The notes below the pieces were generated by a model, which saw only the letters and a program-made list of their open reading frames with translations, had not been told where the DNA came from and made no database searches. This document shows, one piece after another, positions 1 through 64,000 of a stretch of DNA of 64,000 nt (its first letter is position 1; each line of letters starts with the position of its first letter). This DNA is from Desulfovibrio ferrophilus (lineage in GTDB: Bacteria; Desulfobacterota; Desulfovibrionia; Desulfovibrionales; Desulfovibrionaceae): the NCBI RefSeq assembly GCF_003966735.1, contig NZ_AP017378.1, positions 2,624,905 through 2,688,904 of the forward strand, given 5' to 3'. The position numbers and the translations under genes were made by a program.

Positions 1-194
1 GCATGGCGATCATAGAAATCCTTCTCGGCCCGCCGTGCCTCAAGCAACGACACCTTGGCTCCAAGAGCCACTTCGTCGGCGTGTTCGGCATCCAGTTTAT
101 ACCTACCGCCAACCAGTCCAACACCAAAAACCATTGCGAACGCACCCACTGCAATCGCAGCAATGAGTATCAATTTTCCCTTTACAGACACCAT
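1..194 (-). CDS. methyl-accepting chemotaxis protein, N-terminal fragment (cut by window start)
   Basis: Only the first 64 codons lie in the window. The ATG at 194 follows GGGAG at 5 bases. The peptide opens with a short basic stretch and one hydrophobic segment (about residues 5-27: VKGKLILIAAIAVGAFAMVF and following). It then continues LDAEHADEVALGAKVSLLEARRAEKDF in separate stretches. A membrane helix followed by a helical segment with the LLEARR-EKDF pattern is typical of the periplasmic helical sensor domain of chemoreceptors. The signalling domain lies outside the window, so the call rests on the N-terminus alone. A histidine kinase with the same sensor type is the main alternative. Confidence 0.6.
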   Translation of the reverse strand, partial: MVSVKGKLILIAAIAVGAFAMVFGVGLVGGRYKLDAEHADEVALGAKVSLLEARRAEKDFYDRH

Positions 195-504
195 GTTCTC
201 CCTTTTCTCCGGATAGGCGATTGAGCCACTCCCCTCCCCCCTCCAAAGGCTGGCAGGCTCAACTTTTACAACTGCAGAACCGCCTTCCTTCTGACATATC
301 ACAAGGAGTTTGTGAACAATAAATAATCCATCAGACAAATATAGACATGTATGCATCTGACATATCAGTCAGTTCATACAAAAACTCTTTATTCACCATT
401 CACCGGGCCGTTCCTGCCACTGACCGGGCAGCCCCCTTGCACCTGATCTATTTTCAGGATATTCCCGATGTTATGCTCCAAAACCCCACGGGAAACGAAG
501 CCAC
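195..504. other. divergent intergenic region with a 12-bp direct repeat
   Basis: This AT-richer stretch separates the chemoreceptor gene (minus) from the LytTR regulator (plus), so it should hold both promoters. The 12-mer TCTGACATATCA occurs twice in direct orientation, at 290-301 and 356-367, 66 bases apart from start to start. I could not assign a convincing -35/-10 pair or a terminator. No coding sequence is supported here. Confidence 0.5.
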
Positions 505-1368
505 ATGCGCCATCTGAACACTCTGCTGCTGCACCCCGACTCCGAGGTCCGCGCCACCTTGCGCGGTTACCTTGAGGACGTGGAATTTCTGCGCGTGCTG
601 GGTGAGGCCGTAACCGGATTCGAAGCCCTGGAACTTCTGGAGCACGTGCCCTACGGGGTGTTCTTCGTGGGTATGGAACTGGCCGAAGGAGTCTCCGGTC
701 TTGAGTTGGCGCAGATGCTGGCCGGGCGAAAGCACAAACCGGCTCTGGTTTTTATCGCAAATGACGAATCCCAGGCCTTTTCCGCTTTCGAGCTGGGAGC
801 CACCGATTATCTGCTCTGGCCCACCACCCCGGAACGATTCAAGCAGACCTTGCAGCGGCTGCGCCAATTCCAGGCGCATTACAAAGAGATCCCGCCCCCG
901 TCCTGGACCGAAGACGAAGATGAAACAGCCGACGAGCATACCCTGCAACTGCCTCTGGGCGAAGAGGAAGAAGACCGTTTCCTGAAAGCCCTGTCCCAGG
1001 CCTGGGAATTCTCCAATATCAGCCGCCCCGTGGAGATCGAAAAGCTGCCCATCAACATGGACGGCCGCACCATCCTGATTCCCTATACACAGATCATCTT
1101 CGTGGAAGCCTACGAGGATTACTCATATGTTCACACCGCTTCGCAGAAGTACCTGACCTCCTACAGATTGAAGACCCTGGAGGAAAGGCTCAGGCAGTAT
1201 CGATTCTTCCGCGTGCACAGAAAATTCCTGGTGAACCTGGAAATGGTCACCGAAATCGCCTCGCTGCCGGGCAGCAACTTCATGCTGCGCACCCAAGGCA
1301 AGACCCGCATCGAGTTGCCCATCAGCCGCAGGCGAATCACTGAGTTGAAGAAAATACTCGGGCTGTGA
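505..1368 (+). CDS. LytTR-family DNA-binding regulator with degenerate receiver domain
   Basis: The 287-residue protein has an N-terminal CheY-like fold (about residues 1-120), an acidic linker (about 128-160, rich in Asp/Glu) and a C-terminal LytTR DNA-binding domain (about 175-287, with IIFVEAYEDYSYVHT and FFRVHRKFLVNL). LytTR proteins bind direct repeats upstream of target promoters. The receiver has lost key residues. The phospho-acceptor position holds Gly56 (FFVGMELAEG where LDxxMP is usual), the conserved Lys of the KP motif is Trp105 (YLLWP), and the N-terminal acidic pair is only partly kept. The domain therefore probably does not respond to phosphorylation. No histidine kinase lies beside it. 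The start ATG has only a weak GGAAACGAAG leader. Confidence 0.85.
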   Translation: MRHLNTLLLHPDSEVRATLRGYLEDVEFLRVLGEAVTGFEALELLEHVPYGVFFVGMELAEGVSGLELAQMLAGRKHKPALVFIANDESQAFSAFELGATDYLLWPTTPERFKQTLQRLRQFQAHYKEIPPPSWTEDEDETADEHTLQLPLGEEEEDRFLKALSQAWEFSNISRPVEIEKLPINMDGRTILIPYTQIIFVEAYEDYSYVHTASQKYLTSYRLKTLEERLRQYRFFRVHRKFLVNLEMVTEIASLPGSNFMLRTQGKTRIELPISRRRITELKKILGL

Positions 1369-1389
1369 TGCCCGCACAGGCGACGGCAT

Positions 1390-1418
1390 GACCGTTCAAC
1401 GCCATGAACGGTCCTTTT
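1390..1418 (+). terminator. hairpin terminator after the LytTR gene
   Basis: GACCGTTC (1390-1397) and GAACGGTC (1406-1413) form a perfect 8-bp stem with an 8-base loop, followed by CTTTT. Confidence 0.65.
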
Positions 1419-1504
1419 GCCGAAATTCGAACCTCGAACCGCCTGATTCACGATACAAAGACGCCTCTGCCGGACAATTTGTCTCGACTTAGGGAGACGC
1501 ATCC

Positions 1505-3439
1505 ATGGACCAGACCGGAGCACTAGACGCATTACTGCACGAGGAACGGGTCTTCCGACCGCTTCCGCAGATGGTGATCGAGGCCAACTTGAACCCGCAT
1601 GAGCTGGAACAGGCTCAGGAGCAGGCCAATCGGGATTTCCTTTCCTATTGGGAAGACGCAGCCCATGAATTGGACTGGTTCAAGAAGTGGGATCAGGTGC
1701 TGGACGACTCCAATGCCCCCCACTACCGCTGGTTCCCCGGCGCGCGCTGCAACATCGTCTACAACGCCCTTGATCGCCACATTGAGACCGCCAACAAGAA
1801 CAAACTGGCACTCATCTGGGAAGGCGAACCGGGCGACCAGCGCAAGTACACCTATTACGAACTTTACCGCGAGGTGAACCGCTTCGCCAACGCCCTCAGG
1901 TCTCTTGGCGTCGCCAAGGGCGACCGGGTGGTGCTGTACATGCCGCTTCTGCCCGAAACCACCATTGCCATGCTGGCCGTAGCCAAGATCGGGGCCGTGC
2001 ACAGCATGATCTACGGCGGATTCTCGGCCAAAGTCCTGCGCGAGCGCATCAATGACGCCAAAGCCAAGCTGGTGGTCACGGCCGATGGGTTCTACCGCAA
2101 TGGCCGAGTCGTGAATCTGAAGCAGATCGTGGACGAAGCGCTGCTCGGGGCCTGCGCCGAATGCGTTGAAACCTGCGTGGTGGTGCATCGGGCCAATGTC
2201 GATGCCGAAATGCACGAGCCGCGCGACCTCTGGTACGAGGACCTGGTGCGGCGCGAGCGCCCCTCGTCCCCCACCGAGGTCATGGACGCTGATGATCCGC
2301 TATTTTTGCTCTACAGTTCCGGCACCACGGGCAAGCCCAAGGGCATCGTCCATTCCCACGCCGGATACATGGTGGGTATCAACCGCACTCTGAACTGGGT
2401 CTTTGACCTGAAACCCACGGATATTTTCTGGTGCACCGCCGATACCGGCTGGATCACCGGCCACAGCTACGTCATCTACGGCCCGTTGGTCGCGGGAACC
2501 ACCACGGTGATGTACGAAGGCCACCCCCTGTATCCTCAGGCCGACAGGCTTTGGGATGTCGTCGCCCGCTACGGGGTGACCATCCTCTACACCTCGCCCA
2601 CGCTGATCCGGATGCTGATGCGCTTTGGGACCCAGTATCCGCGCCAGAAGGACCTTTCCACCCTGCGCCTTCTGGGCTCGGTGGGAGAGCCCATCAATCC
2701 CGAGGCCTGGGTCTGGCTGCACAAGCATATCGGGGGGGCCAAGTGCCCCATCATGGATACCTGGTGGCAAACCGAAACCGGGATGTTCATGATCAGCCCC
2801 CTGCCCATTTCGCCGCTCAAGCCCGGCAGCGTGAACAAGGCCCTGCCCGGAGTCGAGGCCGATGTCGTGGACCGCGAAGGAAACCCTGTGCCTGCGGGCA
2901 AGGGCGGCTTCCTGGTCATCAAGAAGCCATGGCCCGCAATGATGAGCGGCATCGACAACGATCCCGAGCGTTACGAGAACACCTACTGGAAAAAGATTCC
3001 CGGCATGTACTTCGCAGGCGATGTGGCCCGCAAGGACGAGGACGGATACATCTGGATTCAGGGCCGCGCCGACGATGTACTGAACATCGCCGGACACCGC
3101 ATCGGCACCGCCGAAGTGGAAAGCGCTCTGGTGGCACACCGTTTCGTGAACGAAGCCGCGGTCATCGGCATCCCTGACACCATCAAGGGAGAGGTGGCCA
3201 AGGCCTTCGTCATCCTGACCGATGGCTGGGAGGCCGAATACGACACCTCCGAAGACCTGGTCTCGGCACTGAAAAATCACGTCCGGCGTGAACTCGGACC
3301 AGTGGCTGTCCTCAAATCCCTTGAATTCCGCACCACACTCCCAAAGACCCGCAGTGGGAAAATCATGCGCCGCATCTTAAAGGCCGAAGAACTGGGTGAG
3401 GACGTGGGCGACACTTCAACCCTGGAAGACCTGGACTAG
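1505..3439 (+). CDS. acs: acetyl-CoA synthetase (AMP-forming)
   Basis: This 644-residue adenylate-forming enzyme is full length for Acs and activates acetate to acetyl-CoA with ATP through acetyl-AMP. Visible motifs are the P-loop-like [10 protein letters not shown] (about residue 271), the [12 protein letters not shown] substrate region, DTWWQTETG, the hinge [15 protein letters not shown], and the C-terminal [10 protein letters not shown], whose Lys is the family's catalytic and acetylation-controlled residue. The ATG follows GGGAG at 8 bases. The gene stands alone, with a terminator-like hairpin on each side. In a sulfate reducer it would serve acetate assimilation or scavenging. Other short-chain acyl-CoA synthetases (propionyl) are close relatives, but the overall pattern fits Acs best. 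Confidence 0.95.
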
Positions 3440-3461
3440 CTGCCATTCCAATCAATGTCCC

Positions 3462-3489
3462 AAAAGCCCGGCTCAGCCGGGCTTTTTTT
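3462..3489 (+). terminator. rho-independent terminator of acs
   Basis: AGCCCGGC (3465-3472) pairs with GCCGGGCT (3476-3483) around a TCA loop. A run of seven T follows from 3483. Confidence 0.9.
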
Positions 3490-3557
3490 CGTTGACCTTG
3501 CCTCCACTATCGCCTGCTCGTTGCAGTAGCCCCGCATGACTGATAGGATTGATTGAT

Positions 3558-4736
3558 ATGAGAGCTTCACCCAGCCCGGTTCATCCTGGCCGTTCTAGGC
3601 TTGTCACCCTCTGCTCTGTAGCCATGCTACTGGTGGGAGCCTTGTTGCTGGCCCAACTCTGGTCATGCAGCGAGTCCGGCCCCTTCCTCATCGGCTTTGC
3701 CGGACCACTGGAAGGCAAATATTCCGACCTGGGCGTTCAGGGGCGCAACGGTGCTCAACTGGCCATCGAACTGGAAAACACACGAGGCGGCATAAACGGC
3801 AGAAAGCTGAAGCTCATTGCCCAACATGATGGTTATTCCGCTGAAGAAGCCCAAGTTGCCATCCAGGCTCTCAAGGAATCCGGGGTCAAAGTCGTCATCG
3901 GCCATATGACCAGTGCCCAGAGCATGGCCAGCTATGACCTGGCCGAAAAGTTGAAACTCCCCAGAATTTCACCAACCACATCCACGCCCCTGCTCTCCCA
4001 CCGAGAAGATCTTTTCTTCCGGGTCATTTCCAGCAGCAGGGACTGGGCCAATGGACTCGCCACCTATTGCCGAACCGTTGACAAAACCAGGACCGTGGTC
4101 ACGCTTCAGGATCGGGACAACGAAGCTTACAGTCTCCCCTTCAACCAGATTTTCGAAAAGCGATTCATTGCCCTGGGCGGTACCGTGTTGGATCAAATCG
4201 ACATCCGGTCCTCATCCATTAAAGATTGGAATGACATCGCCAAACGCATTGCCTCCTCCGGCGCAGAAGCGTTGACAGTCGCCCTATCGGCCCGGGACCT
4301 CGCCGCACTGGCCCGCCAGTTGCGGGTCCAGAACATCGACATCCCCATTTACAGTTCCATGTGGGCCTATACCCGCGAGCTCACCCTGGCCGGAGGAAAA
4401 GCCGTTGAAGGAATCATCTTTGCCGTCAGCTACACAGGGGACAACAAGCGCTCGGAATTCACTAATTTTCAGGTACACTACCAGGAGCGCTTCGGCTGGC
4501 CACCAAATTACGCCGCAGCCTTCGGCTTCGAAGCTGCCAGTGTCCTCATCGAGGCCCTGCGCTGGGGGGGAGGCGATCCCAGCTTGTTGTCCGAAAGCAT
4601 CATGGCCATGGGCAACCACCCCGGAGTCAGCGGCCCCATCCGATTCGACGAATTCGGCGACGTTATCCGCCCTTCATTCATCGTGACCATCCGCGATCGC
4701 ACATTCGTCACTCTGACCACCATCGAGAACGACTAG
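3558..4736 (+). CDS. periplasmic amino-acid-type binding protein (Leu/Ile/Val family), probable sensor partner
   Basis: This protein of about 392 residues belongs to the type-I periplasmic binding fold used by branched-chain amino acid transporters (FLIGFAGPLEGKYSDLG, GAQLAIELENTRGGINGRKL, VVIGHMTSAQS). The N-terminus has a hydrophobic segment ending LWSC, an imperfect lipobox, so it may be a lipoprotein. I chose the ATG at 3558, with AGGA 9 bases upstream, over the in-frame TTG at 3549. No ABC permease or ATPase is nearby. Its TAG stop directly abuts the ATG of a membrane histidine kinase, so it probably presents a ligand to that kinase rather than feeding a transporter. The ligand is unknown. 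Confidence 0.8.
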   Translation: MRASPSPVHPGRSRLVTLCSVAMLLVGALLLAQLWSCSESGPFLIGFAGPLEGKYSDLGVQGRNGAQLAIELENTRGGINGRKLKLIAQHDGYSAEEAQVAIQALKESGVKVVIGHMTSAQSMASYDLAEKLKLPRISPTTSTPLLSHREDLFFRVISSSRDWANGLATYCRTVDKTRTVVTLQDRDNEAYSLPFNQIFEKRFIALGGTVLDQIDIRSSSIKDWNDIAKRIASSGAEALTVALSARDLAALARQLRVQNIDIPIYSSMWAYTRELTLAGGKAVEGIIFAVSYTGDNKRSEFTNFQVHYQERFGWPPNYAAAFGFEAASVLIEALRWGGGDPSLLSESIMAMGNHPGVSGPIRFDEFGDVIRPSFIVTIRDRTFVTLTTIEND

Positions 4737-6971
4737 ATGCCAGTTCCTCGCCCCCTGCACCGCATCCTGAGCACCAAACTCACAAGATTTCTGCTCATTC
4801 CGAGTATTGTCTTCGTCGTATTCATCGGAGGATTCTTCTCGTACCGGCAGTATGCCAACCTGAAGCAGCAAGACAAGCTGCTGGCTGACTCTCTTGCACG
4901 CTACGCTGAAGCCTATGTCGAGGACGCACTCTACGCCCTGAAGCATTTGGCCTACCGAGCCAACCAATCGGAGGAACAATCCCTGACCCTGGACCTCAGG
5001 CAAATGCACACCACTTTCCCACATTTCGAGCGACTGCTCTGGGTCAATGCGGAAAATATCGTGCTGGCGGCCTATCCCACAGGCCTCAAGGGTGTCGATT
5101 TCCCCCTGCTCTTCCCCCAGGCCCAAACGCATCCCGAGCTCCTGCTTTCCCGACCGATCTATTCCCCGGAGGCAAACAAGCTGACCATCTACGTCGGACA
5201 TGTTGCTCCCGGAGGAGGCAGGGCCATTGCGGAACTTGACCTCTCCGCCCTGCAGGATCATCTCAAGCTCTTCTCTCCCGCAGGAGGAGAGCGAAACATC
5301 GTCATCACAGATGCCTACGGCAACGTCATCGTTCACCCTGACCAGCGCCTGGTCCGGCAGCAGGTCAATATCGGCGGTGAGGAATTGTTGCAATCACTTG
5401 GTAAGGACTCGCATGGGTACAGCCTGCACAAAGACGGCGATCTCTATTTCTTCAGTTCCTTGGTGCGCATGGAATCCCTGAGATGGGTGCTTGCCCTTTC
5501 CACATCGGCCAATGCAGTGTTTTTCCCCATCGCTCAAACGGTCATCGCGCTGGTCGTCTTTCTGGTGGCGTTCTTCCTGATGATGACGGCCCTATTTCGA
5601 GCCGAACTCAACAAGGACATCGTCACACCGCTTTCGTCCTTTGCAGCGCTCATCAAACACACGGCACGTGACAGGAGCATCCCTCCTGCCTCTGCCCCCG
5701 ACCAGACCTTTGCGGAACTGGCGGCCATCGAGGACGAATTCGCTCTCATGTACCGTGAGATTGCGCACCGTGAGCATCTCTTGCGCCAGGGCCGCAAATA
5801 TATCCGCAGTGTCATCGACTCCCTGCCCTCGGTCTTCGCAGCCCTGGATGCGGACGGGATCGTCACGCAATGGAGTTCCGGCGCCCACGATCTGGCGGGG
5901 ATACCTGCAGGGGACGCCATTGGTCGCCCAATCCTGGAGCTATTGCCCCAACTTGAACCGGTGACCAAGATGATCAGCCAGGTCCTTCAGGAACAACGCC
6001 CGGCCTCACTGGACAGATTGAACTGGAACACGGAATCCGGCACCGCCATCTATCATCTGGAAGTCTATCCACTACAGGATGCCCCGGAGCGCGGAGCCGT
6101 ATTGCGCATGGACAACGTCACCACCCGGATGCGCCTTGAAGAGATCATGATTCAGACCGAGAAGATGATGTCTGTCGGAGGCCTTGCCGCTGGCATGGCA
6201 CACGAGATCAACAATCCGCTGGGTGGCATCCTGCAGGGAGCGCAAAACATCTTGCGCCGATTCGACCCCGAATTGCCCGCCAATATCAAGGCAGCACAGG
6301 AGACAAACCTCGAATTGAGCACCATGCAGGCTTATCTCGATGCCCGAAGAATCCCCAAGATGCTTGAGGGCATCATCACCTCCGGTAAACGGGCGGCGGA
6401 CATTGTCAGTAATATGCTCAATTTCTCCCGCAATAGCGCGCCCTGTCACACGCACTGCGAACTGCATCAACTCATCGACACGGTCATTGGTCTGGCGTCC
6501 AGCGACTACGACCTCAAAAAACGCTACGATTTCAGAAATATTAAAATCATCCGCAATTTCGACAGCGACCTGCCGCTCTTGCCATGCACGACAACAGAGA
6601 TCGAACAGGTCATTTTCAACCTGCTCAAGAATGCAGCACATGCCATAGACTCCATGCCAGAGCCTCCTTCAGAGCCCACGATCACGATCAGTACCCGGGT
6701 CAGACCCCCGTACGTTCAAGTATCCATTACCGACAACGGTCCCGGCATCCCGGAAAATATACGCTCCCGCATCTTCGAGCCATTCTTCACCACCAAGGAA
6801 GTGGGCAAGGGCACTGGCCTGGGCCTTTCCGTGTCCTATTTCATCATTACCAACAACCACAGTGGCACCTTTGCCGTGGACTCCACCCCCGGACAGGGCA
6901 CAACGTTCACCATCAGCCTGCCTCTCAACGCCTCCCCGGAGCACACAGTCCCTCCCTGCGCTCAGTCCTGA
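4737..6971 (+). CDS. membrane sensor histidine kinase (Cache-like and PAS domains)
   Basis: The 744-residue protein has a transmembrane segment near residues 17-36, a periplasmic Cache-like region to about 260, a second membrane helix at about 263-285, a linker, a PAS domain at about 355-470, a HisKA domain with the phospho-His in [12 protein letters not shown] (about 489), and a HATPase_c domain with [18 protein letters not shown] and GTGLGLS boxes. The domain order is complete. Its ATG follows the stop codon of the binding-protein gene without a gap, and no good Shine-Dalgarno sequence is seen, so translation is likely coupled. No response regulator gene follows; the partner must be elsewhere. 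I infer that the binding protein modulates this kinase. Confidence 0.88.
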
Positions 6972-7011
6972 CCGGCAAGAGCGAAGAACTCCGCACATTG
7001 TGGCCAGCCAA

Positions 7012-7052
7012 TAAAAAAGGGCGACTCCAACCGGAGCCGCCCTTCTACTTTT
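7012..7052. terminator. bidirectional hairpin terminator between kinase and Tim44-like gene
   Basis: GGGCGACTCC (7019-7028) pairs with GGAGCCGCCC (7033-7042) with one internal A/C mismatch. An A-run lies on the left and a T-rich stretch (TTCTACTTTT) on the right, so it can serve both convergent genes. Confidence 0.75.
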
Positions 7053-7067
7053 CATGATGTGGTGCTG

Positions 7068-7973
7068 CTAGTTTTCCAACTGCTGCAATCCATCCACCAG
7101 CCACATGCCACCCTGAACAGTATCGTCCTGCTTGAAATGCCAGACTTCGCGCACCTGCTCGGAGCCACCGGAGGTGTCTTCGCGCATCAGAGCGTCGAAA
7201 TAGACTGTCGCCAGGGTCGCTCCGCCCTCCTGCTTGACCTCAAGCAGGCGAGCATTGACCATCAGAATCTCGGTCCGGGACGGTCCGGGGTCCTGGGCCG
7301 CCTGGCTCTTGATCTCATTCAGCACGGCCCCAGTGGTGAACTGGGAGATATCATCCATATCGCGGCTGTCCCACGAAGCCTGCAGGCGATTGAATGCCAG
7401 CTTGGCCCCTTCCAGAAACTCATCGGTGTCGAAACCGGCAGGCAGGTCCAACTCCGGAGCAGACTCTGCCGCCCCCTGGGTGGAACCCAGACCGCCCCAG
7501 GCCCCGTGGGCCTGACGCTGCATGCTGGAATCCTCATGGGGTTGAGGGCCACCACCGCCATAAGACATGCCACCGCTACGGCCACCCGCCACCTGCGGAG
7601 CCGGACGCCGACGTCGGAACAGCTTCATGGCCAAAAAGATCAGGCCACCAATGAGCAGAATATCCATCATTCCGCCACCGGCAAAGGGATGACCAAAGAA
7701 CATGGAGCCCAGCAGGGTTCCGGCCAGCAAACCACCAAACATGCCGCCCATGCCGCCAAAGCGGGAGGGACGTTGCGTCCCCTGGGTCGCGGTGGAACCC
7801 GCTGTGCCCTGCTTGGTCGGTGAAACGGGTTTGGAGTAGCTCTTGCTGAAGGAGCGACTGCCGCCAAAGGAGCGCCCGCCGCCGAAGCGTTTGGCATCGG
7901 CAAAGCCGGCATCCATGGCGATCAGCGCCACCAGAAGCAGGGGCACTATCATAAATTTAATAGCTGTACGCAT
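7068..7973 (-). CDS. Tim44-like domain membrane protein
   Basis: The 301-residue protein starts with a signal/anchor segment (MRTAIKFMIVPLLLVALIAM). A Ser/Gly/Lys-rich stretch follows (RFGGGRSFGGSRSFSKSYSK), then Gly-rich hydrophobic segments at about 85-135 and a short RRRR. The C-terminal domain (about 180-301) resembles the Tim44-like fold (DLPAGFDTDEFLEGAKLAF, LQASWDSRDMDDISQFTT, WLVDGLQQL). This architecture is common for bacterial Tim44-like proteins of unknown role, sometimes linked to the inner membrane. The ATG at 7973 follows GAGGA at 7 bases. It stands alone on the minus strand. Its function cannot be stated beyond the family. Confidence 0.8.
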   Translation of the reverse strand: MRTAIKFMIVPLLLVALIAMDAGFADAKRFGGGRSFGGSRSFSKSYSKPVSPTKQGTAGSTATQGTQRPSRFGGMGGMFGGLLAGTLLGSMFFGHPFAGGGMMDILLIGGLIFLAMKLFRRRRPAPQVAGGRSGGMSYGGGGPQPHEDSSMQRQAHGAWGGLGSTQGAAESAPELDLPAGFDTDEFLEGAKLAFNRLQASWDSRDMDDISQFTTGAVLNEIKSQAAQDPGPSRTEILMVNARLLEVKQEGGATLATVYFDALMREDTSGGSEQVREVWHFKQDDTVQGGMWLVDGLQQLEN

Positions 7974-8135
7974 TTAGATTTCCTCGTAGGTTACGATGGG
8001 GTCGAACCACTCGGATAAGGCGCCCCAAGCACCCTGTCAAGGATGACCGCACCGACTTGCCAAGCCGCAACAGATCATGCAATTGTCCCCGCTCACCGTA
8101 AAAATCACACAAATCGATACCAAGGAGACAACACG

Positions 8136-8426
8136 ATGCTGACCTGTAGCGCCAAGCACATTCTGGTGGAGACCGAAGAAGCCTGTCTGGACCTGAAGAA
8201 ACAGATCGAGGAAGGCACCTCTTTTGATGATGCAGCCAAACAAAACTCCAAGTGCCCATCGGGCCAGCGCGGCGGCGATCTGGGCCAGTTCCAGCCCGGC
8301 ATGATGGTTGCTGAATTCGACAAGGTCTGCTTCACCGAGGAAGTGGGCAAAGTCCACGGCCCCATCCAGACCCAGTTCGGTTACCATCTGATTCTGATCA
8401 CCGAGCGTAACGGCAAGGCCGAATAG
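8136..8426 (+). CDS. small parvulin-type peptidyl-prolyl cis-trans isomerase (PpiC-like)
   Basis: This 96-residue single-domain parvulin starts CSAKHILVETEEAC and carries the family signatures SKCPSGQRGGDLGQF, VAEFDKVCF, GPIQTQFGYHLI. Single-domain PpiC proteins catalyse proline cis-trans isomerisation in the cytoplasm; no signal peptide is seen. The start is the ATG at 8136 behind AAGGAG (8122-8127). An upstream in-frame extension lacks a ribosome site and parvulin similarity. A strong terminator follows. Confidence 0.9.
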   Translation: MLTCSAKHILVETEEACLDLKKQIEEGTSFDDAAKQNSKCPSGQRGGDLGQFQPGMMVAEFDKVCFTEEVGKVHGPIQTQFGYHLILITERNGKAE

Positions 8427-8473
8427 CGCACTCAGAATCTCATCATCGCCCGACTGAACGTCGAACAGATGAC

Positions 8474-8507
8474 AAAGCCCCTGCCGGTTTCTTCCGGCAG
8501 GGGCTTT
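8474..8507. terminator. strong bidirectional terminator
   Basis: AAAGCCCCTGCCGG (8474-8487) and CCGGCAGGGGCTTT (8494-8507) make a perfect 14-bp stem with a 6-base loop, between the convergent parvulin gene and the small minus-strand gene at 8529. Confidence 0.9.
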
Positions 8508-8528
8508 ATTGTTGACCAAGAGCACAGG

Positions 8529-8732
8529 CTACTGAAAATGATCCATTTCCATATCAACAACTTCCCGCCCACGTTCCAGGGCTCGGGCCTCGGTATCTCC
8601 AGCGGCAGCAAAGTGCTTTTCACCACCGTCAGGGTCGGTCAGGGTCATGGCAAAGCGTGCGCAATATTCATCGGTGGGACGCAGAGTGATGGTCCAGCCC
8701 CGGTAGTCTTCACTGCGAACATCGGTCTTCAT
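8529..8732 (-). CDS. small hypothetical protein (67 residues)
   Basis: I do not recognise a family. The 67-residue acidic protein contains YRGWTITLRPTDEYCARFAMTL and then TDPDGGEKHFAAAGDTEARAL. This looks like a compact alpha/beta domain of two or three strands followed by a helix. The ATG at 8732 has a strong AAGGAG at 7 bases, which favours it over upstream in-frame starts. The gene lies between two terminators, so it is probably its own transcription unit. Coding is supported by the ribosome site and the flanking terminators, not by homology. Confidence 0.6.
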   Translation of the reverse strand: MKTDVRSEDYRGWTITLRPTDEYCARFAMTLTDPDGGEKHFAAAGDTEARALERGREVVDMEMDHFQ

Positions 8733-8796
8733 GGTGTTACTCCTTCGATTCCTATCCCTATAGAATAAGTCTTCAGCGGAAAGGAGCAAGGGCAAC

Positions 8797-8825
8797 AAAA
8801 AAGGGGCACCCCTGCGGATGCCCCC
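8797..8825 (-). terminator. terminator of the NSS symporter operon
   Basis: On the minus strand GGGGCA (8824-8819) and TGCCCC (8808-8803) form the stem, followed by six T (complement of the A-run 8797-8802). It lies just past the 30-codon gene. Confidence 0.8.
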
Positions 8826-8852
8826 TGTCGTTATCGTATCAGCTCACAAAGC

Positions 8853-8945
8853 CTATTTCTTCATGGCCTTGAGCATGCACAGCGCGGCACCACCCCAGGT
8901 GATGCCAAGTCCGATGATCATCATGACGATGGCTCCAGTAGACAT
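8853..8945 (-). CDS. 30-residue MetS-like small subunit of an NSS symporter
   Basis: The ATG at 8945 is preceded by GGAGGTAGAGT. The predicted peptide is 30 residues, MSTGAIVMMIIGLGITWGGA then ALCMLKAMKK: one membrane helix with a short basic tail. It starts 3 bases after the stop codon of the symporter gene, and its ribosome site lies inside the end of that gene. Methionine and alanine importers of the NSS type (MetP) are known to work with a single-helix subunit MetS encoded directly downstream, and the GLGITWGG-A pattern matches that family. It is easily missed because of its length. Confidence 0.85.
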   Translation of the reverse strand: MSTGAIVMMIIGLGITWGGAALCMLKAMKK

Positions 8946-8948
8946 ACT

Positions 8949-10451
8949 CTACCTCCTCAAGCTGTTGTCGTTGTTCATGGCGAAACCGGCGCGGCCACTC
9001 TTGCTCTTCAGCACAAAGGCCAGGGCAAAACAGGCCAGCACGACAGCCCAACCATACCCAATAATGGGACCGAGGTCGTAGCCACCGTAGTTCTTGGCGA
9101 TATCACCGTAGAAGTTGCTGATTACGAGCATGCCGAGCATGCCCACGGTCAGGAACCTGAGTGAAAAGTTCCACCACTGGCCCACCATGAATTCAGAGGT
9201 GCGGTTCACGTGGTCACGCAGCACGTCCAGACGGCACAACCAGGAAATCGCAAAAATTTCCATGAGAGCACATCCCAAGATGCCGAAGTTGTTGATGAAG
9301 TGATCAACAATATCCAGAACGTACAACCCGCCGCCCATGCAGAACACCAGAGAGACGAGAAAACCGACCAGACACAGGGTGTTGGTGGTCTTCTTACGGC
9401 TCCAGCCGAACTTATCCATGAAGGCTGAGATGCAGGCCTCGACAATGGAAATGTGCGAAGACACACCGGCCATGGTCAGGGACAGGAAGAACAGGGTGCC
9501 GAAAAACGCGGGCATGGGCATCAGATTGATGGCCATGGGGATGGTGATAAAGGCCAGGCCCACACCGCCGCCAGCCACGTCCTTGATGGGCACGCCCTGC
9601 TGGGCAGCCATGTAACCGAGCACCGAGAAGATCATCACACCGGCCATCATGGAAAAGCCGCAGTTGATGAACACGGTCATGAAGGCGTTGTTGTTGATAT
9701 CGGACTTGGCCGGCAAATAGCTGGAATAGGCCAGCATGATAGCAAAACCGACGGACAGACTGAAGAAGATCTGACCGTAAGCAGCAACCCAGACCTTATA
9801 GTCGGTCAGCCGCGAGAAGTCGGGCTTAAACAGCCAGTTCACGCCGTCTGCGGCACCGTCCAGGGACAGCACGCGCACGGTGAGCACCACCACCATCAGG
9901 AACAGCACCGGCATCAGGACCTTGCCTGCGCGCTCGATACCCTTCTTGACGCCAGTCATACAAGCCAGCCAGGTGATACTCCAGGCCAGAAGAACAGCAG
10001 CAAAAATTTTGGGCTGCAGGCTACCCAATTCCAAAGGCCCACCAGTCAGGCCCAGGAACTCGCCAAAGAAAAAGCCCTTGGGATCTGCACCCCAGGACTG
10101 CGTGAAGGCAAATCCGGTATAGGAAATGGTCCAGCCAATGACGGCCACGTAATACACGGAAATGACCGCTGCCACGAGGACCTGGAACCAGCCCAGCCAC
10201 TCCCAGCGCTTGTTGATACTAGCGAAGACCTTGGGAGCGGAACCGCGGAAGCGATGCCCCAACCCGAACTCCATCACCATGAACGGGATACCCGCGGTGA
10301 GCATGGCGAAGATGTACGGTACCAGGAAGGCCCCGCCGCCATTTTCATACGCCATATAAGGAAAGCGCCAAATATTTCCAAGGCCGATGGCTGAGCCTAC
10401 GGCCGCGAGGATAAATCCTACTCGTGATCCCCATTGTTCGCGTTCTGCCAT
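8949..10451 (-). CDS. sodium-dependent neurotransmitter/amino-acid symporter (NSS family, LeuT fold)
   Basis: The 500-residue protein has about 11-12 hydrophobic helices and opens with the family hallmark REQWGSRVGFILAAVGSAIG and GNIWRFPYMAYENGGGAF, which form helix 1 and the sodium/substrate site. Further landmarks are GIPFMVMEFGLGH, FFSLSVGFAIMLAYSSYLP (helix 6) and SSHISIVEACISAFMDKFG. The ATG at 10451 follows AGGAG. NSS proteins take up amino acids with sodium. The MetS-like 30-residue gene directly downstream suggests a MetP-type Met/Ala-like importer. The substrate is inferred, not shown. Confidence 0.92.
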   Translation of the reverse strand: MAEREQWGSRVGFILAAVGSAIGLGNIWRFPYMAYENGGGAFLVPYIFAMLTAGIPFMVMEFGLGHRFRGSAPKVFASINKRWEWLGWFQVLVAAVISVYYVAVIGWTISYTGFAFTQSWGADPKGFFFGEFLGLTGGPLELGSLQPKIFAAVLLAWSITWLACMTGVKKGIERAGKVLMPVLFLMVVVLTVRVLSLDGAADGVNWLFKPDFSRLTDYKVWVAAYGQIFFSLSVGFAIMLAYSSYLPAKSDINNNAFMTVFINCGFSMMAGVMIFSVLGYMAAQQGVPIKDVAGGGVGLAFITIPMAINLMPMPAFFGTLFFLSLTMAGVSSHISIVEACISAFMDKFGWSRKKTTNTLCLVGFLVSLVFCMGGGLYVLDIVDHFINNFGILGCALMEIFAISWLCRLDVLRDHVNRTSEFMVGQWWNFSLRFLTVGMLGMLVISNFYGDIAKNYGGYDLGPIIGYGWAVVLACFALAFVLKSKSGRAGFAMNNDNSLRR

Positions 10452-11015
10452 GGAACACTCCTCTCAGATTTTCTGCCCCGAATGAGTTGTCGCTGTGCTA
10501 ATGACCGGTCGAGACTAAATGAAAAATAAAAAGTTTTTACCGCACCCCGCACCATTACGGACGGTTTGCATACCCCCCATATCTGAAATTGTCTACAATG
10601 ATATATTGTATTGAAAAGATTATTCCGGGAAATTATTCTGAATGCGTATTATTCTTTTAAGTTTTTTCTCATTCCGAACTCTGCAAAGGAAGTTTCATGG
10701 ACAGCTTTCCCATAACAGGCAAACCAGAAACAACAGGGCTCCCCACCTTTAGAGAAGGCGCCGCAGAAAATAATGGTTTTGTGCCGAAATCACAGATATT
10801 TTCAAAGATTTTTGATCTAAAAATAATCTATAAAAAGTCTAAACTCGCTGCTGCAAAAGCAATTTCTCATGTTGAGGCTGCCAGCCCTCGTTCCAGACTT
10901 ATCAAGTCTGAATTCTGCTGAAACTGGCCACCTGAAAAGCAAATCACGTTGCCCTTGCCCCTTAAATAGACTATTTATTCAAAGAACTACCAATCCGGAC
11001 CAACACAAGACGATT
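10452..11015. other. long AT-rich divergent intergenic region
   Basis: This stretch separates the NSS symporter (minus) from the HD-GYP regulator (plus) and should hold both promoters. A palindrome TACAAT-N5-ATTGTA sits at 10594-10610 in the most AT-rich part. An ATG at 10697 behind GGAAG opens a 74-codon frame, but it has no recognisable domain and atypical composition, so I do not call it. Confidence 0.45.
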
Positions 11016-12116
11016 ATGCGCATTCTTATTATTGATGACGAAAGATTTCTCTGCCAGACCATAGCCGACTTCTTCGAAGACATGGGCTATGAGTGCGAGA
11101 CTGCGTTCGATGGACGGCAAGGGGTCCAGGCTTTCGAAGCCACGCAACCCGACGTTGTCCTGTGCGACCTGAACATGCCCCAGTTGGACGGCTTCGGCGT
11201 GCTGGACGCCATCACACACAAATCTCCCGAGACCCCGGTCATCGTCGTTTCCGGAGTCGGTGTCATCGCCGATGCCGTTCGAGCCGTTCGCCACGGGGCA
11301 TGGGACTTCGTCACCAAACCCATCCGCGACATGAACGTGCTCGAACACAGGGTCAGCAAAGCCCTGGAACGAGCCGATCTGTTACGCCAGAACCGGCGCT
11401 ACCGGGAACATCTGGAAGAAGAGGTCAAAAAGCGGACTGCCGACCTGCGCAAGGAGGCCAATGAGCGCCTCGAGGCTCAGCACAAGGTGCAGGTCCTGAA
11501 CGAGGAAATCATTCACACCCAGAAGGAACTGATCATGCTTCTGGGCGACGTGGTGGAGCACCGTTCCAAGGAAACCGCCAACCATGTTCGACGCGTGGCC
11601 GAAATCTCCTATCTGCTGGCCATCAAGAGTGGCATGGATAAAACCGAAGCCGAGACGCTGCGCCTGGCCTCCCCCATGCACGACGTGGGCAAAATCGCCA
11701 TCCCGGATTCCATTCTCAACAAGCCTGCCAGGCTGACCACTGAAGAATTCGAAATCATCAAGTCACACACCCTGATCGGCTTCGAGATCCTGAACCACTC
11801 TAAACGCCGCATCATGAAGGCCGCAGCCATCACCGCCCTGCAACATCATGAACGCTGGGACGGCAAAGGATACCCCCACGGCCTCGCTGGTGAGGACATC
11901 CACGTCTACGGTCGCATCACCTGCATCGCCGATGTCTTTGACGCCCTGACCCAAAAACGCATCTACAAGGATGCCTGGCCGCTGGACAAAGTGCTGGATA
12001 TGTATCGCAAGCAAAGCGGTTTGCAATTTGATCCCCATTTGACGGACATCCTGCTGAATAGCACCGATGAGATTTCAGCCATCACCACCCGCTACCCGGA
12101 CTCAAGCCAATCCTGA
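11016..12116 (+). CDS. response regulator with HD-GYP cyclic-di-GMP phosphodiesterase domain
   Basis: The 366-residue protein has a receiver domain (residues 1-120, Asp51 in VVLCDLNMP, FVTKP Lys101), a coiled-coil linker (about 121-165) and an HD-GYP domain (about 170-355). The HD pair is His222-Asp223 (MHDVGKIAIPD) and the GYP triad is at 285-287 (WDGKGYPHG). HD-GYP enzymes degrade cyclic di-GMP, and both metal and signature residues are intact, so it should be active. The ATG at 11016 was chosen because the receiver domain begins right there; the leader has only a weak ribosome site. No kinase is adjacent, so its partner is unknown. Confidence 0.9.
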   Translation: MRILIIDDERFLCQTIADFFEDMGYECETAFDGRQGVQAFEATQPDVVLCDLNMPQLDGFGVLDAITHKSPETPVIVVSGVGVIADAVRAVRHGAWDFVTKPIRDMNVLEHRVSKALERADLLRQNRRYREHLEEEVKKRTADLRKEANERLEAQHKVQVLNEEIIHTQKELIMLLGDVVEHRSKETANHVRRVAEISYLLAIKSGMDKTEAETLRLASPMHDVGKIAIPDSILNKPARLTTEEFEIIKSHTLIGFEILNHSKRRIMKAAAITALQHHERWDGKGYPHGLAGEDIHVYGRITCIADVFDALTQKRIYKDAWPLDKVLDMYRKQSGLQFDPHLTDILLNSTDEISAITTRYPDSSQS

Positions 12117-12144
12117 GCCACGAATCCTAGGACTTCATCAATCC

Positions 12145-12567
12145 TCAACGAACCACAAGTACCGGACACGAGGCAGCCTGGAGGACCTTGTGCGTCACAC
12201 TGCCCAAAAGCAGCCCCTTGACGCCTCCTAGCCCCCGGCTCCCCATCACGATCAGGTCGAATCCCTCGATGTCGGCGACCTCCACGATGATCTGAGCCGT
12301 ATTGCCACCAATGACCTTGGAGGCATGCGCCACCCCCTTGCCATCCAAAGGAGCACGCCCAATTTCAATCACCAGTTCGGCGTCGGCCATCAGCCGATCC
12401 AACACCAACTGGAAATTGGGTTCACCCAGAGTGGTGGGCACCGGTTTGTGGCAATGCAGCAACAGAATGGATGCCCCGCTCAGTGCAGCAAGTTCCGCTG
12501 CATGCTCCACCGCAGTCAAGGAAGGTTCGGAACCGTCTACGGGGACGAGTATTTTCTTGATCCTCAT
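12145..12567 (-). CDS. universal stress protein (single UspA domain)
   Basis: This 140-residue single-domain Usp opens IKKILVPVDGSEPSLTAVEHA and ends with the nucleotide-binding signature GSRGLGGVKGLLLGSVTHKV, matching G-2x-G-9x-G-S/T. It is therefore of the ATP-binding class. The ATG follows GAGGAGGGC at 5 bases. The gene is convergent with the HD-GYP regulator and divergent from the nucleotidase gene. The physiological role is not predictable from sequence. Confidence 0.92.
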   Translation of the reverse strand: MRIKKILVPVDGSEPSLTAVEHAAELAALSGASILLLHCHKPVPTTLGEPNFQLVLDRLMADAELVIEIGRAPLDGKGVAHASKVIGGNTAQIIVEVADIEGFDLIVMGSRGLGGVKGLLLGSVTHKVLQAASCPVLVVR

Positions 12568-12635
12568 AACGCCCTCCTCTTTTCTTTATGATAAGACCTG
12601 ATGTACTCTCTGCCAAATCCGCAAGGAGAAATAGT

Positions 12636-14273
12636 ATGCCCACCCTGAGAAGAAACACCCCTTCGCCAGGCAGGAAATTTCCCCCGATCATGGTTCTGCT
12701 TCTGGTCACCGTTCTGACACTGGGCGGTTGTGCCCGCACTTACAGCCTGACCATCCTGCATACCAACGATATTCACGCCCACCTGTCCCAGTTCGACAAA
12801 TACGGCCAGCTCTGCCCCGAAACCACGGACAAGCCCTGTTCCGGCGGTATGGCTCGCATCGCCGATGCGGCCCGTGCCGAGCGTGCACAGGAACAAAACG
12901 TTCTCCTGCTGGACGCGGGCGACCAATTCCAGGGGACCCTGTATTTCACTCGGTTCAAGGGGCAAGCTGCCGCAACACTGATGAATGCCGTGGGCTACGA
13001 TGCCATGGCTCTGGGAAACCATGAATTCGACGCGGGCCCCCAGGTGCTTGCTGATTTTTCCACGTCTCTGAACTTCCCTCTCCTCGCCTGCAACGTTGAT
13101 GCGTCAACAGACACACCATTGAGCGATCGGATCAAACCGCACCTGCTGCTGGAACGCGGCGGCCGCCGTATCGGAATCATCGGGGTCATCACCCCGGAGA
13201 CCGCATTTCTCTCCTCCCCCGGAGCAACGCTTCAGTTCAACGATCCCGCACCCTGTCTGCGCCAATCCATACATGACCTCAGTGCCCAAGGAGCCGAAAT
13301 CATCATTGCCCTGAGCCACAACGGTTACGCCGCAGACCTTGAACTGGCGCGCACGACCCCAGGGCTGGATATCGTGGTCGGCGGGCATTCCCACACCCGG
13401 CTGGGTTCGGAGCCAAACTCCGCTGGTCCCTATCCCACTGTAGTCAACGGTCCCTCCGAGCAACCGGTACTGGTGGTTCAGGACGGGCAATGGGGTCGGA
13501 ATCTCGGGCGTCTCACCGTGGATTTTGATGATTCCGGCGTCCCCGTATCCTGGTCCGGGCAACCTTTGAACCTCGACAATTCCCAGCCCCGCGCTGAAGA
13601 CATCGTCGCACTGGTCCGGGGCTATCAAACCGAATTGGCTTCTTTCCGTTCCTCCACGGTGGGCAGGCTACAGAGCCGCATCGATACCCCCAAAAAGCAA
13701 TGCCGATTTGGCGAATGCATCCTGGGCAACCTCGTGGCTGACGCAACCCTGGATGTATCCCTCCAAGCCGGAGCACGAGCCGCTCTCATCAATAGCGGAG
13801 GCCTCCGGGCCGGACTTCCCGCTGGCGAAGTGACATTGGGCAACGTGCTCACGGCTCTGCCTTTCGCCAATGAGATTCTGGTCGCCGAACTCCCCGGACA
13901 GATTCTACTCGAAGTTCTTGAGCACGGCGTCAGCCGTGCCGACGGGACCCACGATTCAGGCACGGGGCGTTTTCTGCAAACCGCCGGGTTACGCTATTCC
14001 TGGTCGCCCTCACGCCCGGAAGGACAGCGCATCCTTGAGGCGGAAATCTTTGACGGGCATTTCTGGCTGCCCCTCAACCCCAACGACAGCTATCGCATCG
14101 CTCTACCCGACTACCTGCTTGGCGGGGGAGACGGCTACACCATGCTCAAGCCCTTCGGGCCGTCGGCCTATACCACCTCCCTCTCCACGGCAGACGCCCT
14201 GAGGGAGTATTTTGAATTGCACAGCCCCCTGACCACTCCGGGAACAGGCAACCGCATCAGGCAAATGCCCTGA
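12636..14273 (+). CDS. 5'-nucleotidase / UshA-like metallophosphatase lipoprotein
   Basis: The protein of about 545 residues has a signal peptide ending in the lipobox LGGC, so it is likely anchored on the periplasmic side. The calcineurin-type catalytic domain shows all metal-binding motifs: TNDIHAH, LDAGDQFQGT, GNHEFD, SHNGY, GGHSHT. The C-terminal 5'-nucleotidase domain (about residues 345-530) binds the nucleotide (AALINSGGLRAGLPAGEVT, LPDYLLGGGDGYTM). Such enzymes hydrolyse extracellular nucleotides or nucleotide sugars to salvage nucleosides and phosphate. The ATG at 12636 follows AAGGAG at 8 bases and gives a normal signal peptide, unlike the upstream in-frame start. Confidence 0.92.
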   Translation: MPTLRRNTPSPGRKFPPIMVLLLVTVLTLGGCARTYSLTILHTNDIHAHLSQFDKYGQLCPETTDKPCSGGMARIADAARAERAQEQNVLLLDAGDQFQGTLYFTRFKGQAAATLMNAVGYDAMALGNHEFDAGPQVLADFSTSLNFPLLACNVDASTDTPLSDRIKPHLLLERGGRRIGIIGVITPETAFLSSPGATLQFNDPAPCLRQSIHDLSAQGAEIIIALSHNGYAADLELARTTPGLDIVVGGHSHTRLGSEPNSAGPYPTVVNGPSEQPVLVVQDGQWGRNLGRLTVDFDDSGVPVSWSGQPLNLDNSQPRAEDIVALVRGYQTELASFRSSTVGRLQSRIDTPKKQCRFGECILGNLVADATLDVSLQAGARAALINSGGLRAGLPAGEVTLGNVLTALPFANEILVAELPGQILLEVLEHGVSRADGTHDSGTGRFLQTAGLRYSWSPSRPEGQRILEAEIFDGHFWLPLNPNDSYRIALPDYLLGGGDGYTMLKPFGPSAYTTSLSTADALREYFELHSPLTTPGTGNRIRQMP

Positions 14274-14297
14274 GGACTTCCCATAGGCAGCAGTGAA

Positions 14298-14315
14298 TGC
14301 TAACACAAGTTAGCA
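14298..14315. repeat. perfect inverted repeat TGCTAAC-N4-GTTAGCA
   Basis: TGCTAAC (14298-14304) and GTTAGCA (14309-14315) flank ACAA, between the nucleotidase gene and the CXXCH kinase gene. No T-run follows. It could be an operator for the kinase/regulator operon starting at 14420, or a weak terminator. Confidence 0.5.
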
Positions 14316-14419
14316 CCTGTGTATCCAAGGTGGCGGATTCCTTTGCCCTGCTTGCCTTGCTTCCATTCCGGACATAGGGTTGGCAGTCTTGAAAACCTAT
14401 TCTGACCGGAAGTCGGCCC

Positions 14420-16879
14420 ATGAAAGTAGCAAAACCCAAAACCATCCAGACCAAATTCCTGCTGGGGCTGGCAGCCATCGCCCTCGGAGGCGGGCTGATC
14501 TTTTCCTTTGGGTTGTATTTTCATTTGCGCGGCCTGCTGGAGTCAGAGGTGGCGCACAAGGCAGAGTTGATCCTCTCTCAGGTGGAAGCCGTTCGCCGCT
14601 ATGTGCGCGAGACGCTCCGCCCCGTCATGTACGGACTGCTACCCGAAGATGAATTCATCATCGAGGCCATGAGCACCTCATACATCTCGCGCAAGGTCAT
14701 GGAAAACGTGGACAGCGGCGAAGACCCATTCACCTATCGTCGGGTGTCCATTGATGCGCGCAACCCCCAATTCGAAGCCACCGAGCGCGAAGCCACACTG
14801 GTCCGCTACTTCCAGGACCATCCCAAGGCCCTTGAAATCTCCCGCTTTGAGACCATCGAGGGACTGCAATATTACCTCATTGCCCGCCCCGTGCGCTTCG
14901 GCAAGTCGTGCATGAACTGCCACGGCGAACCCGCCGACGCACCTGCCGTGCTCATCGAGCGCTATGGGGACAGAAACGGCTTCGGGCGCATCGAAGGTTC
15001 GGTGGGCGGCGTCACCTCCGTGATCATGCCCGTGGGCAGCGCCCTATCGCGCATCCGAGGGGCCACTCTGGGTTATGTGCTGATGGCCATCTTCGGCACG
15101 TTTATCTGCTTTGCCGTGGTCAACATCCTGTTCAACCGTGTGGTCATCCAGAGCCTGCGTGGCGTATTGGATGCCTTCCCCCGCTATTTCGGCAAGCAGG
15201 CCCATCAGACCCTGTTCAGTCGGCTGGACGCCATGGGAGAGGAAGGCGACGAAATCGATGAGATCCAGCGTTCTGTGGAAGAACTGGCCAGCAACCTGTC
15301 CACGGCTCGCAGCGAACTGGAAAAATACGCCAAGAACCTGGAAGGCATGGTCGAAGAGCGGACCAAGGAGCTTTCCCTGGAAGCCATGGAACGGCGCAGT
15401 GACGTTCTGTTGTTCGTGGGCCTGCTGGATGGGCTGAACCAATCCCAGACGCGACGCGAACTCATCGAAACAGCCCTGCCCAAGATCGGGGAACGCTACC
15501 GCGCCCGGGAAGCAGCATTTGTCTGTACCCTGGCCTCCCAGAATTCCTATTCATGGCCCGTGAAGAACATCCGGCCTCAGCTGCCCGAGGACTGGCCGTC
15601 CATCCTGGCCGAATCCCGCCCTGTATTCACCTACGACACGGCGCTGATTCCCGTGCAGCCCAACGACACGGCCTTGGAAGGCTACCTTATCCTGCGCTGG
15701 GACGAAGACACCGGCGAAGAACCCGGACAGATGCGCGATGTGCTCATCGCCCTGGGAAGACAGCTGGGCATTGCCATGGAAAACATCAACGCTCTGGACA
15801 ACCTGTTGCGTCAAAACGATGTCCTGGCCTCCATTTTCGAGGGCATCGCCGACCCGCTGCTGCTCATGGACGGCGCCTGCAACATCATCATTGCCAACCA
15901 GGCCGCACGCGCCCTGGCTCAATACGAGAACATCCCGGCCAAGGACGTGGACATCCTGCTGGCCCGGATGCTCGGGATCGATCCGGCAAAGGGCAAGGCC
16001 TGCCCCCTGCGTCAGGTTCTGGAAGACGGCACGCCCAAGTCTTACGAAACCGAGCTGCTCGCAGGGCGAAGCTTCGCCCTGAACATCTACCCCGTTCCCG
16101 GCTCCAAAGACCGTGGAGGCCGGGCGGTTATCTACGTCCGTGAAAACTCCTCGGAAAAACGCATGCTCGCGCGCCTGCAACAGAATGAAAAGCTGATTAC
16201 CGTGGGCAAGCTTGCAGCGGGACTGGCGCATGAAATCAACAACCCGCTGGGAATCATCCTCTGCTACGCCGAACTGCTGCGTTCCGCGGCCTCGACCGAT
16301 CAGAGCAAGGCCGATGTAGAAATCATCATCAATCACACCAAGCAGGCCCAGCGCGTCCTGCAGGACCTGTTGAACTTTGCCCGCCCGCGCAAGGCAACCA
16401 AAGGCCCTTGCGATCCACTGACCGTAATCACCACCCTGTGCGAGGTCTTTTCGGTCCAGGCCGAAAAGCGCGGTGCTTCCATTAAGCTGGACCTGCCCCA
16501 GAGCCTGCCCAGGGTCAACATCGGCCCCGAGTCCCTGGAGCAGATCATCAGCAATCTGCTGCTCAACGCCATCGACGCCTGCGGTGATGATCAGGCCTCT
16601 TGCAGCATCAACGTCAGTGCCTCTGAAATCCAGGAGACGGATGAAGTCGTCATCACCATTCGTGACAACGGCCCGGGTATCGCCCCGCACGACCTGCCGC
16701 GCATTTTCGACCCGTTCTTCACCACCAAGGAGGTCGGCAAAGGCTCCGGCCTCGGTCTGGCCGTGGTCTATGGATTGATGCAGCAGGTAGGCGGACGCAT
16801 TGATGTAGACAATGCCGATGGAGCCGTTTTCACCCTGACACTCCCTGCCAAAAACCAAGGAGACAATCACCTTGAGTGA
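14420..16879 (+). CDS. sensor histidine kinase with Tll0287-like (DUF3365) c-type haem-binding sensor domain
   Basis: The 819-residue protein has a transmembrane helix (about 11-32), an extracytoplasmic Tll0287-like domain (about 35-200) with a CMNCH haem motif at residues 164-168, a second membrane helix (about 215-238), a coiled-coil region, a GAF-like region (about 330-455), a PAS domain (about 470-590), HisKA ([16 protein letters not shown]) and HATPase_c ([21 protein letters not shown]). A CXXCH motif in this family indicates covalent haem c, so the kinase may sense redox state, O2, NO or a similar haem ligand. It overlaps the following sigma-54 regulator gene by 8 bases, which makes a clear two-component pair. 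The ATG follows GGAAG. Confidence 0.9.
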
Positions 16880-18269
16880 GCGCGACGCCATCCTCATTGT
16901 GGATGACCAGGCCGATTTCGCACGTGGTCTGGCCCGACTCATTGAACGGGAGTTTCCCGACATTGAATGCCTGATCGCCGGGGGCGGAGAAGAGGCCCTG
17001 CAGATTCTGGACGCAACGCCCGTGCCGCTGATGCTCACGGATCTACGCATGCCGGGGCTCTCCGGCCAGGAGCTCTTGGACCAGGCCTTTGCTCTGTTGC
17101 CCCAGCTCTCGGTGATCATGATCACCGGCTACGGTTCCATCGAGACCGCCGTGGATGCCTTGAAGGGCGGCGCCTACGATTTCCTGACCAAGCCCGTGGA
17201 CCGGGAAAGCCTGATCCGGGCCGTATCCAAGGCCATGGAGCGGGCCAGATTGCTGGACGAAAACCGCCGCCTGAAAAAACTGGTGGAGCAGAATACGAAT
17301 TCGAAAACTCTGTTGCAGGGCGAAAGCACCGCCATGAAGCGGCTACGCGAATCCGTAGCCGCCGTAGCCGCCAGCGACTATACCGTGCTGGTCACTGGCG
17401 AATCCGGTACCGGCAAGGAACTAGTGGCCCGCACCATCCACACCCAGTCCAAGCGCAGCGACGGACCATTGCTCACGGTCAACTGCCCGGCCATCCCGGA
17501 TCAGTTGCTGGAAAGCGAACTCTTCGGCCACGTCAAAGGCGCGTTCACCGGTGCAGACCGTGACCGCAAAGGCCTGTTTGCCAGTGCCAACGGTGGCACC
17601 CTGCTGCTGGATGAGATCGGTGACATTTCCATGGATATCCAGACCAAGCTGCTGCGCGTCCTGCAGGAGCAGGAAGTCCGGCCTGTGGGCACCAGCAACA
17701 GCATACAGGTCAACGTTCGGATTATTGCCTCCACCAATCAAGACCTGGAAGCAAAGATGCGAGCAGGCACCTTCCGCGAAGACCTGTTCTACCGCCTGAA
17801 CGTATTGGCCATTCGAGTGCCACAACTGGCAAAGCGGACAGAGGACATTGCCCATCTGGCGCACCACTTCCTGTCCGAGACCTGCCGCGAAATGCGCATT
17901 CCGCCCAAGGAGATTGCTCCCGAGGTGCTCGCTCATCTGGCTTCGCGCCCCTGGCCGGGCAACGTCCGGGAGTTGCAAAACTTCATGCGTCGGCTGGCGG
18001 TCTTTGCCCAGGACGAGACCGTTAGCCTCTCACTGGCCCGACTGGCCGACAGCCGTGCTGACACAAACGCGGATCAGGACCTGCCCCCCTACAAGCTAGC
18101 CAAGGCCACGGTGGTGGACGACTTCACCCGGACCTACATCCGCCAGTTGCTGACGGCCACGCAAGGCAATATCTCCCATGCGGCACGCGCCTCGGGCCTG
18201 GAACGGGTATCGCTGCAAAAGATATTGAAACGTCTGGATATCGACGCGGATCAATTCAGGAAGAGCTAA
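16872..18269 (+). CDS. NtrC-family sigma-54-dependent response regulator
   Basis: The 465-residue protein has a receiver (residues 1-125, Asp57 in LTDLRMPG), an AAA+ domain (about 145-385: [15 protein letters not shown] Walker A; GAFTGA loop intact; GGTLLLDEIGDIS Walker B) and a Fis-type HTH (NISHAARASGLERVSLQ). The GAFTGA loop means it can contact sigma-54. The start is TTG at 16872 behind AAGGAG; no better ATG exists near the receiver start. It overlaps the end of the CXXCH kinase gene, its evident partner. I saw no clear -24/-12 promoter nearby, so its targets are unknown. Confidence 0.93.
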   Translation: MSERDAILIVDDQADFARGLARLIEREFPDIECLIAGGGEEALQILDATPVPLMLTDLRMPGLSGQELLDQAFALLPQLSVIMITGYGSIETAVDALKGGAYDFLTKPVDRESLIRAVSKAMERARLLDENRRLKKLVEQNTNSKTLLQGESTAMKRLRESVAAVAASDYTVLVTGESGTGKELVARTIHTQSKRSDGPLLTVNCPAIPDQLLESELFGHVKGAFTGADRDRKGLFASANGGTLLLDEIGDISMDIQTKLLRVLQEQEVRPVGTSNSIQVNVRIIASTNQDLEAKMRAGTFREDLFYRLNVLAIRVPQLAKRTEDIAHLAHHFLSETCREMRIPPKEIAPEVLAHLASRPWPGNVRELQNFMRRLAVFAQDETVSLSLARLADSRADTNADQDLPPYKLAKATVVDDFTRTYIRQLLTATQGNISHAARASGLERVSLQKILKRLDIDADQFRKS

Positions 18270-18368
18270 CAGCCATCAACTCAACCCCTTTGAGGAGCAT
18301 CACCATTCCTCTCAAAAGGGAGAAACGGCTCTGACTGAGATTGTCCTGACGCCCCTTCGGCACAGACC

Positions 18369-19253
18369 TTATGGGCGATACCACAATTCGTGGCGATCAA
18401 AGGGCGTCTCCCGGGAAAGAAGATCATTGTCGATTGTCAGTGCCATCCGCCTCTTGAGTTCTGCGCGGGCAATGGCTTCGCCGTAATATTCCTCAAATAT
18501 CAGATCCATCTCCCCACTTTGTATGATGCGCTCCATCCCACGTTCGATGCGGGCCGCCAGTTTAGGAAAATGCGGAGATACAAAAAAATAACTGGGAGTC
18601 GGGAAATACAGCATCAATGAAGGCTCCACGCACAAGCCCGGATACCGTTCCTTCCGAGAATTCAATTCCAAGAAAATCTCGTTGACGCCACGCGGAATAT
18701 AATCGAACCGACCGATGTCCAACATTCCGAATAGACCTTCATAATCCGTTCCCGCCACGACATTAAACCCGGCCTTTCTCAGCACCTCTGTAGTCGTCCA
18801 TTGCGCACCGGAACCAACACGGAGACTCTTCAATTCAGCAAGTGATTGAACATGCTCGAATTTCGTTAGACTGTCGCAACGAACAAGAAACAATCGGTAC
18901 CCCAAAAGCCCTTTCAAGACAGGAATGCGAACTGGCAGGACTTCTGATTCCCATTCCGGTCGTGTTGCTGCGATATGCACATTGAGGAGCTTTCCCTGAA
19001 CCAATTCCTCCAGAGCTCTTTTTCTACTCATTGCCGAGGGGCTGTAAGAAATGGTGTAACCCCCGTCAGTTACAACCGTGGATTCGAGAGCCCTCTTCAG
19101 GATGGCATAAGGATAGGCGTATCTGTCATCCTGTGCTGAAAAACCAGGAGTCAATACTATCTCATCCAAAGCGTATGCACACCCGACCGGATTGATAAAC
19201 AGCACGCAAGCGATGACAACTAACCAACCCTGATGACAGACTCTCGCAGCCAT
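18369..19253 (-). CDS. orphan periplasmic solute-binding protein (family-3 type)
   Basis: The protein of about 294 residues has a signal peptide (MAARVCHQGWLVVIACVLFI, then cleavage around YALDE). The mature domain resembles family-3 solute-binding proteins (ISYSPSAMSRKRALEELVQG, LRVGSGAQWTTTEVLRKAGF, FDYIPRGVNEIFLELNSR, IERGMERIIQSGEMD). I chose the ATG at 19253 with GGGAGG 8 bases upstream over a GTG ten codons earlier. No ABC transporter genes are adjacent. It sits upstream of nothing obvious except, in the same direction, the GGDEF-EAL gene at 22268. It may serve as a sensor protein rather than for transport. Confidence 0.75.
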   Translation of the reverse strand: MAARVCHQGWLVVIACVLFINPVGCAYALDEIVLTPGFSAQDDRYAYPYAILKRALESTVVTDGGYTISYSPSAMSRKRALEELVQGKLLNVHIAATRPEWESEVLPVRIPVLKGLLGYRLFLVRCDSLTKFEHVQSLAELKSLRVGSGAQWTTTEVLRKAGFNVVAGTDYEGLFGMLDIGRFDYIPRGVNEIFLELNSRKERYPGLCVEPSLMLYFPTPSYFFVSPHFPKLAARIERGMERIIQSGEMDLIFEEYYGEAIARAELKRRMALTIDNDLLSRETPFDRHELWYRP

Positions 19254-19583
19254 CGGAAAAAACCTCCCGATAAAGATAAACACTCCATACTTTCAACCAC
19301 AGAGGTGCAAAGAATACTATTCCCATACTTTACTTTCTAAATAAACACACCAAAGCTATCCACATACCAACTCAAAAAACAAAAAATCAATCCACCTTGT
19401 CTCATTTTGCGTGGATGACATCCACAAAACACCCATAGGCAATCGCCTACGAGCCGGATCAACAGAATCATATATCACAAAGAAAAAAAAGGGATGCACG
19501 ATGGTTACGCAGCAAGCCAACCTCTTCGGTTCAACTGCAACTGAAACCAGCTGAAGAACAGCGGCATTGTCGGAGGACTGGAT
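19254..19583. other. intergenic region with two inverted repeats
   Basis: This AT-rich stretch lies between the solute-binding protein gene and the end of the GGDEF-EAL gene, both on the minus strand. GTGGAT-GAC-ATCCAC lies at 19411-19425 and TAGGC-AATC-GCCTA at 19436-19449. Neither has a clear T-run. They may be operators for the binding-protein gene. No coding sequence seen. Confidence 0.45.
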
Positions 19584-22268
19584 CTAGCTGGCAGCGATAA
19601 ACATCCGCGCATCAGCGGTATCCAGAGGCTTGGAGAAATAGAAACCCTGCACGTACTGGCATTCCAAGGCTCGCAGCTGAGCCAGCTGTTCTGGCAGCTC
19701 CACGCCCTCGGCCACCACATCCAGCCCCATGCTCTGGGCCAGCACGACCACCGCGCGCACTATGGCGATGTTTTCGCCATTCAGGCCCATTTCGCTAATG
19801 AAGGAGCGGTCCACCTTCAGGGTGTCCACCGGGAAGCGTTGCAAATAGGACAGAGATGAATACCCCGTCCCGAAATCATCGATGGAAAGTTTGATGCCCA
19901 AGCTCTTGAGCCTGCGCAGGATGGACAGGGCGCCCTCGGCATCCTGCATAATGGCCGACTCGGTGATCTCCAATTTCAGATTGGCTGCGGGCAGCCCGGT
20001 CTCTTCCAGGATACAAGATATCTGTTCAACCAGAATCACCTGCTCGAACTGGCGGCATGACAAATTCACGGACATCTGCATTTGCGGCCTGTCCGGGTGC
20101 TCCTGCAGCCAGCCAGCCATGGTCTTGCAGGCCTCGCGCAGTACGACCAGCCCCAGATCAATGATCTGCCCGCTCTCTTCGGCAAAGGGGATGAAGTAAC
20201 CGGGCCCGAGCACGCCTTTTTGCGGATGGTTCCAGCGGACCAGAGCCTCGAAGCCAATCAAATCGCCATCAGTGACCCGGACAATGGGCTGATAATTCAA
20301 GAAAAACTCATCTCGCTCCAGGGCACGAGCCAAATCATGCTCCATATCCATGGCCATGACGGCCTGCTCAAGCATGCGGGCAGTAAACACCCTGACACGC
20401 CCGGTCCCGTCCTTGACGGCGTTATGCATGGCGATATTGGCATGCTGCAAAATATCTTCGGCCCCGACATCTCCCACCGGAGACAGGACAATGCCCATGC
20501 TCACGGTCAGATGAATCTCCCGGGTCCCGACAATGAAGGGTTGGCGCATCAGCTTGCGAACCCTCTTGGCGGCCCGAATTGCCTCACGCGGGGATTCAAG
20601 CTCGTCCAGAACGATCACGAATTCGTCGCCGCCATAGCGCGAGACCGTGTCCAGACTGCGCACACATTTCAGCAGACGCTCACTGACCTCTCTAAGCAAC
20701 TCGTCACCAACGGAATGGCCCATACTGTCATTGATCACCCGAAAGCGGTCGATATCCAGATAGACCACTGCAAAATAGTGGTCATCGCGCCGCTTGGAGC
20801 GTTCCATGGTCTGACGAATGCGGTCCAGACAAAGGCTGCGATTGGAAAGCCCGGTCAGGGAGTCATGCAGATTGGCGTAGCGCAGCTCGCGCTGCATGGT
20901 CTTGCTCTCGGTGATGTCATGCATGCTGCATCTGAGGCCCAGACAATTGCCATAGTCGTCATTCACGGTCCGGCTGACCAGGGACAACCAGTGCATCCGT
21001 CCATCCGAACGAAAAATTCGGAACTCTACCGGCTGGGTCGAGGTCCCCTTGCATCCAGCCTCAACATGCTTGCGCCACAACGGCAGATCATCACGATGGA
21101 TGATTTCTTCCATGAAGTCCGGATCGCGCTGCAATTTTTCGGCAGGGTACCCGGTAATCCTTTCGCAGGAGGGCGAGACGTACAGCATCCGTCCATCCGT
21201 TCCGCGCCAGGTCTCAAGATTGAAAGCCGAATCCGAAACCGTCCGGTAGCGTTGCTCGGAAACCCGCAAGGCCTCGTCCATGCGCTTGCGCTCAATGGCC
21301 ATGGCGACCTGCTCTGAAATGGCCTGCATCAGGTCAACATCATTCTGGCTGTAATGCATGGGATCGTAATAATCCTGCACGGCCATGGCGCCGATAGTCT
21401 TGCCCCCCACCTTGAGTGGCACCCCAAGCCAGCATTCCGCCACGGTACCGATAACTCCTCGTCCTTCCTTGACGTTGACTCCCATCAAAGCGTCCTGCTC
21501 GTTCTTACGAATCAGCAGAGGCTGTTCGGTGCGGACAACATGCAGAGCCAAGCAGTACGTGGAGGGATCGCTGATGTTCTCGATGATGCATTCATCCGTA
21601 TCCTTCTCATCATAGAAAAAGGGAAAGACCATCCGGTCCCGCGCTTCATCAACAAGGGCGATGTAATAATTGGTTACATCAACGAATTCCCGCAGGATAC
21701 CGTGAATGGACCGGTACAGATCATTCAGATCACGAGTGGTCTGGACCGTATTGGAGATACGGAACAGGATGGACAGCAATGTCTCATTGCGGCGGATGAC
21801 TTCTTCGTCACGGATGCGGTCGGTTATATCCTGCTCGACACACAGCAGGTGGGACACACCGCCCTTCTCGGCAAACACGGGACTGTATGAGGCCTCGACC
21901 CAATAATCAGTGCCATTCTTGCGGCGCTTGCGTATCCGCCCGCGCCAGCGGCGACCACTGCGCAGCTCATCCATGGCATTCCACAGGCGTTCAATTTGCC
22001 CGCCGTCGGCACAGTGGATGGTAACGGGCTTACCGAGGAGATCTTCGTTGCGATAGCCGGAACTACTTAGACAGGGAGGATTGGTGTAGAGGATATTGCC
22101 TTCGGGGCTGGCGACCGTGACCATGACCGGACTTTTCTCCACCACCTGAGAAAAGATACCGGAAAAGCCTGCGCTACAGGATTCCAGCTCCATGGCAGCG
22201 ACCCTGCCACGCAAGCGCTCATTCTCCTCTTTGAGAAGTCCCACATCGAAATCAGGTTCCCGAGTCAT
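19584..22268 (-). CDS. PAS-GAF-PAS-GGDEF-EAL cyclic-di-GMP turnover protein
   Basis: The 894-residue soluble protein has an N-terminal coiled coil, PAS (about 38-155), GAF (about 170-335), PAS plus PAC (about 345-465), GGDEF (about 470-630, RYGGDEF intact near 546) and EAL (about 645-890, FEALVRW intact, DDFGTGYSSLSYL loop intact). Both catalytic signatures are kept, so it could make or break cyclic di-GMP; many such fusions act mainly as phosphodiesterases. There is no membrane segment or signal peptide. The start follows the usual position before the first PAS domain. The sensed signal is unknown. Confidence 0.92.
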   Translation of the reverse strand: MTREPDFDVGLLKEENERLRGRVAAMELESCSAGFSGIFSQVVEKSPVMVTVASPEGNILYTNPPCLSSSGYRNEDLLGKPVTIHCADGGQIERLWNAMDELRSGRRWRGRIRKRRKNGTDYWVEASYSPVFAEKGGVSHLLCVEQDITDRIRDEEVIRRNETLLSILFRISNTVQTTRDLNDLYRSIHGILREFVDVTNYYIALVDEARDRMVFPFFYDEKDTDECIIENISDPSTYCLALHVVRTEQPLLIRKNEQDALMGVNVKEGRGVIGTVAECWLGVPLKVGGKTIGAMAVQDYYDPMHYSQNDVDLMQAISEQVAMAIERKRMDEALRVSEQRYRTVSDSAFNLETWRGTDGRMLYVSPSCERITGYPAEKLQRDPDFMEEIIHRDDLPLWRKHVEAGCKGTSTQPVEFRIFRSDGRMHWLSLVSRTVNDDYGNCLGLRCSMHDITESKTMQRELRYANLHDSLTGLSNRSLCLDRIRQTMERSKRRDDHYFAVVYLDIDRFRVINDSMGHSVGDELLREVSERLLKCVRSLDTVSRYGGDEFVIVLDELESPREAIRAAKRVRKLMRQPFIVGTREIHLTVSMGIVLSPVGDVGAEDILQHANIAMHNAVKDGTGRVRVFTARMLEQAVMAMDMEHDLARALERDEFFLNYQPIVRVTDGDLIGFEALVRWNHPQKGVLGPGYFIPFAEESGQIIDLGLVVLREACKTMAGWLQEHPDRPQMQMSVNLSCRQFEQVILVEQISCILEETGLPAANLKLEITESAIMQDAEGALSILRRLKSLGIKLSIDDFGTGYSSLSYLQRFPVDTLKVDRSFISEMGLNGENIAIVRAVVVLAQSMGLDVVAEGVELPEQLAQLRALECQYVQGFYFSKPLDTADARMFIAAS

Positions 22269-22691
22269 CTGCCATCCGTTTGGTTAGGTGCAGTCACAGC
22301 CGTCATACACAGAATCCAATATACCAGCAAGCGCATATCATCGATTATGCTTATGAGATTCGACAAAAACCAATCCATTCAGTGTCAAACATTGACTACC
22401 CCTATAGCTCAGCCGTTCTGCGGTGCACTCCAGCGCCTGCAAACTGGATCAAGAGCACACAAAAACAACCGCAAGCGACAATAATACAATGATAAAAACA
22501 TTGGCCCTTTCAAAAATCGATAATTGAAAACCAGTCAAATGGGAAGCGAGGAAAATCGACTCCGTTTGACCCTCCTCTGGAATTCCCGTAAGCACGGCCC
22601 ACCTTGACACACCTTTCCTCCTGACAGGAAATAGGGCATATTTTTTCACGCGCCAAGGACATGACCCTTCATCATTCATACGAGGTAATGC
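22269..22691. other. divergent intergenic region upstream of glnS
   Basis: It holds the promoters of the GGDEF-EAL gene (minus) and glnS (plus). A TTGACA hexamer at 22604-22609 is a -35 candidate, and a perfect inverted repeat TTTCCT-N6-AGGAAA (22614-22631) overlaps the spacer. No convincing -10 hexamer or coding sequence was found. Confidence 0.4.
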
Positions 22692-24404
22692 ATGAGCACC
22701 AACGCTCCCTCGCCCGGAAACGACAGCGAAGACCGGGTCAGGCACTTCATCCGCCAGATCATCGACGAGCACCTGGATAACGGCACATGGGACCATGTGG
22801 CCACCCGCTTTCCCCCGGAGCCCAACGGCTACCTGCATCTGGGGCATGCCAAATCCATCTGCCTGAATTTCGGACTGGGCCAGGAATACAACGGCACCTG
22901 CAACCTCCGCTTTGACGACACCAATCCCGTCAAGGAGGATGTGGAGTACGTCGAATCCATCAAGGAAGACGTGCGCTGGCTGGGCTTCGACTGGGGCGAA
23001 CGGCAGTTCTTTGCCTCAGACTATTTCGAAAAGATATACCAGTACGCCGTCAAGCTCATCGAGATGGGCAAGGCCTACGTGGACAGCCAGACCGCCGAAC
23101 AGATTCGCGAAACACGGGGCACCCTGACCGCACCCGGCACCCACAGCCCGTACCGTGAGCGTTCCGTGGAAGAGAACCTGGACCTGTTCACACGCATGCG
23201 CGCTGGCGAGTTCAAGGACGGTGAGCATGTGCTGCGCGCCAAGATCGACATGGCGCACCCCAACGTGGTGCTGCGCGATCCGGCCCTGTTCCGCATCCGC
23301 CATGCCACGCACCACCGCACGGGCGACGCCTGGTGCATCTACCCCATGTACGACTTCGCGCACTGCTTGTCCGACGCCATCGAAGGCATCACACACTCCG
23401 TGTGCACTCTGGAATTCGAAAACAACCGCGCGCTCTATGACTGGGTGCTGGACACGCTGGGCATTGCCCCGCGCCCCCGGCAGTATGAATTTGCGCGCCT
23501 GAACCTAACGGGCACCGTGCTCTCCAAGCGCAAGCTGATCCAGCTGGTGCAGGAAGGCCACGTCAGCGGCTGGGACGACCCGCGCATGCCCACCTTGAGT
23601 GGTATCCGCCGCCGGGGCTACACTCCCGAAGCCCTGCGCGATTTCTGCGAGCGCATTGGGGTAGCCAAGGCTGATAGCACCGTAGACTTCGCCCTGCTAG
23701 AACACTGCCTGCGCGAGGACCTGAACAGTCGCGCACCGCGAGTGCTGGGCGTAATCAATCCGCTGAAAGTCGTCATCGAGAACTACCCCGAAGGTCAGGT
23801 GGACGAATTCGAGATGCCCTACAGCCCCGAGGACGAGGCAGCAGGCACGCGGACGGTCCCCTTCTCCCGCGAGTTGTGGATCGAGCGTGATGACTTCATG
23901 GAAGACCCGCCGAAGAAATTCTTCCGCCTGGGACCCGGACGAGAAGTCCGACTACGCTTCGCCTACTACGTGACCTGCACCGAGGTCATCAAGGACGAGT
24001 CCGGCGAGATCGTGGAGCTGCGCTGCACCTACGACCCCGAGACCAAGGGCGGCTGGTCCAAGGATGGCCGCAAGGTCAAGGGCACCATGCACTGGGTCAG
24101 CGTCCCCCATGCCCTGCCCGCCGAGGTCCGCCTCTACGACAAGCTATTCACCAAGGACAACCCCATGGAAGTGGAAGAAGGTCAGGATTTCACCGCGAAC
24201 CTGAACCCTGAGTCCCTGAAGTCCGTGCAGGCCTATGTGGAACCCAGCCTGGCGACGGCCGAACCCGGTTTCATCTGCCAGTTCGAGCGCCTGGGCTACT
24301 TCTGCGTGGACACCCGCGACAGCGCACCGGGCAAGCCCGTGTTCAACCGCACGGTCACCCTGCGCGACTCCTGGGCCCGCATCCAGCGCCAGATGCAGAA
24401 GTAA
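22692..24404 (+). CDS. glnS: glutaminyl-tRNA synthetase
   Basis: This 570-residue class I synthetase charges tRNA-Gln. Signatures are the HIGH box in [16 protein letters not shown], the KMSKS-equivalent [37 protein letters not shown] and [16 protein letters not shown]. The C-terminal beta-barrel anticodon domain is present ([19 protein letters not shown]), giving the full GlnRS length. The ATG follows GAGG at 8 bases. It stands alone, ending in a strong bidirectional terminator. Its presence implies direct glutaminylation in this organism. Confidence 0.97.
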
Positions 24405-24454
24405 GAGCGCACTGCATCCGGGGCCAGCCACTGGCCCTCCCGCAATTCAACACC

Positions 24455-24483
24455 AAAAAGGCCGGACATTGTCCGGCCTTTTT
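24455..24483. terminator. strong bidirectional terminator between glnS and the peptide transporter operon
   Basis: A perfect 13-bp stem AAAAAGGCCGGAC / GTCCGGCCTTTTT (24455-24467 with 24471-24483) encloses an ATT loop, with A and T tracts on both sides. Confidence 0.93.
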
Positions 24484-24534
24484 CGTTATCTGCTCCCGCG
24501 CTGCGAAACAGTCAAAAAACTTACGGGGCTGATT

Positions 24535-25536
24535 TCAGCCGTTCAGATGGCAGCAGGCCCAGCGACCAGGAGCAACCTCGCGGCGCTGCGGCACCTCCTG
24601 CTTGCAGATCTCCATGGCATGGGCGCAGCGCGGATGGAAGTGGCAACCTGTGGGCGGATCTAGAGGCGAAGGAATCTCTCCGACCAGTGGCGAGAAGTCC
24701 ACGCCCCGCTTGTCCAGCCTTGGCACCTCGTTGAGCAGGGCCTGAGTATACGGATGGAATGGCGCGTCGAACAAATCATCCACGGGCGCGGATTCCACGA
24801 TGCGCCCCAGGTACATGACCGCGATGCGATCGGAAATATGCTCCACCACACCCAGGTCATGGGAAATGAACAGGCAGGTCAGATTGAGATTTTCGCGCAG
24901 TTCCATGAACAGATTCAGAATCTGGGCCTGAATGGACACGTCCAGGGCAGCGACAGACTCGTCGCAGACCAGACATTCCGGCTGCACAGCCATGGCCCGG
25001 GCAATACCAATGCGCTGGCGCTGGCCGCCCGAGAACTGGTGCGGATAGCGATTCTTGTAGCTCGGGTCCAGCCCGCACTGATTCATGACCCCATCCAGAT
25101 ACTCATCCAGCTCGCTTGCCGTGGTCAGCCCATGAAAGAGCGGAGCCTCGCCGATGATCTTGCGCACACGCTTGCGCGGGTTGAGAGAGGCAAAGGGGTC
25201 CTGGAAAATCATCTGAACGTTGATGGCGTAGTCCAGCTTCTCCGCGACGCTCATGGTGGCGACGTCCTTGCCCTTGTAGAAAATCTTGCCTTCGGACTGG
25301 GCAAGAATGCCACAGATCATGCGCCCGAGGGTCGATTTGCCACATCCGGACTCGCCCACAAGGCTCACCACCTCGCCAGGCATGATCCGCAGGTTCACGC
25401 TGTCCACAGCCTGAACCCGCTCCTCGCGAACATTCGAGCCCAAAGAACGGGCCATCTTGCCTGCAAAGTCCAGCTTCTTCTCAAAAACCCGGCTGATGTT
25501 TTCACAGCGGACGAAGGGGGTCGCGGCATCGGTCAT
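24535..25536 (-). CDS. peptide ABC transporter ATP-binding protein (OppF/DppF type)
   Basis: This ATPase of about 333 residues carries Walker A GESGCGKST, the signature SGGQRQRIGIARAM, Walker B CDESVAALD and the C-terminal oligopeptide-transporter extension (PLDPPTGCHFHPRCAHAMEICKQ, in two parts) with its Cys cluster. The ATG at 25536 overlaps the stop of the upstream ATPase gene in an ATGA arrangement. It is the last gene of a five-gene operon (binding protein, two permeases, two ATPases) and ends just before the shared terminator. Together with the OppD-type subunit it powers uptake of peptides or similar solutes. Confidence 0.93.
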   Translation of the reverse strand: MTDAATPFVRCENISRVFEKKLDFAGKMARSLGSNVREERVQAVDSVNLRIMPGEVVSLVGESGCGKSTLGRMICGILAQSEGKIFYKGKDVATMSVAEKLDYAINVQMIFQDPFASLNPRKRVRKIIGEAPLFHGLTTASELDEYLDGVMNQCGLDPSYKNRYPHQFSGGQRQRIGIARAMAVQPECLVCDESVAALDVSIQAQILNLFMELRENLNLTCLFISHDLGVVEHISDRIAVMYLGRIVESAPVDDLFDAPFHPYTQALLNEVPRLDKRGVDFSPLVGEIPSPLDPPTGCHFHPRCAHAMEICKQEVPQRREVAPGRWACCHLNG

Positions 25537-26531
25537 GAGGAACGTTCCGTTGTCGGTTGCGATTGATATTCTCCGGGATGAAAACAACAGACCTCGCGTC
25601 CCTCCGCATAGGTCGTCACAGGCGGCACTTCAAGGCAGACATCCGTTGCCCGGGGGCAACGCATCCTGAACGGACAACCCGGAGGCAGATCGATCAGGGA
25701 CGGCGTGGTACCCGGAATCTGATACAATTTCTGACCGCGTCTGTTGCGTCCGGGAACCGAGCCGATCAGCCCTTCGGTGTAGGGATGCAACGGATTATCC
25801 AGCACATCCTGCACCGGACCCTGCTCGATGATCATGCCCGCATACATCACGGCCACGCGCTGGGCCAAGCCGGCAATGACTGTGAGATCATGGGTAATCC
25901 AGATCAGGGCCATGTCGGTCTTGCGGCAGAGCTTCTGCATCTCGGACAGGATCTGGCCCTGAATGGTCACGTCCAGGGCCGTGGTCGGCTCATCGGCAAT
26001 GATCAGGTCGGGATTGTTGAGCAACCCCGTGGCAATGGCAACGCGCTGGCGCATGCCGCCGGAAAACTGGTGCGGATAGGACTTGATGCGTTCCTCGGGC
26101 GACGGAATGCCCACCATGCCCAAGGCCTCGACACTGCGGCGCATGGCCTCGGCCTTGCTGACCCTCTCATGGGCCCGAATGGCCTCGATCATCTGCGTAT
26201 CGATGCGCAAGACCGGGTTCAGGGTCATCATGGGGTCCTGAAAGATCATGGCCACATGGTTGCCCCGAAAATCCCGCCACTCGGCATCGGTCTGAGTCAG
26301 CAGTTCCTTGTCCTTGAATTTGATGGAACCGCCCGCCACACGGCCCGGAGGATCCACCAGCCCCATGATGGAAAAACCGGTCACGGATTTTCCACTGCCG
26401 GACTCGCCCACAAGGCCCAGCACCTCGCCCTTGTCCACGGTCAGCGAGATGCCGTTGACCGCGCGGACCACACCAGCGCGGGTGTAGAAATTGGTCTGAA
26501 GATTCCTGATATCGAGAAGATGGGAACTCAT
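25533..26531 (-). CDS. peptide ABC transporter ATP-binding protein (OppD/DppD type)
   Basis: The 332-residue ATPase has Walker [10 protein letters not shown], signature [14 protein letters not shown], Walker [10 protein letters not shown] and the C-terminal extension ([17 protein letters not shown]). The gene order and ATGA overlaps on both sides (with the permease upstream and the OppF-type ATPase downstream) show strict co-translation. OppD and OppF types usually pair as a heterodimer on the cytoplasmic face. Confidence 0.94.
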
Positions 26532-27418
26532 CGCTTCAACCTCGGATTCAGCACATCCCTCAGCCGATCTCCGACCAGATTGATGCAGACGATCAAAATA
26601 AGCAGGGCCACACCGGGGTAGACACTAATCCAGTAATACCCGCTCTGCAGATACTTAAAGCCGTTGGCGATAAGCAGTCCCAATGACGGTTTGGTAATGG
26701 GCATACCCAGGCCAAGGAAGGACAGAGTCGCTTCCAGGGCGATGGCACCAGCCACCTTGACGGTGGAGATGACGATCAGCTCCGGCGTACAGTTGGGCAG
26801 CACATGGCTGAACATGATCCGCCGCTGCGGCAGTGCCAGACACTTGGCGGCCTCCACGTATTCCTTGTTGCGTTCCACCAGCACGTTACTGCGGATGGCG
26901 CGCGCGTAATACGCCCACTGCACCATGACCAGAGCCAGAATGATCTTGTCGATGCCCTTGCCGAGGATGGCCAGCAGGATGAGGGCCACAAGGATGGCCG
27001 GAAAGCTCAACTGGAGGTCGACGGTGCGCATGATGAAGGCATCGGTCTTGCCGCCCTGATAGGCGGCCCACAGACCGATGACCGCCCCGAGGACCAAGGC
27101 AATCAGCGTACTGACAACCCCCACCCCCAGGCTGATGCGCAGCCCGTACAGGATGGCACTGAACATGTCCCGGCCCTGACTGTCGGTGCCAAGAACATAG
27201 GTGATGGAGCCGTCCAGGGACGCGCTGCCCGGAGTGAGCTTCGAATCCATGATGTCGATGCCCATCAGGTCGTAAGGATTCTGCGGCGAAATGTACGGGG
27301 CCGCCAGGGCCACGCCAATGGTAATCGCCAGAACGATCAGCCCGATGGTGGCAACGCGGCTCTCGAAGAACTCCTTGACCGCCTGCCAGAACAGGGATTC
27401 GCTATTGAATACCGCCAT
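26528..27418 (-). CDS. peptide ABC transporter permease (OppC/DppC type)
   Basis: The 296-residue membrane protein has an N-terminal helix (TIGLIVLAITIGVALAAPYI) and the BPD_transp_1 domain with five further helices. The EAA loop, which contacts the ATPase, reads EAAKCLALPQRRIMFSHVLPN. The DppC-type N-terminal extension before helix 1 is present. It overlaps the OppD-type gene by ATGA and lies 9 bases after the OppB-type permease gene. Confidence 0.93.
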   Translation of the reverse strand: MAVFNSESLFWQAVKEFFESRVATIGLIVLAITIGVALAAPYISPQNPYDLMGIDIMDSKLTPGSASLDGSITYVLGTDSQGRDMFSAILYGLRISLGVGVVSTLIALVLGAVIGLWAAYQGGKTDAFIMRTVDLQLSFPAILVALILLAILGKGIDKIILALVMVQWAYYARAIRSNVLVERNKEYVEAAKCLALPQRRIMFSHVLPNCTPELIVISTVKVAGAIALEATLSFLGLGMPITKPSLGLLIANGFKYLQSGYYWISVYPGVALLILIVCINLVGDRLRDVLNPRLKR

Positions 27419-27427
27419 GAATCCGTC

Positions 27428-28402
27428 CTATCGCTCGTCGCCCAGGCGTACCCTGGGGTCCAGAATGGAATAAAAAACATCAACGAGCAGATTGATGAAA
27501 ATAAACATGGTCACCGTGATCAGCAGGTAGGCCACGATAATGGGCCGATCCAACACGCCGATGGAGTCGATGACCAGCTTGCCCATGCCGGGCCAGGAAA
27601 AAATCGTTTCCGTGACAACCGCAAAGGCGATCAGGTTGCCCAACTCCATGCCAAGCACCGTAATCACCGGAATCATGATGTTCTTCATGACGTGCAGCCC
27701 AATGATGCGGGTGTTGCTCAGGCCCTTGGCCCTGGCGAACTTCACGTAGTCCATCTGCAGATTTTCCTGCACCCCTGCCCGGCTCAGGCGAATGGCCAAA
27801 GACGTCTTGAACAGGGCCAGGTTCGTGGCGGGCAGAATCAGGTGCCTCAGTCCATCCCAGGTCAGGAAACTGACCGGGATGCCCATCAGTTCGACGGTCT
27901 CCCCCCTGCCACCGGAGGGCAGCCAGCCGAGCTGGACCGAAAAAATGATGATCAGCATCAGGCCGACCCAGAACGTGGGCAGGCTGAACCCGAGAATGGA
28001 GAAGCGCATGATGTTGCGGCCAATCCAGTTGTCGTGCTGAATGCCCGCGACCATACCCAGCGGGATGCCCAGGAACACGGCCATGAACATGGCGGTGAAA
28101 GCCAATTCAAGGGTGGCCGGCAACCGGGTCAGGATGATTTGGAGAGCTGGTTCGTTGTAGACAAAGGAGTTGCCGAAATTGCCTTGCAGCGCCCCTTTCA
28201 GAAATACGAAATATTGTTCCCACAGCGGCTTGTCGAGGCCCAACTCGCTGACGGCGCGGGCGTATTCAGCCGGAGTCGCGTCGGGTGCAATCAGGATGTC
28301 GATGGGGTTGCCAATGTAGAACACACCGACAAAAACCAGCACGGACATGACCAGCAGCACGACAGCGCTTTGGGTGATACGACGAATAAGGAACGCGAGC
28401 AT
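27428..28402 (-). CDS. peptide ABC transporter permease (OppB/DppB type)
   Basis: The 324-residue inner-membrane permease opens LAFLIRRITQSAVVLLVMSV, typical for OppB/DppB, and has a long periplasmic loop with IDILIAPDATPAEYARA and the EAA loop (FARAKGLSNTRIIGLHVMKN). It lies 71 bases after the binding-protein gene; a GC-rich hairpin in that gap probably lowers its expression relative to the binding protein. Confidence 0.93.
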   Translation of the reverse strand: MLAFLIRRITQSAVVLLVMSVLVFVGVFYIGNPIDILIAPDATPAEYARAVSELGLDKPLWEQYFVFLKGALQGNFGNSFVYNEPALQIILTRLPATLELAFTAMFMAVFLGIPLGMVAGIQHDNWIGRNIMRFSILGFSLPTFWVGLMLIIIFSVQLGWLPSGGRGETVELMGIPVSFLTWDGLRHLILPATNLALFKTSLAIRLSRAGVQENLQMDYVKFARAKGLSNTRIIGLHVMKNIMIPVITVLGMELGNLIAFAVVTETIFSWPGMGKLVIDSIGVLDRPIIVAYLLITVTMFIFINLLVDVFYSILDPRVRLGDER

Positions 28403-28426
28403 GTATCTTTTGGAGCTCCGAAAAAC

Positions 28427-28454
28427 AAAGGGGCGCGCAGGGCGCGCCCCTTTT
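28427..28454 (-). terminator. intercistronic hairpin after the peptide-binding protein gene
   Basis: AAAGGGGCGCGC (28427-28438) pairs with GCGCGCCCCTTT (28442-28453), a 12-bp stem with a 3-base loop. On the minus strand it is followed by TTTGTTTTT. Placed between binding-protein and permease genes, it likely acts as a partial terminator or 3' stabiliser. Confidence 0.8.
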
Positions 28455-28473
28455 ATGTTGAGTTGCGATTACG

Positions 28474-30042
28474 CTACTTTACGATGATCTCACGGGGCAG
28501 GGTGTAACCATCGGTGCGGCCATTGTATGCAAGACCCTTTCTGGAACCCCAGACATTGACCTGATAGTGGATGGGCACGATACCGGTATCGCCGATGCCG
28601 ATTTCAGTGGCTTCGATGATCAATTGATTATGCTTGGCCGGGTCCACGGTGACAAGGGCTTCTTCAAGTTTCTGGTCCACCAGCGGATTGGAATAACGAC
28701 CGCGGTTGGAAGCACCGAAACCCTTTTCCTTGTCGTAGGTATGCAGCAGAGAGGCTAGACAGTTGGACTGCTCACCGGTGTCAGTGGCCCAACCCACGAG
28801 CATCAGGCTGAATTCCAGAGCAGAGGCCCTGCCGAAATACACGGCCTTGGGCATGGTGTTGACTTCGGTCCTGATACCAACCTTGGTCAGCATCTGGGCA
28901 ATGGCCTGGGCGATGTCTCCATCATTGACATAGCGGTCGTTGGGGCCATGGATGGTGATCTTGAAACCATCAGGGTAACCGGCCTCGGTCAGCAGAGCTT
29001 TGGCGCCCTGAGGATCGTAAGGTTCGGCCTTGAGCTTGGTGCTGGTTCCGGCGTAACCGTCGGGAACCATCTGGCTGGCAGGAATAGCCAAACCTTCCAT
29101 GATGCGGGCGGCAATGGCCTCGCGGTTGATGGCCTTGGAGATGGCCTTGCGCACGCGCGAATCCTTCATGGGGTTCTTGATCACGCTGCCGTCGTTGCCG
29201 GTAACAGTGGGGGTCACATCACGGTTAGAATCAAGATGCAGATAGATGAGACGGGTGGAGGCAGACTTCGACAACTTGATGCCAGAGTCTTTTTCCAAAT
29301 GCTTTACGTCCGCCGGCGGAACGAAGTTGATCAGGTCGACATCGCCGGACTTCAGGGAGGCCACGCGGGTTCCGTCGTTGGTGATGGGACGAATGATGAT
29401 CTTTTCCCAAGGAGACTTTTCACCCCAGTAGGCGTCGTTACGAGCGTAGACGGTCCTGTCGCCACGCACCCATTCCACCAGCTTGTACGGGCCGGTACCA
29501 ATGGCGGCCTTGCCGGAGTTGAAATCTTCGGTGGTCATGCCCTGTGCATTCTTCTTGGAAACAATGGTGAAGGAAGCGAACATGCGAGGCAGCAGAGGCG
29601 CAGGGTTCTCGGTATGAACACGAATGGTCAGGGGATCGACAATCTCGACCTCTTTGATCGCGCTGACGGCAAAGGTAAAAGAGGACGGGCTGTTGGGAAC
29701 GTTCGGAATGCGTTCGAGGGTGAATTTGACGTCCTCGGCGGTAAAGGGGGAACCATCATGAAAGGTCACGCCCTTGCGCAGCTTGAATTCCCAAGTCGTA
29801 TCGGCGATGGGCTTCCAGGTCACAGCCAAACCGGGCTGCAATTTCTGTCTGGAATCCTGACGAATCAATTTATCAAAAAGATAAAGAGCCTGCTGGTTGT
29901 TGTTTGTGACGTTATGAAAGTGAGGGTCAAGGGAAGTGGGCTCTCCCTTGAGACCGAGGGTCAAATCCTTGGCAAGGGCCGAGGAAATGCCTAGCGTCAG
30001 GCATGCCAAGACGGCAACGACAACCAATAACTGTTTTCGCAT
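28474..30042 (-). CDS. peptide ABC transporter substrate-binding protein (family 5)
   Basis: The 522-residue protein has a signal peptide (MRKQLLVVVAVLACLTLGIS, cleavage after SALA) and the family-5 fold: DLTLGLKGEPTSLDPHFHN, WEFKLRKGVTFHDGSPFTAE, RKAISKAINREAIAARIMEG and a long second lobe. It is the first gene of the operon, with AAGGAGAGAG before the ATG. The ligand is not readable from sequence; peptides are most likely given the divergent M20 peptidase, but nickel, glutathione and sugars are also handled by this family. Confidence 0.93.
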   Translation of the reverse strand: MRKQLLVVVAVLACLTLGISSALAKDLTLGLKGEPTSLDPHFHNVTNNNQQALYLFDKLIRQDSRQKLQPGLAVTWKPIADTTWEFKLRKGVTFHDGSPFTAEDVKFTLERIPNVPNSPSSFTFAVSAIKEVEIVDPLTIRVHTENPAPLLPRMFASFTIVSKKNAQGMTTEDFNSGKAAIGTGPYKLVEWVRGDRTVYARNDAYWGEKSPWEKIIIRPITNDGTRVASLKSGDVDLINFVPPADVKHLEKDSGIKLSKSASTRLIYLHLDSNRDVTPTVTGNDGSVIKNPMKDSRVRKAISKAINREAIAARIMEGLAIPASQMVPDGYAGTSTKLKAEPYDPQGAKALLTEAGYPDGFKITIHGPNDRYVNDGDIAQAIAQMLTKVGIRTEVNTMPKAVYFGRASALEFSLMLVGWATDTGEQSNCLASLLHTYDKEKGFGASNRGRYSNPLVDQKLEEALVTVDPAKHNQLIIEATEIGIGDTGIVPIHYQVNVWGSRKGLAYNGRTDGYTLPREIIVK

Positions 30043-30226
30043 GACTCTCTCCTTGTTGTTTTCCTAAAAATGACACAGAACTCTTGCATATGTTCATGAT
30101 AAAATCAAAAGAAAAGCCCACCACGACATGCATAATCGTCAGTATTGCAAGCCTGTTTTAGCGTTATTCGACATTCATTGATCAACCAATTAATCATTTC
30201 GAAATCCAAAAAGGACAATAGACAAC

Positions 30227-31381
30227 ATGATTAAAGCCTTGCGGAACTTCCTTGTCGAACATGAATCCGAGATGTTCGAGCTGCTCGAATCACTCGTGCG
30301 CATCAACAGCTACTCCGGCAACAAGGCGGGGGTGGACAAGGTGGTCGACGTTCTTGATGCGACCATGAAGGACATGGGCTTCAGCACATGCCGTCATGCA
30401 CAACCCGAAACAGGCGACAACCTCGTGGCCTGGAATCAGGCACGCAGCGACAACCCTGGGGCCCTGCTCATCGGGCACATGGACACGGTCTTCCCACCTG
30501 AAATGGGATTCGACCGCTTTGACAGGGAAGGCAACGAAATCCACGGCCCAGGCACCTATGACATGAAAGGCGGCATCGTGGCTGGCATCTTTGCCCTCAA
30601 AGCCCTGGACGCCGCAGGACTGTTGGAAGGAAGGCCCGTGGCCTGCCTGTTCAATTCCGACGAGGAAATCGGCTCGCCCAACTCCCGCGAGCTGGTCATG
30701 GAAGAAGCCCGCAAGAGTGCATTTTGCTTCGTGATGGAGGGCTCAGGACTGAACGGAGAGATCGTGACCGGCCGCAAGGGGCGCATCGTCTTCAATCTGG
30801 AAGTCCAAGGAAAAGCTGCCCATGCTGGTCATTGCGGCTTCCCAAAACCCAGCGCGATTCTGGAAATGGCGCATCAGATCGTTGCCATGGAGGCCCTGAA
30901 CGATCCTGAAGCGGGCACGTCCCTGAACGTGGGACTGACCGAAGGCGGCGTTGGCCCCAACACGGTGTCGGCTTCGGCCAAGGCCAGGGTGGAGACCCGG
31001 TTCGTGAATAAAGAGAATGGCGACAAGGTCTGGGCCGCCATCGAGACCATCGCCGCCGCCCCAAAAACCGAGGGCACAAGCTGCAAGCTGGAGATCATCA
31101 CCAGCCGCCCACCCATGGTCACCAACGATTCGATTCTCGCTTTGCATGACCTCGTTGCCGAGGCTGGAGCGGACCTTGGGCTCCCGGTCAAGGGCACCTT
31201 CCGTGGCGGCGGCTCGGACGCCAACATTGTGGCACAGGTCGGCATCCCGGTTCTGGACGGCATGGGCCCTGCTGGCGGCAAACTGCACACTCAGGACGAA
31301 TACTTGGCCGCTGATTCCATGGTCAAACGCACCCTGCTGGCGGCTGTGAGCATCCACAGAGCGCTGGATAAATATCAATAA
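30227..31381 (+). CDS. M20 family zinc carboxypeptidase (glutamate carboxypeptidase-like)
   Basis: The 384-residue M20 metallopeptidase shows the metal and catalytic residues in LLIGHMDTVFP (His, Asp), GPGTYDMKGGIVAG (Asp), NSDEEIGS (catalytic Glu-Glu) and a C-terminal His in GKLHTQDEY. The dimerisation domain is present (GKAAHAGHCGFPKPSAILEM). The closest pattern is carboxypeptidase G2-like enzymes that remove C-terminal glutamate, but a general di- or tripeptidase is possible. No signal peptide is seen, so it is cytoplasmic. It is divergent from the peptide transporter, which supports a role in using imported peptides. The ATG follows AAGGA. Confidence 0.88.
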   Translation: MIKALRNFLVEHESEMFELLESLVRINSYSGNKAGVDKVVDVLDATMKDMGFSTCRHAQPETGDNLVAWNQARSDNPGALLIGHMDTVFPPEMGFDRFDREGNEIHGPGTYDMKGGIVAGIFALKALDAAGLLEGRPVACLFNSDEEIGSPNSRELVMEEARKSAFCFVMEGSGLNGEIVTGRKGRIVFNLEVQGKAAHAGHCGFPKPSAILEMAHQIVAMEALNDPEAGTSLNVGLTEGGVGPNTVSASAKARVETRFVNKENGDKVWAAIETIAAAPKTEGTSCKLEIITSRPPMVTNDSILALHDLVAEAGADLGLPVKGTFRGGGSDANIVAQVGIPVLDGMGPAGGKLHTQDEYLAADSMVKRTLLAAVSIHRALDKYQ

Positions 31382-31402
31382 AAACAGTCATTCTGCACAA
31401 GC

Positions 31403-31438
31403 AAAGCCGCCGTCCGGTCATCCCGGGCGGCGGCTTTT
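31403..31438. terminator. bidirectional terminator between M20 peptidase and EEP nuclease genes
   Basis: AAAGCCGCC (31403-31411) and the CGGCGGCTTT region (to 31437) form a long GC stem continued by CCGG/CCGG pairing around TCAT. T and A tracts flank it. Confidence 0.85.
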
Positions 31439-31473
31439 GACTGGGTGTCTTCTTCCCGAAAGCTGATTCCGCT

Positions 31474-32541
31474 TCAGTCCTCCGCCAGCTTCCTTTGCAG
31501 ATACTCATTGGAATAATCCACCCGCAGCTCCACCCACAGGGGCAGGTGGTCGGACATCTGGAAGGTTCGCCATTTTTTCCAGTATCCATTCTTTGACTGG
31601 GCATCTCGCGGATTGTCGTTGCTGTCGGTCTCGTACCCCTGCCCCATGTCCGGCACATACAAAGCCTCATCGTCCGGGTCGCGAAACACGGTCTGGAAAA
31701 AATCGAAGGCCCCGGCCTTGCCCGTGGTCTCCAGTCGTTTGTCGTTCTCGAAGAACGCAATCTGGTCGTAGTGTTTGGATTTGGGCGCGTTGCTGGGATG
31801 CTGGCGTACCTCGGGCGGCACAGTGAACCCGGCGTCCGTCAGCTGCTTGAAGGTCTCATCGTCGTCATCGCAGATGTTGAAATCCCCCAGCAGTACGATG
31901 TTTTGCGACCAGGAGTCCGGGTCCAGGGCACGGGTACGCATGAATTGCGCCAAATGCTTGATCTCGGCCACCCGGTCCGGCGGATTGTCGCCCCCGCCCG
32001 AACCCCACAGGATATGCGCCGTGCACAGGGAAAAAGAGGACCAGCCACACTTGAAGCCCACCACAAACGGCGTGCGCCAGAACTGATCCGCAGCCCCCAC
32101 GGTGCGCCGCCCGTCCTGCAGTGGCGGAATCACCAACTCTCCGGCCAGCCCACCAAAACGGACCTTGCGCGAGTCGAACAGAAAGGCCATGCGCTCGTTA
32201 TTGCCACGCGAGCCTTCGGCGGTGTCCGTGAACACGCATTTCCAATACGGCCCCAGCACCGACCGCACCCGGTTCAGCGCGTCCAGATTACGACGAACCT
32301 CCTGCACTGCCACAAGGTCGAAACGGCTCACCACCTCGGCGATGTAATGGATGGACTCCGGCAACCGCCCACCGTATTTTCCTGCTCCGAATTCCCGGAT
32401 ATTCCAGGTCGCCAGTAACAACGTCTCCTCCAGAGTTCGGGCTGGCACCTGGGCATCCAACTCACGGCGCAACCGGAGCAAACGCTCGGCAGTCCGCTTT
32501 CCGGCCTCAGTAGCGGTATCTATGTCACGGTAAAACGGCAT
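31474..32541 (-). CDS. endonuclease/exonuclease/phosphatase (EEP) family protein
   Basis: The protein of about 355 residues shows the DNase I-like catalytic set: LLATWNIREF (Asn), DLVAVQEVR (Glu), VLLGDFNICDDDD (Asp and Asn) and SDHLPLWVEL (Asp-His). The N-terminal 45 residues form a charged helix (TAERLLRLRRELDAQ). There is no signal peptide. EEP proteins cleave phosphodiesters in nucleic acids or phospholipids, and the substrate here is unknown. I prefer the ATG at 32541 directly behind GGGGGGAG to an in-frame TTG six codons earlier. Confidence 0.82.
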   Translation of the reverse strand: MPFYRDIDTATEAGKRTAERLLRLRRELDAQVPARTLEETLLLATWNIREFGAGKYGGRLPESIHYIAEVVSRFDLVAVQEVRRNLDALNRVRSVLGPYWKCVFTDTAEGSRGNNERMAFLFDSRKVRFGGLAGELVIPPLQDGRRTVGAADQFWRTPFVVGFKCGWSSFSLCTAHILWGSGGGDNPPDRVAEIKHLAQFMRTRALDPDSWSQNIVLLGDFNICDDDDETFKQLTDAGFTVPPEVRQHPSNAPKSKHYDQIAFFENDKRLETTGKAGAFDFFQTVFRDPDDEALYVPDMGQGYETDSNDNPRDAQSKNGYWKKWRTFQMSDHLPLWVELRVDYSNEYLQRKLAED

Positions 32542-32727
32542 GACTCCCCCCTTGAACAAAGCCTGACCCTCGCGAATCTTCTACACCAAACAGCACTATA
32601 GACGACACGATAGTCAGAATCAACACCCGGCCATCCCCTCTGCCCCAATGTTGTCCCCCAACGCCAAAAAAGATAGAGACAGGGAATCAATCAGACACGT
32701 GACTCCCGATACACATAGGAGACCATC

Positions 32728-33207
32728 ATGCCTCGCACCATTTCCGCTCTGGTCAGGAACGAACCCGGCGTGCTCGCCGAAATGTCCGAAGCCATCCGCA
32801 AATACAACGTCAATATCAAAAGCATCTCCGCCGGTGAAACCGAAAATCCCGACATCTCGCGCCTGACCATCGGCCTGGTGGGACAGGACGAGGACATCAG
32901 GAAAATCACCGAAGACATCGCCGAGATGGACGTCATCATCCAGGTGGACGATCTGGCTCGCAAGGAATTCGTGGACCGCGAACTGGTGTTGATCAAGGTC
33001 GCCATGGAACCCGCCGTGACCCCCCAGATCATGCAGATCTTCGAGGTTTTCCGGGCCAATGTCGTGGGCATGGGCCAGGAGACCATCACCGTGGAGATGA
33101 GCGGCGATCGTGAAAAGATCGACGGCCTGATCAACATGCTCAAGCCCCATGGCATCAAGAGCATGTGCCGCTCCGGAATGATCGCGCTCAAGCGCGGCGA
33201 CGACTAG
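32728..33207 (+). CDS. ACT-domain protein resembling acetolactate synthase small subunit (IlvH/IlvN)
   Basis: The 159-residue protein matches the length and layout of the regulatory small subunit of acetolactate synthase: an N-terminal ACT domain (ISALVRNEPGVLAEMSEAIR, VNIKSISAGETENPDISRLT) and a C-terminal half with RELVLIKV and GMIALKRG. In that family the ACT domain binds valine for feedback inhibition. No large subunit gene is adjacent. Instead, phosphate butyryltransferase follows 15 bases downstream. It may sense branched-chain amino acids for the operon's enzymes or work with a distant IlvB. The ATG follows TAGGAGA. Confidence 0.8.
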   Translation: MPRTISALVRNEPGVLAEMSEAIRKYNVNIKSISAGETENPDISRLTIGLVGQDEDIRKITEDIAEMDVIIQVDDLARKEFVDRELVLIKVAMEPAVTPQIMQIFEVFRANVVGMGQETITVEMSGDREKIDGLINMLKPHGIKSMCRSGMIALKRGDD

Positions 33208-33222
33208 CCGGAGGAACGCGAC

Positions 33223-34152
33223 ATGCCCACCATCTTCAGCCTGGATGATATTGTCCGCGAGGCGCTGCCCGACGGCGATCTGCCGCGCGTGGCCATCGCC
33301 CGTTCGGCCAACGAATTCGTTCTGGACTCGGCCCTACAGGCCTTCGAGGCCGGTCTGGCCGACCCCATCCTGATCGGCGACAAGGCCAAGACCCTGGCCA
33401 TTGCTCAACGCATGGGCAAGGACCTTTCAGCACTCAGAATCATCGACCTGCCCGACGACGTAAAGGCCGTGCGCGAAGCCGTGCGCCTCTACCGCGAAGG
33501 TGAGGCCCAGTTCATCATGAAGGGGCTGGTCTCCACCGCCATTCTCCTGCGCGCGGTGCTGGACAAGGAAACCGGCGTGCCGCCCGAGGGCATCCTGTCC
33601 CATGTCAGCGCCTTCAATGCGCCCCATAACGGAGGCCGTCTGATGCTCCTGACCGACCCCGGCGTCAACATCCGTCCCAACATGCAGCGCAAGGTGGACA
33701 TCGTGCGCAACGCCCTGCACGTGGCCCGCGCCCTGGGCATCGAGAAGCCGCGCGTGGCCATGCTCGCTGCCACCGAGAAGGTCAACTATCCGGCCATGCC
33801 CGCCACTCTGGACGCCGATGTCATCTCCAAGATGGCTGCCAAGGGCGAATTCGGCGATGCCCGCATTGCTGGCCCCATGGCTCTGGATATCGCCCTGTCA
33901 CCGGATGCCGCATCCTGCAAGAACTTCGGCGGCGAGGTGGCTGGCTGCGCAGACATCCTGGTCACGTCGGACATCGAATCCGGCAATATCCTGTACAAGA
34001 GCCTGAACACCCTGCTCGGCGCTGACATGGCCGGGGTGGTAGTGGGCAGTCGAGTGCCCGTGGTGGTGCCTTCGCGCGGTGACAGCGCCAAGTCCAAATT
34101 CTATTCCCTGGCTCTGGCCTCGTACCTCTCGCGCAAGGGGGGCGCTGCATGA
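33223..34152 (+). CDS. ptb: phosphate butyryltransferase
   Basis: The 309-residue protein belongs to the phosphate acetyl/butaryl transferase family (FIMKGLVSTAILLRAVLDKE, LSHVSAFNAPHNGGRLMLLT, LAATEKVNYPAMPATLDA, CADILVTSDIESGNILYKSL). Its ~300-residue length and the adjacent butyrate kinase point to Ptb rather than Pta. It converts butyryl-CoA or branched acyl-CoA and phosphate into acyl-phosphate. The ATG follows GGAGG, and the last four bases overlap the kinase gene (ATGA). Confidence 0.92.
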   Translation: MPTIFSLDDIVREALPDGDLPRVAIARSANEFVLDSALQAFEAGLADPILIGDKAKTLAIAQRMGKDLSALRIIDLPDDVKAVREAVRLYREGEAQFIMKGLVSTAILLRAVLDKETGVPPEGILSHVSAFNAPHNGGRLMLLTDPGVNIRPNMQRKVDIVRNALHVARALGIEKPRVAMLAATEKVNYPAMPATLDADVISKMAAKGEFGDARIAGPMALDIALSPDAASCKNFGGEVAGCADILVTSDIESGNILYKSLNTLLGADMAGVVVGSRVPVVVPSRGDSAKSKFYSLALASYLSRKGGAA

Positions 34153-35237
34153 CCCGAACCATCCTGACCATCAATCCCGGCTCCACTTCCACCAAGGTCG
34201 TGATCTTCAAGGGCGACAAGGTCGTGTATGACAAGGAGCTGATGCACCCCCGGCAGGAGCTGGCATCCCTGTCCAGTGTGGCGGCACAATTCCCCCTGCG
34301 TAGCCACGCCCTGACCGAAGCTCTGTCCGAGGCCCTGGCCAAAGCCGGAAAGGATGGCCGAAACTTCGACGCCGTGGTGGGCCGGGGCGGCCTGCTGGCC
34401 CCATTGCCCGGCGGCACGTATAGCATCAACCACCGAATGCTCGATGACCTGCGCGAGGCCCGCTACGGGGAACACGCCTGCAACCTCGGGGCACCCATGG
34501 CGCTGGAAATCGGGCAAACCTGGGATATCCCGGCCTACGTGGTGGATCCCCCCGTGACTGATGAAATGGTGGACAAGGCCCGGCTGACTGGCCTGCCTCA
34601 GGTCCGCCGACGCAGCATCTTCCATGCCCTGTCCCAGCGCGGAGCCGCACGCACCGCTGCTGCCCGGCACGGGGTCGATTATGCACAAGGACGGTTCATC
34701 GTAGCTCACATGGGCGGCGGCATATCCATCGGCGCGCACCGCGAAGGGCAGGTGGTGGACGTGATCAACGCCCTGGACGGTGAAGGCCCCATGAGCCCGG
34801 AGCGCTGCGGCTCATTGCCCGCGCTGGAAGTCCTGAATCTGCTGGATTCCGGCACATACGACAGCGCCACCCTACGGCATACGATCCTGCGCGAGGGTGG
34901 TCTGTTCGCCCATCTGGGAACCAACGATTTCCGTGAAGTGACTGCGCGCATGGAAGGCGGCGACGCCAAGGCACAGGCCGTCTTTCAGGCCCTGTCTTAC
35001 GGCATCGCCAAGCATGCCGCGTCCCTGATGCCCGCCCTGAACGGAGGCAAACTCACCGCCGTGGTTCTGGCAGGCGGCATGGCCCGCAGCCAAATGTTGA
35101 CCGATGAGCTGACCCGGCTGCTGGATTGGGCAGGACCGGTGGAGATCGTGACGGGCCTGGAAGAGATGCAGGTCATGGCCCAAGGTGCGTTGCGCGTGCT
35201 GGAAGGGCAGGAAGCAATCAAAGAGTACAAGGGGTAA
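34149..35237 (+). CDS. buk: butyrate kinase
   Basis: The 362-residue ASKHA-fold kinase opens TILTINPGSTSTKVVIFKGD and carries VGRGGLLAPLPGGTY, AHMGGGISIGAHREG and VVLAGGMARSQMLTD, all typical for Buk. It makes ATP from butyryl-phosphate (or isobutyryl- and isovaleryl-phosphate). Translational coupling to ptb by ATGA overlap indicates a substrate-level phosphorylation module. With the IlvH-like gene in front, branched-chain keto-acid breakdown is a plausible source of the acyl-CoA; this part is inference. Confidence 0.93.
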   Translation: MTRTILTINPGSTSTKVVIFKGDKVVYDKELMHPRQELASLSSVAAQFPLRSHALTEALSEALAKAGKDGRNFDAVVGRGGLLAPLPGGTYSINHRMLDDLREARYGEHACNLGAPMALEIGQTWDIPAYVVDPPVTDEMVDKARLTGLPQVRRRSIFHALSQRGAARTAAARHGVDYAQGRFIVAHMGGGISIGAHREGQVVDVINALDGEGPMSPERCGSLPALEVLNLLDSGTYDSATLRHTILREGGLFAHLGTNDFREVTARMEGGDAKAQAVFQALSYGIAKHAASLMPALNGGKLTAVVLAGGMARSQMLTDELTRLLDWAGPVEIVTGLEEMQVMAQGALRVLEGQEAIKEYKG

Positions 35238-35694
35238 TACGCCTGTTGGCCGCCCCCTTTTCCTAAGAGATCATCACTCCTCTTCCGGGGGACTCAAAAA
35301 CCTCAAGATCAAGAAGCAGGCGCGAGGAGGAGCGCAGAATTGGCACGTATTTGAGTACGCGAGGTTCTTGCACGCCCCGCAGCAACGCACTTTATTGAAT
35401 GCACTCAAGGTGTAAGTGACTTGTAAGGCTCGAAGACTCGCCAACAATTCACTCAAATTTCTGCGCCCCTCAGCGAACTGTCTTCGGGCCTCAGCCAATC
35501 CACCTTGCGGCCTTCCTTTTTATTTCTGCAACAGGTACATCATTTTCCATTGACTGTCGGCTCGAGTATAACTAATGAGTGCCGTCCGGTGATGTGTTGC
35601 ATCTCAGTCATGCCCTCTACGACATCACCGGAACTGGTGCCCCTGGCACCACGAATTCTGCCCACATCCACGGGCCGAGAGGAGGGTCACCTAT
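35238..35694. other. intergenic region with repeat element copy A and speA leader
   Basis: It follows buk and precedes the speA operon. It contains one copy of an element also found near 59.8 kb (see the repeat entry at 35346-35429). I found no clear terminator for buk and no convincing promoter pair for speA. Short frames on both strands are not credible genes. Confidence 0.5.
35346..35429 (+). repeat. intergenic repeat element, copy A
   Basis: A palindrome CGTA-TTTGAG-TACG (35346-35359) is followed by CGAGG and, 49 bases on, by a 21-base block at 35409-35429 (starts GGTGTAAGTGA, ends TTGTAAGGC). A second copy at 59803-59872 has the same palindrome core with a 6-base spacer and a block matching at 19 of 21 positions. 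Confidence 0.6.
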
Positions 35695-37611
35695 ATGAAC
35701 AAGCGATCCATCGAGACTTGGAGCGCAGCGAAATCCGCAGATCTCTACGGCGTCAAAAGCTGGAGTGGCGGCTATTTCGACGTCGCCGAAAACGGCGATC
35801 TGTGCATCAAACCATCCCCTGCATCCAAGACCCGAGTCTCCATCCCGGAAATCATCGCCGGCATCCGTGACCGGGGATTTGAAATGCCCGTGCTGCTGCG
35901 CATCGAGAACATCCTCGACTCGCAGATATCACTGATCCACAAGAGCTTTGGTTCAGCCATCAAGAAGCTCGGATACAAAGGTGAATTTCGCGGTGTCTAT
36001 CCCATCAAGGTCAATCAGCAGGAACAGGTCATCGGCGAAATCTGTGCCTTTGGCTCGCGCTTTCACCACGGGCTGGAAGTCGGCTCCAAGGCCGAGCTGA
36101 TCACGGCTCTGTCGCACCTGACGGATCACCAGGCCTGCCTGATCTGCAACGGATACAAGGACGCCGAGTTCATTGATCTGGCCCTGTACGCCCGCAAAAT
36201 GGGGTTCAACTGCTTTCTGGTACTGGAAATGCCCAGCGAACTGGAGCTGGTGCTCGAACGCGCAGCTGCTCTGGGCATTGACCCGCAAATCGGCATCCGG
36301 ATCAAGGTTTCATCCCAGGTGGGTGGCCACTGGGCCGAATCCGCCGGAGACCTGTCCATCTTCGGGCTGTCCGCCTCCGAGGTGGTGGATGCCCTGGACC
36401 GGCTGAAGGCCGAAGGCAAGCTGGACTGCGTGCGCCTGCTGCATTTCCACCTTGGATCACAGGTCCCCAACATCCGGGACATCCGCACCGCCGTCCACGA
36501 AGTCTGCCGCATGTACGCCGAACTGGCCGCTGAAGGTTGCCCCATGGGATATCTGGACCTGGGCGGCGGTCTGGCCGTGGATTACGACGGCTCGCACACC
36601 AATTTCGAATCCAGCCGCAACTACTCTCTGGAGGAGTACTGCTCCGACGTGGTGGAAAGCGTGATGACCGCCCTTGATGAGCGCGACATCCCCCACCCGC
36701 ACATCGTCACGGAATCCGGCCGCGCCACAGTGGCCTATTATTCGGTGCTGCTGTTCGACGTCATGGACGTCAGTCGGCTGGAAAACCGTCCACTGCCCGA
36801 CGTGGTCCCCGATGACTGCCCCGACCCCGTGCACAACCTGCTGGAGGTCTACCAGGCCATCACCCCGCGCAAGCTGCAGGAATGCTACAACGACGCCATC
36901 TTCTATCGCGACGAAATGCGCCAGCAGTTCAATCTGGGCCAATGCACCCTGCGCCAGCGGGCCATGGGCGAGACCATCTTCTGGGCCATCATGCGCAAGG
37001 TGGCCGACACCATGGATGACCTGAAGGCACCCCCACGGGGTCTGACCGACATCAGCTATCCCCTGGCCAGCATCTACTACTGCAACATGAGCGTGTTCCA
37101 GTCCCTGCCCGATGCCTGGGCCATCGATCAACTGTTCCCCATCATGCCGTTGCACCGCCTGAACGAGCAGCCCACGGAAAAGGCCCTGTTGGCCGATATC
37201 ACCTGTGACTGCGACGGCAAGATCGACCATTTCATCGACCCGCGCGAGGTCAAACGCGTGCTGGAACTGCACTCCTTTGAGCCCGGCGAGCCTTATTACA
37301 TGGGCGCATTCCTGGTGGGTGCCTACCAGGAAACCCTGGGCGACTTGCATAATCTGTTCGGCGACACCAACGTGGTCAGCGTCCGCCTGGGCGAAGACGG
37401 CGGCTTTGATATCGTGCGCGAACAGGAAGGCGACAGCGTTGCAGACGTGTTGTCCTATGTGGAGTATGATCCCAAGACCGTGGCCGGAAATTTTCGCAAT
37501 ACCGCCGAGCAGGCCGTACGCGATGGCAGACTCACACCCCAGGAACGGCGCGATGTGATGAAGGCCTTTCGCAACTGCCTGAACGGTTACACCTACCTAC
37601 ACTCAAAATAA
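35695..37611 (+). CDS. speA: biosynthetic arginine decarboxylase
   Basis: The 638-residue PLP enzyme of the alanine-racemase fold decarboxylates arginine to agmatine. Evidence: GVYPIKVNQQEQVIGEI with the PLP-binding Lys, FHHGLEVGSKAEL, GGHWAESAGDLSIFGLSA, LHFHLGSQVPNIRDI and YLDLGGGLAVDYDGS, plus the long C-terminal domain with the catalytic Cys region LADITCDCDGKIDHFI. The length is right for SpeA. The ATG follows GAGGAGGG at 8 bases. It is the first gene of a four-gene polyamine operon ending with agmatinase, which uses its product. Confidence 0.96.
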   Translation: MNKRSIETWSAAKSADLYGVKSWSGGYFDVAENGDLCIKPSPASKTRVSIPEIIAGIRDRGFEMPVLLRIENILDSQISLIHKSFGSAIKKLGYKGEFRGVYPIKVNQQEQVIGEICAFGSRFHHGLEVGSKAELITALSHLTDHQACLICNGYKDAEFIDLALYARKMGFNCFLVLEMPSELELVLERAAALGIDPQIGIRIKVSSQVGGHWAESAGDLSIFGLSASEVVDALDRLKAEGKLDCVRLLHFHLGSQVPNIRDIRTAVHEVCRMYAELAAEGCPMGYLDLGGGLAVDYDGSHTNFESSRNYSLEEYCSDVVESVMTALDERDIPHPHIVTESGRATVAYYSVLLFDVMDVSRLENRPLPDVVPDDCPDPVHNLLEVYQAITPRKLQECYNDAIFYRDEMRQQFNLGQCTLRQRAMGETIFWAIMRKVADTMDDLKAPPRGLTDISYPLASIYYCNMSVFQSLPDAWAIDQLFPIMPLHRLNEQPTEKALLADITCDCDGKIDHFIDPREVKRVLELHSFEPGEPYYMGAFLVGAYQETLGDLHNLFGDTNVVSVRLGEDGGFDIVREQEGDSVADVLSYVEYDPKTVAGNFRNTAEQAVRDGRLTPQERRDVMKAFRNCLNGYTYLHSK

Positions 37612-37638
37612 GACGAGTTTCCCAGAGGAGATTCCGCT

Positions 37639-38817
37639 ATGTCCCGTATCCTGATCATCGGCGCAGGTGGCGTTGGCCGTGTGGCCGCCCTGAAGTGCGC
37701 CCAGTTGCCCGAAGTCTTCACCGACATCATGCTGGCCAGCCGGACCAAGTCCAAGTGCGATGCCATCGCCGCCGACAGCCCGGTCCCCATGCAGACTGCT
37801 GCCGTGGACGCCGACAACGTGCCCGAGACCGTGGCCCTGATCAAACAGTTCAAGCCTGATCTGGTACTCAACGTGGCCCTGCCCTATCAGGACCTGAACA
37901 TCATGGATGCCTGTCTGGAAACCGGCGTGCACTATGTGGACACCGCCAACTACGAACCCCTGGACGAAGCCAAGTTCGAGTACAAGTGGCAGTGGGCCTA
38001 TCAGGACCGCTTCCGCGAGGCCGGACTGACCGCGCTTTTGGGCAGCGGGTTTGACCCGGGCGTGACCAATATCTTTACGGCCTACGCCGCCAAGCACCAC
38101 TTCGACGAAATCCACGTATTGGACATCATCGACTGCAATGCGGGCGAACATGGTCAGGCCTTTGCCACCAACTTCAACCCCGAAATCAATATCCGCGAAG
38201 TCACGGCCAAGGGCCGCTATTGGGAACGGGGCGAATGGGTGGAGACCGACCCCCTGTCCTGGTCCATGAGCTATGACTTCCCCGAGGGCATTGGCCCCAA
38301 GAAGTGCTACCTCATGTACCATGAGGAGCTGGAATCCCTGGTCAACAACATCAAGGGCCTGAAACGTGCCCGATTCTGGATGACCTTCGGTGACAGCTAC
38401 CTGAAGCACCTCGAGGTGCTGGGCAACGTGGGCATGACCGGCATCGCACCTGTGGATTTCCAGGGCCAGAAGATCGTGCCCATCCAGTTCCTGAAAGCCC
38501 TGCTCCCCGACCCCGGTTCCCTGGGCCCGCTGACCAAGGGCCGGACCTGCATCGGCTGCCTGATGAAGGGAATCAAGGACGGACGCGAGAAGACCGTCTA
38601 TATCTATAATATCTGTGACCATGAAGAGGCCTATGCCGAGGTCGGGTCCCAGGCCATTTCCTACACCACGGGCGTCCCCGCCATGATCGGTGCGCTGATG
38701 CTGGCCACGGGCACCTGGAAGGGTGCTGGTGTCTTCAACATGGAACAATTCGACCCCGATCCGTTCATGGCTGCCCTGGATGCCCATGGCCTGCCCTGGA
38801 CCGAGGTGGAGCTGTAG
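37639..38817 (+). CDS. carboxyspermidine (carboxynorspermidine) dehydrogenase, saccharopine dehydrogenase family
   Basis: The 392-residue protein opens with a Rossmann motif (ILIIGAGGVGRVAALKCAQL) and has the saccharopine-dehydrogenase-like layout (LETGVHYVDTANYEPLDEAK, LLGSGFDPGVTNIFTAYAAK). CASDH joins putrescine or diaminopropane with aspartate beta-semialdehyde, using NADPH, to give carboxyspermidine or carboxynorspermidine. Placement between speA and the carboxyspermidine decarboxylase gene makes this assignment strong. With agmatinase supplying putrescine, the product here should be carboxyspermidine. It lies 27 bases after speA, and its stop is one base before the next start. Confidence 0.93.
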   Translation: MSRILIIGAGGVGRVAALKCAQLPEVFTDIMLASRTKSKCDAIAADSPVPMQTAAVDADNVPETVALIKQFKPDLVLNVALPYQDLNIMDACLETGVHYVDTANYEPLDEAKFEYKWQWAYQDRFREAGLTALLGSGFDPGVTNIFTAYAAKHHFDEIHVLDIIDCNAGEHGQAFATNFNPEINIREVTAKGRYWERGEWVETDPLSWSMSYDFPEGIGPKKCYLMYHEELESLVNNIKGLKRARFWMTFGDSYLKHLEVLGNVGMTGIAPVDFQGQKIVPIQFLKALLPDPGSLGPLTKGRTCIGCLMKGIKDGREKTVYIYNICDHEEAYAEVGSQAISYTTGVPAMIGALMLATGTWKGAGVFNMEQFDPDPFMAALDAHGLPWTEVEL

Positions 38818-38818
38818 G

Positions 38819-39991
38819 ATGAACGGACGCACCGAGATCCGTTTCGACCCCATGCGGGTCCCGACAACGCCCGCCTTTGTGGTGGACGAAGCGCTGCTCG
38901 TTGCCAACCTGGAGATTCTGGATCGGGTCCGGCGCGAAAGCGGGGCCAAGGTGCTGCTGGCCTTGAAGGCCTTTGCCATGCCCCGGGTCTTCGGCCTGCT
39001 CAGGCAGACTCTGGACGGGGTCTGCGCCAGCTCGCCTCACGAGGCGCGCCTGGGCCGTGAGGAATTCGGGCGCGAGGTCCACACCTTTGCTGCGGGTTAC
39101 TCCGAGGCCCACGTGCGCGAACTGGCCCTGACCACGGACCATCTGGTCTTCAACTCACCCGCCCAACTGGAGCGTTTCGGACAGCTGGCTCTGGACGAAG
39201 CACAGCATGCCGGTCGGGAGTTGGAACTGGCGCTGCGCATCAACCCGGAGCATTCCGAGGGCACGGTGCCGCTCTACGACCCATGCGATCCAGGCTCACG
39301 CCTGGGCATCCGCCGGGCGGATTTCAAGCCCGATCTCATGGAGCACATCACGGGCCTGCACTTCCACACCCTGTGCGAACAGAATGCGGACAGTCTGGAA
39401 CGAACTCTGGCCGCTGTGGAACGGCGTTTCGGCGAATTTCTGGGCCAAATGCGCTACGTCAATTTCGGTGGCGGGCACCATATCACCCGCCCGGATTATG
39501 ACGTCGACCTGCTGGTCCGCCTGATCCGGGACTTCCGCCAGCGCTACGGAGTAGACGTCTATCTGGAACCCGGCGAAGCCGTGGCCCTGAACACGGGCTA
39601 TCTGGTCACAGAGGTTCTGGATATCGTCCCTGCCGGCAAACGACCCGTGGCGATCCTGGACACGGCAGTGCCCTGCCACATGCCCGACGTCATCGAGATG
39701 CCCTATCGCCCGCATGTGGTGGGAGCAGATGAGCCAGGGATCAAGGCCCATACCTACGGCCTGGGCGGCCTGTCCTGCCTGGCCGGAGACATGGCCGGGG
39801 AGTATTCCTTTGACACCCCGCTGACTGTGGGCGATCGGCTTGTGTTCACGGACATGGCCCATTACACCATGGTCAAGACCAACACCTTCAATGGAGTGGG
39901 CCTGCCCGCCATCCACCTGCTGGGGGCAGACAGCGAAGACTTCGAGCTGGTGCGCCAGTTCGGATACAACGACTTCAAGGACCGCCTGTAG
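38819..39991 (+). CDS. nspC: carboxyspermidine / carboxynorspermidine decarboxylase
   Basis: The protein of about 390 residues is a PLP-dependent decarboxylase of the alanine-racemase fold (PAFVVDEALLVANLEILDRV, LLALKAFAMPRVF with the PLP Lys, FNSPAQLERF, LRINPEHSEG, YVNFGGGHHITRPDYD, LEPGEAVALNTGYLV). It converts carboxyspermidine to spermidine. The ATG at 38819 is preceded by GGAG at about 7 bases and begins one base after the dehydrogenase stop; longer in-frame extensions would run into the previous gene. The final residues are of the CASDC type, not ornithine decarboxylase. Confidence 0.93.
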   Translation: MNGRTEIRFDPMRVPTTPAFVVDEALLVANLEILDRVRRESGAKVLLALKAFAMPRVFGLLRQTLDGVCASSPHEARLGREEFGREVHTFAAGYSEAHVRELALTTDHLVFNSPAQLERFGQLALDEAQHAGRELELALRINPEHSEGTVPLYDPCDPGSRLGIRRADFKPDLMEHITGLHFHTLCEQNADSLERTLAAVERRFGEFLGQMRYVNFGGGHHITRPDYDVDLLVRLIRDFRQRYGVDVYLEPGEAVALNTGYLVTEVLDIVPAGKRPVAILDTAVPCHMPDVIEMPYRPHVVGADEPGIKAHTYGLGGLSCLAGDMAGEYSFDTPLTVGDRLVFTDMAHYTMVKTNTFNGVGLPAIHLLGADSEDFELVRQFGYNDFKDRL

Positions 39992-40000
39992 GAAGCCCTC

Positions 40001-40873
40001 ATGAATGATGACCGCCTGATCTTCATGGAAGACGAAATCGGCAACATGCCTGCCACAGAGAGCCTGTTCCACGTCATTCCCGTGCCGTGGGAAGCCTCCG
40101 TCTCCTACGGTGGCGGCACGGCCCAGGGCCCCGAGGAAATCCTCAAGGCCTCGGACCAGCTGGAAGTCTGGGACGGTCAATCCATTCCCGCGGAAAAGGG
40201 CATCCACACCCTGGCAGCGCTGGACTGTTCTGGAGACCCCGAAGAGGTCCTGACGCGTATCGAACAGGCCACGGCAACCAGCCTCAAGGCCGGAGCCGTG
40301 CCCGTGTTGCTGGGCGGCGAGCACACCGTGACGCTGGGGGCACTGCGCGCCGTGGCCGCCACAGGGAAAAAGGTCGGAGTGATCCAATTCGACGCCCATG
40401 CCGACCTGCGCGACACCTACGAGGGCTCCCCCTACAGCCATGCCTGTGTCATGCACCGCGCCCTGGACATTGAGCTGCCACTGTTTCAGATTGGCATCCG
40501 CAGTCTGTCACCGGCCGAGGTCAAACTCCGCCAGGAGCTGACCATCCCCGGCATTGACGGACCGGACCTGCCCCTGAGCCCTCCGAAATCCCCCCTTCTG
40601 CCCGAAGATTTTCCCGAAGCCGTGTACGTCACCTTTGACGTGGATGGGCTGGACCCGTCCCTGATGCCCGCCACGGGCACCCCCGAACCGGGGGGGCTGT
40701 TCTGGCACCAGGCCATGTGGCTGCTGGACGCCATCGCCACCGAACGCACCATCATCGGCTTCGACGTGGTCGAATTGGCTCCCATCCCCGACATGCATGC
40801 CCCGCAATTCATCTGCGCCCGTCTGGCCTACAATCTGATGGGCATGATCGCCCGCCAGAGCGACAGCCAGTAG
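40001..40873 (+). CDS. speB: agmatinase (ureohydrolase family)
   Basis: The 290-residue ureohydrolase has the manganese ligands in LLGGEHTVTLG (His), FDAHADLRDTYEG (Asp-His-Asp) and TFDVDGLDPSLMPATGTPEP (two Asp). It hydrolyses agmatine to putrescine and urea, which matches the upstream arginine decarboxylase. Only 9 bases separate it from the decarboxylase gene; GGAAG precedes the ATG. It completes a full arginine to putrescine to spermidine route in one operon. Confidence 0.94.
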   Translation: MNDDRLIFMEDEIGNMPATESLFHVIPVPWEASVSYGGGTAQGPEEILKASDQLEVWDGQSIPAEKGIHTLAALDCSGDPEEVLTRIEQATATSLKAGAVPVLLGGEHTVTLGALRAVAATGKKVGVIQFDAHADLRDTYEGSPYSHACVMHRALDIELPLFQIGIRSLSPAEVKLRQELTIPGIDGPDLPLSPPKSPLLPEDFPEAVYVTFDVDGLDPSLMPATGTPEPGGLFWHQAMWLLDAIATERTIIGFDVVELAPIPDMHAPQFICARLAYNLMGMIARQSDSQ

Positions 40874-41057
40874 AATACTCCCTCAATTATTTTACTCATA
40901 TCCTGACGTCTCCGGCTCTTCCTCGACGTCGCAACCATTGCGCCATCCATGTTTTCGCCCGTTCCACGGGAATTACAACACGTGCTTCCCAAAAGCATGG
41001 GGTCTGTGGCATTATCTCACCTATACCGGCACATCCCCTCAACAAAACGGAAGGATT

Positions 41058-41939
41058 ATGGGACTGCTGACATCCAGTTCACTGACTCTCCGCAAAACGG
41101 CCAAGATCACCGATAAGGAATTCGAGGACCTGCGGAAATTCATCTACGACAAGACGGGAATCGATATCCCCATCAGGCGCCGTTATCTGCTCGAGAACCG
41201 TCTCGGAACGCGCCTGAAGGAGCTTAATCTTTCCAGCTTTGCGGAATACCATAACTTCCTGGTCCGTGATCCCAACAGGACCAAGGAGATGGACAAGCTC
41301 TGCGAGAAAATCACCACCAACGAAACCAGCTTCTTCCGCGACATCAAGCAGTTGAACGTCTTTCGGAACGAGATTCTGCCCGAGATGCTCAAGACACAGG
41401 AAGAAAAAGGCAAAAAGGAGCTGAATATCTGGTGCGCCGGATGCTCCTCTGGCGAAGAACCATACACCCTGGCCATAATGATTCTCGAGCAATTGGGAAT
41501 GAAGGTCATTGGCTGGCGCATCAAGATATCCGCCTATGACCTGTCTCCAGCCATGCTGGCCAAATGCCGCAAGGGGACCTACGGCGAATACTCATTCAAG
41601 ACCACGCCCAAGGGCATGATCCTGAAGTATTTCGAAAAGCAGCCCGACGGCATGTTCAAGGTCAGGCCCAAGGTGCAGAAGCTCGTGAGCTTCGCGCCCA
41701 TCAACCTGTCCGACCGCATGGCTCTGAAGCGCGTTCCCAAGTCGCAGATTGTCTTCTGTCGTAACGTGATCATCTACTTTGACGAGACCATGAAGAAACA
41801 GGTGCTCGGATCGTTCTACGACAACCTGCTGCCCGGCGGCTATCTGTTCCTCGGACATTCGGAAAGCATCCACAAGCTGTCCACGGCCTACAGGCCGGTC
41901 ATCAAGCCTGGTGGCATCTGCTATCGCAAGGACGCCTAA
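41058..41939 (+). CDS. cheR: chemotaxis protein methyltransferase CheR
   Basis: The protein of about 293 residues has the CheR N-terminal helical domain (ITDKEFEDLRKFIYDKTGID, RRRYLLENRLGTRL, TTNETSFFRDIKQ) and the SAM-binding domain (NIWCAGCSSGEEPYTLAIMI, SAYDLSPAMLAKCRKGTYGE, IVFCRNVIIYFD, LFLGHSESI). It methylates glutamates of chemoreceptors. The ATG at 41058 follows AAGGA closely; upstream in-frame sequence has no CheR similarity. Followed by an HDOD gene and a CheX-like gene, without other che genes in the window. Confidence 0.93.
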   Translation: MGLLTSSSLTLRKTAKITDKEFEDLRKFIYDKTGIDIPIRRRYLLENRLGTRLKELNLSSFAEYHNFLVRDPNRTKEMDKLCEKITTNETSFFRDIKQLNVFRNEILPEMLKTQEEKGKKELNIWCAGCSSGEEPYTLAIMILEQLGMKVIGWRIKISAYDLSPAMLAKCRKGTYGEYSFKTTPKGMILKYFEKQPDGMFKVRPKVQKLVSFAPINLSDRMALKRVPKSQIVFCRNVIIYFDETMKKQVLGSFYDNLLPGGYLFLGHSESIHKLSTAYRPVIKPGGICYRKDA

Positions 41940-41975
41940 CACTGCAGTCGACGGACACGTCATCGGAGGGACGAC

Positions 41976-43205
41976 GTGAGCGAAATAAAGACCAATACCC
42001 TGACTCCCGGAATGGTCCTGACCAACGACATCGAGGATCGCAACGGCTATCTGTTGCTCCCTGCAGGGACACAATTGGGCGAAGGCCATATCCTGCTCCT
42101 CAAGAAGCTGGGCCTGGGGGCCGTGGAGGCTGTTCCCGAGGCCGAGGCCAAGGGCATCACCATTGTTGATCCGTACGAGGAATACATCAGAAACTTCTTC
42201 GTCTACTGCGACCCTGACAACGAAGCGATGCTCGAGATTTACCGCATCGCTGTGGCCAGAACGAAGCTGGCCGTGGAACGCGGCTGGATCATGCCCACCG
42301 AGGACGAGCGCCTGGCCAGGAACCTCGAGTTCATGAAGGATCTGTATCGTTCCGGTGAAGGAACGGCCAAGGACATCGTGGATCACGAGACGGAACTGGC
42401 AACCTTCCCGGACATCTACTTCCGGATCAAGGAAGTCCTCGACGCTCCGTCCAGCTCGGCCAACGATATCGCCCGGGTGGTCAGCACCGACGTGGGCCTG
42501 TCCGCCAAGCTTCTGAAGCTGGTCAACAGCCCCTTCTACGGCTTTGCAGACACCATCGATTCCATCGCGCACGCGGTGTCGCTGGTCGGCATCAAGGAAA
42601 TCTCAACCCTGGCTCTGGGTATTTCAACCATCAATTTCTTCAAGGACATCCCGCCCGAACTGATGGACATGAAGACCTTCTGGCGGCATTCGTTATCCTG
42701 TGGCATTCTGTCACGGCTGATTGCCATGCGGGCCAAGAAGAAAGACCCGAGCATCGAACCCGACCGGCTGTTCACCGCCGGATTGCTGCATGATGTGGGG
42801 CGCCTCATCATTTTCAAAAAGCAGCCCTACGCCAGTGTTCAGGCCCTGCTCTATGCCCGCGAGAACATGCTCCCGCTGGTGGATGCCGAAGCCGAGGTTC
42901 TGGGATTTGATCACACCGAAGTGGCCAACCTGCTGCTGTCGGAGTGGAACTTCCCTGCGGCCATCACTGCGGCCATTGTCCACCACCATGATCCACAGGC
43001 TGCACAAAATCCCAAGGAGGCCGGAATCATCCAAATCGCCGACAACCTCACAAACGCAGTTGAGATTTCTGGCGGCGGGATGTACGTTCTCCCCGGTATT
43101 CAGGACAATGCTTGGGAAGGCTTGGGCTTGAATACCCGTGAACTGGTTGGAATCGTGGATCAATTCGACGAGCATATCGAGGACGTCCTCGGCGCATTCC
43201 TGTAG
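41976..43205 (+). CDS. HDOD domain protein
   Basis: The 409-residue protein starts at GTG behind GGAGGG. The N-terminal part (about 1-60: LTPGMVLTNDIEDRNGYLLL) resembles the beta-rich segment found before HD-type domains. The HDOD domain (about 140-330) has SSANDIARVVSTDVGLSAKL, LVNSPFYG, SLVGIKEISTLALGIS, FTAGLLHDVGRLIIFK and WNFPAAITAAIVHHHDP. HDOD proteins are signalling modules related to HD hydrolases, with unknown catalysis. Its position between cheR and the CheX-like gene suggests a role in motility or chemotaxis signalling. Confidence 0.88.
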   Translation: MSEIKTNTLTPGMVLTNDIEDRNGYLLLPAGTQLGEGHILLLKKLGLGAVEAVPEAEAKGITIVDPYEEYIRNFFVYCDPDNEAMLEIYRIAVARTKLAVERGWIMPTEDERLARNLEFMKDLYRSGEGTAKDIVDHETELATFPDIYFRIKEVLDAPSSSANDIARVVSTDVGLSAKLLKLVNSPFYGFADTIDSIAHAVSLVGIKEISTLALGISTINFFKDIPPELMDMKTFWRHSLSCGILSRLIAMRAKKKDPSIEPDRLFTAGLLHDVGRLIIFKKQPYASVQALLYARENMLPLVDAEAEVLGFDHTEVANLLLSEWNFPAAITAAIVHHHDPQAAQNPKEAGIIQIADNLTNAVEISGGGMYVLPGIQDNAWEGLGLNTRELVGIVDQFDEHIEDVLGAFL

Positions 43206-43264
43206 TGCGTCCGGGTCAGGCTGCGCCCCCTTCCCCGCGCCATCCTCGCGAGGTGGAAGAATAG

Positions 43265-43909
43265 ATGTCGATTCGTTACGACGTTTCTTTTATAAATCCA
43301 TTCTTGGGCGCTGTTATCAACGTCCTGGAAACCATGGCAATGGTGCAGGTTACACCGGGCAAGCCGTTCGTGAAAACGAACCGGGCCGCGACCGGTGATG
43401 TCACCGGCCTCATTGGCGTGACGGGTTTTGCCACTGGCACCATGGCCCTGACCATGAGTCAGGGCGCGATTCTGGGTATCGTCACCAACATGATTGGTGA
43501 GGAATACACCAAAATCAACGACGAGGTGGCTGACGCAGTCGGTGAATTAACCAACATGATCTCCGGACAAGCCCGACGCAGCCTCGCCGAAAACGGCATG
43601 ACCTTCAAGGCCTCCACTCCATCGGTCATTGTGGGCAAAGGCCACCAGGTCAACCACGTGGGAGCCGGAGCCATCCTGTCCATCCCCTTTTCCACGGATG
43701 GTGGCGACTTCATCGTGGAAATCTGTTTCACAAAATCCGAAAAGATCGAGGAAGACGCCAAGGCCGCCCCCCGCGAAAAAGCTGCCAAGGCGGAGCCGAA
43801 GCCCGCTCCCGAGCCAACGCCAAAGCCTGAGCAAGCCCCAGCAGCACCGCAGGAAGACCCCGAGGACGACCTGCTGACCGATCATTTTCAGAATAAGCAG
43901 AACAGCTAG
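43265..43909 (+). CDS. cheX: CheX-like CheY-phosphatase family protein with Pro/Ala-rich tail
   Basis: The 214-residue protein has a CheX-like domain (about 1-155) with the family's catalytic pattern E-x-x-N in ADAVGELTNMISGQARR and a C-terminal tail of about 45 residues rich in Ala, Pro, Lys and Glu. CheX dephosphorylates CheY-P or related receivers. The ATG follows GAGGTGGAAG. Third gene in the cheR-HDOD-cheX run. The tail is not part of the standard domain and may be an unstructured linker or localisation segment. Confidence 0.85.
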   Translation: MSIRYDVSFINPFLGAVINVLETMAMVQVTPGKPFVKTNRAATGDVTGLIGVTGFATGTMALTMSQGAILGIVTNMIGEEYTKINDEVADAVGELTNMISGQARRSLAENGMTFKASTPSVIVGKGHQVNHVGAGAILSIPFSTDGGDFIVEICFTKSEKIEEDAKAAPREKAAKAEPKPAPEPTPKPEQAPAAPQEDPEDDLLTDHFQNKQNS

Positions 43910-43919
43910 ATCCACCGAC

Positions 43920-45341
43920 TCAATTCCCGACAAATGAAGACCGGCGGGGCCGCGACACACCGTATTTCTTGAGCAGGGCATAGAGTCGCGCCCTGGACAA
44001 ACCCGACATTTCAATGGCCTTCGCCACCTTCCAGCCCGCGTGGCGCATCACTTCTTCCAGATAGAATCGCTCCAGGTCAGCCAAATGACTGTCCCGAAAA
44101 TCCTTGAGACTCGGAAACTCGCCGGGCTCGATGCTCCAGACCGGTGCCTGAGCTGACATCTCCTCGCCCAGCCCGGCCCGGGCCAAAGCCACCCGCACAT
44201 TGGTGGGCAGGTGCCTGGACAGCAGGTTTGGCTCTCCTTCGGCTGAAGCCAGGGAATGCTCCATGGCCCCCATCAGCTCGCGGACATTGCCCGGCCAACT
44301 GTAACGGTGCAAGGCATCCAGAAAGTCCTTGGACATGCCCTTGGGTACAATGCCCATGGCTCCGCAAAAACGCTTCAGAAAATGACCGGCAAGAACCTTC
44401 ACGTCTCCATCCCGATCCGCAAGGGACGGCAACGAGATGGAAAACCCCCGGATACGGAACAACAGATCTTCGCGGAACAACCCCTGACGGACCCTGTCCT
44501 CCAGGTCCCGATTTGTGGCGGCCAGCAGCCTGAAGTCACTGGTCAGCTCCTTGGAACCCCCCACAGGGCGAAAACGGTGATCCTGCAATACCCGCAAGAA
44601 CGCCCTCTGCACCACCAGAGGCAATTCCCCCACTTCATCCAGGAACAGAGTGCCCCCATCGGCCTGATGCACCAGCCCTCCATAACGCCGATCAGCTCCG
44701 GTAAACGATCCCTTCTCATGGCCGAAGAGCATGGATTCCACAAGATTCTCGGGCAGGGCGGCACAGTCCACAACCACAAAAGGCCCGGCCTTGCGGCGGC
44801 TGTTGTCATGGATAGCGCGGGCCACGAGTTCCTTACCCGTGCCCGTGTCTCCGGTAATGAGGACCGCAGCGTCGCATCCTGCGCCCTGAGCCGCCCGGCG
44901 CAGGCAGGCCTTGATGGCCGAGCTTTCACCCACGACTCCGTGCTCGGCCAGTAGTTTGTGTCCGCTTTCCTTCTTGTTGCGACGGTATTCCACCGCCCGT
45001 TCCACCGGCAGCCTGATATTGTTCATGGTCGGTGGCTTGGTGATGTAGCTCCAGGCCCCAGAGCGAATGGCCATTTCCGCTCCGTCGGGATCACCCGCTC
45101 CTGTCAGGATGATCACCTCGGGTGCTCCTGGCCCTTCACGGAATCGAGGCAGGGCCTCCAGGCCATTGCCGTCGGGCAGACGCACATCCAGGATGACCAG
45201 CTCGTAGCCATTGCCGCGTGCCATTTCCAAGCCCTCGACCAGGGTTGTTGCCCCGTCCGCCGAATGCCCCATGGAGGCCAGCACCTGGCTCAGGGCATTC
45301 ACAAGCATGGTGTCATCATCAACAATAAGAATATTGGCCAT
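43920..45341 (-). CDS. NtrC-family sigma-54-dependent response regulator
   Basis: The protein of about 473 residues has a receiver (Asp52 in [16 protein letters not shown] Lys kept), AAA+ domain ([28 protein letters not shown]) and a Fis-type HTH ([20 protein letters not shown]). The loop that touches sigma-54 reads GSFTGA, a common variant of GAFTGA. The ATG at 45341 shares one base with the stop of the hybrid kinase gene, showing translational coupling and partnership. The pair is divergent from the hdr locus, with 426 bases between, and may regulate it. I could not find a convincing -24/-12 site there. Confidence 0.92.
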
Positions 45342-47251
45342 CAATCGCCCCCCGGTTCAATGGCATCGCGCACAGCAAGGCCCAGCGCGTTGGTGCTGTA
45401 GGGTTTCTTCAAAAACCCAATGCCCATTTCCTTGGCCTTTTCAGGATTGATCAACTCACTGAAGCCCGAGGTCAGCACCACCCGCGTTTCAGGATGTTCG
45501 CTCATGATACGCCGGGCCAGATCCAACCCCGTCATGCCGGGCATGGTCACATCCGCCAGCACCAGGGCATAGCCGTCAGGCTGTTCATGGAACAGGTCAT
45601 AGGCCGCCTGCCCGCTGGCACAACACGTCACCTCATACCCCAGTAATTCAAGGGCCATGGAAGTACTCGTACGCAAGGCCGCCTCATCATCCACAAACAG
45701 GATCTGCCCACTGCCTCGCATCGAACCAACATCGGGCGCCAGGACCGATGCTGGCATAACCATGGAACTGCGCGGCAAAAGCACATGAAAGGCCGTGCCC
45801 ACACCGGCCTTGCTCTCCAGGCGCACGGCCCCACCATGGCGGGCCACGATATTATGCACCACTGTCAGCCCCAGCCCCGTGCCAATACTCTTCTTGGTCG
45901 TGAAGAAGGGATCGAAGGCCCGCTCAAGATGTTCCTCGGGCATGCCCTGTCCGGTGTCCTTGACGGTCAGCATTACGTAACTCCCTACTTCGGCATCCGG
46001 GAACAACGTGCGCATGGACTGTTTCATTTCCACGGCCTGCACCGCCAGGGTCAATGTCCCTCCACTCTCGCGCATGGCATGACCCGCGTTGGTTGCCAGA
46101 TTCATGATCACCTGATGGATCTGCGTGGGGTCCGCCAGAATGACGTCGTCTTCGGTTTTCACGTCATCCACAATGGCGATGGTGGCAGGCAGTGAGGGCC
46201 GCAGGAACTTGATGCACTCCTTGCAGATACTGGACAGCCGGAACAGGACGGGGTCGTCGGCTTCATGCTTGCGTGACAGGGAGAGGATCTGGTCCACCAG
46301 TTCACGAGCCCGGTTTGCTGCTTCCAGAATCTCCGAGAAGCTCAGGCGTGCCGAACTGCCCTCCGGAAGCATGGTCTGCCCCAACTCGGCATGCAGGATG
46401 ATCGGTCCCAGAATATTGTTGAAATCATGAGCGATGCCTCCCGCCAAAGTGCCTATGGCTTCCATTTTCTGGGCCTGCCTGAGCTGTTTTTCCAACACGG
46501 CCACGTGGGTTACGTCACGCCAAACACTGACCCATCCCAAGGGTACTCCGAACCGTCCGCGAATGGGTGACACCGTCTTTTCCACCTGAATCACGCGCCC
46601 GTCCTTGCGGGTATTGAAGGTCCGGCCTGTCCAGGCATCTCCCTCATCCATGGCTGCCCTGATGAGCTTCAGGGATTTCTGCTGATGAATCCCCTGATAC
46701 AACGTCTCCCCGGACTGCCCGCGGACCTCACTTTGGGAATAGCCGGTCATTTCCTCAAAGGCCTGGTTCACGTAGCGAATGCTGAACGTGGTATCGTAGA
46801 TAACCACGGCCTCCACGGCCTGCTCAATGGCCGTGGCCATGCGTAACCGTTCATGCACGATACGCTGCTGCCCGGTGACATCGGTCACGAACACGGCAAG
46901 GGCCGTGATCTTCCCGTCCTGCTCCAGCACGGGATGAATCACCGTATCCAGCACATTGCCGGAGGTGGATACGTCCTCATAATACTGAGCCGCACCCGAC
47001 TCCATGGCTCTCTTGGCCATGGCACGCCTGCGCTCTGCCGCCTCGCCAGGAAAATGGTCATAGATGCAACTGCCCACGAACTGGGGCAGAGGAATTTCGA
47101 GCCTGCGAGCTACGGCCTCGTTGGCTGCGATGATGGTTCCGTCGGGCGCAATGAGCAGCGCAAAACTGGTCGCTGTAGCCAGATTGGCCCAGTCCTCGCT
47201 TCGCGACGGATTTTCCCTCGCCTTGAACCCTGATGATTTGGAGCTCGCCAT
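45341..47251 (-). CDS. hybrid sensor histidine kinase (PAS-PAS-HisKA-HATPase-REC), cytoplasmic
   Basis: The 636-residue protein has no membrane segment. Order: PAS (about 25-145), PAS (about 145-265), HisKA (GTLAGGIAHDFNNILGP), HATPase_c (DTGQGMPEEH, GTGLGLTVVHNI) and a C-terminal receiver (LFVDDEA, ALVLADVTMPGMTG, FLKKPY), all with key residues intact. It likely senses an intracellular signal such as redox state through PAS and passes phosphate to the co-encoded NtrC-type regulator. The ATG follows AAGGAA. Hybrid kinases usually need a further phosphotransfer domain, which is not encoded here. Confidence 0.92.
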   Translation of the reverse strand: MASSKSSGFKARENPSRSEDWANLATATSFALLIAPDGTIIAANEAVARRLEIPLPQFVGSCIYDHFPGEAAERRRAMAKRAMESGAAQYYEDVSTSGNVLDTVIHPVLEQDGKITALAVFVTDVTGQQRIVHERLRMATAIEQAVEAVVIYDTTFSIRYVNQAFEEMTGYSQSEVRGQSGETLYQGIHQQKSLKLIRAAMDEGDAWTGRTFNTRKDGRVIQVEKTVSPIRGRFGVPLGWVSVWRDVTHVAVLEKQLRQAQKMEAIGTLAGGIAHDFNNILGPIILHAELGQTMLPEGSSARLSFSEILEAANRARELVDQILSLSRKHEADDPVLFRLSSICKECIKFLRPSLPATIAIVDDVKTEDDVILADPTQIHQVIMNLATNAGHAMRESGGTLTLAVQAVEMKQSMRTLFPDAEVGSYVMLTVKDTGQGMPEEHLERAFDPFFTTKKSIGTGLGLTVVHNIVARHGGAVRLESKAGVGTAFHVLLPRSSMVMPASVLAPDVGSMRGSGQILFVDDEAALRTSTSMALELLGYEVTCCASGQAAYDLFHEQPDGYALVLADVTMPGMTGLDLARRIMSEHPETRVVLTSGFSELINPEKAKEMGIGFLKKPYSTNALGLAVRDAIEPGGD

Positions 47252-47677
47252 GGCGTTTCCTTCCGCTCTGAGCGGTGCCGGGAGTCCTCTAAGTGTCCAC
47301 TATGGGAAGAAAATGCACCCGATGTCAACACCACGAAAATCCGAGGAAAACACTCGGAACGTCTTCCTGCACAAGACAATTCCAACCTGATCTTCCCTGT
47401 TGGAAGGCAACCCGCCGATCCTGACCCTGTGGTGCTTCTGATCTTTTCTGAAATATCCAACATTTCCAGATGGTCATACAGCTCGATAAAATCTTGTCAG
47501 ACAAGACAAATCTTGTGGAGCAAGACATATTTTCCCCTGTTCCCCAAGGGGAATGAAGGAACACTTTGGCTAAAACCCCCCGAAAAGACGGACAATTCCA
47601 ACGACGGGTACGCTTCTTGTTCTAGAGAGGTTGTCACGCCCGTTGCGGGCGAGGCGCAGGCAGATGCGGAGAGAATC
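47252..47677. promoter_or_regulatory. divergent promoter region between hybrid kinase and hdr locus, with repeated inverted repeats
   Basis: Three sites fit TCTT(G/C)-N5-CAAGA: 47362-47376 (one arm mismatch), 47492-47506 (TCTTGTCAGACAAGA) and 47511-47525. The last two start 19 bases apart. A 12-mer GACAATTCCAAC occurs at 47375-47386 and 47591-47602. A palindrome TTCCCCAAGGGGAA lies at 47540-47553. The layout suggests binding sites for a dimeric regulator controlling one or both divergent operons. No clear sigma-54 or sigma-70 hexamers could be fixed by eye. Confidence 0.6.
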
Positions 47678-47947
47678 GTGACGCGCAGGCGCTGGGACCC
47701 CAACATCAAGGCCGAAGTCGTGCTTCAGGGGATCAAGGGCACCCCGGTGTCGATCCTGTGCGAGCGCTACGGCATCTGCCCCAGCCAGTACTACAAATGG
47801 CAGGACAAGCTGACTACGGGCCTGCCCCGGCTGTTTGAAGACGGGCGCAAGGCCCGCACCCAGGCCGACCTGCGGCGCGAAAATGCGCGACTCAAGAGAC
47901 TCGTCGGCGAACTGACCCTGGCTCTGGCCGAACACTCGACCAGATAA
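47678..47947 (+). CDS. small HTH protein of the IS3-type transposase OrfA family, head of the hdr locus
   Basis: From the GTG at 47678 (CGGAGAG 5' of it) the product is 89 residues: RRRWDPNIKAEVVLQGIKGT, VSILCERYGICPSQYYKWQD, then a leucine-zipper-like LRRENARLKRLVGELTLAL. This matches the HTH of IS3/IS911 OrfA proteins. There is no OrfB, no terminal inverted repeats and no target duplication around it, and hdrA starts 24 bases downstream on the same strand. It may be a captured DNA-binding protein acting as a local regulator, or the remnant of an insertion sequence. Longer upstream in-frame starts are possible but lack a better ribosome site. Confidence 0.65.
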   Translation: MTRRRWDPNIKAEVVLQGIKGTPVSILCERYGICPSQYYKWQDKLTTGLPRLFEDGRKARTQADLRRENARLKRLVGELTLALAEHSTR

Positions 47948-47971
47948 CCGGGCAGCCCAAGGAGGAAGACC

Positions 47972-49969
47972 ATGGCCAACCGAATCGGTGTCTATGTCTG
48001 TCACTGCGGAACCAACATCGCGGGCAAGGTGGACAGTGAAGGCGTGGCCGAATTCGCCCAGAGTCTGCCGGGTGTAATCATCTCCCGCGACTACAAGTTC
48101 ATGTGCTCGGACCCTGGGCAGGACATGATCATCGATGACATCCGCGACTATGGCGTGAACCGGGTTGTGGTGGCATCATGTTCGCCCCGGCTGCATGAGA
48201 AGACCTTCCAGAAGGCCTGTGCCCGCGCTGGGCTGAATCCCTATTTTTTCCAGATGACCTGCATCCGGGAGCACTGCTCCTGGGTCACCGAGGATCCCGT
48301 GGAAGCCACCTTGAAGGCCAAGCATCTTGTGGCCGCAGCCGTGGCTCGAGTGAACTGGCATCAGGAACTGCATTCACGCGAAGTGCCCGTGACCCCGGAC
48401 GTGATGGTGGTCGGTGGCGGCATCGCGGGCATCCAGGCCGCCCTGGACGTGGCTCGCTCGGGTCACCGGGTGCACCTGGTGGAACGTGCACCGTCCATTG
48501 GCGGGCACATGGCCCAGTTCGACAAGACATTCCCCACCCTGGACTGTGCAGCCTGTATCTCCACACCGAAGATGGTGGCCGTGGCTCAGGACCCAAACAT
48601 CAACCTCATGACCTGGTCCGAAGTCACCAATGTCGAAGGCTTTGTGGGCAACTACAAGGTCACGGTCAACAAGAAGCCCCGTTATGTGGATGCGGACCTC
48701 TGCACCGGCTGTGGTCTGTGCCTGGAAAAATGTCCCACAAAGGTGGACTCAGTTTTTGAGGAAGGCATGGCCAAGCGTCGTGCCATCTATCGCAATTCCC
48801 CCCAGAGCGTACCCGGGACTCCGGTCATCGACGCCGACCACTGCCGCGTCCTGAACGGCAAGAAGTGCGGTGTCTGCCAAAAGTTCTGTCCATCCGGCGC
48901 CATTGATTTCGATCAGACCGAACAGAGCCTGGACCTGGAAGTAGGGAGCATCATCCTGGCCACGGGCTACGACGCCATGGACCCCACCCCGCTGACCCAA
49001 TACGGATTCGGGCGCTACCCCGAGGTTTACACCGCCCTGCAGTTCGAACGTCTGAACAATGCCGTGGGCCCCACGGGTGGCAAGATCGTCATGAAAAACG
49101 GTCAGGCCCCGAAGAGCGTAGGCATCCTGCATTGCATCGGCAGCCGCGACGTCAACCATCATGAATACTGTTCACGGGTCTGCTGCATGTATGCCCTCAA
49201 GTACGACCATCTGCTCAAGGACAAGGTGGGGCACGACACCCAAGTCTACAATTTCTACATCGACCTCAGATGTTTTGGAAAGGGCTACGAGGAATTTCTG
49301 ACCCGCGTGCAGAAGGAAGGCGTGACCTTTATCCGGGGCCGTCCCTCGGAGATCCGCCAACGCGACGACGGCAAGCTCTTGATCATTGCCGAAGACACCC
49401 TTTCTGCCCAGTTGTTGGAAGTTCCCGTGGACATGGCCATCCTTTGCACCGCCATGGAGACCCGCCACGACACCCCTGAAGTGGCCCGCATCTTCGGCGT
49501 GTCCCAAGGCCGCGACGGCTTCTTCCTGGAAGAGCATCCCAAGCTAGGGCCGGTCTCCACGGCCACGGATGGCATCTTCCTGGGGGGCAGTTGTCAGGGG
49601 CCCAAGGACATTCCTGACGCGGTCGCCCATGCCTCGGGTGCGGCGGCCCAGTCTCTGGCCATGGCCGCGCGCGGCACCGTGGAGGTCTCACCCACCACGT
49701 CCTACATCGACCCGGACATCTGCATCGGCTGCAAGGCCTGTATCGGGCTGTGCGCCTACTCGGCCATCGAATTCGACAACCGCCGGGGAGTCTCCGTGGT
49801 CAACGAGGCCATGTGCAAGGGCTGCGGCAGTTGTGCCGGGCATTGCCCCAGCGGGGCGGCCCAGATCAAACATTTTACCGAACGCCAGGTCTTCTCGGAA
49901 CTGGAAGGTCTGCTGGACGAGGTTCCCGCTGTACAGGAGCCAACAGAAGCGCCCGCCGCACAGTCGTGA
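47972..49969 (+). CDS. hdrA: HdrA-like FAD/iron-sulfur protein (heterodisulfide reductase subunit A)
   Basis: The 665-residue protein has the full HdrA architecture. The N-terminal cluster domain shows VCHCGTN (Cys10, Cys12), Cys45 and SCSPRLHEKTF (Cys70). The thioredoxin-reductase-like FAD domain has VVGGGIAGIQAALDVA and TLDCAACISTPKM. An inserted ferredoxin has CTGCGLCLEKCP and CGVCQKFCP, and a C-terminal ferredoxin has CIGCKACIGLC and CKGCGSCAGHCP. HdrA is the flavin-based electron-bifurcating centre of Hdr complexes. AAGGAGG precedes the ATG. It is followed by mvhD and an FrhB-like gene. This copy has no receiver-like insert between the inserted ferredoxin and LEVGSIILATG, a useful contrast to the second HdrA. 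Confidence 0.93.
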   Translation: MANRIGVYVCHCGTNIAGKVDSEGVAEFAQSLPGVIISRDYKFMCSDPGQDMIIDDIRDYGVNRVVVASCSPRLHEKTFQKACARAGLNPYFFQMTCIREHCSWVTEDPVEATLKAKHLVAAAVARVNWHQELHSREVPVTPDVMVVGGGIAGIQAALDVARSGHRVHLVERAPSIGGHMAQFDKTFPTLDCAACISTPKMVAVAQDPNINLMTWSEVTNVEGFVGNYKVTVNKKPRYVDADLCTGCGLCLEKCPTKVDSVFEEGMAKRRAIYRNSPQSVPGTPVIDADHCRVLNGKKCGVCQKFCPSGAIDFDQTEQSLDLEVGSIILATGYDAMDPTPLTQYGFGRYPEVYTALQFERLNNAVGPTGGKIVMKNGQAPKSVGILHCIGSRDVNHHEYCSRVCCMYALKYDHLLKDKVGHDTQVYNFYIDLRCFGKGYEEFLTRVQKEGVTFIRGRPSEIRQRDDGKLLIIAEDTLSAQLLEVPVDMAILCTAMETRHDTPEVARIFGVSQGRDGFFLEEHPKLGPVSTATDGIFLGGSCQGPKDIPDAVAHASGAAAQSLAMAARGTVEVSPTTSYIDPDICIGCKACIGLCAYSAIEFDNRRGVSVVNEAMCKGCGSCAGHCPSGAAQIKHFTERQVFSELEGLLDEVPAVQEPTEAPAAQS

Positions 49970-49999
49970 GGCTAACCGAAGACGACCAAGGAGAAACCC

Positions 50000-50422
50000 A
50001 TGGGATCCTTTGAACCAACCATCGTGGCCTTTGTCTGCAACTGGTGCACCTACACCGCGGCGGACCTGGCGGGAACCTCCCGCATGGTCCAGCCGCCCAA
50101 CCTGAAGCTGATCCGCATGATGTGCACCGGCATGGTGGACCCCAAGTACGTAATCAAGGCCCTGCTCGCCGGAGCCGATGCCGTACTCATCAGCGGCTGC
50201 CATCCGGGTGACTGCCACTACATCAACGGCAACTACAAGGCCCGGCGGCGGGTGAAGCTCCTGAAGGAGTTGCTGACCCAGTTCGGCATCGACGAACGCC
50301 GGGTCAAGCTGACCTGGATCGGAGCCAGCGAGGGTAACGAATTCGCCGAAACCGTCAATGATCTGGTGGCGGAAGTCCGGGCTCTGGGGCCTGGCGAAGC
50401 CAGGCAGTCAGCCATTCTCTGA
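50000..50422 (+). CDS. mvhD: MvhD-family iron-sulfur protein
   Basis: The 140-residue protein shows the MvhD cysteine pattern (FVCNWCTYTAADLAG, RMMCTGMVDP, SGCHPGDCHYINGN), expected to carry one [2Fe-2S] cluster. In methanogens MvhD links the hydrogenase to HdrA; in bacteria it can link HdrA to other dehydrogenases. It lies 30 bases after hdrA and 16 before the FrhB-like gene, with AAGGAG in front. No hydrogenase subunit is encoded near, so it probably transfers electrons from the FrhB-like protein or an external partner to HdrA. Confidence 0.93.
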   Translation: MGSFEPTIVAFVCNWCTYTAADLAGTSRMVQPPNLKLIRMMCTGMVDPKYVIKALLAGADAVLISGCHPGDCHYINGNYKARRRVKLLKELLTQFGIDERRVKLTWIGASEGNEFAETVNDLVAEVRALGPGEARQSAIL

Positions 50423-50438
50423 CCGGGAGGGAGGAATC

Positions 50439-51584
50439 ATGGCAACCACAGCACGAATCGAAGTCGGACCCGACGGCCCCCTGCGCGCTATCCAGGGCCT
50501 GCTCGTCCAGCTTCTGGAACAGAACGAGGCAACGGCGGTGCTCACGCCCCGTCACATGCCCCTCAAGGGAACAGTCATGCCCGCCCTGATCAGCGACCCC
50601 GCCGAAATGGACCAGGCCGACCCCTTGTCCCCGGCCTTTCCGCTGAACGCAGCCAAAATGGTCTCGCGCCTGACCAAGGGCTCCGGCGGCAAACCTGTTG
50701 CCGCCGTACTCAGACCCTGCGAAATCAGGGCTTTCATCGAACTGGTCAAGCTCAACCAGGGCAGCATGGACAACGTCCTGCTCGTGGGGGTCGACTGCAT
50801 GGGCGCGCTGACCAATATCGACAATCAGCAATACTCCACCCAGGGCGAACCCAAGGCCATGAGCGAGCTGTTCATGCGCCAGGCCCTGGAGGGCCAGACC
50901 GAGATGAGCGGGTTCACCGTGGCCAAGGCCTGCCAGGCCTGCGAACACCCCGTGCCCGAAGGCGCGGACCTAATCCTGGGCCTGTTCGGATCGGACCCGG
51001 GCAAGGAAATCCAACTTATCGCGAACACCGCTCGCGGGGAGGGCATCCTGACCCGCATGAACTACTCCGACGCGCCGATCAACGGTGCGCGCGACAAGGC
51101 CATCAGCCAGGCCATCGCCAAGCGCGAGGCCTTCCGCGACGCCATGTTCGAAGTCACACGCGCAGCCACGGACACCCTGTCCGGACTGGCCGAACACCTG
51201 TCGTCCTGCATCAATTGCTACAACTGCCGGGCGGCCTGCCCTGTCTGTTACTGCAAGGAATGCGTCTTCCTGACCGATGTCTTCGACTACAAGCCCGATC
51301 AGTACATCGGCTGGGCCGAGAAGCACGGCTCCCTGAAGATGCCCACGGACACGGTCTTCTTCCATCTGACACGGCTGGCGCACATGAGCACCTCGTGCGT
51401 GGGTTGTGGGCAATGCTCCAATGCCTGCCCCAACAACGTGCCAGTAATGGAGTTGTTCCGCACCGTATCCCACAAGACGCAACAGGCCTTTGGCTATATG
51501 CCGGGCATGAACCCGGACGAAGCTCCGCCCATGACCGTGTTCCGCGAGGATGAATTCGCAGAAGTCACAGGTGGATCGCACTAA
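50439..51584 (+). CDS. FrhB/FdhB-like flavin iron-sulfur protein with C-terminal ferredoxin
   Basis: The protein of about 381 residues resembles the coenzyme F420 hydrogenase/dehydrogenase beta family (VAAVLRPCEIRAFIELVKLN, LLVGVDCMG) and ends in a two-cluster ferredoxin-type module (CINCYNCRAACPVCYCKEC; CVGCGQCSNACP). Family members bind FAD and exchange electrons with F420, NAD(P)H or ferredoxin. Because F420 is unusual in this group, a nicotinamide or another carrier is more likely, but this is inference. GGGAGGGAGG precedes the ATG at 50439. It is the best candidate in this locus for the electron-input module. Confidence 0.87.
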   Translation: MATTARIEVGPDGPLRAIQGLLVQLLEQNEATAVLTPRHMPLKGTVMPALISDPAEMDQADPLSPAFPLNAAKMVSRLTKGSGGKPVAAVLRPCEIRAFIELVKLNQGSMDNVLLVGVDCMGALTNIDNQQYSTQGEPKAMSELFMRQALEGQTEMSGFTVAKACQACEHPVPEGADLILGLFGSDPGKEIQLIANTARGEGILTRMNYSDAPINGARDKAISQAIAKREAFRDAMFEVTRAATDTLSGLAEHLSSCINCYNCRAACPVCYCKECVFLTDVFDYKPDQYIGWAEKHGSLKMPTDTVFFHLTRLAHMSTSCVGCGQCSNACPNNVPVMELFRTVSHKTQQAFGYMPGMNPDEAPPMTVFREDEFAEVTGGSH

Positions 51585-51609
51585 AGGATAGAACCCCAGG
51601 GGGGGCACC

Positions 51610-54600
51610 ATGAACAGGAAGCACTATGCAGCATTGGTGGTCGGCGCGGGCATCGCGGGGATTCGCTCCGCGCTGGATCTGGCCGAATCCGGGCACAAGG
51701 TGGCACTCATCGACAAGCGCCCCGGCATCGGCGGCATCCTGACGCAGCTGGATCATCAGTTTCCCAGCGACCATTGCGGTATGTGCAAGATGCTGCCCCT
51801 GACCAGCCGGGATTCCTCCAGCCAGTTCTGCATGCGCAAGGGGCTGTTCCACAAGAACATCGATATTCTTACCGGAACCGAACTGGCCTCGCTGACCGGT
51901 GACCCCGGAAAGTTCCGGGCAACCCTCAAGCAGCATTCCTCCTTTGTTAACCCCGAGCGCTGCATCAGTTGCGGTGAATGCGCCAAGGTCTGCCCGGTCT
52001 CCGTACCCAGCGAATTCAACGCGGGACTCTCTCAGCGCACGGCCATCCATCTGCCCGTGCCCCACGCCATCCCCAACCACTACGTGGTGGACCTGGAACG
52101 CTGCACCCGCTGCCGGGCCTGCTTCGAGGCCTGCCCCACCGGGGCCGTGGACTTCAAGGACGACGCTCGCCCGGATTTCAACGTCCTGGCTGCTGCAGGT
52201 AAGAGCATCGGCCAGCAACTGACAGGCTGGTGCGACAAGCTGCATCTGCCTGCTTCCCTGGCTGAAACAACCGACAAGGCCCGTGAACTGTTGGAAAGCA
52301 CACCCATGCGGCTCTTGCTGTTGGACCTGACCACCCCGGATATCGACCACGAAAAGGTCATGCGCCGCGGACTGGAACTCTACCCGGATCTGCGGGTCAT
52401 TCTGATCATCGATCCCGACCAGCAGGACCTGGCCGAGCGTCTGTTGGATGAAGGGGCACGTGACTATCTGGTCACCCCTCTTGCCGCACAGGTCAAACGT
52501 TGGCTGGACAAGATCTACATCCGCATGATGTCCGACAACAGGCATGAGCTGGAGGTGGGGTCCGTGGTCCTGGCGGGCGGATTCGAATGCTTCGATCCGG
52601 CCGAGGGAGGACAGCTCTGGGGCTACGGAACCATACCCGGCGTGATGACCGCCGTGGAATTCGAGCGCCTGTGCTCGGGCACCGGCCCTTCGGGCGGACA
52701 ACTGTTGCGACCGGATGGAAAGCCCGCCCGCAAGATTGGCTGGTTGCAATGCGTGGGTAGCCGTGACGTGAATCGCAACGCGGATTTCTGCTCGTCCATC
52801 TGCTGCATGTTCGCCATCAAGGAGGCCATGCTGGCCAAGCGCATGAGCAAAGGCGAGGCCGAAACCACCATCTTCTACATGGATATGCGCACCTACGGAA
52901 AGGATTTTCAGCGCTACCGGGACCGTGCCGAACAGGAACAGGGCGTGCGCTTCATACGCACCCGCCTGCATTCCATTGAGGCCGACCCGAATGTGGACGG
53001 CGTGCCCGTGCGCTATGTGGATGACAAGGGCGAACTGCAAACCGAAGTCTTCGATCTGTTCGTGCTTTCCACCGGGGCCAGACCCCCGGCAAAGATGGCC
53101 GAACTGGCCGAGGCTGCGGACATCGAAACCCTGGACACCGGCTTTGCCCTGACCGGCGAATTCCAGCCCGCGCGCACCTCGCGCCTGGGTGTATTTGCCG
53201 CCGGCGCCTTTGGTCAGCCCAAGGACATTGCCGACTCCGTCATCCAGGCCGGAGCTGCATCTCTGGGCGCTGCCAGAACCTACAAGATTCACTCCCCCCC
53301 GCGTGAGGAACAGCCCGAGCCCATTCCCGAATATCGGGATGTCACGCGAGAGGAGCCCAGGATGCTCATCGCCCTGTGCACGGACTGCCCGACTCTGACG
53401 GCCAATGTGGATATGGAATCCCTGGCTACCAAGCTGGGAGGGCTGTCCACGGTGGTCCATGTGGCTTCCATCAGCAACGCCTGTGGCGGCGCTGGCTGGG
53501 GTGAAATCCAAACTCTGGCCGAAAAGCATCTGCCCAACCGCATCCTGATCGGGGCCTGCATGCCCTACGCCTATGTCCCCCGACTGCGGGAGCTGGGCGC
53601 ACGCATCGCCCTTGATCCGGCCTTCATGGACGTGGTGGATATCTACACCCCGACCTTCCCCGGAGCCATGGAGTCCGGCGACGCTCTGGAGCGCGAGGTT
53701 TACACCTCCCTGACCATGGCCGCCGTTCGCCTGGCCGATGCCGACCCCTCGCCCCTGCTCGGCAAGTCACCCGTGGTGCCGCGGGCCCTGATTGTGGGCG
53801 GCGGATTGGGTGGCATGACCTCGGCCATGGCTCTGGCGGACCAGGACTACGAAGTCTGTCTGGTGGAACGCACTGAACATCTGGGCGGTCTAGCCATGAA
53901 CGTCCACTCCACTCTTGGCGGCGGCGATGCCCGCGGCTTCATGGAAGACCTGGTGGATCAGGTGGAGCGACACCCCAACATCAAGACCTTCATGAACTCA
54001 CGCATCATGCTCTCCATGGGCCGGGCCGGACGCTTCATGAGCGCCGTGGCCGCAGACGAGGGCACAGCCGTGACCCTGGAACACGGGGTCACCATCCTGG
54101 CCACGGGCGGACGAGAGGTCATGCCCGATTCCTACGGCTACCGGGTGCACAAGACCGTGCTCAGACAGAGCGAATTGGAGGCCGGACTGAACGATGGTTC
54201 CTTGGACACTGGGGCACTCTCGGGTGTGGCCATGATCCAGTGCGTTGAATCACGCGAGGAACCTCGCAACTATTGCTCGCGAGTCTGTTGTGCCTCGGCA
54301 CTGAAGAACGCCTTGACCCTCAAGGAACGCAACCCGGATCTGCCGGTCTACGTCTTCTACCGCGACATCATGAGCTACGGCTTTACCGAACGCTTCTTCA
54401 CCGAGGCCCGCAAGAAGGGCGTGATCTTCATCCGCTACGAGCCCACGGACAAGCCCCGGGTGACTTTCGATGACGAGCATCGACCCACAATCACGGCAAC
54501 GGACCCCATCCTCGGGCGCGATATCGCCATCACCACGGACCTGCTGGTGCTCTCCGTGGGCATTGACCCCGCCGGCACAGAAAACATGTCTGAGATCTTC

Positions 54601-55035
54601 AGTGTGGAACGCAATCGCGACGGATTCTTCCAGGAAGCCGAATCCAAGTGGCGCCCCGTGGAGTTCCTGCGCCAAGGCATCTTCCTGTGCGGGGTCTGTT
54701 CCAGCCCGCGCAACATGTCCGAAACCATTGCCTCGGCCAAGGCCGCTGCCAGTCGCGCCATGCGCATCCTCTCGCAGGAGACCGTTATCGGGGGGCGCAT
54801 CAAGGCCGAGGTTCGCGCCAGCCTGTGCTCCACCTGCGGACGCTGTGTGCCCGCCTGCCCCTACGGAGCGAGATCTCTGGACCTTGAAGCAGGAGTGGCC
54901 GTGGTGGATGAACTGCTCTGCCAGGGCTGTGGCTCATGCGCAGCAGTCTGTCCTAACAGCGCAAGTGTACTCACCGGATTCAAGGACGGTCAGGTCATGC
55001 GTGAAATCGACGCGGCCCTGTCCGCCCTGAACTGA
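51610..55035 (+). CDS. hdrA: double HdrA-like protein with an inserted receiver-like domain
   Basis: The 1141-residue protein is two HdrA-like units in tandem. Unit 1 has FAD site LVVGAGIAGIRSALDLAESG (about 9-28), ferredoxin clusters at Cys118/121/124/128 and Cys165/168/171/175, then residues 186-312, which are absent from the 665-residue HdrA, then LEVGSVVLAGG and CSSICCMFAIKEA. The insert reads as a CheY-like fold: NVLAAAGK, LLLLDLTTPDID (Asp239), DLRVILIIDPD, GARDYLVTPL (Thr289 where Lys is usual). Unit 2 has an HdrA N-terminal domain (LCTDCPTLTANVDME), FAD site LIVGGGLGGMTSAM (about 728), no inserted ferredoxin, and C-terminal clusters near 1073-1115. It is co-transcribed with hdrC and hdrB. 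Confidence 0.9.
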   Translation: MNRKHYAALVVGAGIAGIRSALDLAESGHKVALIDKRPGIGGILTQLDHQFPSDHCGMCKMLPLTSRDSSSQFCMRKGLFHKNIDILTGTELASLTGDPGKFRATLKQHSSFVNPERCISCGECAKVCPVSVPSEFNAGLSQRTAIHLPVPHAIPNHYVVDLERCTRCRACFEACPTGAVDFKDDARPDFNVLAAAGKSIGQQLTGWCDKLHLPASLAETTDKARELLESTPMRLLLLDLTTPDIDHEKVMRRGLELYPDLRVILIIDPDQQDLAERLLDEGARDYLVTPLAAQVKRWLDKIYIRMMSDNRHELEVGSVVLAGGFECFDPAEGGQLWGYGTIPGVMTAVEFERLCSGTGPSGGQLLRPDGKPARKIGWLQCVGSRDVNRNADFCSSICCMFAIKEAMLAKRMSKGEAETTIFYMDMRTYGKDFQRYRDRAEQEQGVRFIRTRLHSIEADPNVDGVPVRYVDDKGELQTEVFDLFVLSTGARPPAKMAELAEAADIETLDTGFALTGEFQPARTSRLGVFAAGAFGQPKDIADSVIQAGAASLGAARTYKIHSPPREEQPEPIPEYRDVTREEPRMLIALCTDCPTLTANVDMESLATKLGGLSTVVHVASISNACGGAGWGEIQTLAEKHLPNRILIGACMPYAYVPRLRELGARIALDPAFMDVVDIYTPTFPGAMESGDALEREVYTSLTMAAVRLADADPSPLLGKSPVVPRALIVGGGLGGMTSAMALADQDYEVCLVERTEHLGGLAMNVHSTLGGGDARGFMEDLVDQVERHPNIKTFMNSRIMLSMGRAGRFMSAVAADEGTAVTLEHGVTILATGGREVMPDSYGYRVHKTVLRQSELEAGLNDGSLDTGALSGVAMIQCVESREEPRNYCSRVCCASALKNALTLKERNPDLPVYVFYRDIMSYGFTERFFTEARKKGVIFIRYEPTDKPRVTFDDEHRPTITATDPILGRDIAITTDLLVLSVGIDPAGTENMSEIFSVERNRDGFFQEAESKWRPVEFLRQGIFLCGVCSSPRNMSETIASAKAAASRAMRILSQETVIGGRIKAEVRASLCSTCGRCVPACPYGARSLDLEAGVAVVDELLCQGCGSCAAVCPNSASVLTGFKDGQVMREIDAALSALN
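52174..52524 (+). other. CheY-like receiver domain embedded in the double HdrA (residues about 189-305)
   Basis: Five alternating strand/helix segments follow the receiver plan: NVLAAAGKSIGQQLTGW, PASLAETTDKARELLE, MRLLLLDLTTPDIDHEKVMR, DLRVILIIDPDQQDLAERLL, GARDYLVTPLAAQVKRWLDK. The strand-3 Asp (Asp239) is kept, but the N-terminal acidic pair is Ala and the strand-5 Lys is Thr289. Confidence 0.7.
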
Positions 55036-55052
55036 GACCCAGGAGGCAAACC

Positions 55053-55619
55053 ATGACCCGGACAGCGATCCCCGTCACTCACCAGGCCGACAGCGACATT
55101 GCCCCGGTGCGCGAAATGGTGAGCGCCTGCATGCAATGCGGGACGTGCAGTGCATCGTGCCCCAATGCCGAGGCCATGGACATGACGCCCCGACGCATGT
55201 GGCGCCTGACACTGCTGGGCCAGCAGGACAAGGTCTTCGACAGCACAACCTTCTGGATGTGTTCCAACTGCTACTCGTGCAGCCTGCGCTGCCCGCGCGG
55301 TCTGCCTCTGACCCGAGCCATGAACGCCTTAAAGCGCATCGCAGCCCAACACGGTGATAAGGGCCTGGCCCGCAAGGGAGCCTTCTACCACACGTTCATG
55401 GACAATGTGCGGCGCCACGGACGAGTCCAGGAAACCGAGCTGATGCAACGCTGGATGATGACCATGAAGAGCCCCGCCCTGGCCCTGCAATTCGCACCTC
55501 TGGGCCTGAAGCTGATGGGCAAGGGCAAGGTGCACCTGACCGCCCCGGCATCATCCCAGGAAGGCAGACTGGAGCCATTGTTCCAAAAGGCCGCCGAAAT
55601 GGAGGGCCGCCATGAGTAA
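55053..55619 (+). CDS. hdrC: heterodisulfide reductase subunit C-like iron-sulfur protein
   Basis: The 188-residue protein has two [4Fe-4S] motifs of the HdrC type, CMQCGTCSASCPN and CSNCYSCSLRCPRG, in the N-terminal half, followed by a helical C-terminus (ARKGAFYHTFMDNVRRHGRV). HdrC passes electrons from HdrA to HdrB. AGGAGG precedes the ATG. The gene overlaps hdrB by 8 bases. No membrane anchor is seen, so the complex is soluble. Confidence 0.94.
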   Translation: MTRTAIPVTHQADSDIAPVREMVSACMQCGTCSASCPNAEAMDMTPRRMWRLTLLGQQDKVFDSTTFWMCSNCYSCSLRCPRGLPLTRAMNALKRIAAQHGDKGLARKGAFYHTFMDNVRRHGRVQETELMQRWMMTMKSPALALQFAPLGLKLMGKGKVHLTAPASSQEGRLEPLFQKAAEMEGRHE

Positions 55620-56571
55620 CGACACCGCGCAGGCCAGCCCTGCAACCATGAAGAAACAGATCAAGTACGCCTATTATCCCGGCTGCTCACTCACGGGCAC
55701 GGCCGTGGAGTTCGACGTCAGCACACGCGCCTTGCTGGCGCGCCTGGGCGCAGACGTGCAGGACATCCCCGACTGGACCTGCTGTGGAGCCAGTGCCGGG
55801 CAGGCCGTTGATGAACTGCTGGCCTTTGCCCTGCCCGCCCGCAATCTGGCCCTGGCCGAACGTGATCTGGCCGGGCGTGATGTGCTGGCACCGTGCAGCG
55901 CCTGTTATCTGAACCTACTGGCCGCTCGTGAGGAGGCCCGTGCAGACCGCTCCCTGTATTCTCGCATCGAAGAAGTGCTCTCCGCAGAGAACCTGCCCTG
56001 GGATAACTTTGCCGAAGTCCGTCACCTGCTGGACGTGTTGGCCTTTGACGCAGGCCCCGAATCCATTGCCGGTCAGGTCAGCCACTCTCTGGAAGGATTC
56101 AGCATCGCGCCCTACTACGGCTGCCAGACACTGCGCCCCTATGCCCAGTTCGACGACCCGGAACGCCCCGTAACCATGGAGCCTCTGCTCGAAGCCACGG
56201 GCGCAACGGTCCATGTCTGGAGCAAGGGCGCACGCTGCTGCGGAGCCTCGCTGGCCACTACACACCGTGCTGCAGCCCTGCCACGCATCCAGGAAATTCT
56301 GCAAGCCGCCGATGGCGCGGACGCCATCGTCACGGTCTGCCCCATGTGTCAGATGAATCTGGAGAGCTTCCAAAAGCAGGCCGGGATCAGCGACCCCGTG
56401 ACCATTCTCTATCTGCCCCAATTGTTGGGGTTGGCCATGGGCCTGTCCCAAAAGGAACTCAACATCGACAAGAACCTGTCCGTGACAGGCGGGTTCATCC
56501 AGAAGTTTACGGCCGGGCCGCCACCGCCCGCGCCCGAAGAGGAAGGAATCGCGACCGGCGAGGCCGGCTGA
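55612..56571 (+). CDS. hdrB: heterodisulfide reductase subunit B-like protein
   Basis: The 319-residue protein has two complete CCG motifs: YYPGCSLTG ... DWTCCGASAG ... APCSACYLN, and YYGCQTLRP ... ARCCGASLAT ... VCPMCQMN. Both match the CX31-39CCX35-36CXXC pattern that holds the non-cubane [4Fe-4S] clusters used to reduce disulfides in methanogens. In sulfate reducers the physiological disulfide is thought to be DsrC-related or another small thiol compound. The C-terminal 35 residues are Pro/Gly-rich. It overlaps hdrC and ends the Hdr gene set. Confidence 0.94.
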   Translation: MSNDTAQASPATMKKQIKYAYYPGCSLTGTAVEFDVSTRALLARLGADVQDIPDWTCCGASAGQAVDELLAFALPARNLALAERDLAGRDVLAPCSACYLNLLAAREEARADRSLYSRIEEVLSAENLPWDNFAEVRHLLDVLAFDAGPESIAGQVSHSLEGFSIAPYYGCQTLRPYAQFDDPERPVTMEPLLEATGATVHVWSKGARCCGASLATTHRAAALPRIQEILQAADGADAIVTVCPMCQMNLESFQKQAGISDPVTILYLPQLLGLAMGLSQKELNIDKNLSVTGGFIQKFTAGPPPPAPEEEGIATGEAG

Positions 56572-56639
56572 CCGCGAATCCCTGCCCTACGGGGCGGCCT
56601 GCCGGAGGGGATGCGCACCCAACCGGCGGGTCATCACAG

Positions 56640-56654
56640 CCCGGACTGTCCGGG
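56640..56654. repeat. short palindrome between hdrB and the stress protein gene
   Basis: CCCGGACTGTCCGGG is a perfect 15-base palindrome with a single central base. No T-run follows, so it is more likely a binding site or a short mRNA hairpin than a terminator. Confidence 0.4.
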
Positions 56655-56692
56655 TAGCGGCCGAGGAAAACCCTGAGCAAAGGGGGTACGAC

Positions 56693-57646
56693 ATGTTCAA
56701 GGACATCATCTTAGCAGTAACTCCGTCCGAAGTGTGCCAGTGCGCGGCCGACGCGGGCTTCGCGTTCGCCAAGAAGCACGAATCCAACCTGGCCATGATC
56801 CATGTCTGCGGACTGCCGTCCCATGGTTGGGGATCCATCGAACACATGATGCCGTCCGGCGAGGTGGATAAGATCAAGGCCGGCGTGGAAAAGCATTATG
56901 CCAAGCACCTGGCTGAGCATGAGAATTGTCAGGTCACGGTCGTTCCAGGCATTCCGCACTCCGAGATCCTGCGTCTGGCGCGCAAGAAGAATGCGGACCT
57001 CATCGTCATGGGCTGCTGCACCAAGGACGACCTGCACCGCCGTGCCAAGATGTGGGGTGTGGCCGGCTCAAACATCGAACGCGTCACCCAGAAGGCGCGC
57101 TGCCCAGTGATGATCGTGGCCCGCGAGGTGCCCGAGGAACGGATGCAGTTCGACAGCATTGTTGTCGCCACCGACTTCTCGTTCCAGGCCGAATGCGCCA
57201 TAGGCTACGGCGGTCAGCTGGCCCGCCAGTACAAGGCCGCCCTGCACATCTTCACCGTTCTGGACATCCCGCAGGGACATGATGCGCCCTCGCAGGAGGA
57301 GATCGAGGAAGGCATCGCCGCGGCCAAGGCCCGTATGGAAAAGGAATTCGGTCCGCGCCTGGAAGGTATCCGTGAGGTCAGTTACGAATGTTGGGAGGGC
57401 GTGCCCAGCATGGAGATCCTGAAGTACGCCCGCATGCAGAAGGCGGACCTGATCCTGATGGCCCACCACAGCAAGGAAAAGGACCCCGAGGAAGCCTACC
57501 TCGGTTCCACTGTGGCCCAGGTGGCGCTCAACGCCAGCTGTCCCACCATAAGTATCAACCGCCACTTCGACCTGCGCTGCGGCCTGTTCTATGACCAATC
57601 CGGGGCCGTGACCAGCGAGGAACCGGCCAAGGAAACTGCAAGCTGA
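56693..57646 (+). CDS. tandem universal stress protein (two Usp domains)
   Basis: The 317-residue protein holds two Usp domains (about 1-150 and 155-300). Domain 1 opens FKDIILAVTPSEVCQCAADA and has LIVMGCCTKDDLHRRAKMWG; domain 2 opens FDSIVVATDFSFQAECAIGY and has LILMAHHSKEKDPEEAYLGS. The nucleotide-binding glycine pattern is degenerate in both, so ATP binding is doubtful. It follows hdrB by 121 bases on the same strand; co-expression with the Hdr locus is plausible. A hairpin follows at 57682. Confidence 0.88.
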   Translation: MFKDIILAVTPSEVCQCAADAGFAFAKKHESNLAMIHVCGLPSHGWGSIEHMMPSGEVDKIKAGVEKHYAKHLAEHENCQVTVVPGIPHSEILRLARKKNADLIVMGCCTKDDLHRRAKMWGVAGSNIERVTQKARCPVMIVAREVPEERMQFDSIVVATDFSFQAECAIGYGGQLARQYKAALHIFTVLDIPQGHDAPSQEEIEEGIAAAKARMEKEFGPRLEGIREVSYECWEGVPSMEILKYARMQKADLILMAHHSKEKDPEEAYLGSTVAQVALNASCPTISINRHFDLRCGLFYDQSGAVTSEEPAKETAS

Positions 57647-58059
57647 CCCCTGAAGACAGCGCTTCAACATGACCCCAAACCCCGGGTCCGGCCAACCAGC
57701 CGGGCCCGGATTATTGTTGCGCGCCCCACAGCCAATCAGGATTTCAGGAGATTTTTTCGGCCTTGACCAGTGGCCCTTTTTGCCTCCAGAATAGAGATGG
57801 CGCGCACACCCCGGCGCGCTTCCGGGTCGGGATTCGGACCACCGATCCCCGGCGCATGAGACGAACAATCCTGCATGGGGCATCCAGTTGCACGGATGCC
57901 GCCTGAGTACTTCGCTCACGAGGCGGCACAGCACCTCAGCATCAGTTCCTCTCCGCCCATACGACCACGTTTGATCGCATCCGCCTTGTGCGTTGCGGTG
58001 TGCCCTGTACTCCAGAGGCCCCGCACCAAGGTGGAAATTCGCCTGTTTTGGAGAGCTGT
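57647..58059. other. intergenic region between the stress protein and CYTH genes
   Basis: Besides the terminator at 57682 it holds a GC-rich inverted repeat GCCGCCT (57898-57904) / AGGCGGC (57921-57927) with extra GAG/CTC pairing. No T-run follows it. I see no gene and no convincing promoter pair. Confidence 0.45.
57682..57715 (+). terminator. terminator after the hdr/usp gene set
   Basis: CCGGGTCCGGC (57682-57692) pairs with GCCGGGCCCGG (57699-57709), one T-G wobble, 6-base loop, followed by the T-rich ATTATTGTT. Confidence 0.7.
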
Positions 58060-58566
58060 ATGTACCTCGTTGAAGCCAAGGCCAGAATCGACAATCCCGA
58101 CGCCATCCGTGAAGTCCTGTTGGCTGGCGGAGCGGTGCTTGAGGACAAGAACCGCCACACTGACATCTATTTCCGCACACCCATGGGCCGCTTCAAACTA
58201 CGCGAAGGCGAACGCGGTTCATGTCTGATGTACAGGGAGCATCCCCGCAAAGACATGCAGGCCCTGGTGCGCTACGACATCGAACCCATCGCTGGTGCCG
58301 CACGCGTGGGGGCCATGCTTGCCATGGTCGGAAGGCGCAAGGTGATGCTCAAGAACCGCGAGGTCTACGCCTTTGACCGGGCCACGGTGCATCTGGATAA
58401 TATCCACGGCCTTGGGTCATTTCTGGAGATCGAGGTCCGGGTGTCCGATCCGGCCAAGGCGGGAGAGTACGCGTTGTTATGTCGTGATTGCATGCGGCGC
58501 CTTGGCCTGGACCCGGCGAGTTTCGAGACGGCAGGGTACGATGAACTGTTGACGAGAGCTGCTTAG
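58060..58566 (+). CDS. CYTH-domain protein (class IV adenylate cyclase / triphosphatase family)
   Basis: The protein of about 168 residues fits the CYTH tunnel fold (DIYFRTPMGRFKLREGE, MYREHPRKD, VYAFDRATVHLDNIHGLG, FLEIEVRV). The N-terminal ExExK signature is incomplete: LVEAK gives Leu3 where the first Glu is expected, with Glu5 and Lys7 kept. Members act as adenylate cyclases or as thiamine- or inorganic-triphosphatases. Which one applies here cannot be read from sequence. The ATG at 58060 follows GGAG and places the signature at the very start, as usual. Confidence 0.85.
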   Translation: MYLVEAKARIDNPDAIREVLLAGGAVLEDKNRHTDIYFRTPMGRFKLREGERGSCLMYREHPRKDMQALVRYDIEPIAGAARVGAMLAMVGRRKVMLKNREVYAFDRATVHLDNIHGLGSFLEIEVRVSDPAKAGEYALLCRDCMRRLGLDPASFETAGYDELLTRAA

Positions 58567-58626
58567 GCAATCCCAAAACAGCAATCTGCTTCGTTGCTGC
58601 CAAGAAGTAAAATCCTCTTTCAAACG

Positions 58627-58655
58627 AAAAAAGGGCTCCCAGGAGCCCTTTTTTT
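58627..58655. terminator. bidirectional terminator between CYTH and EamA genes
   Basis: AAAAAAGGGCTCC (58627-58639) and GGAGCCCTTTTTT (58642-58654) form a strong stem with A and T tracts on both sides. Confidence 0.93.
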
Positions 58656-58673
58656 CATTTCTTGAATTCCTGC

Positions 58674-59612
58674 CTATCGGCTCACGCTTCCGCGCTGGCT
58701 GATCCACACCCCCAGAAACACACACCCCGCACCCGCCAGTTGCATGGTATTCAGGGCCTCGCCAAGGAAGATCCAGCCCATGCCCACGGCCACCACGGGC
58801 ACAAGGTTGATGTAGGCCGAGGCCTGACTGGCCCGCAGCCGGGTGATGGCCCAGTTGTATAGCCCAAAGGCCCCCAGTGATGCTCCCGCGCCCATGAACA
58901 GTACCGCCAGCACCGTGGGCAGGGTCAGACTCCCGGCAACGGCCAGCAGGCTCGGCACTCCGGGCAGGAAGAACAGCGCTCCGGCTACGATTTGCAGGGC
59001 CGTTATGGTCCAGGGTCCATAGCGTGTGCTCAGGCTCTTCATAAGCAGCATATAACCCGCTGCACAGATCATGGCTCCCAGCTCCAACACATTGCCCAGC
59101 AGGGGGTTGGGAGCGTCCTGAGCCGGGGTTCCGGCCAGGGTCAACCAGACCACCCCGCACACCGACAGCACCAACCCCATCCATGTTCCGCGCGACACGG
59201 CCTCAGCCAGGAACAGACGCGCTCCAGCAGCCACCAGCAGCGGCACCGATGCCGAGACAACCCCGGCCTGAGCCGAAGTCGTGTAGGTCAGGGCGTGGGA
59301 TTCCAGATAAAAATACAGACAGGGCATGAGCAATACCAAAGGCGTGAGCAGCTTCCAGTCTCCACGCCCATAATTGCGCGGAATGAGTCGCCCGACAAAA
59401 GGAGCCAGGCAGATCAGGGCAACCATCATCCTGGCCCACATCATGGCCCAGGGATCCAGCGCGCGCCCGGCGATCTTCATGGCCGAAAACGAGCCGCCCC
59501 ACAAAAACACGGCGGCGACAATGGCCACCACAGGCAGCCAGCGGGACAGGGCTGGGGACTCCCCGGCAAGAGCCAGTCGGCCCAGAGACAATGTGCGTGC
59601 AACCTCTCTCAT
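58674..59612 (-). CDS. EamA-family (DMT superfamily) metabolite transporter
   Basis: The protein of about 312 residues has ten predicted helices in two EamA repeats (first: VAIVAAVFLWGGSFSAMKIA, FYLESHALTYTTSAQAGVVS; second: LELGAMICAAGYMLLMKSLS, LYNWAITRLRASQASAYINL). The family exports amino acids and other metabolites. The ATG at 59612 follows GGAGG at 6 bases; a longer in-frame version would extend into non-hydrophobic, repeat-containing DNA. It belongs to a local set of amino-acid exporters and regulators. Confidence 0.9.
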   Translation of the reverse strand: MREVARTLSLGRLALAGESPALSRWLPVVAIVAAVFLWGGSFSAMKIAGRALDPWAMMWARMMVALICLAPFVGRLIPRNYGRGDWKLLTPLVLLMPCLYFYLESHALTYTTSAQAGVVSASVPLLVAAGARLFLAEAVSRGTWMGLVLSVCGVVWLTLAGTPAQDAPNPLLGNVLELGAMICAAGYMLLMKSLSTRYGPWTITALQIVAGALFFLPGVPSLLAVAGSLTLPTVLAVLFMGAGASLGAFGLYNWAITRLRASQASAYINLVPVVAVGMGWIFLGEALNTMQLAGAGCVFLGVWISQRGSVSR

Positions 59613-59919
59613 TATGATCCTCCAAGGCCCCCGTTCTATGCCAACGCCGGAAGCAGGTATTGGAAGATGTTGCACGCGCGAAGGGGGGAGAAGGATGAAA
59701 ACGCTGGGGAGCAGAATCGAGGCGATCCCCACTTTTCAAGGCTTTCTGGAGAGGGCGTTCAAAAATGGTCGGATGCTAGGAACAAGATTTTTCCGGGCTC
59801 GACGCGTATATGGACATACGCGAGAGTTTGAACTTTTTGCAGCACACCTAGGGTGTAAGTGATTTGTACGGCCTACAGCTCACTCAACACCGCAGATGAT
59901 GCTTTTTGAGCGACCTATG
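59613..59919. other. intergenic region with repeat element copy B
   Basis: Both flanking genes are on the minus strand, so the EamA promoter should lie here. The right half carries the second copy of the element described at 35346-35429. A plus-strand frame across it ends EFELFAAHLGCK but has no ribosome site or domain and is not called as a gene. Confidence 0.5.
59803..59872 (+). repeat. intergenic repeat element, copy B
   Basis: The palindrome CGCGTAT-ATGGAC-ATACGCG (59803-59822) is followed, after about 30 bases, by a 21-base block (59852-59872) that differs from the block at 35409-35429 at two positions. Spacing between palindrome and block is shorter than in copy A. Confidence 0.6.
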
Positions 59920-60744
59920 TCAGGAGGCCAGGTATTGCCCCGGAGTCGCGCCCACGAAGCGGCGGAAGGCATTGGTGAAATGGCTCTGGTCCGAGAAGCC
60001 TGCGTCCAGGGCGGCGTCCGAGATGGAGGCACCCGACAGCAGCAGACCCTTGGCGCAATCGATGCGCATCTGGGTGTGGAAGGCGTGAGGCGACAGGCCG
60101 GTTTCGCCTTTGAACACACGCAGCAGATAGAAACGGGACAACCCGGCATGGGCGGCCAACTCGTCCAAAGAGACTTTTTCCGCCAGCCTGGCCCGCAGGT
60201 ATTCCTTGACCAGGCGCACAGCCCGGTGCTCGTGGCCCTTGCGCGAGACGGCTGCTCCGCGAACATTGCCCCAGACAGCCAGCATGCGCGAAAAGGCACC
60301 GACCATGGCGGAATCCTTTTCCAGGCCTTCGGCCCCGTTTGCCACCAGCAGACACAAGCGGTGCAACATGGCGTGCAGCGCAGGGTCTGGGGCCACCCAA
60401 TGGGGAAACTCGGGGGCGGCTCCGTCACGGCCACACAAATCCCGCGCCACCCGGCGCATCCAGACCGGATCAACATAAAGCATGCGGTAGGAGATGCAGC
60501 CATCATAGGCGGGCATCCCCGCATGGACCTGACCGGGATTGATGAGTGCCACCTGTCCGCTGGTCACGCACGTACCGTCACGACCATTGCCCGCACAGAA
60601 ACTGGCCCCCTTATCCATGACCGCAATGGCATAGTGGTCATGGGAATGATTGGGGAAGACATGGGCGCTCTCGCGGACCTCGGCGACCTCCAGGCCGGGC
60701 AGGTCCTCGTCGCGCCAGAAATGGACATTCAACAGGGGTTTCAT
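59920..60744 (-). CDS. AraC-family transcriptional regulator
   Basis: The 274-residue protein has an N-terminal cupin-like AraC ligand-binding domain (HVFPNHSHDHYAIAVMDKGA, ALINPGQVHAGMPAYDGCIS) and a C-terminal double HTH (VSLDELAAHAGLSRFYLLRV, ISDAALDAGFSDQSHFTNAF, then FVGATPGQYL). GAGGA precedes the ATG by 8 bases. It lies between the EamA exporter gene and the LysE-type exporter gene, both also on the minus strand, and may regulate one of them. The effector is unknown. Confidence 0.92.
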   Translation of the reverse strand: MKPLLNVHFWRDEDLPGLEVAEVRESAHVFPNHSHDHYAIAVMDKGASFCAGNGRDGTCVTSGQVALINPGQVHAGMPAYDGCISYRMLYVDPVWMRRVARDLCGRDGAAPEFPHWVAPDPALHAMLHRLCLLVANGAEGLEKDSAMVGAFSRMLAVWGNVRGAAVSRKGHEHRAVRLVKEYLRARLAEKVSLDELAAHAGLSRFYLLRVFKGETGLSPHAFHTQMRIDCAKGLLLSGASISDAALDAGFSDQSHFTNAFRRFVGATPGQYLAS

Positions 60745-60815
60745 GGGACAGTCCTCGTCTATGACCCATGCATACTACGCCCGTCCACACAGCTCTTGCA
60801 AGATATTGCCCTGGG

Positions 60816-61430
60816 TCAGGCCACAAGCTGCGGACGAATCAGGGACACCGCCAGAGACCACATGACCAGACAGACCAATCCGTCCAGCACACGCCAGGCC
60901 ATGGGCCGCGCAAAGACCGGGGCCAGCATGCGCCCGCCCAGGCTCAAACCACTGAACCAGATAATCGAGGCCGTGATGGCCCCTGCCCCGAACAAGGTCC
61001 GGGCATCCTGACTGAACTGCCCGCTGACACTGCCCAGAAGCACCACGGTATCCAGATAAAAATGTGGATTCAGCAGGGTTACGGCCAAGAGTGCAATCAA
61101 CGTCGCACGTAGCGAACCGGCTCCATCGCCCCGGGCCTCCAACGTGCCGCCCCTGAGCGCAGAACGAAAGGCGCCCCACCCGTACCAGAGCAAAAACAAG
61201 CCCCCGCCCCAGGCAGCCAGGGAGGTCAGTGTCGGATTGGCAGCCACGGCAGCCCCCACTCCGGTCACGCCGAGACTGATGAAAATCATATCGCACAGGC
61301 AACAGACCAGCGTGATGGCCAGGGTATGATTACGGCGCACGGCCTGGGTCAGTACAAATGCATTCTGGGCTCCGATGGCCACGATCAACCCGCCACCCAT
61401 GCCCATACCCTGAATAAACGGTGAAACCAT
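60816..61430 (-). CDS. ArgO/LysE-family amino acid exporter
   Basis: The protein of about 204 residues has five or six helices and the LysE/ArgO pattern (GGGLIVAIGAQNAFVLTQAV, LLAVTLLNPHFYLDTVVLLG). The family exports arginine or lysine. The ATG at 61430 follows GGGAG and sits right at the start of the first helix; a longer in-frame start would add a charged extension into the promoter. The divergent gene encodes an ArgP-like regulator, as for argO in enterobacteria, which supports basic amino acid export. Confidence 0.9.
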   Translation of the reverse strand: MVSPFIQGMGMGGGLIVAIGAQNAFVLTQAVRRNHTLAITLVCCLCDMIFISLGVTGVGAAVAANPTLTSLAAWGGGLFLLWYGWGAFRSALRGGTLEARGDGAGSLRATLIALLAVTLLNPHFYLDTVVLLGSVSGQFSQDARTLFGAGAITASIIWFSGLSLGGRMLAPVFARPMAWRVLDGLVCLVMWSLAVSLIRPQLVA

Positions 61431-61529
61431 TGCAGTGCTCCCTTTGGTGTTTGAAGGCATCCTAGGGCGGGAACTAGCAACAGTAAAATGAATAGTTTTC
61501 ATCTTCCATTAGAATTGCTAATATAAGCC
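61431..61529. promoter_or_regulatory. shared promoter region of the exporter and ArgP-like regulator genes
   Basis: The 99-base divergent gap is AT-rich on its right side and contains TTAG-AATTG-CTAA (about 61509-61521), an inverted repeat of the kind bound by LysR proteins. TAATAT at 61519-61524 is a -10 candidate for the regulator gene, which has no Shine-Dalgarno before its ATG at 61530, so a leaderless mRNA is possible. Confidence 0.5.
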
Positions 61530-62441
61530 ATGCTCGACTACAAACTCCTTGAGGCTCTGTCCTGCGTGGTGACCGAGGGCGGATTCGAACGCGCCGCCCG
61601 CGTGCTGCATCTGACGCAATCCGCAGTTTCCCAGCGGGTCCGGCTGTTGGAGGAACAGACCGGGCAGATTCTGGTGGCCCGCTCCACACCACCTGTTCCC
61701 ACCCCGGCGGGCCGGCAACTGCTCAAGCACTATCGGCAGGTCAGAATTCTGGAAGGCGATCTGAATATGGACGCCAATCAAGAGGGAAGCAGCGACAACG
61801 GATTCAACCAGACCGTGGCCGTCGCCGTGAATGCCGACAGTCTGGCCACGTGGTTCCTGCCAGCGGTACAACCGTTTATCCAGGAGCATCAGGTGCTTCT
61901 GGACCTCTGCGTGGATGATCAGGACGAGACCCACAAACTACTCAAGGATGGGGATGTGGTGGGCTGTGTCAGCGCCCGGTCCGAGCCCATGCAGGGCTGC
62001 CGGGTGGAGGTCCTGGGAGGCATGGAATACCGGCTGGTGGCCACGCCCGAGTTTGCCCGGCGCTGGTTTCCCCACGGATTGACGGTCGAGGCCGTTCGCC
62101 GTGCACCGGCCGTGACGTTCAACCGCGTGGACGAATCCATCAACGTCATTTTGCGCAACGTCTTCGGTCATCTGCCGGGTGCATACCCCACGCATTACGT
62201 CCCCTCGTCCGAACAATTCGTAACCGCCATTGCAGGCGGCTGGGGTTATGGCACCCTGCCCGAACAGCAAAGCACGGAACTGCTGGCGACAGAAAAGCTT
62301 GTGGATCTGGCTCCGGTCCATCCCATGCCCGTCACCCTGCACTGGCATTGCTGGAATCTGGACTCGCCCCTGCTGGCGGAGTTGACCCGGGCGCTGGTCA
62401 GAGGGGCATCGGCCATGCTATCGGGCAAGTTGGCTCACTAA
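61530..62441 (+). CDS. LysR-family regulator of the ArgP (IciA) type
   Basis: The 303-residue protein opens DYKLLEALSCVVTEGGFERA and ARVLHLTQSAVSQRVRLLEE, and PPVPTPAGRQLLKHYRQV follows; these match ArgP closely. The ligand domain spans about 90-300. ArgP activates argO when arginine is high and acts on lysine-related genes. Here it is divergent from an ArgO/LysE-like exporter gene, the same arrangement in function. Another LysE-type exporter gene follows 28 bases downstream. Confidence 0.92.
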   Translation: MLDYKLLEALSCVVTEGGFERAARVLHLTQSAVSQRVRLLEEQTGQILVARSTPPVPTPAGRQLLKHYRQVRILEGDLNMDANQEGSSDNGFNQTVAVAVNADSLATWFLPAVQPFIQEHQVLLDLCVDDQDETHKLLKDGDVVGCVSARSEPMQGCRVEVLGGMEYRLVATPEFARRWFPHGLTVEAVRRAPAVTFNRVDESINVILRNVFGHLPGAYPTHYVPSSEQFVTAIAGGWGYGTLPEQQSTELLATEKLVDLAPVHPMPVTLHWHCWNLDSPLLAELTRALVRGASAMLSGKLAH

Positions 62442-62469
62442 ACTACATATCCTCCGTAAGGACAGACAC

Positions 62470-63090
62470 ATGATGGAATTTCTCGGAGTGACCCTGTTTT
62501 TTCTGCTGGGTGCCATGGCGCCCGGTGCGGATTTTGCCGTAATGATGAAAAACTCCATGCTCTACAGCCGTAAAAGCGCATGGCTAACGGCTCTGGGCAT
62601 TGGCGCAAGCCTCATGGTGCACACCACTTACAGCCTGCTCGGCCTTGCCGTGGTCATCTCCAAATCCATCCTGGCCTTCACCATCATCAAGTACCTTGGC
62701 GCGGCCTATTTGTGCTGGCTCGGCATCCGTAGTCTGCTGGAAAAAGGCGGTGGACCAGAGCCTTGTAGCGTCACACGCGAAGTCAGGGACCTGCCCATGC
62801 GCGAAGCCTTTCGTCAGGGTTTTCTGTGCAACCTGCTCAACCCCAAGGCACCGCTGTTCTACATCGCTCTGTTCAGTGTGATTCTGACGCCGGACACGCC
62901 AGGTGGCATCCGCCTGCTCTATGGGGCCGAAAGCGTCATTGTGGTCACAGGCTGGTTTTTGTTCCTGGGCACCGTGGTCACCAACCCCCGGGTCAAAGCG
63001 GGCCTGTCCCGTGTGCAGGGCCTGCTGACCAAAGCTCTGGGTGGCATGATGCTCTATTTTGGTATTCGGTTGGCCCTGGCGGACAGATAA
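62470..63090 (+). CDS. LysE/RhtB-family amino acid exporter
   Basis: The 206-residue membrane protein has six helices with the RhtB pattern (FLLGAMAPGADFAVMMKNSM, YLGAAYLCWLGIRSLL, FRQGFLCNLLNPKAPLFYIA). RhtB-type proteins export homoserine, threonine or other neutral amino acids. AAGGAC precedes the tandem ATG codons; the first is used here, the second is equally possible. It is next to the ArgP-like gene and on the same strand, so it may be co-transcribed with it. Confidence 0.92.
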   Translation: MMEFLGVTLFFLLGAMAPGADFAVMMKNSMLYSRKSAWLTALGIGASLMVHTTYSLLGLAVVISKSILAFTIIKYLGAAYLCWLGIRSLLEKGGGPEPCSVTREVRDLPMREAFRQGFLCNLLNPKAPLFYIALFSVILTPDTPGGIRLLYGAESVIVVTGWFLFLGTVVTNPRVKAGLSRVQGLLTKALGGMMLYFGIRLALADR

Positions 63091-63171
63091 TAAATACCAA
63101 CTCAGCACGTGGCATGGCATCATCCAAGCCCTTGCCGGACAATGCCCGCAGAGAGCCGCCAGCGATCCACC

Positions 63172-64000
63172 CTAAGTGGAACGCAATGCGCGAAAACTGA
63201 CCAACCGCTGGCGCTGTTCGTCCCACAGATTCAGGAACAGGGATTTCAGGCTCTTACGCAGGGTCAGCGGTGTGACCTCCTGCAAGGCGGGTATCTCGTC
63301 GTAACATTCCTGAAGCCGATAATTGGGGATGCGCGGCAGCAGGTGATGCACATGGTGCAGCCCGATATTGCCAGTGATCCACTGCAGGACCTTGGGCAGC
63401 TTGTAGTACGAGCAGCCCTTCATGGCCGCCACCAGCGGGTCCCATTCTTCGTGACGTGCCCAGTAGCCACCCTCGAACTGGTGCTGCACATAGAATAGCC
63501 AGACGCCCAGTGTGCCGGCAGTCAGCATCACTGCGGACTGGATCAACAGATAGGCCTTCCACCCCACAGTCAGCCCCCCGATTCCGATCATGACCAGAAT
63601 CAAGGCATTGGTGATATTCACGCTACGCCGCTCGCTGGCCCCCTGGCCCTTCACATACAGCCGGTTAAGAACCAAAAACTGGTAGGCCGGCCCCACCCCC
63701 AGGAACACGAAAGGATTTCGAAACAGGCGATATCCCAGCCGCCTGTACCAGGGAGAGGCCCTGTATTCCTCTACGGTCAGGGTCCAGATATCTCCCACTC
63801 CGCGCCTGTCCAGGTCCCCATACGTTCCATGATGCACCAGATGTGCCCGCCCCCAGGAATCGAACGGAGTGAAGGTCAACGCCCCCGTCAGGTAGCCCAC
63901 GATGCGGTTGCCCCGGCGGGAAGGGAGAAACGAGCTGTGAGTGCAGTCATGAAAGAAGATGAACAGTCGGACCAGCAATCCGGCTGCAATGGCAACGGGC
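63172..64000 (-). CDS. fatty acid desaturase, C-terminal part (5' end beyond window)
   Basis: At least 276 residues are visible, and the frame stays open to the window end, so the start is missing. The three histidine boxes of membrane di-iron desaturases are present: HDCTH, HLVHH and HHVHH, with several hydrophobic segments between (VMLTAGTLGVWLFYVQHQFE). It should introduce a double bond in membrane lipid acyl chains (acyl-lipid, omega-6-like type) or modify a similar substrate. It is convergent with the RhtB-type gene. Use of O2 by this enzyme class is noteworthy for a presumed anaerobe. Confidence 0.9.
   Translation of the reverse strand, partial: PVAIAAGLLVRLFIFFHDCTHSSFLPSRRGNRIVGYLTGALTFTPFDSWGRAHLVHHGTYGDLDRRGVGDIWTLTVEEYRASPWYRRLGYRLFRNPFVFLGVGPAYQFLVLNRLYVKGQGASERRSVNITNALILVMIGIGGLTVGWKAYLLIQSAVMLTAGTLGVWLFYVQHQFEGGYWARHEEWDPLVAAMKGCSYYKLPKVLQWITGNIGLHHVHHLLPRIPNYRLQECYDEIPALQEVTPLTLRKSLKSLFLNLWDEQRQRLVSFRALRST

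Follow-up and report, generated by a model that had tools for sequence, protein, structure and literature searches.

Gene Content of the Locus

The window, the whole stretch of 64,000 nucleotides of the Desulfovibrio ferrophilus genome that was analysed, contains an operon of hdr-type genes in which a double HdrA of 1141 residues, labelled HdrA4 in this analysis, carries a foreign domain beside its inserted ferredoxin (Table 1). Upstream lie a divergent kinase gene and the gene of an NtrC-type regulator; a similar arrangement is found by BLAST in relatives, with the regulator only in L014 and L016 (L numbers denote individual loci), and in the window the kinase/σ54 regulator pair probably controls transcription. 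Within 10 kb of the two other HdrA regions of the same genome (at ~0.816 and ~2.207 Mb), no kinase ATPase was detected. A small open reading frame on the forward strand (47429-47947), which we take to resemble an IS3 OrfA/helix-turn-helix protein, ends ~25 bp before the gene of the 665-residue HdrA. A σ54 promoter upstream of the window operon was considered and found not convincing when compared with simple shuffles (P 0.05 for the window, 0.01 for L017); σ54-like sites of the CGGCACAATTCTTGAG type recur upstream of hdrA in L011, L012, L013, L017, L056, and L064, which are mostly close relatives, and are weak by shuffles except in L017.

Table 1. Genes, domains, and residues of the hdr locus, in coordinates of the window.
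Feature	Position	Strand	Remarks
NtrC-type σ54 response regulator	43920..45344	-	
PAS-PAS histidine kinase with receiver, divergent	45341..47251	-	
HdrA, 665 aa	47972..49969	+	Without insert
MvhD/FlpD	50000..50422	+	
FrhB/FdhB-type iron-sulfur subunit	50358..51584	+	Start codon uncertain
HdrA4, double HdrA (type II-like) with receiver insert, 1141 aa	51610..55035	+	Reading frame intact
First FAD/thioredoxin-reductase-type domain, N-terminal part	51610..51939	+	Residues 1-110
Inserted ferredoxin domain	51940..52158	+	Residues 111-183; two CxxCxxCxxxC motifs
Inserted receiver domain (pseudo-receiver)	52171..52536	+	Residues 188-309
Position of the metal-binding acidic pair	52195..52200	+	Ala196-Gly197
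Phospho-acceptor position	52324..52326	+	Asp239, kept
Position of the conserved Lys	52474..52476	+	Replaced by Thr289
Helix 5/linker	52498..52539	+	Residues 297-310; PWLDKxxxRxxSD in the Desulfovibrionaceae clade
Rest of first FAD domain	52546..53319	+	Residues 313-570, including Glu352 and Lys404
Second HdrA half	53347..55023	+	Residues 580-1138
HdrC-like	55053..55619	+	Below NCBIfam cut-offs
HdrB-like (CCG domains)	55612..56571	+	Below NCBIfam cut-offs
Tandem universal stress protein	56693..57646	+	Recurs after hdrB in relatives

HdrA4 as a Bifurcation-type HdrA

The first module of HdrA4 follows the plan of an HdrA, in which the chain passes from the FAD domain into a two-cluster ferredoxin and back to the FAD domain, and a second thioredoxin-reductase-type module is present in the same chain, as in type II HdrA. 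Scores of HdrA4 against the NCBIfam models NF040770, NF041778, and NF041891 (642.5, 494, and 477.1 bits) lie under their cut-offs of 1100, 1400, and 1300, as do those of the 665-residue HdrA of the window. The inserted GltD domain that marks type III HdrA (HdrL) is not seen in HdrA4, whose insert matches PF00072 only. The cysteines of the inserted-ferredoxin motifs are invariant (alignment A2), and a predicted model of residues 1-580 shows the HdrA fold (8rwn, 5odh, and others) around the insert, with pLDDT 85.1. Glu352 and Lys404 align with E356 and K409 of the solved HdrA 5odc, the residues that characterize bifurcating HdrAs, for which a role at the FAD is given in the text excerpted from PMC12054007. 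Because both residues are so aligned and are invariant in all 56 rows compared (56/56), the first FAD site of HdrA4 looks competent, and the protein may be expected to take part in bifurcation.

A Receiver Domain Inserted in HdrA4

An earlier note on this DNA had placed a CheY-like receiver at 52168-52545, between two landmarks of the HdrA chain. The landmarks GAVDFKDDA and LEVGSVVLAGG are separated by an extra segment in HdrA4, and the 665-residue HdrA reads FDQTEQSLDLEVGSIILATG without it; the presence of the segment thus stands, and its borders are refined to ~52171-52536 (residues 188-309). The solved HdrAs 5odc, 8rvu, and 9sfi align with HdrA4 as far as residue 183-187 and then again from residue 312-313, and in HdrA4 the second cluster motif of the ferredoxin domain leads straight into the insert. 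Its lack in these three structures, in the 665-residue HdrA, and in nine homologues rules out that the segment is an ordinary part of the FAD domain of typical HdrA proteins, and its occurrence in 67 family rows rules out an assembly artefact.

Searched alone against Pfam, the insert has PF00072 as its sole match (E 1.5e-5), at 25.5 bits, below the gathering cut-off of 30.2 bits. Against PDB sequences, the 60 matches listed of 86 are all receiver-containing proteins or constructs (best E 2.5e-6 among the matches listed). AlphaFold2, with 67 homologous inserts as the alignment, predicts the strand-helix order of CheY in a (beta-alpha)5 fold (pLDDT 85.9, pTM 0.82); since most sequences of this alignment are canonical receivers, the model is partly theirs. 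With this model, every one of the 50 PDB entries that Foldseek lists contains a receiver, and VIA-align gives as tied best folds NtrC1 (4l4u; Z 18.3, rmsd 2.1, 132 residues aligned) and NtrX (5m7o; Z 18.2), in agreement with the receiver plan read earlier from the letters. The insert is not a product of chance, because 67 of the 76 family rows carry it and 64 of these 67, the window copy included, match PF00072 at E ≤ 1e-4 (best 1e-35). No plasmid relatives of the insert were found at E ≤ 1e-5. Profile matches and fold prediction together support the assignment of HdrA4 residues ~188-309 to a CheY-type receiver inside an HdrA.

Family Sample and Origin of the Insert

A scan of genome contigs yielded 79 loci, 76 of them with an open reading frame that spans the insert site; L075, L076, and L084 were dropped as having no such frame, and L087 as another fusion. 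With the window added, the sample comprises 76 rows, 67 that carry the insert and nine that do not. In a tree built without the insert columns, by a quick method, with some long branches and rooted on Cloacimonadota rows, the 67 insert rows form one clade (value 95), the nine rows without insert fall outside it, and 14 rows form a clade of their own (value 100), here called the Desulfovibrionaceae clade, for which 7 of 13 database records bear the family name and the others were placed by the tree. We infer that the family of the window genome is the one that gives this clade its name. Because the insert rows are monophyletic, a single insertion is the simplest reading, and the receiver most likely entered HdrA once, at the point where the inserted ferredoxin returns to the FAD domain.

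Genomes were further scanned with a ferredoxin plus receiver profile, which detected the fusion in 15 of the 395 phylum genomes and 34 of the 149 family genomes (in the latter 35 matches, of which 29 loci other than the window were read). As only the best candidates per genome were scored (7 for the phylum, 18 for the family), misses are possible, and on these sequence counts the fusion is patchy but not rare. Dereplication across the overlapping sets reduced the Desulfovibrionaceae clade from 43 to 35 rows and the canonical members from 64 to 60.

Loss of the Active Site in the Desulfovibrionaceae Clade

The earlier reading of the window active site holds at each position that it named: the acidic pair is lost (Ala196-Gly197, or Ala and a gap in one other alignment), the phospho-acceptor Asp is kept, and the Lys has become Thr; a further loss is found at the usual Ser/Thr position, which is Ile267. 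With four of the five residues gone, the window copy is not a catalytically complete receiver, and the combination of receiver homology and predicted fold with missing active-site residues makes it a pseudo-receiver by the criteria that a review of bacterial pseudo-receivers provides in its excerpted text (PMC12632262).

This state is exceptional in the family. All five catalytic residues (DD, D, T/S, K) are present in 51 of the 67 insert rows; the 16 non-canonical rows are the 14 of the Desulfovibrionaceae clade together with L052 and L077, so that canonical receivers make up 51/53 rows outside this clade vs. 0/14 inside. The further samples, which overlap with the 67-row set in organisms, gave canonical receivers in 11/11 loci of the phylum and 0/29 of the family. 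Among the 35 dereplicated rows of the Desulfovibrionaceae clade none is canonical: the second acidic residue is never acidic (two rows are gapped there), 18 rows have Asp at the first, 23 keep the phospho-acceptor Asp, and 27 the Lys. Conservation of Asp239 equivalents, which the note had proposed as a check, is seen as part of an intact site in nearly all rows outside the clade and in part of the rows within it. Of the two roles that had been offered for the domain, the pseudo-receiver fits the window, and the members of the wider family, with their canonical sites and the kinase-type genes nearby, are likely to be phosphorylation-dependent switches.

Selection on the Receiver and Conservation of Helix 5

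In receivers, helix 1 is the kinase-binding site and helices 4-5 form the output. The canonical members have a mean receiver-body conservation of 0.80 vs. 0.55 in the Desulfovibrionaceae clade, and helix 1 (residues 200-208) stands at 0.80-0.98 in the former vs. 0.17-0.71 in the latter. The order is reversed in the helix 5/linker core (residues 297-310), which is conserved at 0.79 in the Desulfovibrionaceae clade vs. 0.46 in canonical members. Its motif, PWLDKxxxRxxSD, is poorly conserved in canonical rows; the window copy has Arg for the Pro. In the 35 dereplicated rows of the clade, W298, D300, K301, R305, S308, and D309 are conserved at 0.94-1.00, and this frozen helix 5 marks a surface of interest on the window receiver.

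Nonsynonymous rates were compared in 12 hand-chosen pairs (7 canonical, 5 of the Desulfovibrionaceae clade). In all seven canonical pairs, the receiver dN is below that of the FAD part 313-570 and that of the second half, and in only two of the seven is it below that of the N-terminal FAD part (residues 1-110); in these sequence comparisons strong purifying selection acts on the commonest form of the insert, the complete receiver. The five pairs of the Desulfovibrionaceae clade all have a receiver dN above that of FAD 313-570, with a receiver dN/dS of 0.18-0.38 in the four computable ones.

The window insert could also be read as a decaying, functionless relic, a reading to which the active-site losses lend themselves, as does the fast evolution of the receiver body (dN 0.19 vs. 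0.06 for FAD 313-570 in the pair of the window and L015). We consider it very improbable, given a dN/dS of 0.18 in that same pair, a preserved domain length, and the six nearly invariant residues of helix 5 and linker. The window domain, whose clade lost the phosphorylation site while helix 5 and the linker froze, is therefore probably a fixed pseudo-receiver, and a docking or spacing role exerted through helix 5 would be likelier than a switch.

Kinase and Receiver Genes near the Insert Loci

The core gene order of the insert loci is HdrL (an HdrA with a GltD insert) or a plain HdrA, followed by MvhD, an FdhB-like subunit, the receiver HdrA, HdrC, and HdrB, the last two not being detected in every locus. 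The profile used to search for kinase-type ATPase genes was derived from seven kinases and three receiver-ATPase proteins encoded in these loci. It found 51 such genes in 342 kb of flanks of 66 insert loci vs. 7.0 expected from the density of Pfam HATPase_c in the genome of the window (76 in 3.72 Mb); as related genomes are not independent, this excess is descriptive and carries no P value. Of the 35 loci outside the Desulfovibrionaceae clade with at least 1.5 kb of downstream sequence, 20 have a kinase-type gene on the same strand whose start lies no more than 2.5 kb downstream, and 15 have none. Where the flank is at least 2.5 kb (50 insert loci), a kinase-type gene is present in 35 and lacking in 15, and 11 of the 50 have neither a kinase-type nor a separate receiver gene. 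Upstream kinases occur in 7/11 loci of the Desulfovibrionaceae clade, to which BLAST adds one in L012 and one in L013.

When the ten neighbours were scanned with Pfam, seven proved to be HisKA-HATPase kinases with PAS, HAMP, or GAF domains and three to be receiver-HATPase proteins. Three of the ten (L035 4534-6804, L055 12140-14461, and L061 10248-12560) contain CxxCH, a haem c-binding motif, in their sensor part and possibly have a haem c sensor; two of these three match the Mcp40H-20 sensor model at E 2.9e-5 and 6.8e-4, both below its cut-off. A soluble PAS kinase is encoded after hdrB in L044, L046, L068, and L072, where the gene beyond it has the opposite orientation; in L039 a kinase likewise comes after hdrB, with a small gene of the same strand behind it. 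By gene calling and profile, none of these five, which are among the 20 loci counted above, showed any other receiver gene within the fetched locus.

Of the three closest homologues that lack the insert, two, L073 (Myxococcales) and L069 ("Deltaproteobacteria bacterium"), encode downstream a kinase-type protein with PAS and HATPase domains but no HisKA detected, together with a stand-alone receiver, identified by Pfam in L069 and by our own profile in L073. The third, L071, as well as L080 and the five Cloacimonadota rows (7/9 of the rows without insert), have neither a kinase-type gene nor a separate receiver in flanks of 0.4-6.5 kb. A search for further orthologues without insert in the phylum of the L073 genome (11/282 genomes) returned L073 and ten distant matches of 34-38% identity; nine of these regions yielded an HdrA-like open reading frame in seven (not in L118 or L124) and a single kinase-type gene, on the opposite strand in L117, so that they neither help nor harm the argument from separate receivers.

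Other receiver genes occur about these operons. In L104 (7707-9017) and L050 (11983-13296), the universal stress protein after hdrB has a canonical receiver between two Usp domains, which shares 66-67% identity with the HdrA4 receiver of its own locus and up to 70-71% with those of other loci; being as close to other loci, it would, if copied from its neighbour, have been copied long ago. A stand-alone canonical receiver of 130 residues lies downstream of usp in L012 (13133-13522), L013 (13020-13409), L056 (13008-13397), and L064 (13038-13427), operons in which the HdrA receiver is degenerate, and a stand-alone receiver lies just upstream of hdrL in L024 (1033-1488), L051 (1157-1558), L054 (1201-1722), and L065 (1225-1620).

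The neighbourhood bears on what the kinases act upon. In L035 and L055, the kinase lies beside a receiver-ATPase protein and in L023 and L070 beside an NtrC-type regulator, and in many loci such neighbouring receiver genes could be the target of the kinase. The receiver of HdrA might accordingly be a structural or docking module in all members, with the kinases directed at other regulators that control transcription of the operon, as the NtrC-type regulators and other receiver genes near the kinase in many loci would allow and as the retention of the domain without its phosphorylation site in the Desulfovibrionaceae clade would suggest. We think this unlikely: the five active-site residues are intact in nearly all other rows, helix 1 is conserved in canonical members, most parts of the HdrA frame evolve faster than their receiver (residues 1-110 excepted), and five loci have a kinase and no other receiver gene detected within the fetched locus. 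Information might instead flow in reverse, with the receiver, as a phosphate sink or allosteric input, informing the kinase of the redox or loading state of the Hdr complex. The kinase-type genes and receivers near these operons are compatible with such a route, and CxxCH in the sensor part of three of the ten scanned proteins hints at redox sensing; we nevertheless hold it to be quite improbable, as no output partner was identified and as it would leave unexplained why the Desulfovibrionaceae clade kept the fold but not the site.

Proposed Role of the Inserted Receiver

Flavin-based electron bifurcation is central to the energy conservation of anaerobes, and we know of no described bifurcating enzyme that is controlled by two-component signalling inside its own chain. 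The reading that we prefer, with a probability of roughly 0.55, is that the insert, placed next to the ferredoxin domain of a bifurcation-type HdrA, was ancestrally switched by phosphorylation and is in the window a pseudo-receiver that serves as a fixed docking element. In the canonical relatives, kinases would phosphorylate the equivalents of Asp239, and the resulting change of state in helices 4-5 would change how readily ferredoxin or a partner subunit reaches the inserted ferredoxin, and the Hdr complex could thereby switch its electron flow with no need for transcription. The phosphorylation site has been lost from the Desulfovibrionaceae clade, to which the window belongs, and helix 5 and the linker have become frozen there, leaving a domain that probably acts at the same place in docking or spacing. 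A wider proposal, which we put forward tentatively and at somewhat less than even odds, is that two-component phosphorylation directly controls a family of Hdr complexes in sulfate reducers and their relatives, in which a receiver in the bifurcating subunit, charged by neighbouring kinases, some with a haem-type sensor, gates electron flow at the inserted ferredoxin within seconds, and that the Desulfovibrionaceae clade dropped the switch and kept the scaffold. As nature provides both complete and degenerate versions of one insert, comparing them offers a way to learn what the receiver does.

Comparison with Known Systems

Among the literature matches listed, which cover few subscription papers, no description of a receiver within HdrA was found. 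Related themes are the substrate-specific detection of an HdrA2BC set in D. multivorans (PMC5109826, in excerpt), the control of the adh-hdr operon of D. vulgaris by a response regulator at the level of transcription (PMC3333781, in excerpt), and an iron-sulfur-binding receiver, the subject of PMC7078487.

Canonical relatives of the HdrA4 receiver carry a MTAYATVETAVEAMK stretch, which is presumably NtrC-like, and NtrC-family receivers (NtrC1 4l4u, NtrX 5m7o) are the closest folds among the matches listed; NtrC-family proteins, however, have an AAA+ activator as output, whereas the output of HdrA4 is an oxidoreductase and the active site of the window copy is lost. Bacterial pseudo-receivers resemble the window copy in having a receiver fold without active-site residues, the second acidic residue being the one most often lost (PMC12632262, in excerpt); the window domain differs in sitting within an electron-transfer enzyme.

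The HdrA4 of locus VIII of Desulfobacterium autotrophicum HRM2, where tandem hdrL/hdrA and fdhB accompany hdrA4, hdrB, and hdrC in a similar gene order, is possibly an orthologue of the window HdrA4; unlike for the window protein, no receiver is mentioned in the excerpted text (PMC2702500). Type II HdrA of methane-metabolizing archaea shares with HdrA4 two thioredoxin-reductase-type FAD modules in one chain, and the residues aligned to E356/K409 are kept in the first half of HdrA4; the word "receiver" occurs 0 times in the main text of PMC12054007. Type III HdrA (HdrL) is like HdrA4 in carrying a whole foreign domain beside the inserted ferredoxin (PMC12054007 and PMC2702500, in excerpt), but there it is GltD, with NAD(P)H chemistry and placed before the second cluster motif, whereas HdrA4 has a signalling domain after that motif. 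The inserted ferredoxin domain is described as the place of ferredoxin reduction, with the suggestion that the nearby GltD of type III could block ferredoxin access (PMC12054007, in excerpt), and by analogy with this suggestion the receiver, when phosphorylated, could open or close the access of ferredoxin or the docking of a partner.
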